Below, piece after piece: positions 1-64,000 of a stretch of DNA of 64,000 nt. Positions within the stretch are counted from its first letter, which is position 1. Each line of letters starts with the position of its first letter. The DNA is from Rufibacter ruber. GTDB lineage: Bacteria > Bacteroidota > Bacteroidia > Cytophagales > Hymenobacteraceae. The position numbers and the translations under genes are program-made. The DNA lies in assembly GCF_001647275.1 (NCBI RefSeq), contig NZ_LRMM01000006.1, positions 1 to 64,000 of the forward strand, read 5' to 3'. Below the pieces are notes generated by a model, which saw nothing but the letters and a program-made list of their open reading frames with translations, was not told where the DNA came from and ran no database searches.

Positions 1-34
1 CGGGCCTGTTTGCATAAAAACAGGCCCGAAACGG
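1..34. repeat. HP40 hairpin copy 1 (cut by window start)
   Basis: The arms CGGGCCTGTTT and AAAACAGGCCCG pair around a short loop. The outer part of the left arm lies outside the window, but the right side continues with AAACGG as in other copies. It lies upstream of dprA. Confidence 0.8.
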
Positions 35-77
35 TTAATCAACCCCATCTGGTTCTTCATAATCTTACGTATTTCCT

Positions 78-155
78 GACTTAGGACCTAAGACTCAGGA
101 CTCAGAACTTTCCAATGGCATGACCCAGGACTCTAGACACAGAATTCAGGACTCA
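78..155. repeat. Degenerate GACTCAGGACT-type stutter tract
   Basis: Words such as GACTCAGGACTCAGAAC, GACCCAGGACTC and TTCAGGACTC recur imperfectly. The tract runs across the proposed dprA start codon, so the first dozen or so residues of DprA are encoded by low-complexity sequence. Confidence 0.6.
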
Positions 156-1271
156 AATCCTTCGGATTTACTCTACCAGGTGGCCCTCCCCATCATTCCG
201 CAGGTGGGTGGCGGGACGGCGCGTACTTTGGTGAAGTATTTCGGCTCTGCCGAAGAAGTGTTCACTGCCCTGCCTGAGCAGTTGAGCGCGGTGCCTGGCA
301 TTGGGAAAATTCTGCTGAAAAATATCCTGGAAAAAAAAGCAGCAGCTTTGCGCGAAGCCGAGGCCACCATTCTGCGGGCAGAGGCCGAACAGGTGCAACT
401 TCTGTATTTCACCAATCCGGCGTACCCTGAACGCCTCCGGAACGTACCAGACGCCCCGCTCCTGCTCTACTACAAGGGCACCGCAGATTTGAATGCGCAG
501 AAAGTCATTAGCATTGTGGGCACCCGTCAATGCACAGAGTATGGGCGGGTGGTGACTGAACAGATTGTGCAAAGCCTGGTGCAGCATGAGGCCCTGGTGG
601 TCAGTGGGCTCGCGTACGGCATTGACATTCTCGCGCACCGCGCCGCCCTATACGCGGGCCTGCCCACCGTGGGGGTCATGGCCAACAGCCTGGAGACCGT
701 CTACCCCACCGCCCACCAGCGCGATGCCGAAAGAATGGTACAGAACGGGGGCATTCTCTCTGAGTTTCCCTTCGGCACGAAACCAGATGCGCCTAGGTTC
801 CCCTCCCGCAACCGTATTATTGCCGGCATGGCCGACTGCACCATTGTGGTGGAATCTACCAGCAAAGGCGGTTCGTTGATTTCAGCTGACATTGCCCACA
901 GCTATGACCGCGAAGTGATGGCGGTGCCGGGACCTATCACCTCAGAGACTTCGCAGGGCTGCAACCAACTCATCAAAAGCCTGAAAGCGGTTCCTTATAC
1001 CAAGCCCAAAGACTTAGAGGAACTGCTGAACTGGGACAAGGCCCTGGCTCCCTTTGCGGCGCCCAAAGCGGCCAGAAACCTGGACCTTACGGGCTTTCCG
1101 GAAGATGAACAGCAGGTGCTGCGCATTTTACACCAGGCCGGCCCCACCCACATTGACGTCCTGAACCGCAATACGTCCCTGACCATGGGGCAGCTTTCAT
1201 CTGTGCTGTTCACGCTGGAGATGAGCGGCTTCATCAAAGCCATGCCCGGTAAATTGTACGCGCTCCTTTAA
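120..1271 (+). CDS. dprA: DNA-processing protein DprA (Smf)
   Basis: DprA binds incoming single-stranded DNA during natural transformation and loads RecA. The 383-residue product has a short N-terminal helical region (about 20-80), the Rossmann-like DprA core (about 85-290) and a C-terminal winged-helix-like domain (about 320-383). Core motifs are clear: GTRQCTEYGR, SGLAYGIDILAHRAAL, the LSEFPFG stretch, FPSRNRIIAGM, GGSLISADIA and AVPGPI. The ATG at 120 is the usable start, but the first ~16 residues (MTQDSRHRIQDS...) come from a stutter tract, so the biological N-terminus may begin nearer SDLLYQVAL. The class IV aminotransferase gene follows after 30 nt and may be cotranscribed. Identification is very secure; the exact start is not. 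Confidence 0.95.
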   Translation: MTQDSRHRIQDSNPSDLLYQVALPIIPQVGGGTARTLVKYFGSAEEVFTALPEQLSAVPGIGKILLKNILEKKAAALREAEATILRAEAEQVQLLYFTNPAYPERLRNVPDAPLLLYYKGTADLNAQKVISIVGTRQCTEYGRVVTEQIVQSLVQHEALVVSGLAYGIDILAHRAALYAGLPTVGVMANSLETVYPTAHQRDAERMVQNGGILSEFPFGTKPDAPRFPSRNRIIAGMADCTIVVESTSKGGSLISADIAHSYDREVMAVPGPITSETSQGCNQLIKSLKAVPYTKPKDLEELLNWDKALAPFAAPKAARNLDLTGFPEDEQQVLRILHQAGPTHIDVLNRNTSLTMGQLSSVLFTLEMSGFIKAMPGKLYALL

Positions 1272-1301
1272 TCCCTAATTCTCAATTTCTAATTAAAGAA
1301 G

Positions 1302-2120
1302 GTGTTCCTGCTCTACAACGGCCAATTACTTCCAGAAAATGAACTGCGCCTGCCGCTCAGCAACCGCGCGTTTCAGTACAATGACGGGTTCTTTGAAACC
1401 ATTATGGTGGCTCAGGGAAAGGTTCGGTTTTGGGCGGCGCATTGGGAAAGGATACAGGAAGCGGCACAGGTTCTGCAGATTGCTTTGCCTTTAGACCTCA
1501 CTGCGGAAAACCTGGCCCGGCAGATTCTCTTTCTTGCCCAAGAGAACCAATGCGGGTATCTGGCCCGGGTGAAGCTGAAAATCTGGCGTTCCGGAGAAGG
1601 GCTCTATACCCCCCCAACAGATGCCGCTGACTGGCTGCTCACTGCCCAACCGGCTCCCCTGTCCGCTGCCTCAGCGTTACAGGTGGGCCTATGCCAAACC
1701 GTGCGCACGGTTCCCTCCCCGTTTTCATCTTTCAAAGGAATCAACGCGCCCGTATATATATTGGCGAGCCGGGAGAAAACTCACAAGGGGTATGATGATC
1801 TGTTGTTACTGGACCCGCACGGAAATCTGTCCGAGCTGACCTTTTCCAACCTTTTCTGGGTGAAAGAAAACACCCTGTTTACGCCCGCCCTTGCAACCGG
1901 CTGCCTCAACGGGGTCCTGCGCCGGTCGCTCCTGGCCTGGGCCCTGAAAAACCAGTGGCAGACGCAGGAAGGCTTGTTTCCCATGGAAGACCTTCTGAAG
2001 GCTGAGCTAGTGTTTGCAGGAAATGTAACCGGATTGCGTGCAATAGCTTCACTAGAGCATCAGGCTTTACCCCAAGCAGAGGAACATTTGGCGAAACTGG
2101 AAAAAGTATTTCTAGGGTAG
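1302..2120 (+). CDS. Aminotransferase class IV (PabC/IlvE-like)
   Basis: This is a PLP-dependent fold-type IV enzyme of 272 residues, the usual family size. It starts MFLLYNGQLLPENELRLPLSNRAFQ-like, which is the conserved family opening, and has the FFETI segment. SSFKGINAP carries the likely Schiff-base lysine, and LSELTFSNLFWV carries the PLP-contacting glutamate. The C-terminal TGCLNGVLRRSLL segment is also typical. The family includes aminodeoxychorismate lyase (PabC), branched-chain and D-amino-acid aminotransferases. Sequence alone does not decide, although the short N-terminus favours a PabC-like role in folate synthesis. The start is GTG at 1302, preceded by AAAGAAG. An HP40 hairpin lies 8 nt after the stop. 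Confidence 0.85.
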   Translation: MFLLYNGQLLPENELRLPLSNRAFQYNDGFFETIMVAQGKVRFWAAHWERIQEAAQVLQIALPLDLTAENLARQILFLAQENQCGYLARVKLKIWRSGEGLYTPPTDAADWLLTAQPAPLSAASALQVGLCQTVRTVPSPFSSFKGINAPVYILASREKTHKGYDDLLLLDPHGNLSELTFSNLFWVKENTLFTPALATGCLNGVLRRSLLAWALKNQWQTQEGLFPMEDLLKAELVFAGNVTGLRAIASLEHQALPQAEEHLAKLEKVFLG

Positions 2121-2127
2121 GCACGTC

Positions 2128-2167
2128 CTGTTTTCGGGCTGTTTTTTTAAAAGGAGCCCAAAAACAG
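2128..2167. repeat. HP40 hairpin copy 2
   Basis: The left arm CTGTTTTCGGGCT pairs with the right arm AGCCCAAAAACAG. It starts 8 nt after the aminotransferase stop codon, and the inner T/A stretch is degenerate. Confidence 0.9.
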
Positions 2168-2320
2168 AAGCAGACGGCTTGTACCTAATCAAAGCAGAAA
2201 ATTAGCGGGGCTTCTTTAGCCGGCTTCATCTGCCCTGCCCAATCAATTCTTACAGGCTCCTCTGGTCACAACGGTACGCTTGCGCCATATATAGTGCAGG
2301 AAATGCAGTTGGTTGAACTT

Positions 2321-2361
2321 CTGTTTTTCGGCCTGTTTTTTAGAAAACAGGTCGAAAACAG
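2321..2361. repeat. HP40 hairpin copy 3
   Basis: The left arm CTGTTTTTCGGCCTGTTTT faces the right arm AAAACAGGTCGAAAACAG. It ends 6 nt before the stop codon of the minus-strand dipeptidase gene. The CG/CG step in the stem is conserved on both arms. Confidence 0.92.
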
Positions 2362-2366
2362 AGATT

Positions 2367-3584
2367 TTACTTCTTCGCCACCGGCTGCGGCTGGTTGGCT
2401 TCCCAGACCCGCAGGAAGTTACCGCCCAGAATTTTCTCAATGTCTTTCTTTTTGTAGCCGCGCTCCAGCAGCGCTTTGGTGATGAGCGGATAGGTGCTTA
2501 CATCGTCTAAGCCCACGGGGGCGGCCCCAATGCCGTCATAGTCAGATCCCAGGCCCACGTGATCTATCCCGGCTAGCTTCACCACGTGGTCAATGTGGTC
2601 AATGAGCAGCGAAATGGGCGGGTTGATGTGCTTTGACTCATCTGGGTACTTGTTGAAAAGGAGGTCTTTCAACGCCATGCCAGTGGTTCCCTGCGCCCGC
2701 AGTGACTTGATTTCTGCCTCATGTTTGCTCATGAAGGCCTTTATTCTTCTGGTGTAGGCGCTGTCTAAAAACTCAGAGAAGAAATTGATGTGGATCACGC
2801 CGCCGTTCTTGCCTACCGCCTGTATCTGGGCATCATTCAAATTACGGGGGTGCGGACTGAATTTTGCGGCGCAGCTGTGTGACACCAGCACGGGTTTGGC
2901 GGAAGTGTTCAGGGCGTCCCAGAACGTCTGTTCCCCCACGTGTGACAAATCTACGAGCATGCCCAGGTCGTTCATGCGGCGCACTACCTGCTTGCCAAAG
3001 TCATTCAGGCCTTTTTTGCCGTTGTACCCGGTTCCTTTGGTTTCATCGGCGGCAGAAGAGGCCCAGGCCGTGCTGTTGTTCCAGGTGAGGGTGAGGTAGC
3101 GAACGCCGCGGCGGTACAGGTGGTCCAGGTTGTCCAGGTTGTCTTCTATCATGTGGCCGCCCTCTACCCCGGTAAGCGAGGCAATTTTACCGGCTTTCAC
3201 CGCGGCGCGCGCCTGGGCAGGGGAAGAAACCAGCTGCAACTTATCTGGGTTGCGCCGCACTATGGCCTCCAGCGTGTCTATCTGGTCATTGGCATATTGA
3301 AAGGCGCGGCCGGGGCCGTAGGTTTCATCACAGAACACGGCAAAGACCTGCACATCTACCCCGCCCTTCTTCATGCGCGCCAGGTCAGTGTGTGCCTTTC
3401 CGGTGAGGTCGGTTTCAACCGAGTGCCCCTCAAAGACTACTTGCGACAGGACGTCATTGTGGGTATCTACCAGCACCGCCTTCTGGTGAAGGGTTTGGTA
3501 AGGGGTAGAGCAGGAAAAGAGCAAACCTGACAAACCTACAAGAAACGGCTTGGTGAAGTTACGGTGGAGCATAGGGTACATCAT
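2367..3584 (-). CDS. Membrane dipeptidase (peptidase family M19), lipoprotein
   Basis: This is a zinc-dependent dipeptidase of the renal dipeptidase family, which cleaves dipeptides and often D-residue-containing substrates. The N-terminus has a hydrophobic segment ending in LLFSC, a plausible lipobox, so the enzyme is probably anchored in an envelope membrane. Metal-site motifs are in place: DTHNDVL near residue 40, GVEGGHMIEDN, VDLSHVG, LVSHSCA and GLGSDYDGIG. The length of 405 residues fits the family plus a signal. Three in-frame ATGs lie within the first five or so codons (MMYPM), so the start may be a few codons downstream. The gene converges with the aminotransferase gene, with two HP40 hairpins between them. 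Confidence 0.93.
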   Translation of the reverse strand: MMYPMLHRNFTKPFLVGLSGLLFSCSTPYQTLHQKAVLVDTHNDVLSQVVFEGHSVETDLTGKAHTDLARMKKGGVDVQVFAVFCDETYGPGRAFQYANDQIDTLEAIVRRNPDKLQLVSSPAQARAAVKAGKIASLTGVEGGHMIEDNLDNLDHLYRRGVRYLTLTWNNSTAWASSAADETKGTGYNGKKGLNDFGKQVVRRMNDLGMLVDLSHVGEQTFWDALNTSAKPVLVSHSCAAKFSPHPRNLNDAQIQAVGKNGGVIHINFFSEFLDSAYTRRIKAFMSKHEAEIKSLRAQGTTGMALKDLLFNKYPDESKHINPPISLLIDHIDHVVKLAGIDHVGLGSDYDGIGAAPVGLDDVSTYPLITKALLERGYKKKDIEKILGGNFLRVWEANQPQPVAKK

Positions 3585-3694
3585 GAGGGAATTAGCAGTT
3601 CATAAAGCGTTTGGGTCCTCATTTTAGTTAAAACCTGCCAATTGCCAAAACCCACTGCCAAGTAAAATTTGCGCGGGAACGTACCTGCGGTTTT

Positions 3695-3730
3695 GTTTTC
3701 TGCCTGTTTTTCAAAAAGAAGGCCAGAAAC
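3695..3730. repeat. HP40 hairpin copy 4 (degenerate)
   Basis: GTTTTCTGCCTGTTTTT faces AAAAAGAAGGCCAGAAAC. The GTTTCTGG/CCAGAAAC pairing resembles that in copy 14, but the inner stem is disrupted. It lies 17 nt from the cupin gene stop. Confidence 0.7.
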
Positions 3731-3747
3731 ACCCTAGCCCGTCTGTG

Positions 3748-4107
3748 TCAAATGCTTTCCAGGGAAGGCCTGGTGAGCCTGTTTTGCTCATTGCCTGTGT
3801 TCAGCGTAGAGGCAGGTTCAAAGAGCAGCACACTTACCTCTTCCTCGGCCACCGGCCTATGTTCCACCCCTTTGGGCACTATCAGAAATTCGCCCTCCTG
3901 CAGCTCAAGGGTTTTGTCTCTGAACTCTATTTTCAACGTTCCCTGCACCACCAGAAACAACTCATCTTCGTGTTCATGGTGGTGCCAGACAAAAGGCCCT
4001 TTAAATTTAGCCAGCTTTATGTGTTGCCCATTCAGTTCCCCCACTATTCTGGGGTTCCAGTGGTCTGAGAACAGGCTCAATTTCTCTGCCAGGTTGACCT
4101 TGTCCAT
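3748..4107 (-). CDS. Cupin domain protein
   Basis: This is a 119-residue single-domain cupin. Cupin motif 1 reads KGPFVWHHHEHEDELFLVV with a histidine cluster and glutamate that normally bind one metal ion. Motif 2 reads EFLIVPKGVEHRPVAEE with the final histidine. Small cupins of this kind are found as isomerases, dioxygenases and sugar-binding proteins, so no substrate can be assigned. The start is ATG at 4107 on the minus strand. Upstream lie about 100 nt of AT-rich sequence and then an HP40 copy. The neighbours give no pathway clue. Confidence 0.88.
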   Translation of the reverse strand: MDKVNLAEKLSLFSDHWNPRIVGELNGQHIKLAKFKGPFVWHHHEHEDELFLVVQGTLKIEFRDKTLELQEGEFLIVPKGVEHRPVAEEEVSVLLFEPASTLNTGNEQNRLTRPSLESI

Positions 4108-4211
4108 CTTCTTTCTTTTTAGGTACGGTTACGCTACTTTCTTCTGCATTTGGTACCCGAGAAGGTACTGCTAAAAGTAATAAAGGAATTAATAAAAGGG
4201 GAAAGGAAATG

Positions 4212-4250
4212 CGTTTTGGGCCTGATTTCTGAAAAACAGCCCAAAAACAG
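4212..4250. repeat. HP40 hairpin copy 5
   Basis: The left arm CGTTTTGGGCCTGATTTCT faces the right arm AAAAACAGCCCAAAAACAG. The outer ends differ (CG against CAG), and the GGGC/GCCC middle pairs. Confidence 0.9.
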
Positions 4251-4291
4251 AAACCTTTCCCCTTTTTAAATACAGATCTGTCTATAATAAA

Positions 4292-4320
4292 AGAAGCCTC
4301 TCATATTAGGAGAGGCTTCT
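4292..4320 (-). terminator. Intrinsic terminator of the 104-residue gene
   Basis: The stem AGAAGCCTCTC with GAGAGGCTTCT is followed on the minus strand by TTTATTATAG. It lies about 60 nt downstream of the minus-strand gene at 4378-4692. Confidence 0.8.
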
Positions 4321-4377
4321 AGGGTAGGCATAACGGGAAAGGCTTCATCTAACTGATTACTTCATGGTGAACAAATA

Positions 4378-4692
4378 CTAATGGGCAGCAGCGGTGCCTT
4401 GTTTGGCTTTACGTTGTTGTTTCAATTTATCTGCCAGGACATACACCTCTCCGTATTCCTGAGAGAATTTCTCTGCATTCTGCAACAGATGGTCTAGTTT
4501 GGAAACACCTCTGGCCGGCTCCTCATTATTCACCAAAGGGGAATAAATAGCAATGGCCGAAAAACTGGCAATGCCAATGTAGGTCAGTACAGTTAAAACA
4601 GCCATATCACTGTCTTGGCTAATCAAGGTCAAGGCAAAAATGCCCACAAAGAAACCGATAGCTACTAAAGAAGATCTAAAACTCTTTTTCAT
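4378..4692 (-). CDS. Small two-helix membrane protein (paralogue A)
   Basis: This is a 104-residue protein of unknown function. It has two predicted transmembrane helices: VAIGFFVGIFALTLI (about residues 10-25) and a second near residues 33-52 (VLTYIGIASFSAIAIY). A charged tail follows. The tail segment AEKFSQEYGEVYVLADKLKQ is nearly identical to that of the neighbouring paralogue at 5210-5536. The membrane segments have diverged much more, so selection appears to act on the tail. Both genes lie on the minus strand and each has its own terminator, so they are probably separate transcription units from a tandem duplication. I do not recognise a named family. Confidence 0.75.
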   Translation of the reverse strand: MKKSFRSSLVAIGFFVGIFALTLISQDSDMAVLTVLTYIGIASFSAIAIYSPLVNNEEPARGVSKLDHLLQNAEKFSQEYGEVYVLADKLKQQRKAKQGTAAAH

Positions 4693-5122
4693 GACGTCTG
4701 ATCATTAAGTTTAAACAATGTCTCCAGTACCTGAAGCAGTGGAGTCCTAAACTCTCAGGATACCTATATAATTCTTTCCGCTGGAAAACAGTTCCCTGAA
4801 ATGTTTAATGCTTTCTGTGCTAGATCATAGTTCTATTATTAGAATTATAACTTTTCAGAGGAAAATATTTATTTCAGAAGACGCAACTTTTTTAGAACTT
4901 ATGGGTGCGCCATAAACAGGAAGGAATTTACTGTCAGAAGTAGGGGTAGCCCAAAGACTGGCGAAAAGCAAATTGCCTTTAATGAAGATACAACTGATGA
5001 AAAATAATTAGAATTTTTTAAATGGGGAGGACACTTTCAACAAGAACTAATGTACGGCAACAACTATTGTCAAGGCCAGGCCTATGAAAAAGACGGCAGC
5101 AGAAGATGTCACTCAGAAACAA
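4693..5122. other. AT-rich intergenic region between paralogues A and B
   Basis: About 430 nt without a supportable gene. It should hold the promoter of the 4378-4692 gene. Short reading frames here have no family features. Confidence 0.6.
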
Positions 5123-5150
5123 AAATGCCTCCCTGTGAGAGGAGGCATTT
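5123..5150 (-). terminator. Intrinsic terminator of paralogue B
   Basis: The stem AAATGCCTCC with GGAGGCATTT is followed on the minus strand by TTGTTTCTG. It is 60 nt beyond the stop of the gene at 5210. Confidence 0.78.
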
Positions 5151-5209
5151 ACCGGAATGCAATATTGAAATCAGAAGTTGCAATAACTGCTCAAGCCTTA
5201 TGTGCTGGA

Positions 5210-5536
5210 TCAGGCAGGCCTGTTGGCAGCAATGGCGCCTTTTTTCTGTTTACGCTGTTGTTTCAGTTTATCTGCTAAAACATATACCTCGCCAAATTCC
5301 TGGGAGAATTTTTCAGCGTCATTCAGAACATGCTCCATTTTGGTGACAGCAGGTTTTTCCTTGGCTTTAAATAAAACGTCTTTGTAGATATAAGAAACCG
5401 CTAAGAAGCAAGACACGAACAAATAGGTGATGAACCTGAAGGCAGCTACATCGCTGTCGCTGGAGGTAAACACTATCAAAAATGTTCCGGCGAAGAAGGT
5501 TAATGAAATCAGCGTTGGATAATAGTTCTTTTTCAT
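5210..5536 (-). CDS. Small two-helix membrane protein (paralogue B)
   Basis: This 108-residue paralogue of the 4378-4692 gene has the same plan: MKKN start, a helix at about 10-25 (LISLTFFAGTFLIVF), a second helix at about 33-52, then a polar tail with KMEHVLNDAEKFSQEFGEVY followed by VLADKLKQQRK. The two tails match closely over about 30 residues. I chose the internal ATG at 5536 because it aligns with MKKS of paralogue A; an ATG two codons upstream (5542) is also possible. Function is unknown. A lysine-rich cytoplasmic tail could bind a partner or nucleic acid, but nothing here shows it. Confidence 0.75.
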   Translation of the reverse strand: MKKNYYPTLISLTFFAGTFLIVFTSSDSDVAAFRFITYLFVSCFLAVSYIYKDVLFKAKEKPAVTKMEHVLNDAEKFSQEFGEVYVLADKLKQQRKQKKGAIAANRPA

Positions 5537-5542
5537 AATCAT

Positions 5543-5835
5543 CTATAATTAAATTGTTCCACCTTCATCTTCAAGAATGCCGCAGCCAAAAAACTGCGCC
5601 TTCTCTTTATACTGAAATTATAATAAAAAGTTATTATTTTATTTTTTAAATACAAAATAGCTAACCCTATTTATTTGCATTCGTTGTTAAAATTGAAAAT
5701 AAAAGGGTTTTGGTGTTTTGATTTCACAGGGCCCAGTAGTTTTGCCCATCTTTTCTGGGGAGCACAGGTTTTCTACCTTTGTGGCCCTTCCCCAGCGTTT
5801 CTCGTAAGGGAGGGAAAACAGAAAAGACAACCTGT
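5543..5835. other. AT-rich divergent intergenic region before pncB
   Basis: About 290 nt between divergent genes. TACCTTTG at 5774-5781 matches the Bacteroidota -7 element TAnnTTTG, but no TTG is seen at the usual spacing, so it is only a weak promoter candidate for pncB. Confidence 0.45.
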
Positions 5836-7316
5836 ATGAGCCTTACCCAACGCTTCAGAACCTCCCTCGCGCTGTTAACCGATATGTACCAGCTGACCAT
5901 GGCCCAGGGCTACTGGAAGAAAGGCATGGCAGACCAGGAGGCGGTTTTCCATCTTTATTTCAGGAAGAACCCGTTCAAAGGCGGCTATACCCTTTGTGCT
6001 GGCCTGGAAGATGCCATTGACTTGCTCCAGAATTTCGGGTTCACTGAAGAAGATGTGGCCTACCTGGGCTCGTTGAAGGGAAGCCAAGGGCAGGTTCTGT
6101 TTGAAGAGGGGTTTCTGCAGCACCTGCGGGAGCTGCAGTTTACCTGTGACGTGGAAGCCATTCCTGAGGGCACGGCCGTTTTCCCCAATGAGCCGCTCCT
6201 GCGCATAAAAGGACCCATTCTGCAATGCCAACTGCTGGAAACCCCGCTGCTCACCATCTTGAACTTCCAGACACTGGTGGCCACCAAAGCCGCCCGGGTG
6301 GTAGACGCGGCGCAGGGAGACACCGTGATTGAATTTGGCATGCGGCGGGCTCAGGGGCCAGACGGGGCAATAAGTGCTGCCAGGGCGGCCTTTATAGGCG
6401 GCGTAAAGGCCACTTCCAATATGCTGGCGGGCAAGCTGTTTGCTATTCCGGTAAAAGGAACCCACGCCCATAGCTGGGTCATGTCCTTTGAACGGGAGTC
6501 AGAGGCGTTCTCTGCCTACGGTGACGTGTTCCCCCATGATTCTGTTTTTCTGGTAGACACCTACAACACCCTGGAAGGTGTGAAGAAAGCCATTGCCGTA
6601 GCCAGCAAGATGCGCGCGCAGGGCGGAGAGTTGAGAGGCATCAGGCTGGACTCCGGGGACCTGGCTTACCTAAGCATTGAAACCCGGAAGCTGCTGGATG
6701 CCGCCGGTTTTGAGAAGGTGGCCATTCTGGCCAGCAATGACCTGGATGAGCACCTGATTCAAAGCCTGAAGCTACAGGGGGCTAAGATTGACACCTGGGG
6801 GATTGGCACCAAGCTGGTGACGGCATATGATCAACCGGCGCTGGGAGGGGTGTATAAACTGGCGGCTTTAAAAAAGGATGATCAAGACTGGGAATACAAA
6901 CTCAAGCTCTCTGAGCAGCTGGTAAAAATCTCTACGCCCGGAATTCTGCAGGTGCGAAGGTTCTACCGGAACAACAGCCCCATTGGCGATATGATTTTCT
7001 CAGAACCCCAACAGGTGCAGGCGCCTCTACCATGGTGCACCCCAATGACCCTACCCAACGCAAAACCTTTCAGGATGACTGCACTTTTGAAGACCTGCTG
7101 GTCCCTGTCTTCCAGAAAGGGAAATTAACCTACACCTCTCCGTCATTGCTGGAAATTCAGGAGCGGGCTGCCCGGCAGGTGGCATTGCTGCATGAAACGT
7201 ACAGGAGGTTTCTGAACCCGCATATCTACAAGGTGGGGCTGGAGGCTCAACTCCATGAGAAGAAGATGGCGCTTATTGTGAAACTTAGGGAAGAAGGTGC
7301 CTCTCACAAGGAATGA
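5836..7316 (+). CDS. pncB: Nicotinate phosphoribosyltransferase, frameshifted near 7020
   Basis: PncB converts nicotinate and PRPP to nicotinate mononucleotide in NAD salvage. The start is ATG 5836 (MSLTQRF), with a TACCTTTG element about 60 nt upstream. Family motifs include LLTDMYQLTMAQGYW, GTHAHSWVMSF, FLVDTYNTLEG, RLDSGDLAYLS, ASNDLDE and WGIGTKLVTAYDQPALGGVYKL. The frame is broken at about 7018-7024: frame 1 runs to 7128 with unrelated residues, while the real C-terminus (STMVHPNDPTQRKTF onward) is in another frame. One extra G in GCAGGCGCC would read VQGASTMVHPND and give 493 residues, the expected size. Either the gene is inactivated or a base is missing from the sequence. Confidence 0.9.
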
Positions 7317-7352
7317 TGCCCGTTAATAGAGGGTAACCTGGTGCCGGGTTTT

Positions 7353-7390
7353 CTGTTTTCGGCCTGTTTTTCAGAAAACAGCGAAAACAG
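7353..7390. repeat. HP40 hairpin copy 6
   Basis: The left arm CTGTTTTCGGCCTGTTTT faces the right arm AAAACAGCGAAAACAG. It ends 3 nt before the histidine kinase stop codon (minus strand). Confidence 0.92.
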
Positions 7391-7393
7391 AAA

Positions 7394-9397
7394 TCAGGAA
7401 TTAGTGGCTGCCACCAAAAGCGGCTCTTCTGGTGCCATGCTTTTTTTAGGCAGAGCCACGCTGAAAGTACTGCCGCTTCCCTCCTGGCTCTCTACCGAAA
7501 TGGTGCCGCCAATGCCTTCCAGGAGCTCCTTGCAGAGCATGAGCCCCAGCCCGGTCCCCTTCTCATTGTAGGTGCCTTTAGAGGAGAAGCGCTGCTCAGA
7601 GAACAGTTTGTCTACTACCTTGGGTGAAATGCCGGTACCGGTGTCTTTTACCTGAAGCACAATCTTCTGGTCTGCTTCTTTCGCCTGTAGACAGACAGTC
7701 CCTCCCGGTTGGGTAAACTTAATGGCATTCATCACCAGGTTTCTGATGACAAAGTTGAGACGTTCCCGGTCAGAGGAAAGCTGTAGCCCTTCCGGAATTT
7801 CATTGACCAGTTCTATCTGCTTCATTTCAGCGTTATGCGCCAGCAGCGAAACATTCTCCCCGGCCAGATAATGCAGGTTTAACTTTTCATACTGGACAGA
7901 GGCGCCAGTTATTTGATTTTTAGCCCAGATCAGCAGGTTGTCCAGCAAATTAGAGGCGTTCTCATAATCTTTGCCCAGCATCTTGAAGAGGCGTTTGAAT
8001 TCCTGGTCGTTCATGGCATTGGCATCTGCCAGGTAGAAAAGTGCCTGCACTGAGGCAAACGGGCTGCGCAGGTCATGGGAGATGATAGAGAAGATCTTGT
8101 TCTTAAAGGTATTCAGCTTCTCCAGTTCATCCCGCTGCTTTTTCATGACAGCGGCCTGTTCAGCCATGGCTTCTTTCTGGAGCGTAATCTCATAGTTCTG
8201 CGCCTGAACCCGGGCATTGATTTCCCTCAGCGCCCTGTTCTGAATCTTGGAGCGGCGTCTGCTAAAGAACAAAACCCCCGCTAAGCCCAGAGAGGCACCC
8301 AGGGCCAGCAGAACCAGCCACTTCACCTGTTTCTGGTGCGCCAGCTCCTGCTGCTGCCGGGTCTGCTCCAGCTTGAGCTTTTGGTTTTCCAGTTCTTTTT
8401 TCTCGTTCTCAAAGGCAGCCTCTGCCTCTGCCGCCATTTCGCGCCTTCTTTCTGAGTGGAGCGTATCAGTGGCCAAAGTTCTGATCAGCAGATGGTCATA
8501 AGCGTCTTTGTACTGTTTCTGCGCCGCGTAGAGATCCTGCAACAAATCAGCCGACAAGGCTACATCTAGCGTGGAGTGCATGTTACTGGCCAGCTCAAGG
8601 CTCTGCTTCGCCACTTTGATGGCGGCGGGGTAATCCTTCTGCTGCTGGTGAAGCTCCGCGAGCTTGCGCAGGTTGCTCACTTTGGCGGCCGTGTTCTGTA
8701 GCTCATCATCAATTTTCAGGGCTTGGTGCAGGTACGAGAAGGCCTTGTCTATGTTTCCTAAATTGGCATTGACCACTCCCAAATGGTAAAGGCTCACTGA
8801 AAGCCCCCGGCGGTCTCCCAGTTCCTCTTTCATTTTGGCGGCTTTCAGGAAGTGGGCCAGCGCCCCTTCATTGTCTCCCCGGTCTTCATAGATGCTGCCC
8901 ATGTTGTTATAAAGGCGGCTCATGCCCAGTTTGTCCCCAATCTTTTCAGCAATCACCAGTCCCTCCTGGTAGCGAACCATTGATTTGTCAAAATCATTGT
9001 TCCTGAAATTCACATTCCCCAGGTTCACCAGAGAACTCACCATGCCCAGTGAATCTTTCAGCTCGCGGCGAATTTGTAACGCCCGCTGGTGGCACCGCAT
9101 GGCTTTCCCGTACTCAGACAGGTTCATGTACCCCACCCCCTGGTAATTAAGGGCAGCGGCTTGGCCAGAAAGGAAGTGGAGCCTGGTCGCCAGCTTTTCA
9201 GCCTGCTGGCCCGTTGCAACTGCTTTTTCAGGGTCAAACTTGGTGTACTGTTCACTGATTTTGTTCAGTAACACTACTTTTAAGGAATCTGAGGGGGTTT
9301 TCTGCACCAAGGTCTGCAAACTGTCAACCACTGACTGCTGGGCCACAGCCTGCCCTGCTAAAAAGAAGAGTAGGACGAGAATGGGGAAAAATCTCAT
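7394..9397 (-). CDS. TPR-repeat sensor histidine kinase
   Basis: This is a membrane sensor kinase of 667 residues. It starts with a signal peptide (MRFFPILVLLFFLAGQAVAQ), followed by a periplasmic run of tetratricopeptide repeats to about residue 330. A coiled coil and one transmembrane helix (VKWLVLLALGASLGLAGVLFF, about 357-380) come next, then a second coiled coil. The HisKA box FSIISHDLRSPFASV has the phospho-accepting His near 440. The HATPase domain has NLVMNAIKF (N box), DTGTGISP (G1) and GTGLGLMLCKELL (G2). The ATG at 9397 is chosen because the signal peptide begins there. No receiver-domain gene is adjacent, so this is an orphan kinase whose partner is unknown. Confidence 0.92.
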   Translation of the reverse strand: MRFFPILVLLFFLAGQAVAQQSVVDSLQTLVQKTPSDSLKVVLLNKISEQYTKFDPEKAVATGQQAEKLATRLHFLSGQAAALNYQGVGYMNLSEYGKAMRCHQRALQIRRELKDSLGMVSSLVNLGNVNFRNNDFDKSMVRYQEGLVIAEKIGDKLGMSRLYNNMGSIYEDRGDNEGALAHFLKAAKMKEELGDRRGLSVSLYHLGVVNANLGNIDKAFSYLHQALKIDDELQNTAAKVSNLRKLAELHQQQKDYPAAIKVAKQSLELASNMHSTLDVALSADLLQDLYAAQKQYKDAYDHLLIRTLATDTLHSERRREMAAEAEAAFENEKKELENQKLKLEQTRQQQELAHQKQVKWLVLLALGASLGLAGVLFFSRRRSKIQNRALREINARVQAQNYEITLQKEAMAEQAAVMKKQRDELEKLNTFKNKIFSIISHDLRSPFASVQALFYLADANAMNDQEFKRLFKMLGKDYENASNLLDNLLIWAKNQITGASVQYEKLNLHYLAGENVSLLAHNAEMKQIELVNEIPEGLQLSSDRERLNFVIRNLVMNAIKFTQPGGTVCLQAKEADQKIVLQVKDTGTGISPKVVDKLFSEQRFSSKGTYNEKGTGLGLMLCKELLEGIGGTISVESQEGSGSTFSVALPKKSMAPEEPLLVAATNS

Positions 9398-9859
9398 GGG
9401 AAAATGTTGTTGTCTGTCGGGCAGAGGGCTGCTTAGTCTAAAGGTACAATAAAAATTGAGAAAATAGAACCTGAGCCAGGTGCGTATCTGCGGTTGCACA
9501 CGTTGAATAAAACTTTTGTAACACATTTACAGGGAGTTGCTTTCCAAGGGTAAGAGGAGTTCTATAACTCATCAAAAGAACCATGCCCGCTGTCAAGCCT
9601 GACGCTCCCCCTCATTAAGCGGCGGCAAGGGCTTTATATTAGTGAAGGTTTTAAGAATACCTGAATTTGCCTGCACTGGCATTGCCGCCATCGCCCCTTC
9701 CTTGCCCACCTGGTGCTGCCTGTAAGCTAACAGCAACGCCTCAGCGCTACTTCTCTCTTGCCGCTATTCCTGATAAATCAGAACCCGGTCAGGCAAAATT
9801 GTGGAGGGCATTTATATCTGGCGCAAGCGGCTTTGTTAGGATTTTACGGTAGTAGGCTT
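9398..9859. other. Intergenic region between two minus-strand genes
   Basis: About 460 nt with no convincing gene. It should hold the promoter of the sensor kinase. Open frames here are short and without family features. Confidence 0.55.
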
Positions 9860-9898
9860 CTGTTTCTGGGCTGTTTTTAGGAAAGTAGGCCCAAAACG
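9860..9898. repeat. HP40 hairpin copy 7 (GTAG variant)
   Basis: The left arm CTGTTTCTGGGCTGTTTTT faces GAAAGTAGGCCCAAAACG. The inner right arm has GTAG where most copies have ACAG. Confidence 0.85.
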
Positions 9899-9972
9899 TG
9901 GCTCCCCTTAGACGCCTGCACCCGCCAAAACTTCATCAATGCAGCAAACCAAGGACACTAACCAGCTTCAGG

Positions 9973-10581
9973 TTATAAGATACTGCTACCGGAAATCACA
10001 TGCCCGCCCCTTTGTAGAATCTCTTCCCGGGCCTGGGCAAAACCGTCTGCTGAAATGGCCCGGGTGGCATCTTCAATAATGGAAGTGGTAAAGCCCTCCT
10101 GCAGCGCATCTAACGCCGTGAAATACACACAATAGTCGGCGGCCAGACCAGCCAGAAACACAGAAGTTACGCCTTTTCCCGTTAAGTACTGGGCAAGCGC
10201 TGTAGATTTCAGGTGCCCGTTGTCATAGAAACCACTGTACGAATCAATCTCAGGGTTTGTCCCTTTTCTGAAAATAGCTTCTACTTTGGTCATGTCTAAA
10301 GCCGGGGAAAACTCTGCCCCCGGGGTTCCCTGAATACAGTGGTCTGGCCACAGCACCTGCTCCAGCCCCTGCAGCTGGGTGGTTTCAAAGACCTGCTTGC
10401 CTTCATGCTGGGAGGCAAAGCTTTTATGGTGGGCGGGGTGCCAGTCCTGGGTGGCTACCACCAGATCAAACTTCGGTTGCAGCTGGTTGGCCAGCGCAAT
10501 AATTTCCTCTCCGCCGGGTACGGCCAGCGCTCCGCCCGGAATAAAGTCATTCTGTATATCAACTAAGATAAGTGCTTTCAT
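9973..10581 (-). CDS. pncA: Nicotinamidase
   Basis: PncA hydrolyses nicotinamide to nicotinate, feeding PncB, which is encoded about 3 kb away on the other strand. The product is 202 residues. The cysteine-hydrolase triad is visible: Asp in LVDIQNDF (residue 8), Lys in IFRKGTNP, and Cys in AGLAADYCV. Metal-site residues are seen in ATQDWHPAHH. The ATG at 10581 (MKALILVDIQ) fits the family start. An upstream in-frame start would add residues without homology. The amidase gene lies 48 nt upstream on the same strand, so the two may be cotranscribed. Confidence 0.95.
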   Translation of the reverse strand: MKALILVDIQNDFIPGGALAVPGGEEIIALANQLQPKFDLVVATQDWHPAHHKSFASQHEGKQVFETTQLQGLEQVLWPDHCIQGTPGAEFSPALDMTKVEAIFRKGTNPEIDSYSGFYDNGHLKSTALAQYLTGKGVTSVFLAGLAADYCVYFTALDALQEGFTTSIIEDATRAISADGFAQAREEILQRGGHVISGSSIL

Positions 10582-10629
10582 ATGAAGTGTTTGTGCGTTC
10601 GGCAACGGTTTAAGTCAGGCTTTCCCTTC

Positions 10630-11253
10630 TTATTTTTCTATACTGGCCACGTCTTCTCTGAGTTTGGGCAACAGGTTGTAGAGAGCTTCTCCCGGGCAGG
10701 CGGTAGTGGCATTGTCTTTATGCCCGGAAATGGTGGCGGCCGGTATTTTCCAACGTTTGGCTATGGCTTTGGTGAGCAGCAGCAGGCTTTGGTATTGGGC
10801 TTCTGTGACCTGTTCTTTGTTAAAATTGCCCTCCAGCACAATAAGAGCGTGGCCGGTGGGGTCATACGGGGTGTTGGAGTCGCCTACGTACTGAAGCGCC
10901 CGCCCTTCGCCAATGCGCCCGTCTACTGAAATATAGAAGTGGTACGGAATATCTGCCCATGGCTCCTTGATGCGCCCGTCAGAGAGAGGGCTGCGTTCCA
11001 TGGAGAATTTCTGCAGCGCCTTCAGTTTTTGCTCAAGCGTACGGCTGGCATTCTGGTTGGTGGCGGTGTGGTGAATGGTAATCCGGTTGGGTACGTGCTG
11101 CTTCATCTCCAGCACGGGCGTGGCAGCCCCCCACTGACTCCGGGTCACGACCGGTACTCCCTTGGGAATAGAAACTGTCTGGGAGGTGCGGCAGGCGCTC
11201 ACCAGCAGCAGGGTAATGAGAACAACAATTAGAGAGGAGGAAAGAGACTTCAT
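10630..11253 (-). CDS. N-acetylmuramoyl-L-alanine amidase (PGRP/Amidase_2), lipoprotein
   Basis: This zinc amidase cleaves the lactyl-peptide bond of peptidoglycan. The 207-residue product begins with a hydrophobic segment ending in LLVSAC, a lipobox, so it is a lipoprotein facing the periplasm. The zinc ligands are recognisable: His in RITIHHTA, His in SGHKDNATTACPG, and the Cys in ACPG. VTRSQWGA is the usual opening of the domain, and YHFYISVDGRIGEGR and GHALIVLEGNF are conserved. The start at 11253 gives a normal signal sequence and is preceded by GAGG-rich sequence. It lies just upstream of pncA on the same strand. Confidence 0.93.
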   Translation of the reverse strand: MKSLSSSLIVVLITLLLVSACRTSQTVSIPKGVPVVTRSQWGAATPVLEMKQHVPNRITIHHTATNQNASRTLEQKLKALQKFSMERSPLSDGRIKEPWADIPYHFYISVDGRIGEGRALQYVGDSNTPYDPTGHALIVLEGNFNKEQVTEAQYQSLLLLTKAIAKRWKIPAATISGHKDNATTACPGEALYNLLPKLREDVASIEK

Positions 11254-11471
11254 GAGGCGGGGATGGAATTGAATTTTGAGCTTTTTCAGGCTATGGTTTG
11301 CCTTTTTTAATTTCGAAACAAAAGGTTCTTCTATTGTTATGTGATGGGCCAAGCAGCATTCCAGGGAGTGCCGCTGCAAAGGTCACTTCTGTTGACGCCC
11401 TTTTACAGCACCCAGGACAAATGTAAGCAAGCTCTTATGTTCCAGGAAGAAAGGGGATGATTATATTGCTT

Positions 11472-11511
11472 CTGTTTCCGGGCTATTTTACCAAAAACAG
11501 CCCGGAAACAG
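11472..11511. repeat. HP40 hairpin copy 8
   Basis: CTGTTTCCGGGCTATTTT faces AAAAACAGCCCGGAAACAG. CCGGGCT is matched by AGCCCGG, a compensated variant. It ends 4 nt before the proA stop. Confidence 0.93.
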
Positions 11512-11515
11512 AAAA

Positions 11516-12763
11516 TCACCCTCTTACCTGCCCGTTGCCGCGCACTATCCATTTGTAGCTGGTGAGCTCCTCCAGCCCCATGGGGCCGCGGGCGTGCAAC
11601 TTTTGGGTACTGATTCCTATTTCGGCCCCCAGGCCGAACTGGGCCCCGTCTGTGAACCCGGTGGAGGTGTTGGCATACACGGCGGCGGCGTCTACGGCGT
11701 TTAAGAATACCTCTATGTTGGCAGCGTCTTCACTTAGGATTGCCTCGCTGTGTTTGGAGCTGTAGCGGGCAATATGATCCAAGGCCTCTGGCAAATCCCC
11801 CACCGTTTTCACCGCCAGTTTCAAAGAGAGGAACTCTGTGCCGAAGTGCTCTTCCTGCGCCGGATGCAGCAGGTGGGCAGGATAATGTGCGCGTAGGGCT
11901 TGGTAGGCGGCGGCATCGGCAAAAAGCTCTACGCCGGCCTGAGCCATTGGGGCCACCAGTGCCGGAAGGTCTGTCAATCTTTTCTGGTGCAGCAACAGGC
12001 AGTCCAGGGCGTTGCAGACGCTCACGCGGCGGGTCTTGGCATTGAATAAGATGGCGGTGCCTTTCTCCAGATCAGCGGTTTCATCAAAGAAGGTGTGCAC
12101 AATGCCCGCCCCAGTTTCAATAACGGGAACTTTAGCATTTTGCCGTACAAAATCTATCAGGCCTTGGCTGCCGCGCGGAATCAAGACGTCTACATACCCC
12201 ACCGCTTCCAGCAGGCTTTGCGTGGCTTCGCGCTCCACGGGCAACAGCGTGGCTACGTGTGGAGTAATGCCGTGTTTTTCCAGCACCGCATGAATGACTT
12301 TGATGATGGCATTGTTGGAAAATTCGGCATCACTGCCGCCTTTCAATATGCAGGCGTTGCCGGTTTTGAAACAGAGCGAAAATACGTCAAACGTCACGTT
12401 GGGTCGGGCTTCGTAAATCACGCCCACCACGCCTAGCGGCACCCGTATTTTGCTAATATTTAAACCGTTAGGTAGTTCTTTCTGAAAAATCACTTCGCCC
12501 AAGGGCGAAGGAAGAGTGGTCACATTCTCTATGTCTTTGGCAATGTCCTGCAGGCGCGCCTCGGTTAGTTTGAGACGGTCATACTTGGGGTCTGCCGGAG
12601 ACATGCGGTCCAGGTCTTTCTGATTTTCCTGCAGCAGGAACGGCGTGTTCTCCAGGGCGGCTGCGGCCACGTCCCGCAGGACGGAGTTGATTTGTTCTGC
12701 GCTGAGCGAGGTGAATGTTCGGCTGGCGGCTTGGGTTTGGGTAAAGATATCTTGGTACGGCAT
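11516..12763 (-). CDS. proA: Glutamate-5-semialdehyde dehydrogenase (gamma-glutamyl phosphate reductase)
   Basis: ProA reduces gamma-glutamyl phosphate to glutamate-5-semialdehyde with NADPH, the second step of proline synthesis. The 415-residue length matches the family. Visible motifs are [40 protein letters not shown], the IPRGSQGLI segment, and [14 protein letters not shown] with the catalytic cysteine. The C-terminal [20 protein letters not shown] motif is also typical. The start is ATG 12763. proB lies upstream on the same strand, 209 nt away with an HP40 copy at its stop, so the pair is in pathway order (proB then proA). Confidence 0.97.
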
Positions 12764-12927
12764 GGGGTTACATTCTTGAACTCTTTAATATAGTATTGTC
12801 ATTCTAAAAGAATCTTGGTGGCAAACTAGAAAGGCAAATGCTACTACCGTTCGCCCACAAGATCCTTTCAGGAGGACAAAAGAAGGTGAGCACTGTGCTA
12901 TTTAAATTTTAAGTTTCCTCTGGAAGT

Positions 12928-12967
12928 CCGTTTTTGATCTATTTTCGCCAAAACAGGCCAAAAACGG
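12928..12967. repeat. HP40 hairpin copy 9
   Basis: CCGTTTTTGATCTATTTT faces AAAACAGGCCAAAAACGG, with outer ends CCG/CGG. It lies 5 nt from the proB stop codon, between proB and proA, so it would be transcribed if the two genes share an mRNA. Confidence 0.88.
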
Positions 12968-12972
12968 AAAAT

Positions 12973-14064
12973 TTAATTCAGCTCAGGGTTCAGGAACAGG
13001 TAATCATAGTGCACCAGGGGCTTCTGGTTTTTCTGGCCCAGCCGCTCCTGCGCTTTATCTGAGCCGTATTCGGCAATGCCAACGCCCAGGGGTTTCTCCT
13101 GCTCGTCTACCAGCTTCAGTATGTCGCCTTTTTTGAAATCACCGGAGATTTGGAGAATGCCCACCGGTAGGAGACTCACGGCTTTCCCCGTTGAACTCAA
13201 GGCGGCTTTTGCGCCGGCGTTCACCTGCACCACACCTTTGGCATAGGTGCCGGAATGGGCAATCCATTTTTTCTTGCCAGAGGCGGTTTTGTCGGGCCGG
13301 AAGCGCGTGTTCAACACATTCTCTTCCAGCAGGTCCAGCAGCACGTTTTCGGTTTTGCCGTTGGCTATGTGCACCGCAATGCCCAGCTGCGCCACCTTCT
13401 GCGCCATGTGGCACTTGGTGATCATGCCGCCACGCCCAAACTGCGACCGCTGCGTGGTGACAAAGCTGGAGAAGCCGGTGGTGCTGGCGTCAATCTCTCT
13501 GATCACCTCAGAAGCCGGGTCTTTGGGGTCGCCGTTGTAAATGCCGTTCACGTTGCTGAGAATCAGGAGCGCATCAGCGTTTAACATGGAGGCAATGAGC
13601 CCGGCCAGCTCGTCATTGTCAGTGAACATGAGTTCAGTGACCGAGATCACGTCGTTCTCGTTCACAATGGGAATTACGTTGTTCTGGAGCAGCACCCTAA
13701 AGCAGTTCTGCATGTTGAGGTAGTGGCCACGGTCCCGGAAGTCTTCTTTGGTCACCAGCACCTGCGCGCAGAGCAACTGGTGCTGCTGGAACAGCTCAGA
13801 GTACGTGTTAATCAGCTTGACCTGCCCAATAGAAGCCAACAGCTGGCGGCTGCTTACGGCATCTGCTTTTTCTGAGACGGAGATCAGGCTTCGGCCGGAG
13901 GCCACCGCCCCCGAGGACACCACAATGACTTCTTTGCCCTGTTGTTTCAGGGAGGCAATCTGGTGCACCAGGTGCTGCATGCGGGCAAGGTCAGGCATGC
14001 CGTTCTCCTGGGTGAGCACGTTGGAGCCAATCTTGACAATGATTCGGTGGTAAGGAAGCGGCAT
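12973..14064 (-). CDS. proB: Glutamate 5-kinase
   Basis: ProB phosphorylates glutamate as the first step of proline synthesis. The 363-residue protein has an N-terminal amino-acid-kinase domain (RIIVKIGSNVLTQENG; VVSSGAVASGR; IVNENDVIS; FTDNDELAGLIASML; RGGMITKCHMAQKV) and a C-terminal PUA domain (about 275-360, with KGVVQVNAGAKAAL and GDILKLVDE). The kinase domain is where proline feedback inhibition usually acts. The start is ATG 14064. It is transcribed toward proA, with an HP40 hairpin in the gap. Confidence 0.96.
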   Translation of the reverse strand: MPLPYHRIIVKIGSNVLTQENGMPDLARMQHLVHQIASLKQQGKEVIVVSSGAVASGRSLISVSEKADAVSSRQLLASIGQVKLINTYSELFQQHQLLCAQVLVTKEDFRDRGHYLNMQNCFRVLLQNNVIPIVNENDVISVTELMFTDNDELAGLIASMLNADALLILSNVNGIYNGDPKDPASEVIREIDASTTGFSSFVTTQRSQFGRGGMITKCHMAQKVAQLGIAVHIANGKTENVLLDLLEENVLNTRFRPDKTASGKKKWIAHSGTYAKGVVQVNAGAKAALSSTGKAVSLLPVGILQISGDFKKGDILKLVDEQEKPLGVGIAEYGSDKAQERLGQKNQKPLVHYDYLFLNPELN

Positions 14065-14166
14065 TCTTTAAGATTCAGGAAAAGAAAGCCTAATTTTAAA
14101 GGATTAGGGGTGAAAAGCCTAAATATTTTTAACAATTCATGAGCAGGGCTGTGAAAATGATAAAAG

Positions 14167-14640
14167 TTATACCCGGATCACATCTGTGTCAACGGGCACA
14201 TACCCCCACTGCCGGCCCATGCTCAGGACTTGCCCTTTGTGGTGAAATTCATGGGTGATGACGTGGGTGAACAATTGGAGCGGCGTTACCATCACTTCAT
14301 TTCCGTACAGCGGGAACGGCTTCTGCTCCTGCCACTTCTCCCGGTAGCATGCCAGGAATGCAAGCACCAGTTCATCTATGTGGCGGTAGTAATGCTCTAT
14401 TTCTGGCAACGTGCTGAACGCCTCCTCCGCGGGTATATCTTCGGCTTTCCCTAAGCCAATTTTTCCCAGCCAATAGGCGTAGGTTCTGGCGTTGTGTACC
14501 AGCAGGTTGCATATGCTGCCCCGCCCGAAACCGGCCACCGAGCCCACCAATTCTGCGGGCGAAAGCTGCTGGCAGTACTGGAACAGCACCTGGCGGGAGC
14601 TCTGCACCAGTTGGTACTGGGTGTGCAGGAGTTCATTCAT
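14167..14640 (-). CDS. DinB-family protein
   Basis: This four-helix-bundle protein of the DinB/YfiT superfamily has 157 residues. The metal-binding histidines are visible in LLVHNARTYAYWLG and in VITHEFHHKGQVL. Many relatives are metal-dependent thiol transferases or have unknown function, so no substrate is claimed. The ATG at 14640 (MNELLHTQ) is preferred. A longer frame would start at 14679, but those extra residues (MSYFSENRPKIER) are simply a translation of an HP40 repeat. That repeat ends 5 nt before the chosen start, covering the place where a ribosome-binding site would be. Confidence 0.88.
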   Translation of the reverse strand: MNELLHTQYQLVQSSRQVLFQYCQQLSPAELVGSVAGFGRGSICNLLVHNARTYAYWLGKIGLGKAEDIPAEEAFSTLPEIEHYYRHIDELVLAFLACYREKWQEQKPFPLYGNEVMVTPLQLFTHVITHEFHHKGQVLSMGRQWGYVPVDTDVIRV

Positions 14641-14645
14641 GCGTT

Positions 14646-14685
14646 CTATTTTGGGTCTGTTTTCAGAAAAGTAGCTCAAAAACAG
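14646..14685. repeat. HP40 hairpin copy 10 (GTAG variant), next to a start codon
   Basis: CTATTTTGGGTCTGTTTT faces AAAAGTAGCTCAAAAACAG. It begins 5 nt upstream of the DinB start codon and is 24 nt beyond the antiporter stop. Confidence 0.85.
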
Positions 14686-14709
14686 GAATCCTGTAAATCA
14701 CCGGCTGCT

Positions 14710-15972
14710 TTACACATCCATGGTTTCCAGCGGCTGTTTCCGGTTCAGGCGTTTCACCAGCCCGCCCAGCGTGAGCCCCTGCACTATGATGGAGAACAGC
14801 ACCACAATGTAGGTCACCGCCACCAGCAGGTTGCGTTCCATTGCCTCAGTGAGGGAAAGTGCCAGGGCAATGGAAATGCCGCCCCGCAGGCCGCCCCAGG
14901 TCATGATGGCCAGCGTACGGTCTGGGAACCGGCTCTTAAACCGGAACAGCAGCGCGGGCACAAACAGTGACACCATGCGCGCCAGCAGAATGAGGAAGAT
15001 AGCCACCAGCCCCACGTAAATGAACGCGTGGTGAATGGGAATGATAATCAGCTCCAGCCCGATGAGCACGAACAAAATAGCGTTCATGATCTCATCTACC
15101 ATTTCCCAGAACTTGTGCACGTAATCTGTGGTGACTTTTGACATGGCGTACTCGGGGCCGCGGTTGCCAATGAATAAACCGGCCGCCACCATGGCCAGCG
15201 GGGCCGAAAAGTGGAACATGGGCGCCAGCACCATACCGCCCACCACCAGGGCCAGCGTAATAAGCACTTCGGTTTGGTAATGGTCAATGGAGCGCATCAT
15301 GAGAAACGCCACGTAGCCCAGCGCCACGCCCAGGAAAATGCCGCCCGCCACTTCCTCCAGCAGCAACAGCCCAATCTCCCCGGCCTCAATGTCACCGGTG
15401 CCCTCCCGGGCAATGTTAAACAGTGTCAGGAAGATCACTACACCCACGCCGTCATTGAACAGGGACTCACCGGTGATATTGGTCTCCACCGATTCTGAGA
15501 CACCGGTTTTCTTCAGGATAGACAAAACAGCAATAGGGTCGGTGGGCGAAATGAGAGCGCCAAACAGGAGGCAATGGATCAATTCTACCGGCTGGTACAG
15601 AAACGGCAGCAGCCAGTACAGCAGGTAGCCCACCAGAAACGTTGACAGCAGCGTGCCAAACGTGGCGAAGGCCAGAATGGGCCGCGTAGACGTGCGCAGT
15701 TTCTTCACATCTGTGTGCAGCGCCCCGGCAAACAGCAGGAACCCCAGCATAAAATCCAGCAGGAAATCAGAGAAATCTATGGCCACCAGGGCATTGCGGA
15801 GAAATTCCACCAACGGGGCGGCAAAGCTCCCCGCCAGTAGAATGCCCAATGACAGCAGCAGGGCCAACACCATGACGCCAATTGTGCCGGGCAGTTTCAC
15901 GAAACGGATATTGATAAACGCCAGCACCGCCGACAGGGCAATGAGAAGCGCGAAGAGTTTAAGTGATTCCAC
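14710..15972 (-). CDS. Na+/H+ antiporter, CPA1 (NhaP-like)
   Basis: This is an inner-membrane cation:proton antiporter of 420 residues with about 12 hydrophobic helices. FGALISPTDPIAVL and ITGESLFNDGVGVVIF are the hallmark CPA1 segments. The aspartates in these two motifs are the likely ion-binding residues. MTWGGLRGGISIALALSL near residue 375 is the conserved late helix. The C-terminus is short, with no large cytoplasmic regulatory domain. The start is GTG at 15972. The DinB gene follows on the same strand after 69 nt, with an HP40 copy between. The ion specificity (Na+, K+ or Li+) cannot be read from sequence. Confidence 0.92.
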   Translation of the reverse strand: MESLKLFALLIALSAVLAFINIRFVKLPGTIGVMVLALLLSLGILLAGSFAAPLVEFLRNALVAIDFSDFLLDFMLGFLLFAGALHTDVKKLRTSTRPILAFATFGTLLSTFLVGYLLYWLLPFLYQPVELIHCLLFGALISPTDPIAVLSILKKTGVSESVETNITGESLFNDGVGVVIFLTLFNIAREGTGDIEAGEIGLLLLEEVAGGIFLGVALGYVAFLMMRSIDHYQTEVLITLALVVGGMVLAPMFHFSAPLAMVAAGLFIGNRGPEYAMSKVTTDYVHKFWEMVDEIMNAILFVLIGLELIIIPIHHAFIYVGLVAIFLILLARMVSLFVPALLFRFKSRFPDRTLAIMTWGGLRGGISIALALSLTEAMERNLLVAVTYIVVLFSIIVQGLTLGGLVKRLNRKQPLETMDV

Positions 15973-16063
15973 AGAGAGTGCGTTAGGTTCTGGTAATGAT
16001 TCTCAAGTCACCCATGTCTACGGCGCAACCCTTAAAACCGATATTTTCCTCATACGTGGGGTT

Positions 16064-16103
16064 CTGTTTTGGAGCTGTTTTTCTGAAAACAGGCCGAAAA
16101 CAG
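16064..16103. repeat. HP40 hairpin copy 11
   Basis: CTGTTTTGGAGCTGTTTTT faces GAAAACAGGCCGAAAACAG. The middle is mismatched here (GGAGC against GGCCG). It lies upstream of the antiporter gene. Confidence 0.9.
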
Positions 16104-16264
16104 AGCAGAAAAACATAGAAAATTAAATGATACAACTTGAGGGAACAGTCGGCAAAATAAAAGGAATGGCAGTAGCTGCTGCCGTTTGCCGCCTGTTCCC
16201 TAAGATTCATTCAGGATGCCAAAGAGGAAGAGAGATTTCATTCTTTTTCGTTGCTTACCCTGCC

Positions 16265-17377
16265 CTACGCTTTCTTCTGCACCAGCCGGCGCATGGCCAG
16301 CAGCCCCAGCAGCGGACCGAGGGCCAGGAACAGAAACCAATAGCGGGAATCAATAGAGCTTTGAATGAACCGCAGAAACTGAATGCTGACAATAGTAAGC
16401 GCAAAGCCGAGGGAGTTGACAATGGTGAGCGCAGTTCCTTTGGCCTGCGCCGGGGCATTCTGCGCCACCAGCGTAGAGAACTGCGGCGAATCCATGGGCG
16501 CGGCAAACCCCCACACCAATAGCAGCCCCAGAAACAGCCCCAACGGCAATGCAAATAGCCACGGCGACAGCAGGCAACAGACAAATGAAACGGCCAAGGC
16601 CGAAAAAGCAGTACGGGCGCTCCCCATGCTCCGGGACAGGTACCCTCCTGCCACGCAGGCCACCGCCCCCACGGCAATAATGCTAAAAGACCACAGCGGA
16701 TTGTTCAGCCTAAGCTCCGGATTGGCCTCGGCGTACATAGCCAGCATGACCGGCACAAACGCCCAGAACGTGTACAGTTCCCACATGTGCCCGAAGTACC
16801 CAAAGGCGGCGGCTCTAAAGTCTTTCTGCCGGAAAATCTGGAAAAAGGCGGTAAAATCTGGCTGACTGCTTTTGGCTCTGTAAGGTCCGTCTGGCACCAA
16901 CAAGAACAACGCCACGCCTCCCGCCACCGCCAACCCCGAAGTAGCCCAGATCACGTACCGCCACGGCAGCCCCTCGGTAAGGCTTTTGAGCAAATGCGGA
17001 AACGCCGTGCCCACCACCAGCGCCCCCACCAGAAACCCCAGCGCCTTCCCCAGCCCCTGCCGGTGGTAATCTGCCGCTATCTTCATGCCCACCGGGTAAA
17101 TACCCGCTAAACAAAAGCCCGTCAGAAACCGGGACAGCACCAGCGTAGAAAGCCCATCGGCGGCCAGTATGCTAGCGTTACAGACTGCCCCCGCCACCGC
17201 GCACACCAGAAACACCTTAGACGGCGAGAACCGGTCTGAAATGGTGAACACCGCAAAGACTAGCGTACCCAAGATAAAGCCCAACTGCACCGCTGAGGTG
17301 AGGTGGCTCACGGAGCTGGCTTCTAAGTGAAACTGCGGGATGAGGTTAGGCAGCACCGCATTGCCTGCAAACCACAA
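16265..17377 (-). CDS. MFS transporter, N-terminus possibly displaced by an insertion
   Basis: This is a major facilitator of about 370 residues with twelve helices. It has GFILGTLVFAVFTISDRFSP (loop 2-3), RFLTGFCLAGIYPVGMKI (helix 4), and a second half opening near FTAFFQIFRQKDFR. The only start codon I find is TTG at 17377, inside what should be the first helix. In-frame sequence upstream still reads like the family (LKIIVLAQFACTSLW) but without an ATG, GTG or nearby TTG, and beyond it the DNA becomes AT-rich. The normal 5' end may have been lost when the RelA-domain gene was inserted. Substrate unknown; the protein may not be made at full length. Confidence 0.8.
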   Translation of the reverse strand: MWFAGNAVLPNLIPQFHLEASSVSHLTSAVQLGFILGTLVFAVFTISDRFSPSKVFLVCAVAGAVCNASILAADGLSTLVLSRFLTGFCLAGIYPVGMKIAADYHRQGLGKALGFLVGALVVGTAFPHLLKSLTEGLPWRYVIWATSGLAVAGGVALFLLVPDGPYRAKSSQPDFTAFFQIFRQKDFRAAAFGYFGHMWELYTFWAFVPVMLAMYAEANPELRLNNPLWSFSIIAVGAVACVAGGYLSRSMGSARTAFSALAVSFVCCLLSPWLFALPLGLFLGLLLVWGFAAPMDSPQFSTLVAQNAPAQAKGTALTIVNSLGFALTIVSIQFLRFIQSSIDSRYWFLFLALGPLLGLLAMRRLVQKKA

Positions 17378-17484
17378 AGAGGTGCAGGCAAATTGGGCCA
17401 GGACAATAATTTTTAGATTAAAATTTATGACTGCAATAATTATGATTTTTAAATTATGTTGAATTTGGTTTTCAAAATAATCAA

Positions 17485-18447
17485 TTAAGATTTAAGTAGC
17501 CATAATAGCGTTGCACCTTGTATGAAACCAATAAGGTCATAATTATTTTTAAATCTTTCAATTTGTTCCTCTATAAATTTATCTTTATTATCTATATATA
17601 ATTTTTCAATATCAGAAATAGTATTTAATCCTTTATCATTTAATTTTATTAGAATGTCATCTAAAATGTAATCAAGCTCTTCTATAGGGTCTAATTCTAA
17701 ATCTTTTCGAGCATTTATAATTCGATCTTCTACTTCAGTTACAATTTTACTATTTGTTAAGTAAGATATAACCGATGCTTTATTTATTTCTACTGTGGAT
17801 GGCACACTTTTAATTTTTTCTCCTACAGTAGACTCATATTCTGCAATTTCATTTTTTAATTTTACAAACTCTATATCAGCCTGCTCTAATAAAGCTGCAA
17901 CTCTAAAAAATGTTCGCTTTGCAGAATCCGGAATTTCAAATTCTCCTTTATAGCCGATATCATGTTCTATTTCTGCCCAAGAGTGTTGAAGTATGCTTCT
18001 TATTTGTATTTCAAATTTTATTTTTTTAAAATTTGAATACTCTGATAATTTTAATCGACTATTATTATAAAAGGCTACAAAATGTAAACTTCTATAACCA
18101 AACCTATCTGCATCTAACAATCTTTTATCAACTGAATTCTCAATATCAATATCAAATTCGTCTTTAATGATGCTAGCAACTAAATCAATCTCATCTTCTA
18201 AGTAAGTTATTATTCTAATACCTACTATATCTGTTATTTCTTCAATTGAATCATATTTATAATTTTTGTTTATAATTTTATGTTCTAAACTTTTTCTATC
18301 CTTAACTCTTGATATGATTTGATGAGGATTAATATTTCTTTTATTCAATAAAACCCTTATTAATTGTTCAGTGCTAACTCTAAGGTTATTTAATAAAATA
18401 AATTGTTCATCAAACTGAGACAATAAATTTTTTCCTTTAATTTTCAT
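17485..18447 (-). CDS. RelA/SpoT-domain nucleotidyltransferase, AT-rich, probably acquired
   Basis: The 320-residue product carries one RelA_SpoT synthetase domain (about residues 35-190) and no HD hydrolase, TGS or ACT domain. Motifs: SRVKDRKSLEHKI (nucleotide-binding region), DIVGIRIITYLEDEID (catalytic Asp), DRFGYRSLHFV, and FEIQIRSILQHSWAEIEHDI with the catalytic Glu. All look intact. The ~130-residue C-terminus is helical and unrecognised. Such stand-alone synthetases include housekeeping alarmone synthetases and toxic forms (toxSAS, CapRel). Base composition is strikingly AT-rich next to GC-balanced neighbours, and the AT-rich block starts right at the thyA stop. The ATG at 18447 is chosen because a longer frame would overlap thyA. 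No antitoxin gene is seen beside it. Confidence 0.87.
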   Translation of the reverse strand: MKIKGKNLLSQFDEQFILLNNLRVSTEQLIRVLLNKRNINPHQIISRVKDRKSLEHKIINKNYKYDSIEEITDIVGIRIITYLEDEIDLVASIIKDEFDIDIENSVDKRLLDADRFGYRSLHFVAFYNNSRLKLSEYSNFKKIKFEIQIRSILQHSWAEIEHDIGYKGEFEIPDSAKRTFFRVAALLEQADIEFVKLKNEIAEYESTVGEKIKSVPSTVEINKASVISYLTNSKIVTEVEDRIINARKDLELDPIEELDYILDDILIKLNDKGLNTISDIEKLYIDNKDKFIEEQIERFKNNYDLIGFIQGATLLWLLKS

Positions 18448-18511
18448 TAGTAGATTTTTTATACATGAATTATCTATAGGATTTTTAAATAAATCCTTAA
18501 TAACATTTTTT

Positions 18512-19306
18512 TTACACCGCCACCGGCGCCTTAATTCCCGGCCACGAGGTATACTCCTCCAGCGTAAAATCCTCAAACTCAAACCCAAAAATATCCTTCA
18601 CCTCCGGGTTCAGTTTCATCTTGGGCAGCGGGCGCGGTTCACGGCTCAGTTGCAGCTGGGTTTGCTCCAGGTGGTTCGTGTAGAGGTGGGTATCACCGCC
18701 GGTCCAGATGAACTCGCCATATTCTAACCCGCAGACTTGGGCCACCATCATAGTGAGCAGCGCGTAAGAGGCAATGTTGAACGGCACGCCTAAGAAAACA
18801 TCTGCGCTTCGTTGGTAGAGCTGGCAGGAGAGTTTGCCCTCGGCTACGTAGAACTGGAAGAACGCATGGCACGGCGGAAGCTTCATGTTGTTCACCTCGG
18901 CCACGTTCCAGGCGCTCACAATCAACCGGCGCGAATCTGGGTTGTTCTTGATTTGGTTGATCACCTGCTGAATCTGGTCAATGTGTCCGCCGTCGGGCGT
19001 GGGCCAGGAGCGCCACTGCGAGCCGTACACCGGCCCCAGGTTTCCGTCGGCATCGGCCCATTCGTCCCAAATGGTCACGCCCCGCTCCTGCAGCCACCTC
19101 ACATTGGTTTCGCCGCGCAAAAACCACAGCAGCTCATAGATGATAGACTTGAGGTGTACCTTCTTGGTGGTCACCAGCGGGAAGCCTTCCTGCAAATTAA
19201 ACCGCATCTGGTAGCCAAACACACTGATGGTACCGGTGCCGGTACGGTCTTCTTTCTTCACGCCGTTGTCCAGAATATGGCGCATCAAGTCTAGGTAAGC
19301 CTGCAT
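18512..19306 (-). CDS. thyA: Thymidylate synthase
   Basis: ThyA converts dUMP to dTMP using methylene-tetrahydrofolate. Its 264 residues match the length of E. coli ThyA. Motifs are complete: [15 protein letters not shown] start, [32 protein letters not shown], the [11 protein letters not shown] segment, [12 protein letters not shown] with the catalytic cysteine, and [14 protein letters not shown] 19306 is the start; sequence further upstream is intergenic and includes an AATT-rich stutter tract. The stop codon abuts AT-rich DNA leading into the RelA-domain gene, so any native downstream terminator has been lost or replaced. Confidence 0.98.
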
Positions 19307-19345
19307 TGTAATAATTAGGAATTGGGAATTTAGAATTAGGAATGA
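19307..19345. repeat. AATTAGGAATT-type stutter tract
   Basis: Imperfect repeats of TTAGGAATTGGGAATTTAG type sit directly upstream of the thyA start. Similar tracts occur at 1269-1297, 19848-19873, 27573-27607, 28328-28348 and 29147-29187. Confidence 0.6.
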
Positions 19346-19471
19346 GCGCGGGCCCATTGGAAGCATGAAGATAGGGAAAACCCGTTGCAGGTTGGTTCTT
19401 CTTTTGGCGGAAATTATCAACAGCCCCCCTACAAGCCCCGCACGCCGCTGTTGTCTGGAGAAAATCATTTC

Positions 19472-19508
19472 CTGTTTTGCTGTCTTCTCGAAAACAGCCC
19501 CAAAACAG
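19472..19508. repeat. HP40 hairpin copy 12 (short left arm)
   Basis: CTGTTTTGCTGTCTTCTCG faces AAAACAGCCCCAAAACAG. The left arm lacks three G residues relative to CCCC on the right, the same defect as copy 26. Confidence 0.88.
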
Positions 19509-19605
19509 GGAGTATTTCTAGACAATGTTTTTTTAGGTTTACCGTTTGCCAAGAGCTGATTCCCCCTTCTAAACCAATATTAGGTTGTGAGTTTTTAACG
19601 CCTTC

Positions 19606-19748
19606 CGTCCCCCTTTGAAGGGGGTAGGGGGATGACAAAAGCGGAAGAAGTACCAGCAGCTTTAGCAATGAGAAATGAAAGAGATGATTCTCGGAAATGC
19701 TTACATCTGCACGAGTAATCATCCCCCTACCCCCTTCAAAGGGGGACG
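19606..19748. mobile_element. MITE-like element A, copy 1
   Basis: A 143-bp element bounded by perfect 30-bp terminal inverted repeats: the left end begins CGTCCCCCTTTGAAGGGGG, the right end closes with CCCCCTTCAAAGGGGGACG. Each end is itself palindromic. There is no coding capacity. The internal ACATCTGCACGAGTAATC (19703-19720) recurs inverted in copy 2. Confidence 0.85.
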
Positions 19749-19866
19749 ATTGGGGAGTACCGTCACTAGATTACCTTAATGTGTGATTAGACTTTCTTCT
19801 GGTAAACCTTAAAACGACTTTATCTTCATCTAGCAAAGTCGCTTTATAATTCTTAATTCCTAATTC

Positions 19867-20295
19867 TTAATTCTCTTCCGTGTGCTGGCGTTTCTGCTTG
19901 TCAGTGAGGGGCCAGATGTAGGCCGAGGTCTGTTTCTTCCAGCCGATGGCTTCGTAGAAATCTGATTTGCCGGGGGCGGCGGTGAGGGTGATGAAATGGT
20001 AGCCCTGGAGCTGGTCTACCAGCGTCTCCACAATAAAACTGCCCACGCCTTCGCCCTGGTAATCCGGGTCCACCACAATATCGGCCAGTTGGGCGTAGTA
20101 TTTTCCGTCGTCTACCGTCCGCCCGAAAGCCACCACTTCACCTGCCTCGTCATAGATAAATACCGAGTAGGAGCTCTTTTCAAACGAAGCCCTGATGTCT
20201 TCAGGCTGACGCACAGACCACCCCACCTTGGCAAAAATGTCATCCATCTTCTTCCAGTCAATGGTATTGTAATCCGGGTTCAATTTGTAATTCAT
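19867..20295 (-). CDS. GNAT-family N-acetyltransferase
   Basis: This is a 142-residue single-domain acyl-CoA N-acyltransferase. The acetyl-CoA site is clear: LADIVVDPDYQGEGVGSFIV (motif A with Q/GxGxG), preceded by VVAFGRTVDDGKYYAQL, and followed by ITLTAAPGKSDFYEAIGWKK (motif B). The acceptor substrate is unknown. ATG 20295 (MNYKLNPDYNTIDW) is the natural family start; longer forms begin in non-conserved sequence. It is monocistronic and downstream of an HP40 copy at 20519. Confidence 0.9.
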   Translation of the reverse strand: MNYKLNPDYNTIDWKKMDDIFAKVGWSVRQPEDIRASFEKSSYSVFIYDEAGEVVAFGRTVDDGKYYAQLADIVVDPDYQGEGVGSFIVETLVDQLQGYHFITLTAAPGKSDFYEAIGWKKQTSAYIWPLTDKQKRQHTEEN

Positions 20296-20518
20296 TGCGC
20301 TACCCTCCATTCTTCGTTTCTGAGAATCCCATACAGGCAGGAGCCTTTCCCCTCTGCCAACGGCTCCACACCTGGCTCCTGATAGCCTGAACAGGACAAT
20401 GGTGTACGCCCGGCTCCCGAAGAAGTTGGTCCGTATTTCTCCTGTTTTTAAGTTGAACACGCAGGTCCTTGCTGAAAGAACCATTTTCCCAGAAGGCGCC
20501 GTCAGTACATCAGAAATG

Positions 20519-20557
20519 TGTTTTCGGGCTGTTTTTCTGAAAACAGACCGAAAACAG
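20519..20557. repeat. HP40 hairpin copy 13
   Basis: TGTTTTCGGGCTGTTTTTC faces GAAAACAGACCGAAAACA. The CGG/CCG part pairs. It lies between the divergent GNAT and DUF885 genes. Confidence 0.92.
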
Positions 20558-20735
20558 GTTACAGAGATTCTCTCAAGGCCTTTTTGATACCCCCGCTTCG
20601 TCTGACATCTCTGGGTAAAAGGGTAAAATTCAGTACTTACCCGGTCAACCTCTGTTTTGCGCCTCGCGTTGGAGAGAAGCTGTGGGTGCTCTATTTTTAG
20701 GTATCTTGAGTCACCAAACCTTGCAAAGAAAAACT

Positions 20736-22532
20736 ATGAAGAAACTATTGCTAATGGCGCTGGTAGCGGGCACCCTCCTGTGGTCCTGCCAGAAGAAATC
20801 AGAGACGGGCCAGGCCAACGCCCAGGCGCCAGATAACCAACAGCTGGCCACGCTTTTTGAGAAATACTGGGACGAAAACGCGCGCTATTTCCCGCTGGAG
20901 GCCACCGCCCAGGGCGACAACCGCTACAACCACCTGCTGCCCAATGACAACACCAAATCATTCAGAGACAGCCTACAGCAGTACTACCAGACGTACCTAA
21001 ACAAGTTGCAGCAGTTTGAGCGGCAAGACCTCAACCCCAATGACCAGATCAGCTATGACATCTTCCAGTATGAGATGCAAACCCGGCTGGACGTTCTCAA
21101 GCACAAGACCTGGTTTATCCCGTTCCAGCAGTTCTGGGGGCTGCCGCTGAGCATGGGCCAGTTGGGCGCGGGCACCGGCAACCAGCCGTTCAAGACTACC
21201 AAGGACTACGAGAACTGGCTGGGCCGCGTGAAAGGCTTCAGCGTGTGGGCAGACAGCGCCATTGCCAACTTCCGCCAAGGCATGGCCGAAGGCGTGGTAC
21301 TCCCTAAAACACTGGTGCTGAAAATGGTGCCACAGTTGAAGAGCATGGTCGTCACTGACCCTACCAAAAGCCTGTTCTACGGCCCCATCCTGAATTTCCC
21401 CGCTGAGGTTCCCGCCGCTGACCGTACCCGCCTGACGCAGGAATACCAGCAGGCCATCAGTACCGTGCTGGTGCCCACGTACCAGAAGCTGGCGGTGTTT
21501 CTCCAGAACGAATACCTGCCCAAAGCCCGCACCAGCACCGGCATCAGTGAAATTCCCGGCGGCAAAGACCTGTACAACTACTACGTGAAATACTGGACCA
21601 CCACTGACAAAAGCCCGGGCGACATCTATGAAACCGGTCAGCGCGAGGTGAAACGCATTCAGGGCGAAATGCAGAAGGTAAAGGAGCAGGTAGGGTTCAA
21701 AGGCACCATGGACCAGTTCTTCACACACCTGCGCTCCAACCCCAGGTTCACGCCTTACAAAACGCCGGAGGAGGTACTCAACGCTTTCCGGGCCATTCAG
21801 GCGAAGATAGAGCCCAACTTGGACAGGATGTTTGGGAAAACACCCAAGACCCCGTTTGAAATTCGGCAAACCGAAGCCTTCCGGGCCGCCTCGGCCTCTG
21901 CCGAATACAACCAGGGCTCCCCCGACGGCTCCCGCCCCGGCATTTTCTACGTGCCCATCTTAGACGCCACCCAGTTCAACATCACCTCGGGCATGGAGTC
22001 GCTGTTCCTGCATGAGGCCATTCCCGGGCACCACTACCAGATCTCCCTGCAGCAGGAAAACGAGCAGTTGCCCAAGTTCAGAAGGTTCAGCTGGTACGGC
22101 GCCTACGGCGAAGGCTGGGCGCTCTACACTGAGTCCCTTGGCAAGCAGCTGGGGCTCTACACTGATCCGTACCAGTACATGGGCGCCCTGGGCGATGAGA
22201 TGCACCGCGCCATCCGGTTGGTGGTAGACGTGGGCATGCACACCAAAGGCATGACCCGCGAAGAGGCCATTGCCTACATGATGGCCAACGAGGCCATCAC
22301 AGAGGACGGCGCCGTTGCTGAGATTGAACGCTACATGGCTATTCCCGGGCAAGCGCTGTCTTATAAGGTGGGCCAGCTGAAGATCAAGGAACTTCGGGAG
22401 AAGTACCAGAAGGATCTGGGCCAGCAGTTTAACCTGGCGGCTTTTCATGATGAAGTGCTGAAGGACGGGAATATGCCGTTGCAGCTACTGGAGAAGAAAA
22501 TGGAGGGCTGGGCGAAGCAGCAGAAGAAATAA
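20736..22532 (+). CDS. DUF885 family lipoprotein (putative metallopeptidase)
   Basis: This is a 598-residue envelope lipoprotein: MKKLLLMALVAGTLLWSC is a signal with lipobox cysteine. The body matches DUF885 proteins, a Bacteroidota-rich family. LFLHEAIPGHHYQISLQQ near residues 425-445 looks like a gluzincin HExxxGHH metal site, with candidate third-ligand glutamates such as that in GEGWALYTESLG. Peptidase activity is therefore plausible but is inference. The start at ATG 20736 gives a proper signal. A strong intrinsic terminator follows the stop. The gene stands alone. Confidence 0.88.
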   Translation: MKKLLLMALVAGTLLWSCQKKSETGQANAQAPDNQQLATLFEKYWDENARYFPLEATAQGDNRYNHLLPNDNTKSFRDSLQQYYQTYLNKLQQFERQDLNPNDQISYDIFQYEMQTRLDVLKHKTWFIPFQQFWGLPLSMGQLGAGTGNQPFKTTKDYENWLGRVKGFSVWADSAIANFRQGMAEGVVLPKTLVLKMVPQLKSMVVTDPTKSLFYGPILNFPAEVPAADRTRLTQEYQQAISTVLVPTYQKLAVFLQNEYLPKARTSTGISEIPGGKDLYNYYVKYWTTTDKSPGDIYETGQREVKRIQGEMQKVKEQVGFKGTMDQFFTHLRSNPRFTPYKTPEEVLNAFRAIQAKIEPNLDRMFGKTPKTPFEIRQTEAFRAASASAEYNQGSPDGSRPGIFYVPILDATQFNITSGMESLFLHEAIPGHHYQISLQQENEQLPKFRRFSWYGAYGEGWALYTESLGKQLGLYTDPYQYMGALGDEMHRAIRLVVDVGMHTKGMTREEAIAYMMANEAITEDGAVAEIERYMAIPGQALSYKVGQLKIKELREKYQKDLGQQFNLAAFHDEVLKDGNMPLQLLEKKMEGWAKQQKK

Positions 22533-22542
22533 TTTTGGGTGT

Positions 22543-22577
22543 AGCGCTGCCGTTTATGCGGCAGGCGCTCCTTTTTT
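22543..22577 (+). terminator. Intrinsic terminator after the DUF885 gene
   Basis: A GC-rich stem, AGCGCTGCCG with CGGCAGGCGCT, is followed by CCTTTTTT, 11 nt after the stop codon. Confidence 0.85.
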
Positions 22578-23270
22578 AATGTTGGGAGATAGAAAGGCCT
22601 GGTTTGCTGTTCCCTTGGCGGTGCTGTTTAATACTGCAGGGCAATGCGTAGTCTGCTGTTTCCCCTGGCTTTGGCGCTTGATGCGTTGGTTTACTAGCTG
22701 CATTGTTTCATGTTTTCCGGTAAGCGCTCACGGCCGCGGGGCTCCGTCCTGGCGGTGAGCACTGCTGTTAAAACTAGGCCCTCCGGCCTTGCCGCTGGTG
22801 CGGCACCGTATTAACAGAGGCGCTCACCCCCAGGACTGGTTTAGGTTCCTTTGCTGCTATTGCTTTTCTTGATGTAGATTGTTTGCAGGTTAGTGCTGTA
22901 GTCCCGCTAGCCTGAGACGAGCCCGTGCTGCGCACATCAGCCAGGGGCAGAAGTGCTAATCTAACAGAGGTGCCACTAGCAGAAGTGTTCATTGTTGTTT
23001 GTTTGCTTACTTATTTATTGCTGCTGGTGTGTCGCTTTCTCTGGTTCAAGTTTCCAACCTGGACCTATGGTGGCGGAAGCTTTAAGCTTACATGGGGCGG
23101 CAGCCTCACACTACCTCTGCCCTCTATGGCTCCTTCTTCTGCCCCACTATGGCGCGGAAGTTACTTCCGTGCCTACTAACGCCACCAGGTCTTTGCCTAT
23201 CCGTTAAACGCCTCGTTTTTCCGTCGCTCCGCCAGACAAAAGCTTACCTGTCTTTTCGCTGGCCATTCGT
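22578..23270. other. Gene-free, repeat-rich stretch
   Basis: About 700 nt without a supportable gene. It holds an imperfect inverted repeat (GGTGAGCACTGCTGTTAA near 22752 against TTAACAGAGGCGCTCACC near 22812), and several TATGGCGGAAG-type words including the unit listed at 23147. It looks like decayed mobile-element or repeat debris. Confidence 0.5.
23147..23176. repeat. GGAAGTTACTTCC palindromic repeat, copy 1
   Basis: CTATGGCGCGGAAGTTACTT continues to CCGTGCCTAC. A near-identical 30-bp unit occurs at 27766-27795. The GGAAGTTACTTCC core is self-complementary apart from the centre. Confidence 0.65.
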
Positions 23271-23312
23271 CTGTTTCTGGGCTGTTTTTGGAAAAACAGC
23301 CCAGAAACGCAG
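23271..23312. repeat. HP40 hairpin copy 14
   Basis: CTGTTTCTGGGCTGTTTTT faces AAAAACAGCCCAGAAACGCAG. The C in TTTCTGGG is matched by G in CCCAGAAA, a compensatory change relative to most copies. Confidence 0.93.
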
Positions 23313-23454
23313 CCCCTGCGTGAAAAGAGCCAGTTAATTTCTATGCGATGTGCTCTGTTTCCTTTCCCTGCTGAACATGGGTGGGGAATGCCTTCCGCCT
23401 ACATGGAGAGACCTAAGAAAGAAAAAGAAGATCAGGATGCAAGGAAGAGGTTTG

Positions 23455-23494
23455 CTGTTTTTCGCTTATTTTTACCAAAACAAGCCGGAAACAG
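23455..23494. repeat. HP40 hairpin copy 15 (degenerate)
   Basis: CTGTTTTTCGCTTATTTTT faces CCAAAACAAGCCGGAAACAG. GCTT pairs with AAGC. It is 50 nt upstream of the coiled-coil membrane protein gene. Confidence 0.82.
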
Positions 23495-23544
23495 GAGGTG
23501 CGGCTTGGGTCAAGTTCAGTAGTAACGAGTAGCGTACAGAGCAT

Positions 23545-24384
23545 ATGAAGAGGTTCGTTTCAGGAATAATGGTGTTGAGTTTGTCTTTCCCTTTGGCTGT
23601 TTCTGCCCAAACCTTGGCCTCCCCGCCACCAGGCGCGGCCAAAGCGGCAACGGCAGCCCCAAAGAAGCAGGCCGAACCTGCCTTGGCGGCCAAAGTGAAC
23701 GCGCTCATCAAAGGGCAACCCACCGCCTCGGCGGCTAGTCCCAAACCTGTAGCCTCCCCTGCTTCCGCCGCAGCGGCACCGCCGGTTCAGGCTACGGCCC
23801 AACCGGCGGCTTCTCAGGCTCCTGCCGCTGAGGCGCCTAAGTTACCGGCCCCGTCGGCCTCGGCAGTGAAGATTGACAACCTGATCACAGAGCGGGAACA
23901 GCTGGTGCTCAAGTATGACTACCTCAAAACCCAGGGGAATAACTTCTGGGGCAAAGCCTCTAAAGAAGACATGCGGGCGGTGATTGAGGCGCTCAAAGAA
24001 GTGCTGCAGAAAGACGAGCAGATTATTCACGCCGTGGAGCAGGCCAACCTGGAAACCCGCCGCAGTGTGGCCAAACGGGCTGCTGAACTGGAGGCCGAAG
24101 CGCGCAAGCTCAACAGCCAGGTGCAGGGCGACAAACGGGTGGTCACTGACAATATCTATGAACTGAAAGCCTCACTGGCCAATGCCCAAAACCTGAACCG
24201 CCGGCGCGACCGGCAGATCAAAGACCTGGAGGAGCGCCTGGAGGCTGCCAATGATGCCAAGTTTGAGCATGACGGCATTGCGGCATTTCTGGGTATGTTT
24301 TCCCTGGTGCTGATTGGGCTTATTGTTAGGCTGCGGTCACAGGTCAGTGAGCTGAAGAAGCAGAAGCAGCATGCCAACGCATGA
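23545..24384 (+). CDS. Secreted/anchored Ala-Pro-rich coiled-coil protein
   Basis: I do not recognise a named family. The 279-residue product has a signal peptide (residues 1-22, ending VSAQ), a low-complexity Ala/Pro region (about 23-105), a long charged coiled-coil helix (about 112-245), and one C-terminal transmembrane helix (FLGMFSLVLIGLIV, about 249-265) followed by a basic tail. The plan suggests a protein held in the inner membrane with a periplasmic coiled coil. Its stop overlaps the next start (ATGA at 24381), so the two genes are translationally coupled and probably act together. Confidence 0.8.
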   Translation: MKRFVSGIMVLSLSFPLAVSAQTLASPPPGAAKAATAAPKKQAEPALAAKVNALIKGQPTASAASPKPVASPASAAAAPPVQATAQPAASQAPAAEAPKLPAPSASAVKIDNLITEREQLVLKYDYLKTQGNNFWGKASKEDMRAVIEALKEVLQKDEQIIHAVEQANLETRRSVAKRAAELEAEARKLNSQVQGDKRVVTDNIYELKASLANAQNLNRRRDRQIKDLEERLEAANDAKFEHDGIAAFLGMFSLVLIGLIVRLRSQVSELKKQKQHANA

Positions 24385-24746
24385 ACCAGCGTCTGACCGC
24401 GGTTGCCCAATACCTCTCCTATTCAGAAGCCATAGGGCTTTACCAGGCACTGAAGGAGGCAGGTGTGGTGGCGTTGGTCAAGTCCAGCGGTCCCCCCAGC
24501 CTTCCGTTTGGCGAGGGTTTATATTTCCAGTTGCTGATTGCCGCTGAGAACCTGCCGGCGGCCCAGACCGTTTTAGACCTGTTTTCTGAAAAACAAGCCG
24601 GAAACAGCCACCGGGCGCAGACGTGCCCGCGGTGCGGGTCTGTACAGGTGCTTCCTTCCCGGAATTTATCCTGGTGGAAAAAGGTTCTGTATGCTGGCAC
24701 CACCGTGTACGGCTGTGCCGGTTGTAACCATTCATTTTTTGCATAG
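24381..24746 (+). CDS. DUF2007-like zinc-ribbon protein with an HP40 repeat in its coding region
   Basis: The 121-residue protein has an N-terminal alpha/beta domain resembling DUF2007 (YSEAIGLYQALKEAGVVALV ... YFQLLIAAENLPAAQTVL, residues about 13-63). A C-terminal zinc ribbon has Cys pairs TCPRCGS and GCAGC. The two parts are joined by LDLFSEKQAGNS, encoded by an HP40 unit at 24568-24607, in frame and without a stop. The gene overlaps the upstream coiled-coil gene by 4 nt. Function is unknown; the DUF2007 assignment is moderate. Confidence 0.78.
   Translation: MNQRLTAVAQYLSYSEAIGLYQALKEAGVVALVKSSGPPSLPFGEGLYFQLLIAAENLPAAQTVLDLFSEKQAGNSHRAQTCPRCGSVQVLPSRNLSWWKKVLYAGTTVYGCAGCNHSFFA
24568..24607. 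repeat. HP40 hairpin copy 16, inside a coding region
   Basis: CCGTTTTAGACCTGTTTTC faces GAAAAACAAGCCGGAAACAG. It sits in frame in the linker of the zinc-ribbon gene, encoding VLDLFSEKQAGNS. Confidence 0.85.
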
Positions 24747-24835
24747 CAAGATTGTATCACGTAGCACGTATCACGCATCAAGACTTACTTTTATAATTAA
24801 AAATCTTGCTACGAGATACGCGTTACGCGATACTA
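24745..24835. repeat. TATCACGTAGCACG-type stutter tract
   Basis: Words such as TATCACGTAGCACGTATCACG and, near the end, TACGAGATACGCGTTACGCG recur in loosely inverted order just before the helicase start codon. Confidence 0.55.
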
Positions 24836-24843
24836 TATTTAGA

Positions 24844-26807
24844 ATGAACAAAATCTTAGATGAATTACTAGACGTTCGGGCGCTGCTCAAGCTGGAGCAG
24901 GAAGAAGAACGCAAACAATACCAACTCCGCAACGCACAGACCAGCATCACCGAGCGCAAACGCCTGGGCATCTGCTGGTATCCGGTGAATGTGACTAAGC
25001 AGGAAGTGGGTTTCGGGAATAAGATGGTGGTGGAGCTGGAGCGAACCTCTGGCCGTGACCAGCTGCACATGTTCCAGGCCGGCTCCTCGGCGGCGCTCTT
25101 CACCAACGGCGACGGCGGCACGCTCAACGGCGTGGTGCTGGAGGTGAAACGCAACAAGCTGCGCCTGGCCACCACCAAAGAAGACCTGCCTGATTGGCTG
25201 GAAGGCGGTTCCCGCCTGGGCGTGGAGCTTACCTTTGATGAGGTGAGCTACCGCGAAATGGAGTTTGCCCTCATGAAAGTGATGGAGGCCGATAAAACCC
25301 GCCTTGGCCAGTTGCGGGACATTCTGCTGGGCGCTGAACCCGCTATTTTCAGAAGGGAGAAGCCGTATGCCCCGGTTCCGGTGCTGAACAACTCGCAGAA
25401 CGAGGCGGTGCGCAACATCATGCAGGCCAAAGACGTGGCCATCATTCACGGTCCTCCGGGAACCGGGAAAACCACTACGCTGGTGCAGGCTATTCTACAG
25501 ACGTTGCAGCCGGTGAGAAACGGTTACTGGTTACCGCCCCCAGCAACACGGCCGTGGATCTGCTCACTGAGAAACTGGCCGAGCAGGGTGTGAATGTCAT
25601 CAGAATCGGGAATCCGTCAAGGGTGTCTGAGGTTTTGCTGGAGCACACCCTTGACGCCCAGATTATGCACCACCGCGACTACAAGATGCTCAAGAAATTG
25701 CGCAAAACCGCTGAGGAATACAAGTCTATGGCGCACCAGTTCAAGCGGAACTTTGGGCCGCAGGAACGGGCACAACGGCAGCAGCTCAAAGAGGAAAGCA
25801 AGCGGGCGCTGAACCAGGCAGATGACATTGAAGATTATATCACAGATGACCTGCTGGAGAACGTGCAGGTGATTACCTGTACGTTGGTGGGTTCGGCCAA
25901 CCGCACCATTAGGCACCTGCAGTATGACACGGTGTTTATTGATGAGGCCGCCCAGGCGCTGGAACCCGCCTGCTGGATTCCCATCACCCGGGCAAACCGC
26001 GTGGTGCTGGCCGGTGACCACTACCAGTTACCACCAACGGTGAAGTCAATTGTAGCCGAGCGCGGAGGCTTTTCCCGTACCCTGTTTGAAAAATGTATTG
26101 AGCGGCAACCAGAGACGGCTGTGATGCTGAAGACCCAGTACCGCATGCATGAGCACATCATGGGCTTCTCCAACGGGCAGTTTTATGGGGGGGGACTACA
26201 GGCCCATGAGAGCGTGAAAACTGCTACACTCACAGACGCCTTTCCTGCGTTTGAGCCGGGGCCGGTGGTGGAGTTTATTGACACCGCCGGGTGCGGGTTC
26301 AATGAACAGACCATTGGCGAGGGCAGCAGTACCGCCAACCCTGAGGAAGCCGATATTCTGATCAAGCACCTGGTAACGCTACTCACGCCGTATGAGCCTG
26401 CCCCCAAAGACCAGCCTTTGAACGGAAAGCCACTCAGAATTGGCGTCATCTCCCCCTACCGGGCCCAGATCAACTACCTCACAGACCAGGTAGAGCACCA
26501 GCCCAAGTTGTCACAGCTCATGGCGCGGCGGCAGCTGAGCGTAGGTACCGTAGATTCCTTTCAGGGGCAGGAGCGGGATATCATTTACATCAGCATGGTA
26601 CGCAGCAACCCAGAGGGTGAAATAGGCTTTCTGGCAGACATGCGCCGTATGAACGTGGCCATGACCAGGGCCAAGAAAAAGATGGTGATAGTAGGTGACA
26701 GCGCCACCCTGGGGCAGCATGCGTTTTACCAGAAGTTCTTAGCATACGCTGAACAGATTGAGGCCTACCGAAGCGCCTGGGAGCTGATTTCTGAAGCCCC
26801 TCAATAA
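24844..26807 (+). CDS. SF1 helicase (IGHMBP2/DNA2-like), frameshifted near 25510
   Basis: This is a superfamily 1 AAA-helicase of about 654 residues if one missing base is restored. It has an N-terminal beta-barrel-like region (residues about 30-190), Walker A HGPPGTGKTTTLVQAI, Walker B DTVFIDEAAQALEPA, motif III LAGDHYQLPPTV, motif IV/V with SVGTVDSFQGQERDIIY, and motif VI MRRMNVAMTRAKKKMVIVG. The frame breaks at 25509-25512. Upstream the frame ends ILQTLQ; downstream it should resume GEKRLLVTAPSNTAVDLL, which needs one extra base in CAGCCGGTGAG. As written, motif I is separated from the rest. The substrate could be DNA or RNA. Confidence 0.9.
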
Positions 26808-27061
26808 ATCCTTTCGTTTTAAAACTGCGTTAGAGGCATGGTAGGGCAGTAAAGTTTACTTCCTGCCGTGCCTTTTTCCTTTCCCAATTCTACCCGGCGC
26901 GGGGGCTTCAGGAGCCTTAAAATTGAAGTGCCGGTTTAGAAACATGAAAAATTTGTCTACTTTCATAAAAAATGAGAGTGTTTAAGACGGGAAGAGGCGC
27001 TTGATTGGAAGTTCAGCTTTCATAACCACTTGTACATCTAAACCAATTAAAACCACACCTG

Positions 27062-27574
27062 ATGAAAATTGAAGAAAACAAAGTGGTGTCGCTCACCTAC
27101 GAGCTGCGCGTAACAGATGAAGAAGGCGAAGCAACGTTGGTAGAGACCGCCGAAGAAGAAAACCCCATGGTCTTTTTATATGGTGTGAGCGGTCTGCCTG
27201 AGAAATTTGAGGAGGAGTTGGCTGGCAAGGCGGCCGGTGACACCTTTAAATTCACCGTCTCTTCTGAAGACGGTTACGGCGACCTAGATGAAAGCGCCAT
27301 TGTACCCGTGCCTAAAAACGTGTTTGAGGTAGACGGCAAGATTGATGAGGAAATGGTGCAGGTGGGCAACTACATTCCCATGTCTGACAACGAAGGCAAC
27401 CACATGCAGGGCCGCATTGTAAGCGTAGAGTCTGATCATGTGCTCATGGACTTCAACCACCCGCTGGCCGGCATGGACATGCACTTTGAAGGCAAGATCA
27501 TTGACGTGCGGGACGCCTCTGCTGAGGAAATTGCGCACGGCCACGTACACGGCGCCGGCGGTCACCATCATTAA
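27062..27574 (+). CDS. FKBP-type peptidyl-prolyl isomerase (SlyD-like)
   Basis: This is a cytosolic proline isomerase/chaperone of 170 residues. The split FKBP domain is visible: KVVSLTYELRVTDEEGE at the N-terminus, PMVFLYGVSGLPEKFEEELAGKAAGDTFKF, an insert-in-flap region (about 75-130) typical of SlyD, then DHVLMDFNHPLAGMDMHFEGKII. The C-terminus is histidine-rich (HGHVHGAGGHHH), as in SlyD, and may bind nickel or zinc. Start ATG 27062. A clear intrinsic terminator follows. Confidence 0.95.
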   Translation: MKIEENKVVSLTYELRVTDEEGEATLVETAEEENPMVFLYGVSGLPEKFEEELAGKAAGDTFKFTVSSEDGYGDLDESAIVPVPKNVFEVDGKIDEEMVQVGNYIPMSDNEGNHMQGRIVSVESDHVLMDFNHPLAGMDMHFEGKIIDVRDASAEEIAHGHVHGAGGHHH

Positions 27575-27611
27575 TTAATTGGGAATTCAGAATTAAGAAT
27601 TCAGAATGGAA

Positions 27612-27644
27612 AGAGCCAATCCTGCGGGGTTGGCTCTCTTTTTT
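27612..27644 (+). terminator. Intrinsic terminator after the FKBP gene
   Basis: The stem AGAGCCAA with TTGGCTCT is followed by CTTTTTTGG, about 40 nt after the stop codon. Confidence 0.85.
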
Positions 27645-27678
27645 GGTAAAGAGGCGGGGCCGTGTCGCTCACCTTTTT

Positions 27679-27717
27679 CCGTTTTTGGCCTGTTTTCTGG
27701 AAAGTAGGCAAAAACGG
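27679..27717. repeat. HP40 hairpin copy 17 (GTAG variant)
   Basis: CCGTTTTTGGCCTGTTTTC faces GGAAAGTAGGCAAAAACGG, with GTAG in the inner right arm. Confidence 0.88.
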
Positions 27718-27765
27718 AAAGCTCAGGAAACAGCTTCCTTTACATTAGTTCTTTTCTTATCCTTT

Positions 27766-27795
27766 CTATGGCGCTGAAGTTACTTCCGTGACTTA
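27766..27795. repeat. GGAAGTTACTTCC-type repeat, copy 2
   Basis: CTATGGCGCTGAAGTTACTT continues to CCGTGACTTA. It is the second copy of the unit at 23147-23176, with a few substitutions. Confidence 0.65.
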
Positions 27796-27903
27796 TAATT
27801 CCAGCAGATACTCCCCCATTGAAAGGGAACAAAGGAAGATGTTTAGGCCTGTAGATACACGCATTTCAAAAATCCCGCTATTTGTTTTTAACTCTAACCA
27901 ATT

Positions 27904-28073
27904 CTGGCGCGAGTCTCAGACTCGTGACATGCAGTGCTTCGAGTCTCCAGACTCGCAAGGGAAATATTTGCAAAAAATCAGCCAGTTCTGGAATGCGTCG
28001 GTCGCTGCGGCGCAGCGAGGGGAGTCTGGAGACTCCCCGCATCCTATGGCACGAGTCTGGAGATTCACGCCAG
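27904..28073. mobile_element. MITE-like element B, copy 1
   Basis: About 170 bp between imperfect terminal inverted repeats: left CTGGCGCGAGTCTCAGACTC, right GAGTCTGGAGATTCACGCCA. Inside are further palindromes, CGAGTCTCCAGACTCG and GGAGTCTGGAGACTCC. No gene is present. Confidence 0.78.
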
Positions 28074-28091
28074 CGAAAGGTGTTGGTTTAC

Positions 28092-28131
28092 CCGTTTTTG
28101 GGCTGATTACCGGAAATTAGGTTAAAAACAG
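28092..28131. repeat. HP40 hairpin copy 18 (degenerate)
   Basis: CCGTTTTTGGGCTGATTACC faces GGAAATTAGGTTAAAAACAG. Only the outer GTTTTT/AAAAAC and part of the middle still pair. Confidence 0.65.
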
Positions 28132-28162
28132 AATTGACACCACCGAGCAATTTTACGTATTC

Positions 28163-28317
28163 CGTCCCCCTTTGAAGGGGGTAGGGGGATGATTACTCGT
28201 GCAGATGTACGCATACAGAATCCGCATTCCTGGGAATCATTTTTTCCGTTTCTATAGCTAATGCAAACGGTTCTCCAACGGCCTTTGTCATCGCCCTACC
28301 CCCTTCAAAGGGGGACG
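28163..28317. mobile_element. MITE-like element A, copy 2 (inverted)
   Basis: 155 bp bounded by 30-bp terminal inverted repeats with one mismatch. Its internal sequence (GATTACTCGTGCAGATGT at 28191-28208) is the reverse complement of that in copy 1 at 19703-19720, so the two copies lie in opposite orientation. It lies about 20 nt from the acpH stop. Confidence 0.85.
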
Positions 28318-28335
28318 CAACGCGTAGATCAATTC

Positions 28336-28926
28336 TTAATTCTCAATTAAAGTAATTTGCTTCTCCACAAACGCTTGCAACTCAGGGAAAAACCGTTCAA
28401 ATTCCTGCTGATAAAAAGTGTAATTTACCTGCAGCTCCTCACCTGCCGTTTCCATGCCTGAGACGAAGGTGGTGCGTCTGCTTAGACCGTGTAATGCCCG
28501 GGCTGCACCGGCCACTTGCGCATACCCCACCAGCCAATTCTGTTGTACCATGTACGGCAGAAATCCCTGCACCCGCTCCGGCAGCAGCTCGGGCCTACTC
28601 AATACCAAAGCATACGCCTGTTCGGCGAAAGCCGCTAAGGAAATGGAACTGTAGGCCTGGAAATTAGCCGCCAGAAAATGGTCATAGAAGATGTCTGCCA
28701 CCACCCCGGCGTACTTGCTGTACTTCGGGCGGAGCCGTTCTTTGGTTTCAGCCACAATGGGGTGCGTATCTGTGAACGAGTCAATGAGCCGGTGCAGCCG
28801 AATGCCCTGTTGCACCCGCTCCGGATACAGCAACAGTTTGGCGCCGCGCACGCCATCAGCGATGAAGTTGCCCAGACGCAGGTCTTCATCGTCTCCAGAC
28901 AGAAATAAATGGGCCAGGTAGTTCAA
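28336..28926 (-). CDS. acpH: Acyl carrier protein phosphodiesterase (AcpH/DUF479)
   Basis: AcpH removes the 4'-phosphopantetheine arm from acyl carrier protein. The 196-residue product has the HD-like DUF479 motifs: MNYLAHLFLSGDDEDLRLGNFIADG, GIRLHRLIDSFTDTHP, and VVADIFYDHFLA, with histidines and aspartates that bind Mn2+. Length and start match the family. The initiation codon is TTG at 28926, with an in-frame TAA directly before it. A heptamer simple-sequence array begins within 3 nt, so leader length could vary between cells. Confidence 0.9.
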   Translation of the reverse strand: MNYLAHLFLSGDDEDLRLGNFIADGVRGAKLLLYPERVQQGIRLHRLIDSFTDTHPIVAETKERLRPKYSKYAGVVADIFYDHFLAANFQAYSSISLAAFAEQAYALVLSRPELLPERVQGFLPYMVQQNWLVGYAQVAGAARALHGLSRRTTFVSGMETAGEELQVNYTFYQQEFERFFPELQAFVEKQITLIEN

Positions 28927-28928
28927 TT

Positions 28929-28980
28929 AGGAAATAGGAAATAGGAAATAGGAAATAGGAAATAGGAAATAGGAAATAGG
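28929..28980. repeat. Heptamer array (AGGAAAT)7
   Basis: Seven perfect AGGAAAT units plus AGG. The array lies directly upstream of the acpH TTG start on the minus strand. Such arrays expand and contract by slippage. Confidence 0.95.
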
Positions 28981-29031
28981 GTTGTACTTCGTTTCAGGCT
29001 GATGGTTGCGCTATTGGCGGCATACGCAGTT

Positions 29032-29072
29032 CCTGTTTTTGGCCTGTTTTCAGGAAAGTAGCCTTAAAACGC
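29032..29072. repeat. HP40 hairpin copy 19 (GTAG variant)
   Basis: CTGTTTTTGGCCTGTTTTC faces GGAAAGTAGCCTTAAAACGC. It lies between the divergent acpH and PPOX genes. Confidence 0.85.
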
Positions 29073-29247
29073 ATACACCCGAAAAAGCTTGTGTCCTAAA
29101 AAATTAACAGATTACCATTTACAGTTTCCTCCTGAAACGTACGTTTACCAATTCCTAATTCTCCATTCCCCATTCTTAATTCCCATCAGGAACCCTGGCC
29201 CAAGATGTTCGTATTGTTCCAGTAAGAAAAAGATCCAAACACAAACT

Positions 29248-29751
29248 ATGGAAAACGCACAAAATCAAAACCGGGGTGATGTGAAGGCCCTGATAGAGAA
29301 AATCGACGACATCAATACCGCCATGCTCAGCACCGTGGAACCGGACGGCACCATCCGTTCACGTCCCATGCGGCACTTGAAAGTAGATGAGAGCGGCGAC
29401 ATCTATTTCTTTACCGGGCATCACTCCGGCAAAGCCGATGAAATCAAGAACGAAAGCCATGTGAACCTGAGCTACGCCAAACCAGGTGACCAACTGTATG
29501 TGTCAGTATCCGGTACGGCCAGCGTGTACCGCGACCAGCAGCAGATTGACGACCTCTGGAACCCGTTCATGAAAGCCTGGTTCCCCGAAGGGAAAGATGA
29601 CCCCAACATCGCCATCCTGAAAGTGACCATTGACCAGGCTGAGTACTGGGATTCACCGAGCAGCGCCGTAGTACATTTATACGGCGTGGTGAAAGCCGCC
29701 CTCACCGGTGAGCCGCCCCACCCCGGCGAAAACAAAAAGATCAATCTGTAG
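29248..29751 (+). CDS. Pyridoxamine 5'-phosphate oxidase-family protein (general stress type)
   Basis: This is a 167-residue FMN-binding split-barrel protein. Recognisable are AMLSTVEPDGTIRSRPMRHLKVDESGDIYFFT (N-terminal strands), SGKADEIKNESHVNLSYAKP, and the C-terminal AEYWDSPSSAVVHLYGV segment typical of the general stress protein 26 group. These proteins bind FMN or F420-like cofactors; the reaction is unknown. ATG 29248 (MENAQNQNRG) is the family start. It has its own terminator and is upstream of the CrtA-like gene. Confidence 0.9.
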   Translation: MENAQNQNRGDVKALIEKIDDINTAMLSTVEPDGTIRSRPMRHLKVDESGDIYFFTGHHSGKADEIKNESHVNLSYAKPGDQLYVSVSGTASVYRDQQQIDDLWNPFMKAWFPEGKDDPNIAILKVTIDQAEYWDSPSSAVVHLYGVVKAALTGEPPHPGENKKINL

Positions 29752-29762
29752 TTATACAAGAG

Positions 29763-29788
29763 AAAGGGAGTTAACGCTCCCTTTTTTC
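29763..29788 (+). terminator. Intrinsic terminator after the PPOX gene
   Basis: The stem AAGGGAG with CTCCCTT, loop TTAACG, is followed by TTTTCTT. Confidence 0.82.
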
Positions 29789-29823
29789 TTGCCCATTTGC
29801 AGGCAGCCGCCATTTGGCCGTTT

Positions 29824-29864
29824 TGTGTTTTTGGGCTACTTTTCAGAAAACAGCTCAAAAACAG
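29824..29864. repeat. HP40 hairpin copy 20 (CTAC variant)
   Basis: TGTGTTTTTGGGCTACTTTT faces AGAAAACAGCTCAAAAACAG. CTAC is on the left arm, i.e. the GTAG variant in the other orientation. It ends 16 nt before the proposed CrtA-like start. Confidence 0.85.
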
Positions 29865-29880
29865 AAACTTCATATCAACC

Positions 29881-30600
29881 TTGGCAACTCCTCTTTCCCC
29901 TGCGCATACCACGCTTACTTTGTTTGGTGTAAAACCCGGTCACTGGCGCTGGGGCTTGGCGCAAATGGGAACTTCGCAGCGGCCGTTGCAGAAGGTGAAA
30001 GGCTTGAACTTCTTCAAACTGTTGGGCAGCGGCCAGGGCCGAGGGTTCAGCCTTAACCCCAACTGGTACCGCTACGGTCTCATGGCCACCTGGTCCTCCC
30101 CCGCCGCCGCCGAAGATTTTTTCCTGGGCCACCCGCTTCTAGAAGAATACCGCCAGCATACCTTTGAGCAATATCACCTGGCCTTACAACCGTTGCAGGC
30201 GCACGGCCTCTGGAGCGGACAAAACCCGTTCACCACCCAAACCCTCCCGGCTCCCGAAAATAAACCCATTGCCGTGCTCACCCGCGCCTCCATCAAACTC
30301 ACCAAAGCTTTGGATTTCTGGAAGTACGTGCCGCAAGCCAGCGCCAGCTTGGACAATGCGAACGGATTGTTGGCTTCCATTGGCCTAGGCGAAGCTCCTT
30401 TTTTGAGGCAAGCCACCTTCAGCCTCTGGAAAGACGAAGCCAGCATGAAGGAATACGCCTACCGCATGCAAGCCCACCGCGAAGTCATCAAAAACACCCG
30501 CACCCGCGGCTGGTATTCTGAGGAGTTGTTCGCCCGGTTCACACCGCTGCACAGCGAAGGCACCTGGAATGGTGTGGATCCGTTGCAGGGGCTGGTGTAA
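29881..30600 (+). CDS. Spheroidene monooxygenase (CrtA)-like protein
   Basis: The product (239 residues from TTG 29881) matches the CrtA-like family. Landmarks are TLFGVKPGHWRWGLAQMG, LNFFKLLGSGQGRGFSLNP, AVLTRASIKLTKALDFWKYVP, SIGLGEAPFLRQATFSLWKD, and REVIKNTRTRGWYSEELFAR. True CrtA oxidises carotenoids; Bacteroidota homologues outside carotenoid clusters have no proven role, and no carotenoid gene is nearby. The frame is open back to ATG 29797, but the intervening residues only translate an HP40 repeat. TTG 29881 is my preferred start, though the native start codon may have been lost. Confidence 0.8.
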   Translation: MATPLSPAHTTLTLFGVKPGHWRWGLAQMGTSQRPLQKVKGLNFFKLLGSGQGRGFSLNPNWYRYGLMATWSSPAAAEDFFLGHPLLEEYRQHTFEQYHLALQPLQAHGLWSGQNPFTTQTLPAPENKPIAVLTRASIKLTKALDFWKYVPQASASLDNANGLLASIGLGEAPFLRQATFSLWKDEASMKEYAYRMQAHREVIKNTRTRGWYSEELFARFTPLHSEGTWNGVDPLQGLV

Positions 30601-30693
30601 TGGGCGCAGACGCTCGCAGGTCCTCCGGACGCTACGAGGTCTTTGGGAGTCCTGAGTCCTGAGTCATGTGTTTATAAAGTAAGTTGAGGTAAG

Positions 30694-30836
30694 CTGGCGC
30701 GAGACTAAAGTCTCGTGACAAAGGATGATGCGAGTCTCCAGACTCGCCGGGAACCACTAACTAATCAGCAGGAAAGACACACAGGAGTCTGGAGACTCCA
30801 CCCACCGCAAGGCACGAGTCTGGAGACTCGCGCCAG
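30694..30836. mobile_element. MITE-like element B, copy 2
   Basis: 143 bp with ends CTGGCGCGAGACTAAAGTCT and AGTCTGGAGACTCGCGCCAG. It shares internal palindromes with copy 1 at 27904-28073 and lies inside element C. Confidence 0.78.
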
Positions 30837-30856
30837 TATTTAGGGAAAATGGAATA

Positions 30857-30896
30857 CCGTTTCTGGCCTCATTTTTTCAAAACAGCCCGAAAACGG
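30857..30896. repeat. HP40 hairpin copy 21
   Basis: CCGTTTCTGGCCTCATTTTT faces AAAACAGCCCGAAAACGG, with outer CCG/CGG ends and some mismatches. Confidence 0.82.
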
Positions 30897-31068
30897 GAAA
30901 ACAGGATTCCGTCTCAGGTTAGGGCGTACGTTTACACAGAAGAGCACGCATATCAGATAATTCCCCTCCAGGGAGGGGTTGGGGTGGATTCTACCCGTTT
31001 GCCACCGCAATACCGCCCACTCAAAAGACCTCGTAGCGTGCGCAGCACCTGCGAGCGTCTACGCCATT

Positions 31069-31108
31069 GCGTTTAGAGCCTCTTTTTCTGAAATCAGGTC
31101 AAAAACAG
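31069..31108. repeat. HP40 hairpin copy 22 (degenerate)
   Basis: GCGTTTAGAGCCTCTTTTTC faces TGAAATCAGGTCAAAAACAG. It shares unusual flanking and internal sequence with copy 29 at 49054-49092. Confidence 0.72.
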
Positions 31109-31227
31109 CCACAGAAACAATCCTCCTGTATGAGGTGAGACTCCTCCTTTTTGCGGAATTTCCCTTACTTTTGCTTTTGGCCTTGTTCGGCCCATTGTAA
31201 CAGCACATTCCAACCGAAACCATACCC

Positions 31228-33998
31228 ATGTCAGAGTACGACTACCGATCCATTGAGCAGAAGTGGCAGCGCTTCTGGAGTGAGAACAAGACGTTCAAGA
31301 CCGAGATTGACCCTAGCAAACCCAAGTTCTATTCGCTGGATATGTTCCCGTATCCGAGCGGGGCTGGTCTGCACGTAGGGCACCCGCTGGGCTACATCGC
31401 CTCTGACATTGTGAGCCGCTACAAGCGCCTCAAAGGTTTCAACGTGCTGCACCCCATGGGCTTTGACTCCTTCGGCCTGCCGGCCGAGCAGTATGCTATT
31501 CAGACCGGGCAGCACCCGGCCATGACCACTAAGCAGAACATTGAGCGCTACATTGAGCAGCTGAACAACCTGGGCTTCTCCTTCGACTGGGACCGCGAGG
31601 TGCGCACCTCAGACCCCAGCTATTACAAATGGACCCAGTGGATTTTCATGCAGCTCTTCAACAGCTGGTACAACTACAATACAGACAAAGCCGAACCCAT
31701 TGACACGCTGGTAGCCGAGTTTGCCATGCGCGGCAACACCCAGGTGAATGCCGCCTGCGACGAAGACACACCGCACGTGACCGCTGATGCCTGGGCTCGC
31801 CTTTCTGAGAAAGAGCAGCAGGACCTGTTGCTGAAATACCGCCTCACGTTCCTGTCGGAAGCCGTGGTGAACTGGTGTCCGCAGCTAGGGACTGTGTTGG
31901 CAAATGACGAGGTAAAAGATGGCGTATCGGAGCGCGGCGGTTACCCCGTAGAGCGCAAGCTCATGAAGCAGTGGATGATGCGCATCACGCTTACGCCGAA
32001 AGATTGTTGCAGGGCCTGGATACCATTGACTGGCCCGAGCCGGTGAAGGAAATGCAGCGCAACTGGATTGGCAAGTCGGTGGGCGCGGAACTGCGGTTCC
32101 AACTGGACGGCCACGAACACAAGCACATCACCGTGTTCACCACCCGCATTGACACCATCTTCGGGGTAAGTTTTGTGGTGCTGGCGCCCGAGCATGAATA
32201 TGTAACTGAGATTACCACCCCGGAGCAACGTGCCGAGGTAGAGGAATACGTGACCTGGGCCAAAAACCGCTCTGAGCGCGACCGTATGTCTGACGTGAAA
32301 ACTGTGACCGGCACTTTCACGGGTGCCTACGCCATCAACCCTATCTCCGGCGAAAAAGTACCCGTTTGGATCGCCGACTACGTGCTGGCAGGCTACGGAA
32401 CCGGGGCTGTGATGGCCGTACCAGGCCACGACACCCGCGACTACGCCTTCGCGAAGAAATTCAACCTGCCCATTCCGGAAGTGGTAGCCGGTGGCGATTT
32501 GACCAAAGAAGCGCACGCCGCCAAGGAAGGAAAAATCATCAACTCCGGTTTCCTGAACGGGCTAGAGGTGAAAGACGCCATCAAAGCCGGTATTCAGCGC
32601 GCCGAAGAACTGGGCGTGGGCAAAGCCCGCATCAACTTCAGAATGCGTGATGCCGTTTTCGGTCGGCAGCGGTATTGGGGTGAGCCGGTGCCGGTGTACT
32701 ACAAAGACGGAATTCCAGCCTTGCTGGACGAGAGCGAACTGCCATTGGTGTTGCCGGAGGTAGATGCCTACCTGCCTACTGAGACCGGTGAACCGCCGCT
32801 GGGCCGCGCGCAGGACTGGAAATACCGCGGCGAATTTGAGTATGAGTTGAGCACCATGCCAGGTTGGGCGGGTTCCAGCTGGTATTGGTACCGCTACATG
32901 GATCCGCAGAATGATACCGCCTTCGCCAGCAAGGAAGCCATTGACTACTGGCAAGCCGTTGACTTATACATTGGTGGCTCAGAGCACGCTACTGGTCACC
33001 TCCTCTACTCCCGCTTCTGGAACAAGTTCCTGTTTGACCTCGGGCTGGTGAACCAAGATGAGCCGTTCAAGAAGCTCATCAACCAAGGGATGATCCAAGG
33101 TCGGTCGAACTTTGTGTACCGTGTCAAAGACTCCAACACGTTTGTCTCCTTCGGCCTGAAAGACCAGTACGAAACCACCGCTCTGCATGTGGACGTGAAC
33201 ATTGTGGAGAACGATGTGCTGGATGTAGAACAGTTCAAAGCCTGGAGACCTGACTTCGCTAATGCGGAATTTATCTTGGAAGACGGCAAATATCACGTGG
33301 GCGTGGAAGTGGAGAAAATGTCTAAGTCCAAGCACAACGTGGTGAACCCAGACAAATTGGTAGAGGAATACGGTGCCGATACCCTGCGCATGTACGAGAT
33401 GTTCCTGGGGCCGCTGGAGCAGTTCAAGCCCTGGAACACTAACGGCATGGACGGCGTGTACAAGTTCCTGCGCCGCTTCTGGAAACTGTTCTTTGACGAG
33501 CAAGGCAACTGGGCCGTGACTGAGGAGCAACCCACTCCCGCCGAGCTGAAGTCGCTGCACAAGACTATCAAGAAGGTAGAGGAAGACATTGAACGCTTCT
33601 CCTTCGGGACGAGCGTGAGCCAGTTCATGATTTGCGTGAACGAGTTGTCTTCCTTGAAAATGAAGAAGCGCGCCATTCTGGAGCCGTTGACCGTGGTGCT
33701 GGCCTCCTACACCCCGCACATCACCGAGGAACTCTGGAGCCGCTTGGGTCATACCGAGAGCATCACGTACGCCGCCTACCCCGCCTGGAAAGAGGAATTC
33801 CTCACCGAAAGTACGTTTGACTATCCTATCTCCATCAACGGGAAAGTGAAAAGTAAAATGACCTTTGACCTGAAAGCCCCTAAAGAGGAAGTAGAGACCG
33901 CCGTACTGGCGTCTGATCAGGTACAGAAACTGCTGGAAGGTAAACCGGTGAAGAAGGTGATTGTGGTGCCGGGCAAGATTGTGAACGTAGTAGTTTAG
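31228..33998 (+). CDS. leuS: Leucine--tRNA ligase, frameshifted near 31992
   Basis: LeuRS charges tRNA-Leu. With one base restored the product is 923 residues, normal for the family. Class I motifs are present: [20 protein letters not shown] (HIGH region), the [14 protein letters not shown] segment, the CP1 editing domain with [32 protein letters not shown], and [13 protein letters not shown] (KMSKS loop). The frame breaks within CGCATCACGCTTACGCC at about 31981-31997. The upstream frame reads WMMRIT, the downstream frame [11 protein letters not shown], and adding one G (ATCACGGCTTAC) joins them. LeuRS is normally essential and single-copy, so a base missing from this sequence is the likeliest explanation. 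Confidence 0.95.
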
Positions 33999-34036
33999 CG
34001 TTTTTGACCTGTTTTCTCGAAAACAGGTCAAAAACG
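33999..34036. repeat. HP40 hairpin copy 23 (perfect palindrome)
   Basis: CGTTTTTGACCTGTTTTC pairs along its whole length with GAAAACAGGTCAAAAACG, loop TC. It starts on the base after the leuS stop codon. GACC/GGTC is a compensated variant. Confidence 0.97.
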
Positions 34037-34042
34037 AATGTA

Positions 34043-34075
34043 CTAAAAGAACAGCCTTATAGGCTGTTCTTTTAG
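34043..34075 (+). terminator. Hairpin terminator after leuS
   Basis: The stem CTAAAAGAACAGCC with GGCTGTTCTTTTAG (loop TTATA) ends in a T-rich arm, directly after the HP40 copy. Two hairpins therefore follow leuS in tandem. Confidence 0.75.
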
Positions 34076-34167
34076 TTTACATCAGAATCAGTTTTTTATT
34101 GAGATAAGAGCTAATTAGGAGGAAGAACCTAAGAGAATGTATTTCAAAATATAGCTTATTGGCCCCT

Positions 34168-34617
34168 ATGTTTGACAAAGCAATCTGTAGGCTTAGCACT
34201 TGGCCTACTCCTTTCATCATTGGTTTCCTTTTATTAATTAAATTCTCAGTCTTTGTTCTACTGGGGTTGCTCCTTTATGCCTTAGGGGGCAAAATCAATT
34301 TCAACACGTTTGAGGTAAGTCCTTATAGTGTCTGGAGACATGCGGTGATTCCGGCTCTTTTTGAAACTTTCTTCAGCCAGTTCCTCGTCCTGAAATATTC
34401 TCCAAGGATAGGTCTCAACAGAACCCGGGCCATTTGGCTTTCTGCCGCCATTTTCGCCCTCGCTCACTTTCAAAACCCTCTTTATATTCTTTATGAATTC
34501 CCTATGGGCATTATCTATGCACTGGGATTCTTAGTGCTTCAGGAAAGAAAGGCCAACCCTTTTCTCTGGATAGCTCTCCTGCATTTTCTGTGGAACCTGA
34601 TGATGTTGGTGTTTTGA
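34168..34617 (+). CDS. CPBP (CAAX/Abi) family membrane protein, motif 1 degenerate
   Basis: This is a 149-residue protein with about four transmembrane helices. The second half matches CPBP intramembrane proteins: SAAIFALAHFQNP (motif 2 His) and ALLHFLWNLMMLV (motif 3 HxxxN). Motif 1, normally EExxxR, reads ALFETFFSQFL, so the paired glutamates and arginine are not intact. Protease activity is therefore doubtful. ATG 34168 is preferred over an upstream TTG. It lies after the leuS terminator and converges with a GNAT gene. Confidence 0.75.
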   Translation: MFDKAICRLSTWPTPFIIGFLLLIKFSVFVLLGLLLYALGGKINFNTFEVSPYSVWRHAVIPALFETFFSQFLVLKYSPRIGLNRTRAIWLSAAIFALAHFQNPLYILYEFPMGIIYALGFLVLQERKANPFLWIALLHFLWNLMMLVF

Positions 34618-34647
34618 TTTTCAGGAAGTTGTTAATGAATTCACCCC

Positions 34648-35135
34648 CTAGTATAAAACTAAGTGACAAAAGACATTATCTGAGGCCATAACCGGGAAAT
34701 CAATAGGTAACTCCGCTTTAGGGAGCTGCACAAATCCTTTCTTTTCATAATACCTGATGGCCGCCTGCAGGACATCAACAGTGCCAAGATACAGGTCCTC
34801 AATGCCATTTTCTTTGCAGTAACAGATCAATTCTTTTAACAAGAGAGCCGCATCACCATAATGTTTTCCCCTAAACTCTTTTTTGACAAACATTTTCCGG
34901 ATGGCACCGGCCTTTTCATTGAAACGCAAAAGGGCAATGGTCCCGCAAAGCTCTCCCTCTACGCTTGCACCCAGAAATCCCCTCCCTTTTGGATGTAGAA
35001 GCCTTCTATATCAAGCAAATGTGGTTGGTCTGCCAGCGTGATGGGTACGCCAAACTCAAGCTGCTGGATCGGTAATATGATATCAATGATCTCTTTGGAA
35101 TGTGAGTTGTCTAAGATCTTGATGCTGATGGGCAT
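34648..35135 (-). CDS. GNAT-family N-acetyltransferase, frameshifted near 34990
   Basis: With one base restored this is a 162-residue acetyltransferase: MPISIKILDNSHSKEIIDII start, GFLGASVEGELCGTIALLR, AIRKMFVKKEFRGKHYGDAALL (acetyl-CoA motif A, R/KGKxxG), and AIRYYEKKGFVQLPKAELP. As given, the frame from ATG 35135 reads IQKGGDFW and stops. The C-terminal frame starts internally at RFNEKAG. The break lies in CCCC at about 34989-34992 (GGGG on the coding strand); GGGGG would read KGGGFLGA. The acceptor substrate is unknown. Confidence 0.83.
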
Positions 35136-35260
35136 GACGCTAAAATTAGAGGAAAGAGACAGGCAGCCTCCACCCTATATCCCAGTGTTAGGCTTATAGG
35201 GAGGAGTTAGTTTGAGGAAGGAAACACTGATTCTTGTATAGAGCTAGCTTCAGACAGAAA

Positions 35261-35614
35261 CTAAACCCCCAACTCCACCCGCACTTTCTTCGGGAGGCAC
35301 TTCACCACCAGTTCATAGGAATGGTTAATGAGCTCTGGCAGCAATCCCATGGGCAGAAAAGCTTCAGGCAGAATAGTGTTCCAGTATTTCTTGTTCATGT
35401 GGTAGCCCGGTTGGATGGCCGGGTACTGCTCCCGAAGCTCCACCGCCCTTTCCGGGTCACATTTCAGGTTCACGCCCTCGGCGTAGCTGTTCAGGCTGCA
35501 CATGGCAAACATCTTTCCGGCCACTATAAAAACCAGGGTGTCTTCGCCGAAAGGCAGGGTTTCCTCTACGTGAGGCTTGGCCAGGCAGTAGTCTCTGAAT
35601 TCCTCTATGTTCAT
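35261..35614 (-). CDS. MmcQ/YjbR family protein
   Basis: This is a 117-residue CyaY-like fold protein of the YjbR group. It starts MNIEEFRDYCLAKPHVEETLPFG and has the characteristic EETLPFGEDTLVF, KMFAMCSL, NLKCDPERAVELREQYP and PGYHMNKKYWNTI segments. Some members bind DNA, but the cellular role is not established. ATG 35614 is the family start. It is monocistronic and downstream of the DUF2167 gene, separated by that gene's terminator. Confidence 0.9.
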   Translation of the reverse strand: MNIEEFRDYCLAKPHVEETLPFGEDTLVFIVAGKMFAMCSLNSYAEGVNLKCDPERAVELREQYPAIQPGYHMNKKYWNTILPEAFLPMGLLPELINHSYELVVKCLPKKVRVELGV

Positions 35615-35632
35615 GAAGGCCAAACTAATCAA

Positions 35633-35670
35633 AAAAGCGGCACCCGCCAAGAAAGACCGGTGCCGCTTTT
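35633..35670 (-). terminator. Intrinsic terminator of the DUF2167 gene
   Basis: The stem AAAAGCGGCACC with GGTGCCGCTTTT is followed on the minus strand by TTTGATTAG. It lies 25 nt beyond the gene's stop. Confidence 0.82.
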
Positions 35671-35694
35671 AATTGAAAAATGTTATCAAAAATG

Positions 35695-36744
35695 TTATTT
35701 TACATCTGAGGTTGATTTTTCTACACTTTCCACTTCGGCTACAGGTGGTGAATAGGTTTCTTCCAGCACTGACACTTCATCTTCATAACTGGTGTCCTGA
35801 ACCATAGACACTGCCTCCAAGTCTTGTTCTTCTGAGGCAGCCTCTTGCCGCTTCTTCCCAAAGAAACGCTTAATTCCAGAAAACAAACCCACTATAGCCA
35901 GTGCAATTAGCTTCCAGAATTTCAGAGCCCCTATCAAGATTACTTTGAAAAATTTAGCGATAACAGCAAAGAAACCCACTTTCGCCAGAACTTTTCCAGC
36001 AATCAACCCACCTATGCCGTAGGCGGCCACTTTGTCAACCCCGGGGTCAAAGTCTGCATACCGGTTGCCTTCATTGAATTCCACGCTGGCCAAAATGCCT
36101 GGAACATCAGCCTGAATCCCTTTGACCATACTCATGTCTCCAATGGCATTCAACTGCAGATACCCTTTGCGGCCCAATATTCTGATGTTGTAATTCAGAG
36201 TGTTCACCCCCGTTTGCTCTTCACCAAACTGAAGTTCTTTTGCCCAATGCAATTTATGGGCGGCGGCATCATAAAAAGGCGGCACCGCCCAACCAATCAA
36301 CTTCACAGGCTGGTACCCCTCTGCTTCACGTGCCTCATTTTCAGATTCCGTATCTGCCTGCATTTCCTCCAGCAGTTCATCATAATCAATGTCTTTGGCG
36401 TCATCGTCTTTGATGTACCCATCTTCTGAATACGTCACGTCAATAGCCCACGTGTCTGCATCTGCGGGGCCGGCGGCCACCGGAAACAGCATGCCCATGC
36501 TTTCGCTAGGCGGGTTTCCCCAAAGCTCTGTCAGGACTTGGGAGCTTTGTCTGCCATCTAAGAATTTGTACCCTTTGGGTACGGTAATTTTAGCCAGCCC
36601 CTCTTTCAGGACAATGGTGCCTGTTTGATAGTGGTAAGAGGCGTTTACGCTGTCACGCCACACTTTGAGCGAATCTGTTTCGGCTGCAGATGAGCTGAAC
36701 GGTAGATAACACAGAAGAAAGACAAGAATGTAAATTTTTCTCAT
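35695..36744 (-). CDS. DUF2167 domain membrane protein
   Basis: This 349-residue protein starts with a signal peptide (MRKIYILVFLLCYLPFSSSAA). A periplasmic DUF2167 domain follows (about 35-235), with KITVPKGYKFLDGRQSSQVL, WGNPPSESMGMLFP, and IGWAVPPFYDAAAHKLHWAK. Then come one or two transmembrane helices (about 238-290; GGLIAGKVLAKVGFFAVIAKFFKVILIG) and an acidic C-terminal tail. The family is annotated only as membrane-anchored and of unknown function. The start at 36744 gives a good signal. Upstream is an AT-rich leader. Confidence 0.88.
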   Translation of the reverse strand: MRKIYILVFLLCYLPFSSSAAETDSLKVWRDSVNASYHYQTGTIVLKEGLAKITVPKGYKFLDGRQSSQVLTELWGNPPSESMGMLFPVAAGPADADTWAIDVTYSEDGYIKDDDAKDIDYDELLEEMQADTESENEAREAEGYQPVKLIGWAVPPFYDAAAHKLHWAKELQFGEEQTGVNTLNYNIRILGRKGYLQLNAIGDMSMVKGIQADVPGILASVEFNEGNRYADFDPGVDKVAAYGIGGLIAGKVLAKVGFFAVIAKFFKVILIGALKFWKLIALAIVGLFSGIKRFFGKKRQEAASEEQDLEAVSMVQDTSYEDEVSVLEETYSPPVAEVESVEKSTSDVK

Positions 36745-36826
36745 GTAATAAATTAATTAAAGATTAAATAAAGGAATAGTGTCTACTAAGATAAGAAAAG
36801 TAATAAAAAATCAGGAGCTGTTGAAA

Positions 36827-36852
36827 TAAAAAAGCCGGAAAAATCCGGCCTC
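36827..36852 (-). terminator. Intrinsic terminator of the 55-residue gene
   Basis: The stem GCCGG with CCGGC is followed on the minus strand by TTTTTTATTTC. Confidence 0.72.
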
Positions 36853-36884
36853 TTATATTTTGTACGCAGAAAATATTGGGAAGC

Positions 36885-36922
36885 ACTTTTGGCATTTTTT
36901 CAGAAAAATAGGCCAGAAACGC
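36885..36922. repeat. HP40 hairpin copy 24 (truncated)
   Basis: ACTTTTGGCATTTTTTC faces AGAAAAATAGGCCAGAAACG. The outer left arm is missing. It is 18 nt from the stop of the 55-residue gene. Confidence 0.65.
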
Positions 36923-36939
36923 AGGCAAAACCACCGAGC

Positions 36940-37107
36940 CTAGCTAAGCCATCTTAAGACTAGGTAAATAAAGCCGCACAGGAACATCAGCATAGAGATT
37001 TTGTTGATGGTGTGCATGGTGCGCAAGTTGAAATTAGTCTTGCGGTTGGGGTCTTTTTTGCGGAAGAAGTAAGTGGCCACTTCCGTGAAATCAAATAGTC
37101 CTTTCAT
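36940..37107 (-). CDS. Small single-helix membrane protein (DUF6728-like)
   Basis: This 55-residue protein has a conserved cytoplasmic stretch FRKKDPNRKTNFNLRTMH and one transmembrane helix (ISMLMFLCGFIYLVLRW). It resembles a short Cytophagales family that I recall as DUF6728; the match is from memory and the function is unknown. ATG 37107 aligns with that family; a longer frame to 37134 would overlap the HNH nuclease gene. The AT-rich restriction-modification pair lies directly upstream. Confidence 0.75.
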   Translation of the reverse strand: MKGLFDFTEVATYFFRKKDPNRKTNFNLRTMHTINKISMLMFLCGFIYLVLRWLS

Positions 37108-37114
37108 ATCAGTT

Positions 37115-37717
37115 TTATCTGTTCGCTTCTTCAATAAGTACCTTTGCTTGTGTAGGATACTTACTTATAAGCCAATGTAATACATCAAGCTGGTCTTTTC
37201 CTGGAGCTCTTCTAATCTGCGCAATTAATTTTATTGCTTGCGGCCTGATTAGAGTTAAGTTTGAAGCACCTTCATTACAAAGTGAGCAGATAGCTCTTAA
37301 ATTGTTAGGTTCATCAGTTCCTCCCATTGATTTATCAATGATATGACCAATATGTAACCTGGTTTTCCGTCCATTGTCATTTGGATGTGGTTCCCCAGCA
37401 GCAGCCCCGCACATTTGACAAGTAAAACCATTCCTATCTAAGACAAAAGCCCGAGTCTCTTTTGATATTCCTCTTTCAAAAGCAGGTAAAGGCTTTAAGC
37501 TTATCAAAACATACTGACCAGGTTTTAAATCACTCCTGTCATTATGGGTAACTATATTTAGGCCTTCCTCATTCCGCAGTTCCCTTACTCTTCTTGCCCA
37601 CTCACTTATGCCTGCTACCTGTCTTAACGTATCAGAATCTATTACTTCACCAACACGGTTAAAGAAGAATTCTCGCAGAAGAGCTCTTGCGCCTTTACTT
37701 TCAGATTTCTTTTTCAC
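37115..37717 (-). CDS. HNH endonuclease, probable restriction partner
   Basis: The 200-residue protein has a C-terminal-half HNH domain: FTCQMCGAAAG and ICSLCNE form the zinc cysteine pairs, and TRLHIGHIIDKSMGGTDEPN holds the catalytic His with the usual N. The N-terminal ~90 residues (REFFFNRVGEVIDSDTLRQV... ) look like a winged-helix DNA-binding region. It starts with GTG at 37717 and overlaps the cytosine methyltransferase gene by 17 nt, so the two are translationally coupled as in type II restriction-modification systems. AT-rich composition suggests acquisition. The recognition sequence is unknown. Confidence 0.85.
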   Translation of the reverse strand: MKKKSESKGARALLREFFFNRVGEVIDSDTLRQVAGISEWARRVRELRNEEGLNIVTHNDRSDLKPGQYVLISLKPLPAFERGISKETRAFVLDRNGFTCQMCGAAAGEPHPNDNGRKTRLHIGHIIDKSMGGTDEPNNLRAICSLCNEGASNLTLIRPQAIKLIAQIRRAPGKDQLDVLHWLISKYPTQAKVLIEEANR

Positions 37718-38654
37718 CTTTTTCTAATGCTTCTTTTATTGAATTTCCGATAGCTCTGGCAACTGGTGGCGGAAATGCGTTTCCTACTTGTCTATAGGCT
37801 GGAGTTTTTTTTCCGATAAATTCCCAATCCTTAGGAAAACCTTGTACTAAAGCGGTCATTTTTAACGTAAGCCTTGGCAAACCGTCAAATCCATTGATGG
37901 GGGGAGATTCAGCTAGGCCGCGCCCATCAATCCCCATTTCTGCCCAAGCTTTTTTGGCTCTAGTTGGTCCTAAGTCAGCCCCACCATGTTTTTTAGAACC
38001 ACCAACTAAGGTTGGAGCAATTACATTAGCTTTTTCTTTCCATTGATCAGCATTGCTCCAGCCTAATAGTGACATTTCTTCATAAAGCAATTCACCAACT
38101 GTCAAAGGTTTGTTTTCAGTTTTATTTGGCCATGTAAAATATGGAAAATATTTTTCTTTCATAGCCACCAAAATTGCCCTTGGCCTTAACTGTGATACTC
38201 CATAATCTGAAGAATTTACAAGTTTCCAATCAAAACTATAACCATGAGCCCGTAATGTACTCAAAATTTCTTTTCTATAAGTTTTGAACTTAGGACTAAG
38301 AATTCCTTTAACATTTTCTAACATGATGGCCTTTGGCTTACATTCCTCCATCAAGCGCAAGGCTTCTGGGAACAAATCCCTCTCATCAAGGTGCCCTAAT
38401 TGTTTTCCAGCAATTGAAAACGGTGGACATGGGACCCCCCCGGCAAGAAGATCTACTTTTCCATTGTAAAGGGACGCATCAAACTCTTTTACATCTAAAT
38501 TGATTACATTCCAATTAGGCCTGTTGTGGCGTAAAGTTTCACAGGCAAGTCTCTCAATTTCAACTAAAGCAAGATGATCAAATCCAGCTTGTTCTAAACC
38601 CAATGCTTGCCCACCAGCCCCAGCACAAATCTCTAATGATGTAAATTCTGACAT
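37701..38654 (-). CDS. DNA (cytosine-5-)-methyltransferase
   Basis: This is a 317-residue C5-cytosine methyltransferase. Motif I is SLEICAGAGGQALGLEQAGF (AdoMet site), motif IV is AGGVPCPPFSIAG with the catalytic Cys, motif VI is AIMLENVKG, motif VIII is SQLRPRAILVAMK, and motifs IX-X are at the C-terminus (YRQVGNAFPPPVARAIG). The variable target-recognition region lies about 190-280 (NVIAPTLVGGSKKHGGADLG). It is followed by the overlapping HNH nuclease gene, so it probably protects host DNA from it. It starts 16 nt downstream of the ispG stop and is much more AT-rich than ispG. Confidence 0.95.
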   Translation of the reverse strand: MSEFTSLEICAGAGGQALGLEQAGFDHLALVEIERLACETLRHNRPNWNVINLDVKEFDASLYNGKVDLLAGGVPCPPFSIAGKQLGHLDERDLFPEALRLMEECKPKAIMLENVKGILSPKFKTYRKEILSTLRAHGYSFDWKLVNSSDYGVSQLRPRAILVAMKEKYFPYFTWPNKTENKPLTVGELLYEEMSLLGWSNADQWKEKANVIAPTLVGGSKKHGGADLGPTRAKKAWAEMGIDGRGLAESPPINGFDGLPRLTLKMTALVQGFPKDWEFIGKKTPAYRQVGNAFPPPVARAIGNSIKEALEKGEKEI

Positions 38655-38670
38655 GCTAATTTAAAATAAT

Positions 38671-40686
38671 TTAATTATACGCCTCCACGCCCACCGGTTC
38701 TATCCAGTTGCCGTCTTCCCGTATCAGTTCAATCAGTTCATCTACGGCCCTTTCCTCAGGCACCGATTTCTTGATCACCTGTTGTCCGCGGTACAGCGCA
38801 ATCTTGCCTTTGCCCACGCCCACGTACCCGTAATCGGCATCGGCCATCTCACCGGGACCGTTCACAATGCAGCCCATGATGCCAATCTTCACACCTTTAA
38901 GGTGGTCGGTGCGTTTCCGGATCATGGCGGTGGTTTCCTGCAAATCAAACAAGGTACGGCCGCAGCTGGGGCAGCTGATGTATTCGGTTTTGCTCATGCG
39001 CGTGCGGGCGGCTTGCAAAATCCCGAAGGCCAGTTTGTTCAGCCCTTCCAGCGTATAGCCCCACTCCTCTTTGCTGCGGTAGCTCAGGTCCTGGGTGCTG
39101 AGCATGACACCATCCCCGAAGCCGTCAATAAGCAATCCTCCTACGTCGGTGGCGGCGTAGAGCTGCACCTGTTCATCGGTGAGATCTTCGTAGGAACGTT
39201 TGATGATGACCGGCACGGGCTGTCCCTGGTTCATGAGCCGGATGAAGGCTTTGCGCTGCTCGGGCATGGCGTGTTCGTTCTCCGTTTCCAGAATCAGTAC
39301 CACGTCTGGGCGGTTGTGCAGCGTTTCAATGAAGTCATTGGTGAGCTGCCCCAATGACACCTGCACGAAGTTGAGCTGTGGGTGCCAGGAATCGGCGGTT
39401 TCAAATTGCACCGCAGTGTAAAGCGGATACCGTTCCTCCCTTTTTTCGGCTTCCAGCCAAGCAGTATAATCTACAATTTCTTTTAAACCGTTGGGTAGCA
39501 TGAAAGAAATAGGCGAGCTGCCGGTATACACGTAATCTGCGCCCTGGTCAGACATGTGGAATTTATCCAGCATAGCTGAATAGATATGTCCTACCGGCCG
39601 AAGGTCTTCATACGTGATGTCTTCCAACCGGCTCAGGTCTGCTACTACCCGCGGAACGTTGTGGCCGCCCAGGTTCAGCACTTCGCGGGTTTCACGGCGG
39701 TGGTACTGGAACGGGTTGTACGGCAGATGGCAGATGGGTTTGATGGGCGTATGGCCGGCGCGGGTGGCGTAACGGTCAATCAGCATTTTCGCCACGGGCG
39801 CTTCCAGTTCCGGAGCCTCGGTGAGGGAAACCCGCACGGTGTCGCCTAGTCCGTCTTCCAGCAAGGTGCCAATGCCCACCGCAGATTTCACGCGCCCGTC
39901 TTCGCCTTCGCCGGCCTCGGTTACGCCCAGGTGCAGCGGGTATGGTTGTAATCCTTCCTCCTCCAGTTTCTGCACCAGCAAGCGGTAGGCCTGCACCATC
40001 ACCTGGGTATTGCTGGCTTTCATGGACAGCACCACGTCATAGTAGTTCAGGTCTTCGCAGATGCGCAGGAACTCCAAGGCGCTTTCCACCATGCCTAGCG
40101 GGGTATCGCCATAGCGGCTCAGGATGCGGTCAGACAGGGAGCCGTGGTTCGTGCCGATGCGCATGGCGGTGCCGTATTCCTTGCAGATGGTCACCAGCGG
40201 CGTGAAGCGTTCCCGTATCCGGTCCAGCTCGGCCTGGTAGGTGGCATCTGTATAGTCAATAACCTGAAACTTCTTTTTATCGGCGTAGTTGCCGGGGTTC
40301 AAGCGCACCTTCTCCACCAGGCGGGCGGCCAGCTCGGCGGCGTTGGGCGTGAAATGGATATCTGCGATCAAAGGCACGGTATAGCCGCGGGCGCGGAGTT
40401 CTTTCTTGATGAGACCCAGGTTTTCAGCCTCTTTCACGCTGGGCGCCGTGATGCGTACGTACTCGCAACCGGCCTCCACCATGCGTATCACCTGCTCCAC
40501 TGATCCCAAGGTATCCATGGTGTCTACGGTGGTCATGGACTGTACCCGGATGGGGTTGTTTCCGCCCATGGCGAGGTCGCCTATCTTTACTTCACGGGAG
40601 AGGCGGCGGGTATAGTTGGTGAGGCTGGGGCAGTAAAGGCCTTCCAGCGAAAAAGAATCTTTGTTCAAGGGAAATGATGTTTCCAT
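38671..40686 (-). CDS. ispG: 4-hydroxy-3-methylbut-2-en-1-yl diphosphate synthase (IspG/GcpE), long form
   Basis: IspG is the [4Fe-4S] enzyme making HMBPP in the MEP isoprenoid pathway. The 671-residue length is typical of the Bacteroidota/plant-like form, with an extra domain inserted between the N-terminal TIM barrel (about 30-290) and the C-terminal FeS domain. Barrel motifs include NPIRVQSMTTVDTMD and LIADIHFTPNAAELAA. Cluster ligands are in YISCPSCGRTLFDLQ and GIMGCIVNGPGEMADADYGYVG. ATG 40686. Its downstream neighbours are the acquired methyltransferase and nuclease. Confidence 0.96.
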   Translation of the reverse strand: METSFPLNKDSFSLEGLYCPSLTNYTRRLSREVKIGDLAMGGNNPIRVQSMTTVDTMDTLGSVEQVIRMVEAGCEYVRITAPSVKEAENLGLIKKELRARGYTVPLIADIHFTPNAAELAARLVEKVRLNPGNYADKKKFQVIDYTDATYQAELDRIRERFTPLVTICKEYGTAMRIGTNHGSLSDRILSRYGDTPLGMVESALEFLRICEDLNYYDVVLSMKASNTQVMVQAYRLLVQKLEEEGLQPYPLHLGVTEAGEGEDGRVKSAVGIGTLLEDGLGDTVRVSLTEAPELEAPVAKMLIDRYATRAGHTPIKPICHLPYNPFQYHRRETREVLNLGGHNVPRVVADLSRLEDITYEDLRPVGHIYSAMLDKFHMSDQGADYVYTGSSPISFMLPNGLKEIVDYTAWLEAEKREERYPLYTAVQFETADSWHPQLNFVQVSLGQLTNDFIETLHNRPDVVLILETENEHAMPEQRKAFIRLMNQGQPVPVIIKRSYEDLTDEQVQLYAATDVGGLLIDGFGDGVMLSTQDLSYRSKEEWGYTLEGLNKLAFGILQAARTRMSKTEYISCPSCGRTLFDLQETTAMIRKRTDHLKGVKIGIMGCIVNGPGEMADADYGYVGVGKGKIALYRGQQVIKKSVPEERAVDELIELIREDGNWIEPVGVEAYN

Positions 40687-40989
40687 AGTACGTTAACCAA
40701 TGGCCAAACCAGATTGTTCAGCGCCCGGCTTGTAAAAGTACGAGGTTTTTTTGAGGTGGCACAAGCCGTTGCTACCTGAAGATTTTCTAAGGCAGGTTAA
40801 AATTTATGCTCCAGCAACTGTCTCTGGTTTACATCATAACTGCTTCTATTAGAGGGATATCTAACGATTCAACTTACGATAATTGGCAGAAAAGACGGTT
40901 AAAAGGCCCCCTTAGGCCCATAGATATAGGTAAAGCGGCAACACCTGCCTCCCATTTACGTACTATCTATACCTTAACATCATCCCATT
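40687..40989. other. Divergent promoter region between ispG and the HTH-like gene
   Basis: About 300 nt, AT-rich, without a supportable gene. It should contain promoters for both flanking genes; no clear operator palindrome was seen. Confidence 0.5.
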
Positions 40990-41484
40990 ATGTCATTACT
41001 GTTTCTTTCCCAAAGCAAACGTCAGGCGGCCGCTTTACTGCGTAAGGCAGGCATGGATAACGTACAGATAACGAATACTATTCAGATCACCCGTGAAACG
41101 GCTGAGAACTGGTTGTACCAGGAGATGGAGCAAGGAAATCTGCCGTTGGTTTTCCAGATGGTCAAAGGAGATGTACTGGAGAAAGACTCGCAGTTGCTCT
41201 TTGATGAACTGAAAGACCTGGTGGTGGCCAAATTCATCATTCGGCAGGAGATGGATTATGAAACTGCCGCTAAGACGGCCACGGTGATTCTTCCCTTCAT
41301 CTTAAAAAGGATGGTGGAGCTGATGCAGAAGAACCCCAAGTTCAAACAGTGGTGGGAAAATGTAGACCTGCGCAAACACCTGCCCACCAAAGAAGTCATT
41401 AAAACCAAAATAAGGAGGTTGGGCAGACCTTCTCCGGCAACAGTTCCTCAGACAACCGGGCTTTTGCCTGAATTTGCGTTTTAG
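40990..41484 (+). CDS. Hypothetical HTH-like protein (paralogue 1)
   Basis: The 164-residue protein has no named family that I recognise. Residues about 8-50 (AAALLRKAGMDNVQITNTIQ then ITRETAENWLYQEMEQGN) resemble a helix-turn-helix. A hydrophobic helix around 95-115 (TATVILPFILKRMVELM) is followed by NPKFKQWWENVDLRKHLPT and a basic tail. The paralogue at 42108-42593 shares the same plan. The stop codon TAG lies inside an HP40 repeat (41477-41514), so the C-terminal residues PEFAF may be repeat-derived. Confidence 0.7.
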   Translation: MSLLFLSQSKRQAAALLRKAGMDNVQITNTIQITRETAENWLYQEMEQGNLPLVFQMVKGDVLEKDSQLLFDELKDLVVAKFIIRQEMDYETAAKTATVILPFILKRMVELMQKNPKFKQWWENVDLRKHLPTKEVIKTKIRRLGRPSPATVPQTTGLLPEFAF

Positions 41485-41514
41485 GCCTGTTTTTGGAAAA
41501 GTAGCCCCAAAACG
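41477..41514. repeat. HP40 hairpin copy 25 (GTAG variant), supplies a stop codon
   Basis: CGTTTTAGGCCTGTTTTTGG faces AAAAGTAGCCCCAAAACG. The TAG of TTTTAGG is the stop codon of the preceding gene. Confidence 0.9.
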
Positions 41515-41520
41515 AAAACC

Positions 41521-41548
41521 AAAGCCACCTTTCCCGGGGTGGCTTTTC
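41521..41548. terminator. Bidirectional intrinsic terminator
   Basis: The stem AAAGCCACC with GGTGGCTTT lies between two convergent genes, with A/T-rich flanks on both sides. Confidence 0.8.
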
Positions 41549-41569
41549 TGTTTAGAATAAACGGATGCG

Positions 41570-41962
41570 CTAAAAACTGGCCGGCGAAATTCCGCTCTCC
41601 GGTTTCCCCTCCCGTAGCTTAGGATCTTCCAGGCTGAGGTTGGCGTCTCCCCTCTCTTGCAGGCGGTCAAGGCGTTCCCCTATCCGGTCCCGCATTTCCT
41701 GGTCCTGTAGGTTGGTCTGCTGGTCTAAACCCAGTTCAGCGGGATTGCATTGCTGCTCTATCTCCTGGAGCTGAAAAACATAGGTATCTACCCGGTTAAT
41801 GGCTTCAGACACAAAGTCGGCGGCATGGTCTGTTTCTTCTGAGATGCCTTCCTTTACTTGTTCGGCCTTCCTGATCTCTTGTTGTATAAATTCGGCGGCG
41901 CTGCCGCCTTTTGCCCGGTGCTGGTCCAGCTTCCGTCTAAAGTCACTGATGTCAAAATCCAT
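41570..41962 (-). CDS. Hypothetical helical charged protein
   Basis: A 130-residue acidic, probably all-helical cytoplasmic protein with no signal or membrane segment. Composition is rich in Gln, Glu, Arg and Asp (IQQEIRKAEQVKEGISEETD; RIGERLDRLQERGD). It lies on the opposite strand between the two HTH-like paralogues, converging with the first and divergent from the second. I recognise no family and assign no function. Confidence 0.65.
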   Translation of the reverse strand: MDFDISDFRRKLDQHRAKGGSAAEFIQQEIRKAEQVKEGISEETDHAADFVSEAINRVDTYVFQLQEIEQQCNPAELGLDQQTNLQDQEMRDRIGERLDRLQERGDANLSLEDPKLREGKPESGISPASF

Positions 41963-42107
41963 AATGGTAGTAGGTTATAAGGGGGTGACTGTAAAAAATG
42001 AGCGTACGGAAATTTTTTTTCTTAGTTTTTGCCGAAACCCGTAACCCTGTCATTGCTTTGCGCGTAGCCCCAAAAAAAAGGCGACCCTTTAACTAAACCC
42101 CCACCTT

Positions 42108-42593
42108 ATGTCACTCCCCTTCCTTCAGAAAAGTCATGCGTACGCTGCCCGTTTGTTGCACAAAGCGGGATTGACTGTCACTCAGATACCACAGGCCATT
42201 GAGGTGGCGCGCACCACTGTAGAGACCTGGCTCTCCCGTGAGTTGGAAAAAGGGAATGTGCAACAGGCAATGCAAGTGCTGAAAGGACAGCTGCAGGAGA
42301 AAGGCGCGCAAGTTTTGTTTGACCAGCTGAAGGAATTACTCCTGGTAAAACTGATCATTCACCTAGGAATCAGAAATGCCCTGGCCGGGTCTATTGCCGG
42401 TCTGGTGCTTCCGTTTGTATTGAAGCGGGTACTTGAGCTGACCCGGCAGAACCCTGCCCTGCAGAACTGGTGGCAGGAACAGGGCTGGCAGCGGCACGTG
42501 CCCACCCAAGAATCAATCAAAGAGAAAATCAAAACGGTTAGCCAGCGTCTCTCCCCTAACCGGACTTCTGAGGAGCAGCCCCTGTTTATCTAA
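42108..42593 (+). CDS. Hypothetical HTH-like protein (paralogue 2)
   Basis: This 161-residue paralogue of the 40990-41484 product has the same opening (MSLPFLQKSHAYAARLLHKAGL), an HTH-like stretch with VARTTVETWLSRELEKGN, QVLFDQLKELLLVKLIIHLG, a hydrophobic segment LAGSIAGLVLPFVLKRVLEL, and NPALQNWWQEQGWQRHVPTQ. Conservation of the HTH-like region and the W-rich segment suggests both matter. A DNA-binding role is inference. An HP40 copy begins 5 nt after the stop and an intrinsic terminator follows. Confidence 0.7.
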   Translation: MSLPFLQKSHAYAARLLHKAGLTVTQIPQAIEVARTTVETWLSRELEKGNVQQAMQVLKGQLQEKGAQVLFDQLKELLLVKLIIHLGIRNALAGSIAGLVLPFVLKRVLELTRQNPALQNWWQEQGWQRHVPTQESIKEKIKTVSQRLSPNRTSEEQPLFI

Positions 42594-42597
42594 TGTT

Positions 42598-42634
42598 CTG
42601 TTTTGCTGTTTTTTCGAAAACAGCCCCAAAACAG
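42598..42634. repeat. HP40 hairpin copy 26 (short left arm)
   Basis: CTGTTTTGCTGTTTTTTCG faces AAAACAGCCCCAAAACAG. It has the same left-arm defect as copy 12, so the two are likely sister copies. Confidence 0.9.
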
Positions 42635-42654
42635 CTGTCTCTTTCACTATACAT

Positions 42655-42690
42655 AACAAAGGCCTCTACCGTAGTAGAGGCCTTTTTGTT
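42655..42690. terminator. Intrinsic terminator between convergent genes
   Basis: The stem AACAAAGGCCTCTAC with GTAGAGGCCTTTTTGTT serves paralogue 2 on the plus strand. It could also act on late glnN transcripts. Confidence 0.85.
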
Positions 42691-42881
42691 TGTTTGTCAG
42701 AAATGTGATCAGGGCTTAAAGCATGTTTTATTTGTTTTTTGCGCTGAGAAAAAAGGTACTACAAAAGACTGACACCCCCATTTATTCGCACCATAGCGCT
42801 GCTATGCTGCTCAATAAACCGGTTCACCAGAACCTAGCCTTCCCCCAATTTCGCCGGCAAAAACCAAATTTGATCAAGCGC

Positions 42882-45074
42882 TTAGTGGCTGAAAAGCATC
42901 TCGCGGTATTTCACCAGTGGCCACTGCTCATCATCTACAATCAGCTCCAGTTTGTCTACGCTGTACCGGATGGTGTCAAAGTAGCTCTTGATGTTCTCAT
43001 TGTACTGAATGGCACGCTCACGGGTATCTTCTACCTTGTTGGCTACCTTACGGGCCTCTACCATGGCCTCTACATTGGTTTTGATGGTGGTGAGGTGGCG
43101 GGAGATGTTCTTGATGGTGTCAAGGGTTGATTTGGTGTATTCATCATCTTCCAGTCCAATCTCACGCAGGCCTTTGATGTTCTGCACCAGTTTGGTCTGG
43201 TACGCCACAGCAGTTGGAATTACGTGGTTGGCAGCCAGGTCACCCATCACACGGGCCTCAATCTGTACGCGCTTGATGTAGTCTTCCAATAAAATCTCGT
43301 GACGGGCGTGTAACTCACGCTTGTTGAAGATGTTGTGCTTGGTGAACAGCTCCTCGGCCATCTCGTCTACCAGTTTGTCAAGGGCGTACGGGGTAGTCCG
43401 GATGTTGCTCAGCCCGCGGCGCTCTGCTTCCTCCTCCCACTCCTTAGAATACCCGTTTCCTTCAAACCGGATGTCTTTAGATGAGATGACGTACTCGCGC
43501 AGCACGTCAATGATGGCCACTTCTTTTTTCTTGCCTTTGGCAATGGCTGCCTCTACCGTGTTCCGGAACTCAATCAGCTGATCGGCTACAATGGCGTTCA
43601 GGATGGTCATGGCGTTAGAACAGTTCGCAGAGGAACCAACCGCTCTGAACTCAAACTTGTTACCGGTGAAGGCAAACGGGGAGGTACGGTTACGGTCTGT
43701 GTTGTCCAGCAGAATTTCAGGGATCTTGTCAATGCCCAGCTTCAGGTACATGTTGTCGCCTTTGTCTAAAGGAACTTTGGCGGTACGCTCCAGTTCATCT
43801 AGCACCTCGGTCAACTTTTTACCTATGAAAACAGACATGATGGCGGGTGGGGCCTCATTGGCTCCTAAGCGGTGGTCGTTGCTGGCAGAGGCAATGCTGG
43901 CGCGCAGTAAATCTGCATAGCGGTGAACCGCTTTGATGGTGGTAATGAAGAAGGTCAGGAATTGCAGGTTCTCCTTTGGTCTGCGGCCAGGCGCGAACAA
44001 GTTCACCCCGGTGTCAGTGCTCAGGGCCCAGTTGTTGTGCTTCCCGCTGCCGTTTACGCCGGCAAACGGTTTTTCATGCAGCAACACTTTCAGGTCGTGC
44101 TTCTCGGCTACGCGGTCCATCACATCCATCAGGATCTGATTGTGGTCTACGGCCAGGTTCGCCTCTTCAAAGGTAGGGGCGCACTCAAACTGGTTGGGAG
44201 CCACTTCATTGTGGCGCGTTCTCAACGGAATTCCCAACTTATGGGCTTCAACTTCAAACTCAACCATGAAGGCATGCACCCGTGACGGGATAGCACCAAA
44301 GTAATGGTCTTCCAGCTGCTGACCTTTGGCCGGGGCATGGCCAAATACGGTTCTGCCGGCCATTACCAGGTCAGGACGGGCGTTATACAGCGCACGGTCT
44401 ACCAGGAAATACTCCTGCTCTATACCCAGGGTAGCGGTTACCCTAGAAACGTCTTTGTCAAAATATTGGCAAACATCTACGGCGGCTTTCTCTACCAGCG
44501 TTAAGCTTTTCAACAAGGGCGCCTTGTAGTCAAGTGCCTCACCGGTGTAAGAAACAAAGATAGTAGGGATACAAAGGGTCTTGGCACCGGTGCTCTCAAT
44601 AATGAAGGCGGGCGAAGTGGGGTCCCAGGCGGTATAGCCGCGGGCTTCAAAGGTGTTTCTAATGCCCCCGTTGGGGAATGAGGAAGCATCTGGCTCCTGC
44701 TGCACCAGGGCGCTGCCCTTGAAGTTTTCAATAGCGCGTCCGTCTGAGCTGAGGTCAAAGAACGAATCGTGTTTTTCAGCGGTCTCCCCGGTTAACGGCT
44801 GAAACCAGTGGGTGTAGTGGGTGGCCCCTTTGCTTAACGCCCAGGTTTTCATGGCAGCTGCCACGGCATCAGCCAAATGGCGGTCTACTTTGCTGCCGGT
44901 TCTAATGGCAAACTGGAGGCGCTTGAAATAGTCTCCAGACAGGGTGGCTCTCATGGCCTCCAGTCCAAAAACGTTGCACCCGTAATAGTCAGAGATTTTC
45001 TCAGAAGGTTGCTTCACCTCTACTGGCGGCCGTTGGTTTACCAACTCAAGCGCCTTAAAACGAAGAATGGCCAT
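42882..45074 (-). CDS. glnN: Glutamine synthetase type III
   Basis: GSIII makes glutamine from glutamate, ammonia and ATP. The 730-residue length is characteristic of the type III form common in Bacteroidota. Recognisable parts include LEAMRATLSGDYFKRLQFAI, THYTHWFQPLTGETAEKHDS, ATLGIEQEYFLVDR (metal-binding Glu), RTRHNEVAPNQFECAP, VNGSGKHNNWALSTDTGVNL (ammonia/nucleotide site), and LGANEAPPAIMSV. The C-terminal extension (about 600-730) is helical, as usual for GSIII. A well-formed Bacteroidota promoter lies just upstream, giving a short leader. Divergent from the sulfatase gene. Confidence 0.97.
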   Translation of the reverse strand: MAILRFKALELVNQRPPVEVKQPSEKISDYYGCNVFGLEAMRATLSGDYFKRLQFAIRTGSKVDRHLADAVAAAMKTWALSKGATHYTHWFQPLTGETAEKHDSFFDLSSDGRAIENFKGSALVQQEPDASSFPNGGIRNTFEARGYTAWDPTSPAFIIESTGAKTLCIPTIFVSYTGEALDYKAPLLKSLTLVEKAAVDVCQYFDKDVSRVTATLGIEQEYFLVDRALYNARPDLVMAGRTVFGHAPAKGQQLEDHYFGAIPSRVHAFMVEFEVEAHKLGIPLRTRHNEVAPNQFECAPTFEEANLAVDHNQILMDVMDRVAEKHDLKVLLHEKPFAGVNGSGKHNNWALSTDTGVNLFAPGRRPKENLQFLTFFITTIKAVHRYADLLRASIASASNDHRLGANEAPPAIMSVFIGKKLTEVLDELERTAKVPLDKGDNMYLKLGIDKIPEILLDNTDRNRTSPFAFTGNKFEFRAVGSSANCSNAMTILNAIVADQLIEFRNTVEAAIAKGKKKEVAIIDVLREYVISSKDIRFEGNGYSKEWEEEAERRGLSNIRTTPYALDKLVDEMAEELFTKHNIFNKRELHARHEILLEDYIKRVQIEARVMGDLAANHVIPTAVAYQTKLVQNIKGLREIGLEDDEYTKSTLDTIKNISRHLTTIKTNVEAMVEARKVANKVEDTRERAIQYNENIKSYFDTIRYSVDKLELIVDDEQWPLVKYREMLFSH

Positions 45075-45105
45075 TGATTTGTTTGTAGTTTTTTATTTAG
45101 ATGAC

Positions 45106-45135
45106 CAAATGTAGCACAAGAAATACAACATACAA
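45106..45135 (-). promoter_or_regulatory. Bacteroidota sigma-70-type promoter of glnN
   Basis: Reading the minus strand: TTG (45133-45135), a 19-nt spacer, then TACATTTG (45106-45113). This matches the TTG-N19-TAnnTTTG pattern. The start codon is about 30 nt downstream. Confidence 0.75.
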
Positions 45136-45291
45136 TAGATTAACCTCTGTTTTTAGGGTGTTTTTTACCCAAATTAACAGTTTGATCACTAACACCCCTT
45201 ATTCCAGACAGTGTTTTATCAATTTTTCATAGTTTTTTCCTGCACAGAGGGTAAAAATAACAGGTGTTAGCTTTTACAGGGAGACACTCCA

Positions 45292-47169
45292 ATGGACACG
45301 GAGAAAGAGTATATTTGCTTTGTGAAAAATATTATAGCCAGATCCTTGGCCTACTTCCTCTTCTGGACAGGCTTTTTTCTGATTTGCCGGGCGTTGTTCC
45401 TGAGCTACCAACACGCCAGGGCCGCTGAATTAACAGCCGCTGAACTAAGCAAGACCTTTCTCTATGGCCTCCGGATGGATGCCTCGTTTGCGGCCTACCT
45501 GAGTGTGATTCCCTTTCTGCTCTTCCTGAACGAAGCAGCTTTTAAAAAGCCGGTGTTTTTAAAGGTTGTCTCTGCCTACACCCTTATACTACTGCCCGTG
45601 ATGGTGCTCCTGGTCATCTCTGACCTGGAGCTGTATTCGGCCTGGGGGTTTAGGCTGGATTCTACCCCGTTGCAGTACCTGAACACCCCGGCAGAGATGG
45701 CCGCTTCTGTGGCGTCTGCCCCTGTATTTATTTTACTGCTCCTGTTTGTTTTGCTATGGGCCGCCGGCGCTTTTGCCTTTATGTTTGTCAGGAACCGCTG
45801 GATTTTCTCTACCCCTAAAAAAAGGCAACACCTGGTGGTGGAGCTCGTGCTGAGCCTGCTGATGCTGGCGCTGCTGGTGTTACCCATTAGGGGCGGTTGG
45901 CAACAGATTCCGTTGAACCAAAGCGACGTGTATTTCTCCCAGAAGATTTTTGCCAACCACGCCGGGGTCAATGTTCCCTGGAACGTGATGCATTCCCTTA
46001 TTAAGAAGAACCACAGCACCAGGAACCCGTACCTTTACCTGGGGGAAAACCAGGCTTCAGCGCTGGTACAGGACCTGTACACCCCAAAAGCAGATTCTGT
46101 CCCTTCCCTGCTTCGGGTGAAAAAGCCTAACATCCTGTTCATTATCATGGAAAGCTACACCGCCAAATTAGTGGGCGCATTGGGTGGGCCAGTTGGTGTA
46201 ACCCCTAATTTAGATGCCCTGGCCAGAGAGGGGGTGCTTTTCTCCAATATCTATGCAGCGGGGGACCGCAGCGAAAAAGGCATGGTGGCTCTTCTGAGTG
46301 GCTACCCCGTGCAGACTACCACTTCTATTATAAAGACCCCCAAGAAGACAGAGCGCCTGCCCCAGCTGGCCTCTGAACTGAAGAAAGTCGGCTACCATAC
46401 CAGCTATTACTACGGCGGCGAGCTGGCGTTTGCCAACATCAAGTCTTACCTGATCAACGGGCAGTATGATTTCCTGATGGAGAAGTCAGATTTCCCCCGT
46501 GAAAGTTACAATTCAAAATGGGGCGTGCATGACCATATCCTGTTTGAGAAGGTGCTCCAGGACCATCAGCAGCCCAGGCAGCCTTTTTTCACCACCGTTT
46601 TCACGCTCAGCAGCCATGAGCCCTATGACATTCCCATCCCGGCCAAGTTCAGGGGAAGGGACGAGGAAACCCAGTTTAAAAACTCCTTTTATTATACAGA
46701 TTGGGCGCTAGGCAAGTTTATAGCTGAGGCAAAGAAGCAGCCGTGGTGGCAGAATACACTGGTGGTCTTGATCGCTGACCACGGACACCCCTTCCCTGGG
46801 CGGGATCAAAATGACGCCCCCAGCAAATTCAGGGTTCCGTTGGTTCTGGCCGGCGGGGCTTTGGCGGTGAAAGATACGGTAGTCACGCACATTGGCTCCC
46901 AGACAGATCTGGTGCCCACCCTGTTGCAACAGTTGGGGTTACCCCATGACCACTTCGCCTGGAGCAAGAACCTGCTGGACGCCAAAGCTACCCCGTTTGC
47001 CTTCTATGTTTTCAATGATGGGTTTGGCATGGTCACACCGCAGGGCACTGTCACCTTTGACAATGTGGCCAAACAACCCATTCAAAGAGACTCCGCCGTG
47101 TCTGATCTGCAGGTGGAACAGGGAAAAGCCTACATGCAAACCAGCTTTGCTGATTTCCTGAAGAAGTAA
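45292..47169 (+). CDS. LTA synthase-like sulfatase family membrane protein
   Basis: The 625-residue protein has about five N-terminal transmembrane helices (residues about 15-210) and a large outward-facing alkaline-phosphatase-fold domain (about 275-600). NILFIIMESYTAK carries the metal-binding Glu. GDRSEKGMVALLSGYPV is the nucleophile region, with Ser where LtaS has Thr, and LIADHGHPFPG carries the Asp/His metal ligands. Family members transfer phosphoglycerol, phosphoethanolamine or hydrolyse sulfates. Bacteroidota do not make classical lipoteichoic acid, so the substrate is unknown. ATG 45292 follows AGGGAGA. An HP40 copy begins 5 nt after the stop. Confidence 0.9.
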   Translation: MDTEKEYICFVKNIIARSLAYFLFWTGFFLICRALFLSYQHARAAELTAAELSKTFLYGLRMDASFAAYLSVIPFLLFLNEAAFKKPVFLKVVSAYTLILLPVMVLLVISDLELYSAWGFRLDSTPLQYLNTPAEMAASVASAPVFILLLLFVLLWAAGAFAFMFVRNRWIFSTPKKRQHLVVELVLSLLMLALLVLPIRGGWQQIPLNQSDVYFSQKIFANHAGVNVPWNVMHSLIKKNHSTRNPYLYLGENQASALVQDLYTPKADSVPSLLRVKKPNILFIIMESYTAKLVGALGGPVGVTPNLDALAREGVLFSNIYAAGDRSEKGMVALLSGYPVQTTTSIIKTPKKTERLPQLASELKKVGYHTSYYYGGELAFANIKSYLINGQYDFLMEKSDFPRESYNSKWGVHDHILFEKVLQDHQQPRQPFFTTVFTLSSHEPYDIPIPAKFRGRDEETQFKNSFYYTDWALGKFIAEAKKQPWWQNTLVVLIADHGHPFPGRDQNDAPSKFRVPLVLAGGALAVKDTVVTHIGSQTDLVPTLLQQLGLPHDHFAWSKNLLDAKATPFAFYVFNDGFGMVTPQGTVTFDNVAKQPIQRDSAVSDLQVEQGKAYMQTSFADFLKK

Positions 47170-47173
47170 GCCG

Positions 47174-47219
47174 TTTGCGTTTTGGAGCTGTTTTCAGAAA
47201 AACAGCTCCAAAACGCAAA
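47174..47219. repeat. HP40 hairpin copy 27 (perfect, extended)
   Basis: TTTGCGTTTTGGAGCTGTTTT pairs fully (21 bp) with its partner arm, loop CAGA. GGAGC/GCTCC is a compensated variant. It begins 5 nt after the sulfatase stop. Confidence 0.97.
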
Positions 47220-47572
47220 TAATTTTGATACCTGCTCTTCAGAGGCATGGTATAATATAAATCTTACCGTCTGGAGACACTGACCACCTGTTGTCACAAG
47301 TTAAAACTCGCCTCTGTGGGCTTTATGAGGGGCCCACTGGCTTCTAAAGGAGCAGGTTAGCTTACATTGAAAGGGAAGTAGCGCTGGCGCTAGACCTTTG
47401 TCCAGTGACAACGGATGCTGCGGGTCTCCGGACTAGCCGGAGCCGCCGCTAAAAAATAGATGGCGTTTTCCCTGAAAGGCTGAGTGAAACATGGGTTGTG
47501 AAGTGTGAGCGTTTCTGCCTCTCCCAATCCCCGCCTCCTATTACTTTGGCATTGACAAGCTCTAGCGCTGGG
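47220..47572. other. Gene-free stretch with half of element B
   Basis: About 350 nt with no gene. Positions 47384-47440 (starting CTGGCGCTAGACC) align with the left half of element B copy 2; the right half is absent. The rest is unassigned. Confidence 0.55.
47384..47440. mobile_element. MITE-like element B, degenerate half copy
   Basis: CTGGCGCTAGACCTTTGTCC, then GTGACAACGGATGCTGCGGG and TCTCCGGACTAGCCGG, track copy 2 (30694-30752) base by base with scattered changes. The right terminal repeat is missing. Confidence 0.65.
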
Positions 47573-47613
47573 CTGCGTTTTTGGCCTGTTTTTCTGAAAA
47601 CAGGCAAAAACAG
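47573..47613. repeat. HP40 hairpin copy 28
   Basis: CTGCGTTTTTGGCCTGTTTT faces GAAAACAGGCAAAAACAG. It lies 60 nt upstream of the mtaB start. Confidence 0.9.
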
Positions 47614-47672
47614 GAACTCAATGGCTGAGGCAAGCATTTCATGTACATTCTCCGTACCTTTGCCCCCTGATT

Positions 47673-48992
47673 ATGAAAAAGGTAGCTTTCTATACACTAG
47701 GCTGTAAGCTGAATTTCTCTGAGACCTCTACCCTGTCGCGCATCTTCCAGGAGCGCGGGTTTGAGAAGGTGGAGTTCACCGACACGCCCGATATATACGT
47801 CATCAACACGTGCTCCGTCACTGACAACGCCGACAAGAAGTGCCGGAAAGTGGTGAAGGAAGCCTTGAAGCATTCACCCAACGCGTTTATTACCATTGTG
47901 GGCTGCTACGCTCAGCTAAAGCCGAAGGAAATTTCCGAAATCCCTGGCGTAGACGCGGTGCTAGGCGCCGCCGAGAAATTCCAGCTGGTAGACATTCTGG
48001 AGACCTTTGAGAAAAAAGACGCGCCGCAGGTGCATGCTAGCGCGGTGTCTGAGGCCAATACCTTCGTGAACGCCTATTCTTTTGGCGACCGTACCCGCAC
48101 CTTCCTGAAAGTGCAGGACGGCTGCGACTACTCCTGCACGTTCTGCACCATTCCGCAGGCCCGCGGCAAGTCCCGGAGCAACACCATTGCCAACGTGGTG
48201 AAAGAGGCGCAGGAAATTGGTTTATCTGGGGTGAAGGAGATTGTGCTCACTGGCGTGAATACCGGTGATTTCGGGTTGCAGGAAGGCGTTCGCGTGGAGA
48301 ATTTCTTCCAATTGGTGCAGGCGCTGGATCAGGTAGAGACCGTGAAACGCTTCCGGATTTCGTCTATTGAACCTAATCTTTTAAGTGAAGAGATTATTCA
48401 GTTCGTGGCAGGTTCTCAGCGGTTTATGCCGCACTTCCACGTGCCCTTGCAGTCAGGGAGCAACAAGATTCTGAAGCTCATGCGCCGCCGTTACCTGCGG
48501 GAACTGTACGCCCAGCGTGTGGACTGGATTAAAACCGCCATGCCGCACGCCTGCATTGGGGTGGACGTGATTGTGGGCTTCCCCGGCGAGACCGAGGAAG
48601 ATTTCCTGGAAACCTACAACTTCCTGAACGAACTTAATATCAGCTACCTGCACGTGTTCCCGTACTCTGAGCGCGCCAACACGCTGGCCATTGATTTACC
48701 CGGTGCCGTGCCCCAGAAAGAGCGCAACCGCCGCGCCGACATGCTCCGCATTCTGTCAGAGAAGAAGAAGCGCGCTTACTATGAGAGCCAGATCGGTTAC
48801 GAAGGCAAAGTCCTCTTCGAGGCTGACATCACCGATGGGTATATGGAAGGCTTCACCGAAAACTACGTGCGCGTGGTGGCCAAATATGACCCGGTGCTGG
48901 TGAACGAGGAAAAGCACGTGCGCCTCACCAACATCACCCCGGCCGGCCTCATGGAAGCCGAAGAAACGTATCACGAACTTCTGGCGCATTAA
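47673..48992 (+). CDS. mtaB: tRNA t6A37 methylthiotransferase MtaB
   Basis: MtaB is a radical SAM enzyme that adds a methylthio group to t6A37 of tRNAs. The 439-residue protein has the N-terminal UPF0004 domain with FeS cysteines (TLGCKLN, NTCSV, VGCYAQ) and the radical SAM motif GCDYSCTFCTIPQARG. It also has GFPGETEEDF and a C-terminal TRAM-like domain. TACCTTTG at 47655-47662 matches the -7 promoter element and is only 10 nt before the ATG, so the mRNA may be nearly leaderless. A GC-rich terminator follows. Confidence 0.95.
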   Translation: MKKVAFYTLGCKLNFSETSTLSRIFQERGFEKVEFTDTPDIYVINTCSVTDNADKKCRKVVKEALKHSPNAFITIVGCYAQLKPKEISEIPGVDAVLGAAEKFQLVDILETFEKKDAPQVHASAVSEANTFVNAYSFGDRTRTFLKVQDGCDYSCTFCTIPQARGKSRSNTIANVVKEAQEIGLSGVKEIVLTGVNTGDFGLQEGVRVENFFQLVQALDQVETVKRFRISSIEPNLLSEEIIQFVAGSQRFMPHFHVPLQSGSNKILKLMRRRYLRELYAQRVDWIKTAMPHACIGVDVIVGFPGETEEDFLETYNFLNELNISYLHVFPYSERANTLAIDLPGAVPQKERNRRADMLRILSEKKKRAYYESQIGYEGKVLFEADITDGYMEGFTENYVRVVAKYDPVLVNEEKHVRLTNITPAGLMEAEETYHELLAH

Positions 48993-49019
48993 TTTCCGCC
49001 TACTAAAATTACCTAACGT

Positions 49020-49053
49020 AATGGCCCGGCTTTCTTCTGAAGGCCGGGCCATT
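49020..49053 (+). terminator. GC-rich hairpin after mtaB
   Basis: The stem AATGGCCCGGC with GCCGGGCCATT lies about 30 nt after the mtaB stop. There is no long T tract, although GTTTA follows. Confidence 0.7.
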
Positions 49054-49092
49054 GCGTTTATAGCCTCTTTTTCTGAAATCAGGGCAAAACCA
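49054..49092. repeat. HP40 hairpin copy 29 (degenerate)
   Basis: GCGTTTATAGCCTCTTTTTC faces TGAAATCAGGGCAAAACCAG. It is a close sister of copy 22 at 31069. It abuts the stop of the symporter gene (49094). Confidence 0.75.
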
Positions 49093-49093
49093 G

Positions 49094-50149
49094 CTACCCA
49101 ACATTGGTATCCGGCTGCGCCGAAGCTCCTTTCCGGGCCATGCGCTGCGCCAGCATACTGGCAATGATGAGTTGAAGGGCATGGTAGAGCATGAGTGGCA
49201 GCAGAATGATGCCCACCGTGTTGGCATCTGGGAACAGCACCTTTGACATGACCGTGCCGTGCACCAGTGATTTCTTGGAGCCGCAGAACATAGCCGTGAT
49301 GCGGTTCTCCCGGCTGAACCCCAGCAGGTTACTGATCAAAGACGTAAGCCCCGTCACCAACAGGAACAGCGCCACCATGGCCCCGCCCAGCAGAAAGATG
49401 TCCAGCGCGCTGAACCCCGCAAACATGTTTCGGGCGAAGGAATCGCAGAAGGACGAGTACACGATGAGCAGGATAATGGTCTGATCGAAGAGTCTCAGGC
49501 GGCTTTTCTGCGCCTCGGCAAAGGCCCCGAACTTCCGGTTCAGCAGAATACCCAAGGTCACGGGCAGCACCACCTGGAGCATGAGTTTCAGGATCACGCT
49601 GGTCAGGTCCATGTCGGCGGCGGAGCTGGTGCTGGTGAAAAAACTCATCCAGACGGGCGTCATGAACACGCCAATGAGGCTGGAAATGCTGGCGTTGAAG
49701 ATGGCCGCCGGAATGTTGCCGCCCGCAATAGACACCATCACCACCGACGAAGACACCGTTGACGGCAAGGCCGCCACGTAAAATGCGCCCAGCCAAAGCG
49801 TAGGTGTGGCACTGTTGGGCGCTACCGCGTGGCTCCCCCACACCAAAAGGGGGAACAGCAGAAACGTGCTCAATTGCACCACCACATGCAGTCGCCAGTC
49901 GCTGAGGCCGGCTTTGAGTTTGGCGGGGCTCAGCCGAAGGCCGTAGAAGACAAAGATGAGCGCCACGCCGTAGGTGGTAACCTCCTCCAGCGGCAAAGGT
50001 CCGTTTTCTTCCCCCAACTCCGGCCACAGATAGGCCAGCACAATCATGGCCAGCAGAAACAGCAAAAAGGTATCCAGCCCCACGCGCTGCAAAAGCCCCG
50101 GCAGGCTAATTTTTTTCTTTGTGGCGCTGGCGGAGGTGACTTCTTTCAT
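49094..50149 (-). CDS. Bile acid:sodium symporter-family transporter (SBF-like)
   Basis: This is a 351-residue inner-membrane protein with about ten helices. It matches the SBF-like/YfeH group: VGLDTFLLFLLAMIVLAYLW, YGVALIFVFYGLRLSPAKLK, AALPSTVSSSVVMVSIAGGN (the paired-helix crossover), NASISSLIGVFMTPVW, and FCGSKKSLVHGTVMSKVLFP. These proteins resemble ASBT sodium-coupled carriers; the natural substrate in this group is unknown. ATG 50149 (MKEVTSASATKKK) is preferred over an upstream start that would add non-conserved residues. Confidence 0.9.
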   Translation of the reverse strand: MKEVTSASATKKKISLPGLLQRVGLDTFLLFLLAMIVLAYLWPELGEENGPLPLEEVTTYGVALIFVFYGLRLSPAKLKAGLSDWRLHVVVQLSTFLLFPLLVWGSHAVAPNSATPTLWLGAFYVAALPSTVSSSVVMVSIAGGNIPAAIFNASISSLIGVFMTPVWMSFFTSTSSAADMDLTSVILKLMLQVVLPVTLGILLNRKFGAFAEAQKSRLRLFDQTIILLIVYSSFCDSFARNMFAGFSALDIFLLGGAMVALFLLVTGLTSLISNLLGFSRENRITAMFCGSKKSLVHGTVMSKVLFPDANTVGIILLPLMLYHALQLIIASMLAQRMARKGASAQPDTNVG

Positions 50150-50304
50150 GTGCGGCTGGTTGGGAACGGCGAAGAATGGTTTTGCGAGGCAAAGGTACAA
50201 AGGTCAAATAAATTAAACCTCGCCTACCCATACCCTCCCGTAGGGGCAAAGGTTACTCTTTTACAAGAGGGAATTCCTTATCAGGAAGGGCCGGAAAAGC
50301 AGAC
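50150..50304. other. Upstream region of the symporter gene
   Basis: Short divergent leader with no gene. It lies between the symporter start and HP40 copy 30. Confidence 0.4.
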
Positions 50305-50343
50305 GCTGTTTTTGCCTGTTTTTCCAAAAACAGTCAAAAACGC
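50305..50343. repeat. HP40 hairpin copy 30
   Basis: GCTGTTTTTGCCTGTTTTTC faces CAAAAACAGTCAAAAACGC. It lies between the divergent symporter and receptor genes. Confidence 0.88.
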
Positions 50344-50431
50344 AAAGGGCACGAACCTTTTAGAGCAGTCTATGCTGTCGCATAGAAACTTTCTTTCCCG
50401 CTTTTACCCTGTCCGGTTATCACACACTTAC

Positions 50432-50447
50432 TGTCCGATTCCGGACA
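50432..50447. promoter_or_regulatory. Candidate operator palindrome TGTCCGATTCCGGACA
   Basis: A 16-bp perfect dyad (TGTCCG-N4-CGGACA) about 240 nt upstream of the first outer-membrane receptor gene. A further TGTCCGG occurs at 50410. No regulator gene is adjacent. Confidence 0.5.
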
Positions 50448-50687
50448 CTTGCAGCCTTTGATAAATTTCCCAAACAATTGTATATCAAATAATTGACATG
50501 TTTAAAAGCATTTGGTCAGAATCTTGCCAAACGGGATACAGCTGCTGTGCGATAGAAGCACGGGAAGCAGCCTATAGAAAGAAAATGATTCAGTGAAGCA
50601 ACCAAACACCAACTAACTACATCTTTTCTTTCAAAGCGCTTGACCCCTTACTCCTACAACTGATCTAACTCCTTAGCATTCCCCTTT

Positions 50688-53132
50688 ATGAAAAAAAGCT
50701 ATCAACTCTTCCTCCTTGCTTGTCTCAGTCTCTGTTGTTTCTTTCAGGCCCTGGCCCAAAGTTCAACGGGTATTACCGGAACGTTGGTAGACTCCAAAGG
50801 CGAGCCGCTAAGCTACGGAACGGTGGCCCTGATCCGGAAAGCCGATGCGGCCGTGGTAGACGGGGCCGGCGTGGAGGTGAATGGCCATTTTAAGCTGAAG
50901 AGCCCCGCCCCCGGCACTTATTTCCTGAAAGTGACCGCCATGGGCTATGGCACGCTGGAGACTCCGGCGTTTGTGGTGAACCAGGCGGGCTTTCAGAAAG
51001 AGTTCGGGAAACTGGCGCTGGCCCAGGATGCAAAGATGCTGCAGGAAGTGACCGTAGAATCAATGCGCCCCACCATCATCAACCACCCAGACAAAATGGT
51101 GGTGAGCGTGGAAGGCACCGTAATGGCCGCCGGCAGCACCGCCATGGAAGTTTTGTCAAAATCGCCGGGCGTGTGGGTAGACCAGGACGGCAACATCCAG
51201 CTCAACGGCAAGGCGGGCGTACGGGTCATGATTGACGGCAAGCTGACCTACATGAGCGGCAAACAGCTGCAGACCATGCTCCAGTCCATGCCCGCCGACA
51301 ATATCAAGGACCTGGAGATCATCACCAACCCTTCGTCTAAATTCGATGCCGAGGGAAACTCCGGCATCATCAACATCAACCTGAAGAAAAATCAGATGAC
51401 GGGACTCAACGGCAGCGTGTACACCGGCTACCAGTACAACAAACTGCACGGCTACTCGGCGGGAACCAACATCAACTATAAGAGCGGCAAATGGAATTCG
51501 TTTTTGAATGCCGATTTCGGCCGCAGGCCCAACCTGCGCACCAACACCATGACCCGGCTTTTCCTGAACGAAGGCCAGCCCACCAGCTTTGATCAGCGCG
51601 GGCGCGAGGAGACTTTCAGAAATGTTCCGTCGGTGAGGCTGGGCACCGATTACCAGCTGAACGACCAACACAGCTTTGGGGCGATGGCGTATGTAATGAC
51701 CGTAGACTATGACAATTCCTTCGTGACGGAGACGTACCTGCGCAACAGCAATCCTTTGGAAGACTCCCTCATCAGCGCCCGGAACCTGATTGACGCCGAT
51801 TACTTCAACATCACCCTAAACGGGCACTACGCCTATAAACTGGATACCCTGGGCAGTTCCCTCACCGCCGACGTGGATTACGTGAAAATCACCGACAACA
51901 ATGACGCCGGGTTCTTCAACAGCGGCCAGTACGTGAACCAGGCACCGCAGCTCCGGCTGGAGCAGTTGGGCAGCTACAATCCTACCACTTTCCATATCTA
52001 CTCGGCCAAGGCCGATTTCACCCGCAAATTCCAGAACAAGAGCAAGTTGGAGGCGGGTCTCAAAGCCAGCTACGTGGAATCTGACAACGAGCTGCAGTTC
52101 TATTTTGTAGAGGGGAATTCCCGGCGGCCAGATTCCAAGCGCAGCAACCACTTTATATATAGAGAGAACATTTACGCGGGCTACGCCAATTACAGTGCCA
52201 ACCTGGGCGAGCGTTGGAGCGTGCAGGCAGGGCTACGGGCGGAGCAGACGGTGTCTAAAGGCCGGTCAGTGACCCTGAAGCATACCACGCCCCGCCGTTA
52301 CCTTGATTTCTTCCCCAGCCTGTTTGTTCAGCAGAAAGTGACAGACAACTACCAGTTGACCTACAACTACAGCCGCCGCATCAACCGGCCGCAGTACGAT
52401 GACCTGAACCCGTTCATTTTCTACCTGGACCCTCTCACCTGGGCCCAAGGCAACCCGGCCCTGCGGCCGCAGTACACGCATTCGTTCCAGGTGTCACAGA
52501 CGTTCAAGAAAGACTACATTCTCACGCTAGGTTACGCGCACACCAAAGATTTCATTGCAGAGATTCCGGTGCAGAACAATGAAACCAACACCACTATCTT
52601 TTCCCAGCGCAACGTAGATGCCTTCAAGAACCTGAACGGTACATTGGTGGTGCCGGTACGCATCATGAAGAAATGGGAGGCGAGCAACAACCTGGGCTTC
52701 GGGTTTCAGTCTTTTACCACGTATGTGCAGGAGAACCAGCCTATTTTGAACGAGCAGATCTACTACATGCTCAACTCCAACCATACCCTTCAGTTGCCGC
52801 ACAAGATAAAGATGGAGCTGAACCTGGGCCTACAGGGGCCGCAGGCCTATGGGCTCTACACCATTGAGCGTACCTGGTGGCTGGACTCCGGTGTAAAGCG
52901 TTCTTTCCTGAAAGACAACCTGGACGTGAGCCTCACCGTGACCGATATCTTCAGAACCCGCAAGGTGGTGGGCTCTGCCAACTTTGACGGCAACATCAAC
53001 GCCTTTGACCAGTACTTCGCGGCGCAGAGCTTTCGGGTGAACCTGCGCTACCGCTTCAGCAAAGGCCAGAAGTTTGAGATGCAGCGCCGTTCCACCAACC
53101 TGGAGGAACTCAACCGCGCCGGAGGCAACTAG
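50688..53132 (+). CDS. Outer-membrane beta-barrel receptor with carboxypeptidase-like N-domain (copy 1)
   Basis: The 814-residue protein has a signal peptide (to about 24, ending ALAQ) and a CarboxypepD_reg-like domain (about 28-112, GTLVDSKGEPLSYGTVALIR). A plug-like region follows (about 125-230, with SKSPGVWVDQDGNIQLNGKAG and NPSSKFDAEGNSGIININ). A C-terminal OMP_b-brl_3 barrel runs to the end (about 380-814), with YNYSRRINRPQYDDLNPF and GNPALRPQYTHSFQVSQTF. The family is TonB-receptor-like; no TonB box is obvious and the ligand is unknown. A paralogue lies 550 nt downstream. Confidence 0.93.
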   Translation: MKKSYQLFLLACLSLCCFFQALAQSSTGITGTLVDSKGEPLSYGTVALIRKADAAVVDGAGVEVNGHFKLKSPAPGTYFLKVTAMGYGTLETPAFVVNQAGFQKEFGKLALAQDAKMLQEVTVESMRPTIINHPDKMVVSVEGTVMAAGSTAMEVLSKSPGVWVDQDGNIQLNGKAGVRVMIDGKLTYMSGKQLQTMLQSMPADNIKDLEIITNPSSKFDAEGNSGIININLKKNQMTGLNGSVYTGYQYNKLHGYSAGTNINYKSGKWNSFLNADFGRRPNLRTNTMTRLFLNEGQPTSFDQRGREETFRNVPSVRLGTDYQLNDQHSFGAMAYVMTVDYDNSFVTETYLRNSNPLEDSLISARNLIDADYFNITLNGHYAYKLDTLGSSLTADVDYVKITDNNDAGFFNSGQYVNQAPQLRLEQLGSYNPTTFHIYSAKADFTRKFQNKSKLEAGLKASYVESDNELQFYFVEGNSRRPDSKRSNHFIYRENIYAGYANYSANLGERWSVQAGLRAEQTVSKGRSVTLKHTTPRRYLDFFPSLFVQQKVTDNYQLTYNYSRRINRPQYDDLNPFIFYLDPLTWAQGNPALRPQYTHSFQVSQTFKKDYILTLGYAHTKDFIAEIPVQNNETNTTIFSQRNVDAFKNLNGTLVVPVRIMKKWEASNNLGFGFQSFTTYVQENQPILNEQIYYMLNSNHTLQLPHKIKMELNLGLQGPQAYGLYTIERTWWLDSGVKRSFLKDNLDVSLTVTDIFRTRKVVGSANFDGNINAFDQYFAAQSFRVNLRYRFSKGQKFEMQRRSTNLEELNRAGGN

Positions 53133-53199
53133 AGGTCATTTCCTGCTGGCAATGGCCTTGCCATTAGAATACCTATTACTGCCTGACAAATGGTATTTT

Positions 53200-53239
53200 C
53201 TGTTTTTGGCCTGATTTTTAAAAAGTAGGCCGAAAACAG
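53200..53239. repeat. HP40 hairpin copy 31 (GTAG variant)
   Basis: CTGTTTTTGGCCTGATTTTT faces AAAAAGTAGGCCGAAAACAG, 67 nt after the first receptor's stop. Confidence 0.9.
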
Positions 53240-53282
53240 AAATTAAGATAGCCACCCTCCATGGAGGGAGCAGCTACTAATG

Positions 53283-53328
53283 ATTTGCGTTTTGGGGCTG
53301 ATTTGATAAAACAGCCCCAAACGCAAAT
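53283..53328. repeat. HP40 hairpin copy 32 (extended)
   Basis: ATTTGCGTTTTGGGGCTGAT faces AAAACAGCCCCAAACGCAAAT. The outer ATTTGCG/CGCAAAT extension also occurs in copy 27. It is the second of two hairpins 43 nt apart. Confidence 0.93.
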
Positions 53329-53391
53329 TCTCGCTTACTCTACCAGGCCCTCCCTTTCCTCCAGAGAAAATATTTTTATTAAAACAGTACA

Positions 53392-53412
53392 GTACCTTGC
53401 GTTGCATAGTAC
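53392..53412. promoter_or_regulatory. Candidate 21-bp operator, site 1
   Basis: GTACCTTGC, then GTTG, then CATAGTAC: GTAC half-sites at both ends. It lies about 54 nt upstream of the 49-residue gene. Site 2 at 53634 differs at only two positions. Confidence 0.6.
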
Positions 53413-53465
53413 CTTATTATATATTTGCTCCATCAACAGAAATAATTCCTCTAACCCCTACTACT

Positions 53466-53615
53466 ATGGAAAATTACCAGCTCCTTCACCTCTTCGCCCA
53501 GATATTCCTCTTTTTGGCCACCTTCACCTTAGGTATGGTGGGGTATGTGCTGCTGTCTTCACACGTGGGTAAAAAAGTGCGTACAGGATCAAATCAGCCG
53601 CTCCGGTTTAGTTAA
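53466..53615 (+). CDS. Small single-helix membrane protein (49 residues)
   Basis: The product MENYQLLHLFAQIFLFLATF... has one hydrophobic helix (about 8-34) and a short basic tail ending SNQPLRFS. It recalls no named family. The gene sits between the two receptor genes and has a 21-bp GTAC-ended operator-like site upstream. The same site precedes receptor copy 2, suggesting shared regulation. A longer frame starts at 53397 but would run through that site; ATG 53466 is preferred. Confidence 0.65.
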   Translation: MENYQLLHLFAQIFLFLATFTLGMVGYVLLSSHVGKKVRTGSNQPLRFS

Positions 53616-53633
53616 GGCTTTTTTTTTGATAAT

Positions 53634-53654
53634 GTACCTTGCATTACATAGTAC
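53634..53654. promoter_or_regulatory. Candidate 21-bp operator, site 2
   Basis: GTACCTTGC, then ATTA, then CATAGTAC, 32 nt upstream of the second receptor's start codon. Confidence 0.62.
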
Positions 53655-53686
53655 TATAGAAAAATAAAAACACTAATTTCTCTAAC

Positions 53687-56127
53687 ATGAAAAAGCTTTC
53701 TCAATTCCTCTTCTTACTGGTCGCCCTGGCCTTCACTGGCCAGGCTGCCATGGCCCAATCTACGGGTTCCCTCACCGGCCGGTAGTAGATGAAAAAGGCG
53801 AACCCCTCAGCTACGGCACCGTGGCCTTACTCAAAGCCGATGACAAGACTGTTCTCACCGGCACGTCCATTCAACTGGACGGGACATTCTCTCTGAAAAC
53901 TCCCGGCAAAGGAACTTACCTGCTGCGCATCAGCGCCATGGGGTTTGCCCATCATGACCTGGCTCCCTTTGATGCTCCCGCGGCAGGTTTTACCCGTGAT
54001 TTTGGGAAAGTAGTACTGAAACAGGATTCCAAAATGCTCAAGGAGGTGACCGTGCAGAACCTTCGGCCCAGCATAGATGTACAGCCCGATAAGATGGTGG
54101 TGAGCGTAGAGGGAACAGCCATGGCTGCCGGCAATACCGCTTATGACGTGCTGGCCAAGTCGCCGGGCGTATTTGTAGACCAGGACGGGAACATCCAGCT
54201 GAACGGAAAGCAGGGCGTAAAAGTGATGATTGATGGCAAACTCACCTACCTGGACGGCAAGCAACTCCAAACCATGCTGCAGGGCATGCCCGCAGACAAC
54301 CTGAAGAATTTGGAGATCATCGCCAACCCATCGGCTAAATATGATGCGGAGGGAACCGGGGGCATCATCAACCTCAACCTGAAGAAAAACAACCTGGACG
54401 GGCTGAACGGCAGCGTGTACGGCGGTTACCAGAACAATACCAAAAGTGGCGGCAACGGCGGCCTCAACCTCAACCTGAAGCAGGGTAAATGGAGTTCATT
54501 TGCCACCGTAGACCTGGCCCAGCGCCCGCGCAAGAGAACCTTTACCATGGACCGTGTTTTTGCTAATGAAGGCACTACTGCTTTGCTTACCCAGGCAGGG
54601 AAAGAAGAAGGCAGTTCCTTCTCCCCTTCCCTGCGCGTAGGGACTGACTATGACCTGAACAAAAACCATAGCGTGGGCGGCACAGTAAGCCTTTCCAGCA
54701 TTCGTTCCACCTCTGGGGTGGCCACTAATTCAGTTTTAGACGACCCAACCCAAGCAGGACGGCTGTACAACCAGACCACCACCCACAACAGGCAGCGGTA
54801 CCACAGCGTCTCTTTCAATGCACACTATACCGGCAAACTCGACACTTTGGGCACTACCCTTTCGGCAGATCTTGACGTGGTGCGCATCAAAGACAGCACC
54901 CCCAGTGATTTCCTGAACCTCCAAACCTTCAGCTATAAACCAGGCTCGGAACAAGAATATTTTGAAACGCTTAACCCAACTGCGTACCAGATTTATTCGG
55001 CCAAGGTAGATTTTGTACGTCCGCTGCCGTCCATGAAAGGAAAACTGGAACTGGGCGCCAAGGCCAGCTACGTGGAGTCTGACAACCAGATAGATTTTTA
55101 CAGCCTTGACAAGGGCGAGCAGGTGCAGCACAGTGTCCGGAAAGGCGACCATTTCATTTATGATGAGAAGATTCTGGCCGGGTACACCAACTTCAGCGCC
55201 AGCCTGAGCCCTAAATTCACGCTTCAGGCCGGTCTGCGGGCCGAATACACCAATTCTGAGGGAAATTCCATCCCTAATAATAAAGTGACTCCCCGCTCCT
55301 ATCTGGACTGGTTCCCCAGTGTGTTTGTGCAGCAGAAAGTCTCTGGAAACTATATGGTCAGCTACAACTACAGCCGCCGCATCTTCCGGCCCCGCTACAG
55401 CAACCTGAACCCGTTCCGGTTTTACATTGACGCCAACACCTACGCAGAGGGCAACCCCTACCTGAAACCGGAGTACACCAACTCGTTCCAGGTAACCCAG
55501 ACCTATAGGAAGAACTATAACCTGACCCTGGGCTACGCCCACACCAAAGATGATATCTCAGAGGTGCCTTATTTCTACCCAGAGCAAAACGTGATGGTCT
55601 TCCGGCAAAGCAACGTGGAGAGCGCCACCACCAACGCCACCCTGACAGTGCCGGTTACGGTCACCTCTAAATGGAACATGAGCAACAACGTAACGGTGGC
55701 ATACCAGAAATTTCAGACGTTGGTAAAGGAGAAGGTCATTGAGAATGCGCAAACCATGTTCATGGCCCAAACCAACCACAACATCTTGTTGCCTAAAGGT
55801 TTCAAAGCCGAAGTCAACGGTTCGTACCGGGGCAAAGGGGCGTTCAACGTGTATAAAACAGATCCGGCGGGTTGGGTAGACGTGGCTGTAAAACGCTCTT
55901 TCTTTAAAGATAAGCTGGATGTGAACCTGGCCGTGACAGATATCTTCCGGACCCAGAGAATGAAGGGGATCTCTGTGGTGAACGGGAACACTAACAAGAT
56001 TGACATGTACCACTCAAGCCAAAGCGTGCGCCTGAACCTGCGCTACCGCTTTCTTAAAGGCGAGAAATTTGAGGTGAAGCGCCGCAACGCCAGCCTGGAG
56101 GAGTTAAACCGGGCCGGCGGAAATTAA
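53687..56127 (+). CDS. Outer-membrane beta-barrel receptor, copy 2, frameshifted near 53783
   Basis: This is a close paralogue of the 50688 gene. It starts at ATG 53687 with a signal peptide (MKKLSQFLFLLVALAFTGQA, then AMAQ). At 53780-53788 the frame hits TAGTAG: CTCACCGGCCGGTAGTAG reads LTGR-stop. One extra G would read TGRVVDEKGEPLSYG, matching the paralogue (GTLVDSKGEPLSYG) and restoring an 813-residue protein. Downstream, the plug-like region and OMP_b-brl_3 barrel are intact (SKSPGVFVDQDGNIQLNGK ... YNYSRRIFRPRYSNLNPF). A GTAC-ended operator-like site is upstream. Ligand unknown. Confidence 0.9.
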
Positions 56128-56252
56128 CCTTCGCCCCTGACATTGCTTAGGCTTACAATATATTTTCTTAAATTGACCCACTAAACCTGCGGCCTGGGCA
56201 GTACTCAACGTAGCTGCCCAGGCTTAATTTGTAACCCTTATAGACCTTGACA

Positions 56253-56900
56253 GTGAGTATTTCAAGAAATTTGATGTTGGCTCTAGTAGCCGCCAGCACC
56301 TTTGCCGCCTGCAAAAATGAAACGCCCGCAGAGAAACCTGCGTCAGCAGCTGCCCAAGAAACAACGGCCGCAGATGATTCAACCGCCACGGCTGACCCTG
56401 CCGGCCAGACTCTTTCCCCCGCCCAGGCAAACCCAGAGATAGTGTACATCAATTCTGATTCGCTCCTGACCAAATACCAGTTTTTCAAAGATGTGAAATC
56501 ACGCCTTGAGGCCAAAGCCAAACGCCTGGACAGCGATTTCAGAAGCAAAGGCGAGGCGTTTCAGCGCGAGGTAGGCCAGTTTCAGCAGCAGGCAGCCGGC
56601 ATGACCCAGGAACAACGCGCCTCTACCGAGCAGCGTCTGGGCCAGAAACAGCAGCAATTGGCAGCCCAGCAGCAAAGTGCCGGCAACCAGTTGGCCAATG
56701 ACGAGAACGAGGAGATGAAGAAGATCTATGAGAAAGTAGAGAGTTATCTTAAAAAGTTAAGTGCTGACCGCGGCTATAAAATGGTTTTAACCTATACCCG
56801 GGGCAACAGCGCTATTCTATACGGTGACAAATCATTAGACATCACCACTGAAGTAATCAAAGGCCTGAACGAAGAATACGCTAAAACTAAAAAGAAATAA
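56253..56900 (+). CDS. OmpH/Skp-like lipoprotein
   Basis: This is a 215-residue lipoprotein: SISRNLMLALVAASTFAAC is a signal with lipobox. A low-complexity acidic/Ala region follows (about 20-55), then the OmpH domain (IVYINSDSLLTKYQFFKDV ... coiled coil ... DRGYKMVLTYTRGNSAILYG). Skp-type proteins chaperone outer-membrane proteins in the periplasm, so its place after two barrel-protein genes is suggestive. No ATG is available at the right place: GTG 56253 fits best, TTG 56247 is also possible, and ATG at the tenth codon would cut the signal. A strong terminator follows. Confidence 0.87.
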   Translation: MSISRNLMLALVAASTFAACKNETPAEKPASAAAQETTAADDSTATADPAGQTLSPAQANPEIVYINSDSLLTKYQFFKDVKSRLEAKAKRLDSDFRSKGEAFQREVGQFQQQAAGMTQEQRASTEQRLGQKQQQLAAQQQSAGNQLANDENEEMKKIYEKVESYLKKLSADRGYKMVLTYTRGNSAILYGDKSLDITTEVIKGLNEEYAKTKKK

Positions 56901-56924
56901 GCTTATCTTACTTCTTCCTAAATC

Positions 56925-56957
56925 TAAAAAAGCCGACGCCACCGTCGGCTTTTTTTT
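56925..56957 (+). terminator. Intrinsic terminator after the OmpH-like gene
   Basis: The stem AGCCGACG with CGTCGGCT is followed by TTTTTTTT; the A-rich left flank makes it bidirectional. Confidence 0.9.
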
Positions 56958-56990
56958 GTGGGGGTGGGGTGGTGATTTCATCCAGATTTT

Positions 56991-57030
56991 CTGTTTTGGG
57001 GCTGTTTTCAAGAAAACAGCCCCAAAACAG
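56991..57030. repeat. HP40 hairpin copy 33 (perfect palindrome)
   Basis: CTGTTTTGGGGCTGTTTTC pairs fully (19 bp) with GAAAACAGCCCCAAAACAG, loop AA. The flanking TTT/AAA extends the stem. It lies between convergent genes. Confidence 0.98.
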
Positions 57031-57107
57031 AAAGGGGCTCTCTTTCCTTGGTTGGAGGCCGTTCTTGTTTTGCCTTCCCAGCGCAGAAACATGGTGCCCT
57101 ACTTGTA

Positions 57108-58415
57108 TTACAGTTCCTCTAATGACTTCCCGGTGTCCCTCCCCCAGAGTAAATGTTTGCTGCTCCCTACCACCTGCCCGCCGTAGATCCCTTTATGGCC
57201 AGAGAACAGATACGCAACCACGCAGGCCAAACCGGCATACATACCGCAGCCACTCCCAAAGAGTTCAACCGCCATAAAGGTACACGCCAGCGGAGTGTTG
57301 GCGGCACCGGCAAAAACTGCCACAAAGCCAAGGGCGGCCAACATCTCCAACGGCAGCGGAAGCCACGGGAACAAGGCATTGCCCAGGGTGGCACCAATAA
57401 AAAACAGCGGCGTCACCTCACCGCCCTTAAAACCACAACCCAGGGTCAACGCCGTTAAGAACAGTTTCAGGGCGAAATCATACCCAGGCAAAGGGGTTTC
57501 AAACGAGGCGACAATGGTGGGAATGCCCAATCCCACATAGTTGGTGGTGCCCAGGGCCCATAGAACCAGCAGCAGCAAGACACCGCCAATGGCAGGCCGC
57601 AAAGGGCGGTACGCAATGGTGGTTTTAAAAATAGCGGCCACCGCATGAGAAGCACCGGCAAACCCTCTCGCCACCACCCCAAAGCAGATCCCCGCCAAAA
57701 GGGTGGCCCCCAGTGACAGCACAGTGAAAGCAGGCGGCACCACCTCCGGATAAACCGTATGGCCCACCCCCCAACTCAGCGTGACCCAGTGCGCAAAACA
57801 GGCCGTTAAAAAGCTGGGCAACAGCGCGTGGTACCGGAGCTGGCCTATCAGAAAGACCTCTAGCCCAAAAACAGCACCGGCCAGCGGCGTACCAAACACT
57901 GAGGCGAACCCGCCGCTCACGCCACAGATCAGGAGCACCTGCCGGTCCCGCGGGCGGAGCTTCAGCCACGGGGTCAGTTGATCTGCCAGGCTTCCGCCCA
58001 TCTGAACGGCAGTCCCCTCCCTTCCGGCGGAGCCGCCCACCAGGTGGGTAAGCACAGTGGCCAGCATGACCAGCGGGGCCATCACGAAGGGGATTCTGGC
58101 AAGGTTGGGCTTCTGGATTGTCTGGAGAAGCAAGTTGTTCCCTCCTTCTGAGCCTTTGCCCCCATACTGGTACGCAGCCCCAATAAGGAAACCCGCTACC
58201 GGAAGAAGGTAAAGTACCCACGCGTGCGTCTCGCGGTACTGGGTTACAAGCTCCAGCAACACCAGAAAAAGAGCAGAGGCAGACCCGGAGACGCCCCCCA
58301 CCAGAAGCGAAATGAAAACCCAGCGCAAAAGGTACCTCAGCAGCACCCCGTGCCCCTGCCGGTGAAACGCTTTTTTAGGGGATAGTTGGGCAAGAAGATG
58401 TTGTAGAAACGGCAT
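57108..58415 (-). CDS. ClC-family chloride channel/transporter
   Basis: This is a 435-residue integral membrane protein of the voltage-gated chloride channel family. Family landmarks are GGSAGREGTAVQMGGSLAD (the GREGP-like selectivity loop, here with Thr instead of Pro), CGVSGGFASVFGTPLAGAVF, and GCGFKGGEVTPLFFIGATLG (equivalent to the GxFxP region). No CBS domains follow. Whether it is a channel or an H+ exchanger, and for which anion, cannot be told. ATG 58415 is preferred over an upstream TTG at 58463. Confidence 0.92.
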   Translation of the reverse strand: MPFLQHLLAQLSPKKAFHRQGHGVLLRYLLRWVFISLLVGGVSGSASALFLVLLELVTQYRETHAWVLYLLPVAGFLIGAAYQYGGKGSEGGNNLLLQTIQKPNLARIPFVMAPLVMLATVLTHLVGGSAGREGTAVQMGGSLADQLTPWLKLRPRDRQVLLICGVSGGFASVFGTPLAGAVFGLEVFLIGQLRYHALLPSFLTACFAHWVTLSWGVGHTVYPEVVPPAFTVLSLGATLLAGICFGVVARGFAGASHAVAAIFKTTIAYRPLRPAIGGVLLLLVLWALGTTNYVGLGIPTIVASFETPLPGYDFALKLFLTALTLGCGFKGGEVTPLFFIGATLGNALFPWLPLPLEMLAALGFVAVFAGAANTPLACTFMAVELFGSGCGMYAGLACVVAYLFSGHKGIYGGQVVGSSKHLLWGRDTGKSLEEL

Positions 58416-58551
58416 GTGCCTAGATTTGAAAAATACCTGCAGTAGCCTTTCAGGCGAAGGCAAGCCAACAGGTTGCTAAGACAGACTGCCTAAAAGTAAC
58501 AGGTAAAGCAAATTCTTCCTTTTGCATGCCGAAGGATTTTTTGAAAGATTT

Positions 58552-58591
58552 CTGTTTTGGGGCTGTTTTTAGAAAAGCAGCCCCAAAACAG
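58552..58591. repeat. HP40 hairpin copy 34
   Basis: CTGTTTTGGGGCTG pairs with CAGCCCCAAAACAG; the inner TTTTT/AAAAG closes the loop. It ends 7 nt before the ABC permease stop. Confidence 0.95.
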
Positions 58592-58598
58592 AAGATGC

Positions 58599-59834
58599 CT
58601 ACTCATACCGAAGCGATTCAATAGGATCCAGCTTAGATGCTTTGTAAGCAGGGTAGTACCCCGAAATCAGACCAACGGTAATACAGGTGGCCATCCCTAC
58701 AAACATCCAGAGCCACGGCACAATGAATTCGCCCTGACCTATGAGAATAGAGATGCCGTTGCCCATTAATACCCCAAATATGATTCCGGCAATGCCGCCC
58801 AGGACACAGATCACAATGGCTTCAATCAGGAACTGCTGCCTGATTTGCTTGATGGTGGCACCCAGGGCTTTTCTAATGCCAATCTCGCGGGTACGCTCAG
58901 TGACGCTGACCATCATGATGTTCATTAAACCAATGGAGGCCCCCAGCAGGGTGATAAACCCTACTAAAACCCCAAAAGATTTCACGTAGCCGGTAATATC
59001 ATCCAGGGTCTTCGCCACAGAGTCACTGCGGGTGATTTCAAACGAGTCTTCCTGCCCCAGCGGGTCTTGCCGAAGCTTGCGCATGATACCGGTGGCTTCG
59101 TCCATGACAAAGGCCAGGCTGGTATTGTTGGTAATGACAGATTTAATGGAAAACGTCAGTGGCTGATTGGTAGGAATTTGGGTGGCCGTCTCTAAGGGGA
59201 TAATGATCATCCGGTTGCTTCCGCCGCCGCCCAGTCCGCCGCCTTCATCTTTGATGGTGCCCACCACCTTGAACCTGCGGCCCAGCATAACAATGTTCTG
59301 CCCTACGGCACTTTGTTTAGGGAAAAGCTTTTTGGCCACCTCTGGCCCAATGATGGCTACCGGCGCCCCGCTTTGGTGCTCCAGGCTGGAGAAAGGGCGG
59401 CCTGCCTCCAGGTCATACGTTTCATTGGCCAGGAAATTCTCATCTCCCCCCTGCACACTGATATTGGGGTTGGTCTTGATGCTCCCGGCTTTCACCGTGG
59501 TTGCGCCAGAGATTTGGGTGGCCAGGCTTACCCGCGCCTTGCCTTCCATGAGCTCCTTGTAGCGCTTGGCCTGGAACTCGGTAATGTTAGGGTATACCTT
59601 GTTCTGCTTTCCGCCGCGGCTGCCGCGCCCCTCCCACTTCTTCTCTATGTCAAAAGAATTGGCCCCCAAGGTAGAAAAGGTACTGGAGACCGAATACTTG
59701 ATACCCTCAATTGCCGTTAACATACCAACCAGGGCGGTGATGCCTATGGCAATGATCATAGCCGTGAGCACCGTTCTCAGGAGGTTGCTTTTAATGGACC
59801 GAAAGCCTTCCTTGATGTTTTCAGTATAATTCAT
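58599..59834 (-). CDS. MacB-like ABC transporter permease (FtsX family)
   Basis: The 411-residue protein has the MacB plan: an N-terminal helix (LRTVLTAMIIAIGITALVGM, about 25-45), a large periplasmic domain (about 50-285, with GANSFDIEKKWEGRG), and three C-terminal FtsX helices starting with SFGVLVGFITLLGASIGLMNIMMVSVTERTREIGIRKA. Such permeases work with an ATPase in efflux, lipoprotein handling or signalling. No ATPase gene is adjacent, so the partner is elsewhere. ATG 59834 (MNYTENIKEGFRSIKSN) is the family start. Confidence 0.93.
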   Translation of the reverse strand: MNYTENIKEGFRSIKSNLLRTVLTAMIIAIGITALVGMLTAIEGIKYSVSSTFSTLGANSFDIEKKWEGRGSRGGKQNKVYPNITEFQAKRYKELMEGKARVSLATQISGATTVKAGSIKTNPNISVQGGDENFLANETYDLEAGRPFSSLEHQSGAPVAIIGPEVAKKLFPKQSAVGQNIVMLGRRFKVVGTIKDEGGGLGGGGSNRMIIIPLETATQIPTNQPLTFSIKSVITNNTSLAFVMDEATGIMRKLRQDPLGQEDSFEITRSDSVAKTLDDITGYVKSFGVLVGFITLLGASIGLMNIMMVSVTERTREIGIRKALGATIKQIRQQFLIEAIVICVLGGIAGIIFGVLMGNGISILIGQGEFIVPWLWMFVGMATCITVGLISGYYPAYKASKLDPIESLRYE

Positions 59835-59964
59835 AGTGGGTGAAAAAGAGCAGTACAGGAATAGGGTATCTGTCGTAGAAAGCAAAGAAATCTTACTACC
59901 ATAAAAGTAATGGTTTTCCGGTTTACTGCCTGATTTTCTTAAATTTGTTTAAAACTGTTTGTAA

Positions 59965-61239
59965 ATGAAGAAGATGATGCGCCGTTTGCTGGGGGTTGTG
60001 GCGGTTTTTCTGCTGGCGGGAACGCACAGCCGGGCCTCTTACCTGCTGCTGCCCATGGACAAAGACCAGAAGAACCACCTCAAGGCCTATGGTGTGGCGT
60101 ACTGGGCCCTGCAACGGCAGGTGGAGGTTGACTGGCTCCTGAACTACCGGGGCGGCTCGTTCGCCTTCAAACATGCCCAGCCACTGGAGAATGAGCTGGT
60201 GGTGCGGGGTATTGGCTACCAAACCATCTCAGATGCGCAGTACAACCAGATTCTGCAGGAGATTGGGGCCCCTGAGTCTAACATGGATGTGATGAAACTG
60301 GAGAAGGCGCCTAAAATTGCGGTGTACTCCCCTAAATCAAAACAACCCTGGGATGACGCCGTGACCCTGGTACTCACCTACGCCGAGATCCCCTATGACG
60401 TGGTGTATGACCCAGATATTCTGGAAGACAAACTGCCCAAATATGACTGGCTGCACCTGCACCATGAAGATTTTACCGGGCAGCAGGGAAAGTTTTACGC
60501 TGCCTTCAGAAACGCCCCCTGGTACATAGAGCAGAAGCGGGAATCTGAGGCCATTGCCAAGCGGTTTGGGTTCAGCAAGGTGCCTGAGCTGAAAGGTGCG
60601 GTGGTACAGCGCATCAGGGACTTTTGCGCCGGCGGGGGCTTCATGTTTGCCATGTGCTCCGCCACCGACACGTATGACATTGCCCTGGCGGCACACGGCG
60701 TTGACATCACCGAAGTGATGTTTGATGGTGATCCGGCTGACCCGCAGGCGCAACAGAAGCTGAAGTTTGAGAACACCTTTGCCTTCAAAGACTTTACCCT
60801 GATCAGAGATCCCTTCCATCCTGAGTTTTCCAACATTGACAATTCACAGTTGGAGCGGGGGCTGCGCGAAGGCAGTGATTACTTTCAGCTCTTCACCTAT
60901 TCAGCAAAGTGGGATCCCATTCCCACCATGCTGACCCAAAACCATAAGAAAACCATTAAAGGGTTCATGGGGCTGACCACCGGTTTCAAGAAAAGACTGA
61001 TCAAATCAGACGTAGTGATTATGGGCGAAACCAAATCTATTGACGAGGCGCGTTACATTCACGGCACCTTCGGGAAAGGTACCTGGACGTTTTACGGCGG
61101 CCATGACCCGGAAGACTACCAGCACTTTGTGGAGGAGGAACCCACTGACCTGGCGCTGCACCCCAACTCCCCCGGTTATCGCCTCATCCTAAACAACATT
61201 CTCTTCCCGGCGGCCAAGAAGAAAAAGCAGAAAACGTGA
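59965..61239 (+). CDS. Secreted GATase-like protein (often mislabelled asparagine synthetase B)
   Basis: The 424-residue protein has a signal peptide (to about 25, RAS|YLLLPMD). It belongs to a conserved Bacteroidota family that I recall being labelled 'asparagine synthetase B', but it has no glutaminase or synthetase domains of AsnB. Instead KIAVYSPKSKQPWDDAVTLVL, YDWLHLHHEDFTGQQGKFY, and GGGFMFAMCSATDTYD look like a class I glutamine-amidotransferase-type alpha/beta fold with a nucleophile-elbow-like cysteine. Its function is unknown; periplasmic location is likely. Monocistronic, with a terminator after it. Confidence 0.8.
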   Translation: MKKMMRRLLGVVAVFLLAGTHSRASYLLLPMDKDQKNHLKAYGVAYWALQRQVEVDWLLNYRGGSFAFKHAQPLENELVVRGIGYQTISDAQYNQILQEIGAPESNMDVMKLEKAPKIAVYSPKSKQPWDDAVTLVLTYAEIPYDVVYDPDILEDKLPKYDWLHLHHEDFTGQQGKFYAAFRNAPWYIEQKRESEAIAKRFGFSKVPELKGAVVQRIRDFCAGGGFMFAMCSATDTYDIALAAHGVDITEVMFDGDPADPQAQQKLKFENTFAFKDFTLIRDPFHPEFSNIDNSQLERGLREGSDYFQLFTYSAKWDPIPTMLTQNHKKTIKGFMGLTTGFKKRLIKSDVVIMGETKSIDEARYIHGTFGKGTWTFYGGHDPEDYQHFVEEEPTDLALHPNSPGYRLILNNILFPAAKKKKQKT

Positions 61240-61264
61240 TGGATTGTTGATTGCTGATTGTTCT

Positions 61265-61323
61265 AAAAAAAGGCTTCCGTTGCTCATTTCCAGAAATGAG
61301 CCCCAAAACGGAAGCCTTTTTTT
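61265..61323. terminator. Bidirectional terminator built on an HP40-like core (copy 35)
   Basis: The outer stem AAAAAAAGGCTTCCGTT with its AACGGAAGCCTTTTTTT partner encloses TGCTCATTTCCAGAAATGAGCC. The inner part 61277-61311 is a diverged HP40. It lies between convergent genes with T tracts on both strands. Confidence 0.87.
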
Positions 61324-61374
61324 GTTGTATAAAGAAAAACTCAAGTGACCATTTCATAAATTACTTTTAGTACC

Positions 61375-61653
61375 TTACTGAGAGTCTTCCTTTTTATGCT
61401 GAATCACTACGTCTGGCACTCTTTCAATGGTTTCCATACCTATGAGTTTTCCATCCTGAAAATAATAAAATTGCTTGCCCCCGTCTGTCAAATTAATTTT
61501 ATACACAGATTTTCCTTCGCTGAAAGAATATAAACTAGCCCCGAAATGTGTCTTTTTAAACTCTTCCTCCCCCATTCCAATCCTTGAATTGTAGGAAAGT
61601 GCCGCGCAGCCAGACAAAGAGATAAATAAGCAGATCGTAATTATTTTTTTCAT
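61375..61653 (-). CDS. Small lipoprotein
   Basis: This 92-residue product has a lipoprotein signal (MKKIITICLFISLSGC; lipobox LSGC) and a small beta-rich domain (SRIGMGEEEFKKTHFGASLY ... YYFQDGKLIGMETIERVPD). The pattern resembles small BamE/SmpA-like outer-membrane lipoproteins, where 'MGxxExxV' precedes a compact alpha-beta domain, but this is only suggestive. AT-rich leader upstream. No close operon partners. Confidence 0.75.
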   Translation of the reverse strand: MKKIITICLFISLSGCAALSYNSRIGMGEEEFKKTHFGASLYSFSEGKSVYKINLTDGGKQFYYFQDGKLIGMETIERVPDVVIQHKKEDSQ

Positions 61654-61849
61654 AAGCTATTGGTGAAAGAAAGTGAAGAAAAGCTCTTAGCCATGCTTAA
61701 CCCCAAAAAAGCAAAAAGCGCTCCATGTCTTCCACAGTTGCGCTTTTACTTAGACAATCACTATATAGTATAAAAATACAAGCCGAAGCCGCTGAACTTT
61801 CTTCTTTTTGCAATAAAACTTATTTTCTTGGATTTGACCAGCCTTTCCC

Positions 61850-62443
61850 TTAGTGCATTCTATCTGGCCTTGGCTCCAGGCTAGCGATGATGGTGGCTTC
61901 AATTTCCAGCAGTTCTTTCAGGCGGGCATCTACTACCTCTTTGGGCATGTATTCCTTGGCTAATTTCACATAACTCACATAATGGCCTGCTTCTGAGACC
62001 ATGAGTTCATAATAGAATTTCTGCAGCTCTTCGTCTTTGATGTTCTTCCAGAGCAACTTGAACCGTTCGCAGCTCCTGGCCTCAATGAGGGCGTTAACCA
62101 GCAGGTGGTCCATGAGCTGGCGCTCCCGCTTATCCCCTTTCCTGATGTGTTTGCTCAGATGCACCACGTACTCGTCTGGGCGGTTGCGGCCCAACTCATA
62201 GCCTCGTTTTTTGAGCTCGTCCAGCACCCGCTCAAAATGGCTCCACTCCTCTGCCACCAGGGCGGTCATTTCTTCTACCAGCCTGGTTTTGTCTGGGTAC
62301 TTCACTATGAGTGATATACCAGAAGAAGCCGCCTTCTGCTCACAAAAGGCATGGTCCACCAGAATATCTCTGATGTTCATTTCGGCAATGTTTACCCACC
62401 GCGGATCTGTTGGCAGCTCAAGTCTCAGGATAGTTTTGGCCAC
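61850..62443 (-). CDS. miaE: tRNA-(ms2io6A)-hydroxylase (MiaE-like)
   Basis: MiaE is a diiron oxygenase that hydroxylates the isopentenyl group at tRNA A37. The 197-residue product begins with LRLELPTDPRWVNIAEMN and has the ferritin-like ligands in ILVDHAFCEQKAA, VAEEWSHFERVL, IEARSCERFKLLWK and VSEAGHYVSYVKLA. Start choice matters: the frame stays open to 62551, but those residues (CFLPVFLKTGQKQK) only translate an HP40 repeat. I chose GTG 62443, which gives the family-like MAKTILRLELPTDP. Only the hydroxylase half of this tRNA modification pathway is present in this window. Confidence 0.88.
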   Translation of the reverse strand: MAKTILRLELPTDPRWVNIAEMNIRDILVDHAFCEQKAASSGISLIVKYPDKTRLVEEMTALVAEEWSHFERVLDELKKRGYELGRNRPDEYVVHLSKHIRKGDKRERQLMDHLLVNALIEARSCERFKLLWKNIKDEELQKFYYELMVSEAGHYVSYVKLAKEYMPKEVVDARLKELLEIEATIIASLEPRPDRMH

Positions 62444-62500
62444 GATTTCTGGAGAAGTTAAGGGTGAAGGAGAGTTTTTATATGGGAAGAAAATGTCTTT

Positions 62501-62540
62501 CTGTTTTTGGCCTGTTTTTAAGAAAACAGGCAAAAAACAG
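62501..62540. repeat. HP40 hairpin copy 36-equivalent (numbered 35 of the plain copies)
   Basis: CTGTTTTTGGCCTGTTTTT faces GAAAACAGGCAAAAAACAG. It lies 57 nt upstream of the miaE GTG and 46 nt beyond the porin stop. Confidence 0.93.
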
Positions 62541-62586
62541 AAACTGCACACTGGCTTGTTCTGGGAATTATAGTGAGGTGAAGACC

Positions 62587-64000
62587 TTAGTCATAGAAAT
62601 TCCATTTCACCCCAAACTGGAAGCTGAAGGGGTTGGCAGCATAATACGGGGTGGTGAAGTAGCCTTGCTCCCAGCCGCTGGTTATGTTGTTGATGTGGCT
62701 TAGCTTCAGGAACAGGTTCACCGTTTTGATATCTGTGTTCAAGAAGACATCAAACGTGGGGTACCGGGTAATCAGGAAGGAGTTCTGCAGATGGAACTGC
62801 TGGGTCACGGGCATGTACCCGTCTGCATAGTAATCAGTATGCCAGTTCATCTCAAGGCCGGCCTGCAGGAAGATGGCTTTTTTGAAGAGCGGCCCTTCCC
62901 AGTACGCCTTGGCATTCACGTACCACTCCGGCATCCGAATGGCTTTTGGTCCGCTGGAGCTGTTGTAGTAGAGCGTGTTGTCAAACACAAAATGCTTCAG
63001 ATTGAATTTATGCCGAAGCACCCCCTGCACCAGGTTGATAGCCCCGGACACCTGTTCTGGTTCAGCCCACTTTCCCCCAATAGAATCCTGGTAAAACACG
63101 TAATCACGTATGTTGGAGAACTGCAACTCAGCAAAGAAATAATGATTCTTCACCGTAGCCTCTACGGTTGCGGCTGTCTGGTTCACAGACACGTTTTTAA
63201 AGCTGTTAGACCATTCAAAATGATTGCTGAGCAGCCGCCGCTGCGTGAGTGTGGGTGAGTAAGAGGTACGGGTTTGCCTAAAGGCCAAGTACTTGTATTT
63301 CGCCTCGGCATTGATCCGGTAGTCCCCACCGCCAATCTGGAATTCTGCATCTGTGGTGACATAGATGTCATTTCTGAGCCTGAATTGCGCCTGCCCCCCT
63401 ACAAAGTTTTCGGCAATGTCCAGGGTGGATTTATCCTGTTCATACCCCGCAGAATCTGCAGGCAGCCCGTTACGGGTGATGGGAATCAAAATGGCATCCC
63501 TTGCCTGGGTTTCATACCGGCCATCCCTTCTTTTGGCATATGCCCTGTAAACGAAAAGCCTGGTTGCCCCCATTACCCCGAAGGTGTTTTCCATCTGCCG
63601 GAAGTAGGTATTGTCTTCGGTTTGAGCAGAGTCACGCAAAACGGAAGGATAAAAAATCAACTCTCCTCTTTTAGAGTTATCAATGGACTGAAAGGGAATG
63701 CCATTTTCTGAGAAATCATTGCTCTGGCTGCCGTAGTCTAAGGTATGGTACAGTTGCAGACCAGAACCAATTAACCTAAGCCATTGGGTGGCGTGCAGCT
63801 GGTACCTTTTCTCCTCAGAGGCCGCCTGCTCCAACCAAACCGATTCATCTTTGTAATCAAAAAGGCTGTCCCGGGTATCGCCGGGTTTCGGCCTGATCCC
63901 CCCTAGTTCAATCTGCACATGACTGGTCTGGGCAAAGTTGGCTACCAGGCGGTACCGTTGGTTCGGGCTGAAGTAATGGGTAAACGTCTGCAAACCGTAA
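62587..64000 (-). CDS. Putative porin (Porin_10 type), N-terminus cut by window end
   Basis: This is a C-terminal portion (about 471 residues) of an outer-membrane beta-barrel. Alternating hydrophobic/polar strands run throughout (RYRLVANFAQTSHVQIELGG; AFRQTRTSYSPTLTQRRLL; HFEWSNSFKNVSVNQTAATV). It ends NPFSFQFGVKWNFYD, a typical barrel C-terminus with terminal aromatic. It matches the Bacteroidota 'putative porin' family. The frame continues past 64000 on the minus strand (Y-G before L at 63993), so the start and signal peptide lie outside. Solute unknown. Confidence 0.87.
   Translation of the reverse strand, partial: YGLQTFTHYFSPNQRYRLVANFAQTSHVQIELGGIRPKPGDTRDSLFDYKDESVWLEQAASEEKRYQLHATQWLRLIGSGLQLYHTLDYGSQSNDFSENGIPFQSIDNSKRGELIFYPSVLRDSAQTEDNTYFRQMENTFGVMGATRLFVYRAYAKRRDGRYETQARDAILIPITRNGLPADSAGYEQDKSTLDIAENFVGGQAQFRLRNDIYVTTDAEFQIGGGDYRINAEAKYKYLAFRQTRTSYSPTLTQRRLLSNHFEWSNSFKNVSVNQTAATVEATVKNHYFFAELQFSNIRDYVFYQDSIGGKWAEPEQVSGAINLVQGVLRHKFNLKHFVFDNTLYYNSSSGPKAIRMPEWYVNAKAYWEGPLFKKAIFLQAGLEMNWHTDYYADGYMPVTQQFHLQNSFLITRYPTFDVFLNTDIKTVNLFLKLSHINNITSGWEQGYFTTPYYAANPFSFQFGVKWNFYD

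Follow-up and report, generated by a model that had tools for sequence, protein, structure and literature searches.

A lone RelA/SpoT-domain gene with a helical C-terminal domain in a gene-swapping slot between thyA and an MFS transporter gene of Rufibacter ruber

Several described systems bear on the gene reported here. CapRel of phage SJ46, a fused phage-sensing toxSAS, is a lone phage-borne gene with an extra C-terminal domain, and its described features are a beta pseudo-zinc-finger and a YXXY motif (available portion of PMC9712102). Two-gene toxSAS modules have an adjacent antitoxin gene, and RelP and RelQ are stably inherited, single-domain synthetases with solved chains of 209 to 255 amino acids. 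In FaRel2, the ATP- and acceptor-site residues are R64, K66, S70, K74, D90, R95, E145, and Y128 of the G-loop (PMC11782079, in the text accessible). For the locus, the parallels come from type VI effector loci, where effectors are swapped by homology-facilitated illegitimate recombination (PMC11751169; effector swapping in type VI secretion loci also in PMC5361080, both sources in part), and from the broader set of hotspots whose content is renewed through recombination at core genes (PMC5635113, in part).

We analyzed a window of 64,000 nucleotides from the R. ruber genome (NZ_LRMM01000006.1, positions 1 to 64,000), in which an AT-rich insert follows thyA on the minus strand (thyA stop at 18512-18514, insert from 18511 to 17410, then the MFS gene). 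The features are as follows.

18512..19390, minus strand: thyA (thymidylate synthase), the anchor upstream of the slot; present in every genome of the genus compared (16 of 16), with its last 30 nt near-identical and no shared sequence beyond.
17410..18511, minus strand: AT-rich foreign insert filling the thyA-MFS slot, delimited by composition and by homology with relatives, which ends at the thyA stop and at about MFS codon 6.
17485..18447 (stop included), minus strand: lone RelA/SpoT-domain gene, 320 amino acids, from the reading of open reading frames (ORFs) and PF04607.
17836..18447, minus strand: synthetase part, residues 1-204, from PF04607, the model (pLDDT 94.9), a VIA Z of 18.6 to RelQ over residues 9-204, and conservation.
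18082..18102, minus strand: G-loop FGYRSLH, residues 116-122, in which Y118 is the tyrosine that binds the acceptor, from conservation (role of the tyrosine from the available portion of PMC9712102).
17488..17835, minus strand: all-helical C-terminal domain, residues 205-320, a candidate sensor or cis-inhibitor; it folds alone in prediction and has no known fold or family.
16265..17407, minus strand: MFS transporter gene, which flanks the slot downstream as its second anchor; carried by all 16 genomes of the genus compared, with its first codons and usual start replaced in R. ruber.

The RelA/SpoT-domain gene has a complete frame (ATG at 18447, stop ending at 17485), and the insert holds no further ORF of at least 60 aa. 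Its GC content is 0.25 vs 0.54 in the 5-kb flanks, and its third-position GC is 0.14 vs 0.73 in thyA and 0.72 in the MFS gene. The original prediction, made from this DNA alone, thus held in placing the gene in DNA richer in A+T than both neighbors, starting at the base right after the thyA stop. The genome has no second copy of the gene. Our search for a repeat bounding the insert returned short AT-rich repeats only, none of them sitting at both borders. A promoter scan of the insert gave 8 sites vs 7.4 expected and no terminator-like site was found in it, so that transcription of the slot cargo by read-through from thyA is possible. The MFS frame is open up into the insert and has no ATG, GTG, or TTG before 17377, because the conserved first stretch of the MFS gene has been lost in this genome; its translation may begin at TTG 17377, or the gene may be impaired.

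We compared the locus in 16 genomes of the genus, one per species and including that of R. ruber. Both thyA and the MFS gene are present in 16/16, and the slot between them is always occupied (16/16). The gap measures 1,038 to 4,632 bp, with a GC content of 0.24 to 0.45, in all 14 genomes that have both genes on one contig; in the other two (G027 and G063) the genes lie on different contigs, which break beside both of them. On the left, homology ends at the thyA stop codon in 16/16 genomes, and on the right a recognizable first stretch of the MFS gene is kept in 15/16, R. ruber being the exception. What lies between is not shared: the first cargo proteins of the 16 genomes have no mutual blastp match at E 0.01 (for G063, we used the MFS-side protein closest to the contig break), and blastn between the gaps found one long common piece (G006 and G042, 591 bp, 81%, behind their first genes), the remaining matches being repeats of 53 to 68 bp that involve G027, G060, and G032. 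The first ORF is codirectional with thyA in 14 of 15 genomes, 18 to 162 nt from the stop (G063 was omitted for its contig break). A single ORF is listed in 5 of the 14 contiguous gaps, and the others hold two or more.

As a control, we read 60 kb around the locus in six relatives and considered pairs of adjacent conserved genes that could be tested in three or more of them. Only 1 of 27 pairs, thyA-MFS, has a gap of at least 1.1 kb in R. ruber and in all relatives tested. The other 26 pairs are all on the thyA side, the genes beyond MFS being mostly not syntenic, and a synteny break may extend to the far side of the MFS gene. Outside the genus, 134 genomes from five other genera gave an MFS match at E 1e-80 in 87 (none in genus g2) and a thyA match in 133. 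None of the 87 has thyA within 200 kb of the MFS match on one contig, as judged from lists read by eye, a comparison that pairs split over contigs would escape. The neighbors differ among 20 regions downstream of thyA from the five other genera; in one of them (G118) the position is taken by an AT-rich gene, and the gene after thyA in three genomes of genus g4 (G003, G009, and G014) reads as a transporter without a match to this MFS protein. No true empty thyA-MFS site was found in the genus or in the extra-genus genomes searched. The original prediction had named conservation of the gene at this locus across the family, with native composition, as evidence against its reading; the gene is not conserved at the locus, where the other 15 genomes of the genus all carry different cargo. 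The slot thus has conserved flanks with fast-changing content, as hotspots do, and the RelA/SpoT-domain gene, accessory and foreign in composition, occupies a slot between thyA and the MFS gene in which genes are swapped throughout the genus.

Compared with the PADLOC models, the first cargo genes gave matches at E<1e-8 in 8 of the 16 genomes. ATPase-like proteins match many models, and single names in the list below are to be read with care.

Genome G057: Uzume UzuA, 4e-64.
Genome G063: GmrSD-type/HEC-06/Orf5, best 1e-123.
Genome G048: PDC-S59, 4e-30.
Genome G042: PDC-S60, 4e-29.
Genome G022: AAA ATPase like NsnB, AriA, and GajA, 4e-23.
Genome G051: SIR2 protein, 3e-17.
R. ruber, RelA/SpoT-domain protein: PDC-S33, 3.8e-17.
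Genome G012: partial DrmA match, 3e-9.
Genome G054: cyclase, PycC, 5e-6 (weaker, outside E<1e-8).
Genome G017: chance-level match only, 0.006.

The first cargo of G006, G027 (thyA side), G032, G037, G045, and G060 has no PADLOC match up to E 0.01, and the slot of G006 holds a Schlafen AlbA_2 protein. The excess over the window, 8/16 in the slot vs 2/14 non-slot genes at the same cut-off (one-sided Fisher P 0.045), is a modest enrichment in defense models, since the control genes also match. Two genes of the window (24691-26807, plus strand) that are also kept in five of the six relatives match PADLOC MkoA (down to 3e-76), which shows that PADLOC flags ordinary genes too. Half of the first cargo genes are without a defense-model match at E<1e-8, which counts against a defense reading of the slot.

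No integrase or transposase family scored above the cut-off in the 20 cargo proteins scanned; the G048 cargo gave one sub-threshold TniB match. A GIY-YIG nuclease domain and a weak match to homing endonucleases (1.2e-5) in the UzuA-like protein of G057 make nuclease-driven homing possible for that occupant. In the G063 slot, a pair that reads as HigB/HigA-like follows the GmrSD gene (L080, 3722-4405), and the second protein of the pair matches PD-Lambda-2_B (1.6e-46).

Within the RelA/SpoT-domain protein, PF04607 (RelA_SpoT) matches residues 46-168 (E 2.4e-21) and is the sole Pfam match up to E 1 in the 320 residues, so no hydrolase or regulatory domain was found in the protein, in line with the original prediction. 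The catalytic set comprises R47, K49, S53, K57, D73, R78, Y118, H122, E146, Q148, and R150; the expectation of intact motifs was borne out by 73 aligned sequences, in which ten of these residues are invariant and S53 is at least 90% conserved. F116, G117, Y118, S120, and H122 of the G-loop are likewise invariant in the 73. Assigned by eye, the catalytic residues correspond to the ATP- and acceptor-site residues given for FaRel2 in the accessible text of PMC11782079.

The full model, built from the 73 aligned sequences, has a mean pLDDT of 94.9 and a pTM of 0.87. Its closest solved structures are RelQ and RelP (VIA Z 17 to 18.6 over residues 6-207; Foldseek best E 2.4e-10), followed by long Rel enzymes, CapRel (VIA Z 12.9, residues 2-193), Tas1 (11.2), and FaRel2 (7.9). 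The sequence profile likewise places RelQ (about 1e-29) ahead of CapRel (6e-6), and the score against the NCBI RelQ/YjbM model is 74.8 of 320 bits, below its cut-off. The best rows from a viral structure library are RelA/SpoT-type proteins (best E 3.3e-8), and among the rows shown none extends over the full model (TM normalized by query length, 0.47 or less). The modeled likeness to RelP and RelQ favors a nucleotide as acceptor.

Past residue 174, the confidently predicted structure is helical; the only strands are two of 3 residues each. A fold search with the whole model barely probes the C terminus, and we therefore predicted and searched the C-terminal domain separately. Predicted alone, it reaches a pLDDT of 90.4 and a pTM of 0.81, and its PDB fold search returned nothing below E 1 with Foldseek (best E 2.9) and a best VIA-align Z of 3.6 (ClpX). 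Residues 205-320 have no Pfam match above the cut-off, and a sequence-profile search of the PDB found no match for them (best E 0.15); with Pfam on the 73 aligned tails, no family matched more than 2. The C terminus, first described as unrecognized and about 130 residues long, is indeed unrecognized in Pfam and the PDB, and its length is about 116 residues. Conservation falls mainly on hydrophobic positions and on a tail motif like G-x-S-x-F-Y-L. Many relatives are 350 to 380 aa long, and we considered whether the C terminus is truncated here; the nearest relatives (Psychrobacter and Chryseobacterium, 320 to 333 aa) end equally short, and the idea was rejected.

The gene is no housekeeping synthetase. 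A PF04607 gene with an open frame of 738 to 772 codons, taken by its size as the long Rel, occurs once in each of the 16 genomes, and 14 of the 15 other genomes have this one alone, which speaks against the orthology to a housekeeping small alarmone synthetase that had been raised as a counterindication; the remaining genome (G054) has a second PF04607 gene, distant from ours (28% identity). In a draw of 150 genomes from the taxonomic family, 24 have any match at E 1e-3, R. ruber included. Besides R. ruber, five reach E 1e-13 (G133, G125, G011, G056, and G142), and none of these relatives lies beside thyA. Interrupted relatives, in G056 (L006/L026) and at L208, show that loss of function occurs in the protein family.

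The wider family is mobile. A scan of viral contigs with the single protein found no relative, and an alignment query then found 65 related loci; from a genome scan we took the best 80 of at least 539 relatives. By record title, and among the matches listed, the family extends over Bacteroidota, Bacillota, Pseudomonadota, Actinomycetota, Cyanobacteria, and others. The 145 loci gave 143 frames ending inside the locus, of which 136 reached 280 aa; these were reduced to 101 representatives at 65% identity. We surveyed the two closest ORFs of 60 aa or more on either side of these 101, a survey that would miss shorter partners; no conserved partner was found and no neighbor cluster exceeded 9 ORFs. 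The largest cluster, read by eye as phage integrase, has 6 of its 9 members 1 to 5 nt from the gene, and other clusters read by eye as phage tail genes. Lone relatives sit on a Bacteroides finegoldii phage-plasmid (in the opposite direction to the capsid genes), on a 3.5-kb Klebsiella plasmid, and on a Vibrio filamentous phage. The gene is lower in GC than its surroundings in 50/51 viral and 44/49 genomic representatives with a flank of at least 3 kb. PHROG 9640, a phage family whose function is not described, matches residues 4-291 (1e-75) and so largely includes the C-terminal domain; it names relatives only. The synthetase had been called a lone one, and it is indeed the single gene of its insert, without a conserved partner in the representatives. 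It belongs to a broad mobile family of lone genes that join a RelP/RelQ-like synthetase domain, with intact catalytic residues, to a conserved helical C-terminal domain.

Because no partner gene is conserved beside the relatives, it is plausible that the C terminus neutralizes its own enzyme; the missing partner and the conserved domain, rather than a contact in the model, are the grounds on which we infer inhibition in cis. The protein is probably a switchable growth-arrest protein. It would transfer pyrophosphate from ATP to a 3'-hydroxyl, with (pp)pGpp favored as product over tRNA or (pp)pApp, judging by similarity alone. The C-terminal domain would keep the synthetase off in cis until a phage signal led it to release or activate the enzyme, whereupon the infected cell would stop growing. 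The best reading is thus of a mobile, self-contained, probably phage-triggered predicted pyrophosphokinase in a gene-swapping slot. Taken jointly, a foreign accessory gene in a swapping slot, a mobile family, exchange by recombination, and a synthetase held in cis and released by phage form the explanation toward which we lean, if only slightly. The suggestion of phage defense gained support from the phage and plasmid relatives, PHROG 9640, the other slot occupants, and the distant PDC-S33 match.

The protein shares with CapRel a single-gene build, an N-terminal synthetase domain with intact ATP and G-loop residues, an extra C-terminal domain, phage-borne members, and the lack of a partner. 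It differs in three respects: the predicted C terminus is all-helical where that of CapRel is a beta-rich pseudo-zinc-finger, the YXXY of CapRel is missing after residue 205, and the synthetase domain is closer to RelP and RelQ than to CapRel, Tas1, or FaRel2. The CapRel-like label of the original prediction, which had proposed a comparison of the predicted C terminus with CapRel, is therefore not supported as it stood. Two-gene toxSAS modules differ by their antitoxin gene, which, among ORFs of at least 60 aa, has no counterpart in the insert or beside the 101 representatives. With RelP and RelQ the protein has the synthetase fold and the catalytic residues in common, and it differs by its added conserved domain and by a sporadic, mobile distribution, being present in 1 of the 16 genomes of the genus (the G054 relative is distant). 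PDC-S33, a PADLOC candidate for single-gene phage defense, matches residues 14-158, and the C terminus lies outside the match; the restriction of the match to this part of a candidate model weighs against the defense reading. Since two features of CapRel fail and neither the single-domain build nor the stable inheritance of RelP and RelQ is seen, we file the protein as a small synthetase that is encoded alone and has a helical domain of its own; it may, by analogy, work like CapRel. A full-text literature search, with most subscription journals outside it, gave no description of this architecture or of the thyA-MFS slot among the matches listed, and PDC-S33 is named in no paper searched.

The likeness to RelP and RelQ could also be the sign of an ordinary alarmone synthetase without a defense role. 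Such an accessory, stress-tuned (pp)pGpp synthetase, whose C-terminal domain would respond to a host signal or determine the oligomeric state, agrees with the nearest solved structures being those of (p)ppGpp makers and with the profile ranking; the scattered occurrence of the gene, its AT-rich composition, its location on phages and plasmids, and the defense-like genes found in the same slot speak against it, and we judge it unlikely, if worth keeping in mind. Equally to be weighed is a true toxSAS, a fused or self-inhibited enzyme that pyrophosphorylates tRNA ends or makes (pp)pApp. The conserved tail motif is found in 38 of the 73 aligned sequences and reads Y..Y in 15 of those 38 (YXXY occurs somewhere in the tail of 33/73), which, together with the intact catalytic set and the resemblance to the lone SJ46 gene and its extra domain (available portion of PMC9712102), gives this account some footing. 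The model has no beta pseudo-zinc-finger, this protein has no Y..Y in its tail, and its likeness to CapRel, FaRel2, and Tas1 is weaker than that to RelP and RelQ; the toxSAS account is accordingly doubtful. It is improbable that the gene is a passenger without present function, taken up with DNA and now decaying, at a place that does no more than tolerate insertions: codirectional neighbors and a dispensable MFS start would tolerate inserts, and the usual MFS start is lost here, but the frame is full length, the catalytic residues are intact, and the short-tail ending is common to the Psychrobacter and Chryseobacterium relatives.

The preferred reading, a foreign gene exchanged by recombination, draws on partial flank copies found inside four gaps. 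These hold five remnants, four of the MFS gene (in G006, G042, and G012) and one of thyA (in G017). G006 has two pieces of the MFS start (80% over 106 bp and 90% over 190 bp) and G042 has one (73% over 147 bp), whereas the piece in G012 comes from slightly further inside the gene (80% over 80 bp) and starts late, at probe position 161. The alignments of the MFS remnants end at different points, roughly 136 to 177, 177, 202 to 213, and 240 of the probe, varying with the probe. The remnant in G017 is 61 bp of the thyA 3' end, 95% identical to another species vs 87% over 69 bp to its own thyA. Another species' gene is also the better match, over differing lengths, for the G042 piece (73 vs 70%) and the diverged G006 piece (80 vs 73%). 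For the second G006 piece, foreign and own matches are tied (90.0 vs 89.7%), and for G012 the donor comparison reported no own match, so that the donor signal of the remnants is weak. The gaps of G006 (L071) and G042 (L073) also share a gene that reads as DinB-like, directly behind an MFS 5' remnant in both, which indicates that this block of remnant plus gene has spread or is old.

From the remnants, we infer that incoming DNA may pair with one flank and join illegitimately at the other end. Slot occupants would then be exchanged without an integrase of their own, incoming DNA recombining through homology to thyA, the MFS gene, or both, and some events, homologous on one side only, would leave cut-off flank copies behind. 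Effector swapping at type VI loci is alike in having one homologous and one illegitimate end and in replacing a gene at a fixed locus (PMC11751169, in part); those loci have secretion genes where the anchors here are thyA and the MFS gene and the cargo is partly defense-like. Recombination hotspots, as far as the accessible text of PMC5635113 describes them, share the core-gene flanks and the high turnover, and no integrase was seen among the 20 cargo proteins scanned here; the thyA-MFS slot differs from them in being small, in being occupied in 16/16 genomes, and in its remnants, which mark successive events. Site-specific integration into the thyA 3' end by a lost or external integrase would explain the left border exactly at the thyA stop in 16/16 genomes and the 61-bp thyA-end copy in G017, but it is very improbable, as four of the five remnants come from the MFS flank with scattered ends and no fixed core, the 20 cargo proteins scanned include no integrase or transposase above the cut-off, and a border at the stop codon is also expected from selection on thyA alone.

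A larger claim is that one-sided recombination swaps defense genes in an integrase-free, thyA-anchored slot throughout the genus, perhaps with read-through from thyA, and that the R. ruber occupant is the first of a new class of lone synthetases that phages trigger, distributed across many phyla and prophages and controlled by a helical sensor-inhibitor domain not described before; we advance it tentatively, as a claim that falls somewhat short of even. If it is true, reading the thyA-MFS slot across the genus is a cheap route to new phage-defense genes, the slot already holding known and candidate ones beside several unrecognized genes. The protein family would be a second solution, unlike the zinc-finger-like domain of CapRel, for silencing a lone alarmone-type enzyme until infection, and the remnants would be a direct record of gene swapping in bacteria without mobile-element machinery.

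Two further features of the window were observed. A second spot of low GC (0.39 to 0.40) at 37115-38654 on the minus strand encodes a cytosine methyltransferase (PADLOC DruM/MTase_II, 2e-147) and a putative type II restriction enzyme (1e-6); it lies between conserved genes at 35261 and 38671 and has no match in the 60 kb examined around the locus in each of the six relatives. A dispersed palindromic repeat with a half-site like GAAAACAGCCCCAAAACAG (for example, at 16064-16103, 20518-20557, and 56991-57030) has no half-site inside the insert. Over the 64 kb, 18 half-sites on the plus strand and 20 on the minus strand were counted with at most 4 mismatches (mean of 0.0 in 20 shuffles), and the repeat looks like a REP-type intergenic element.
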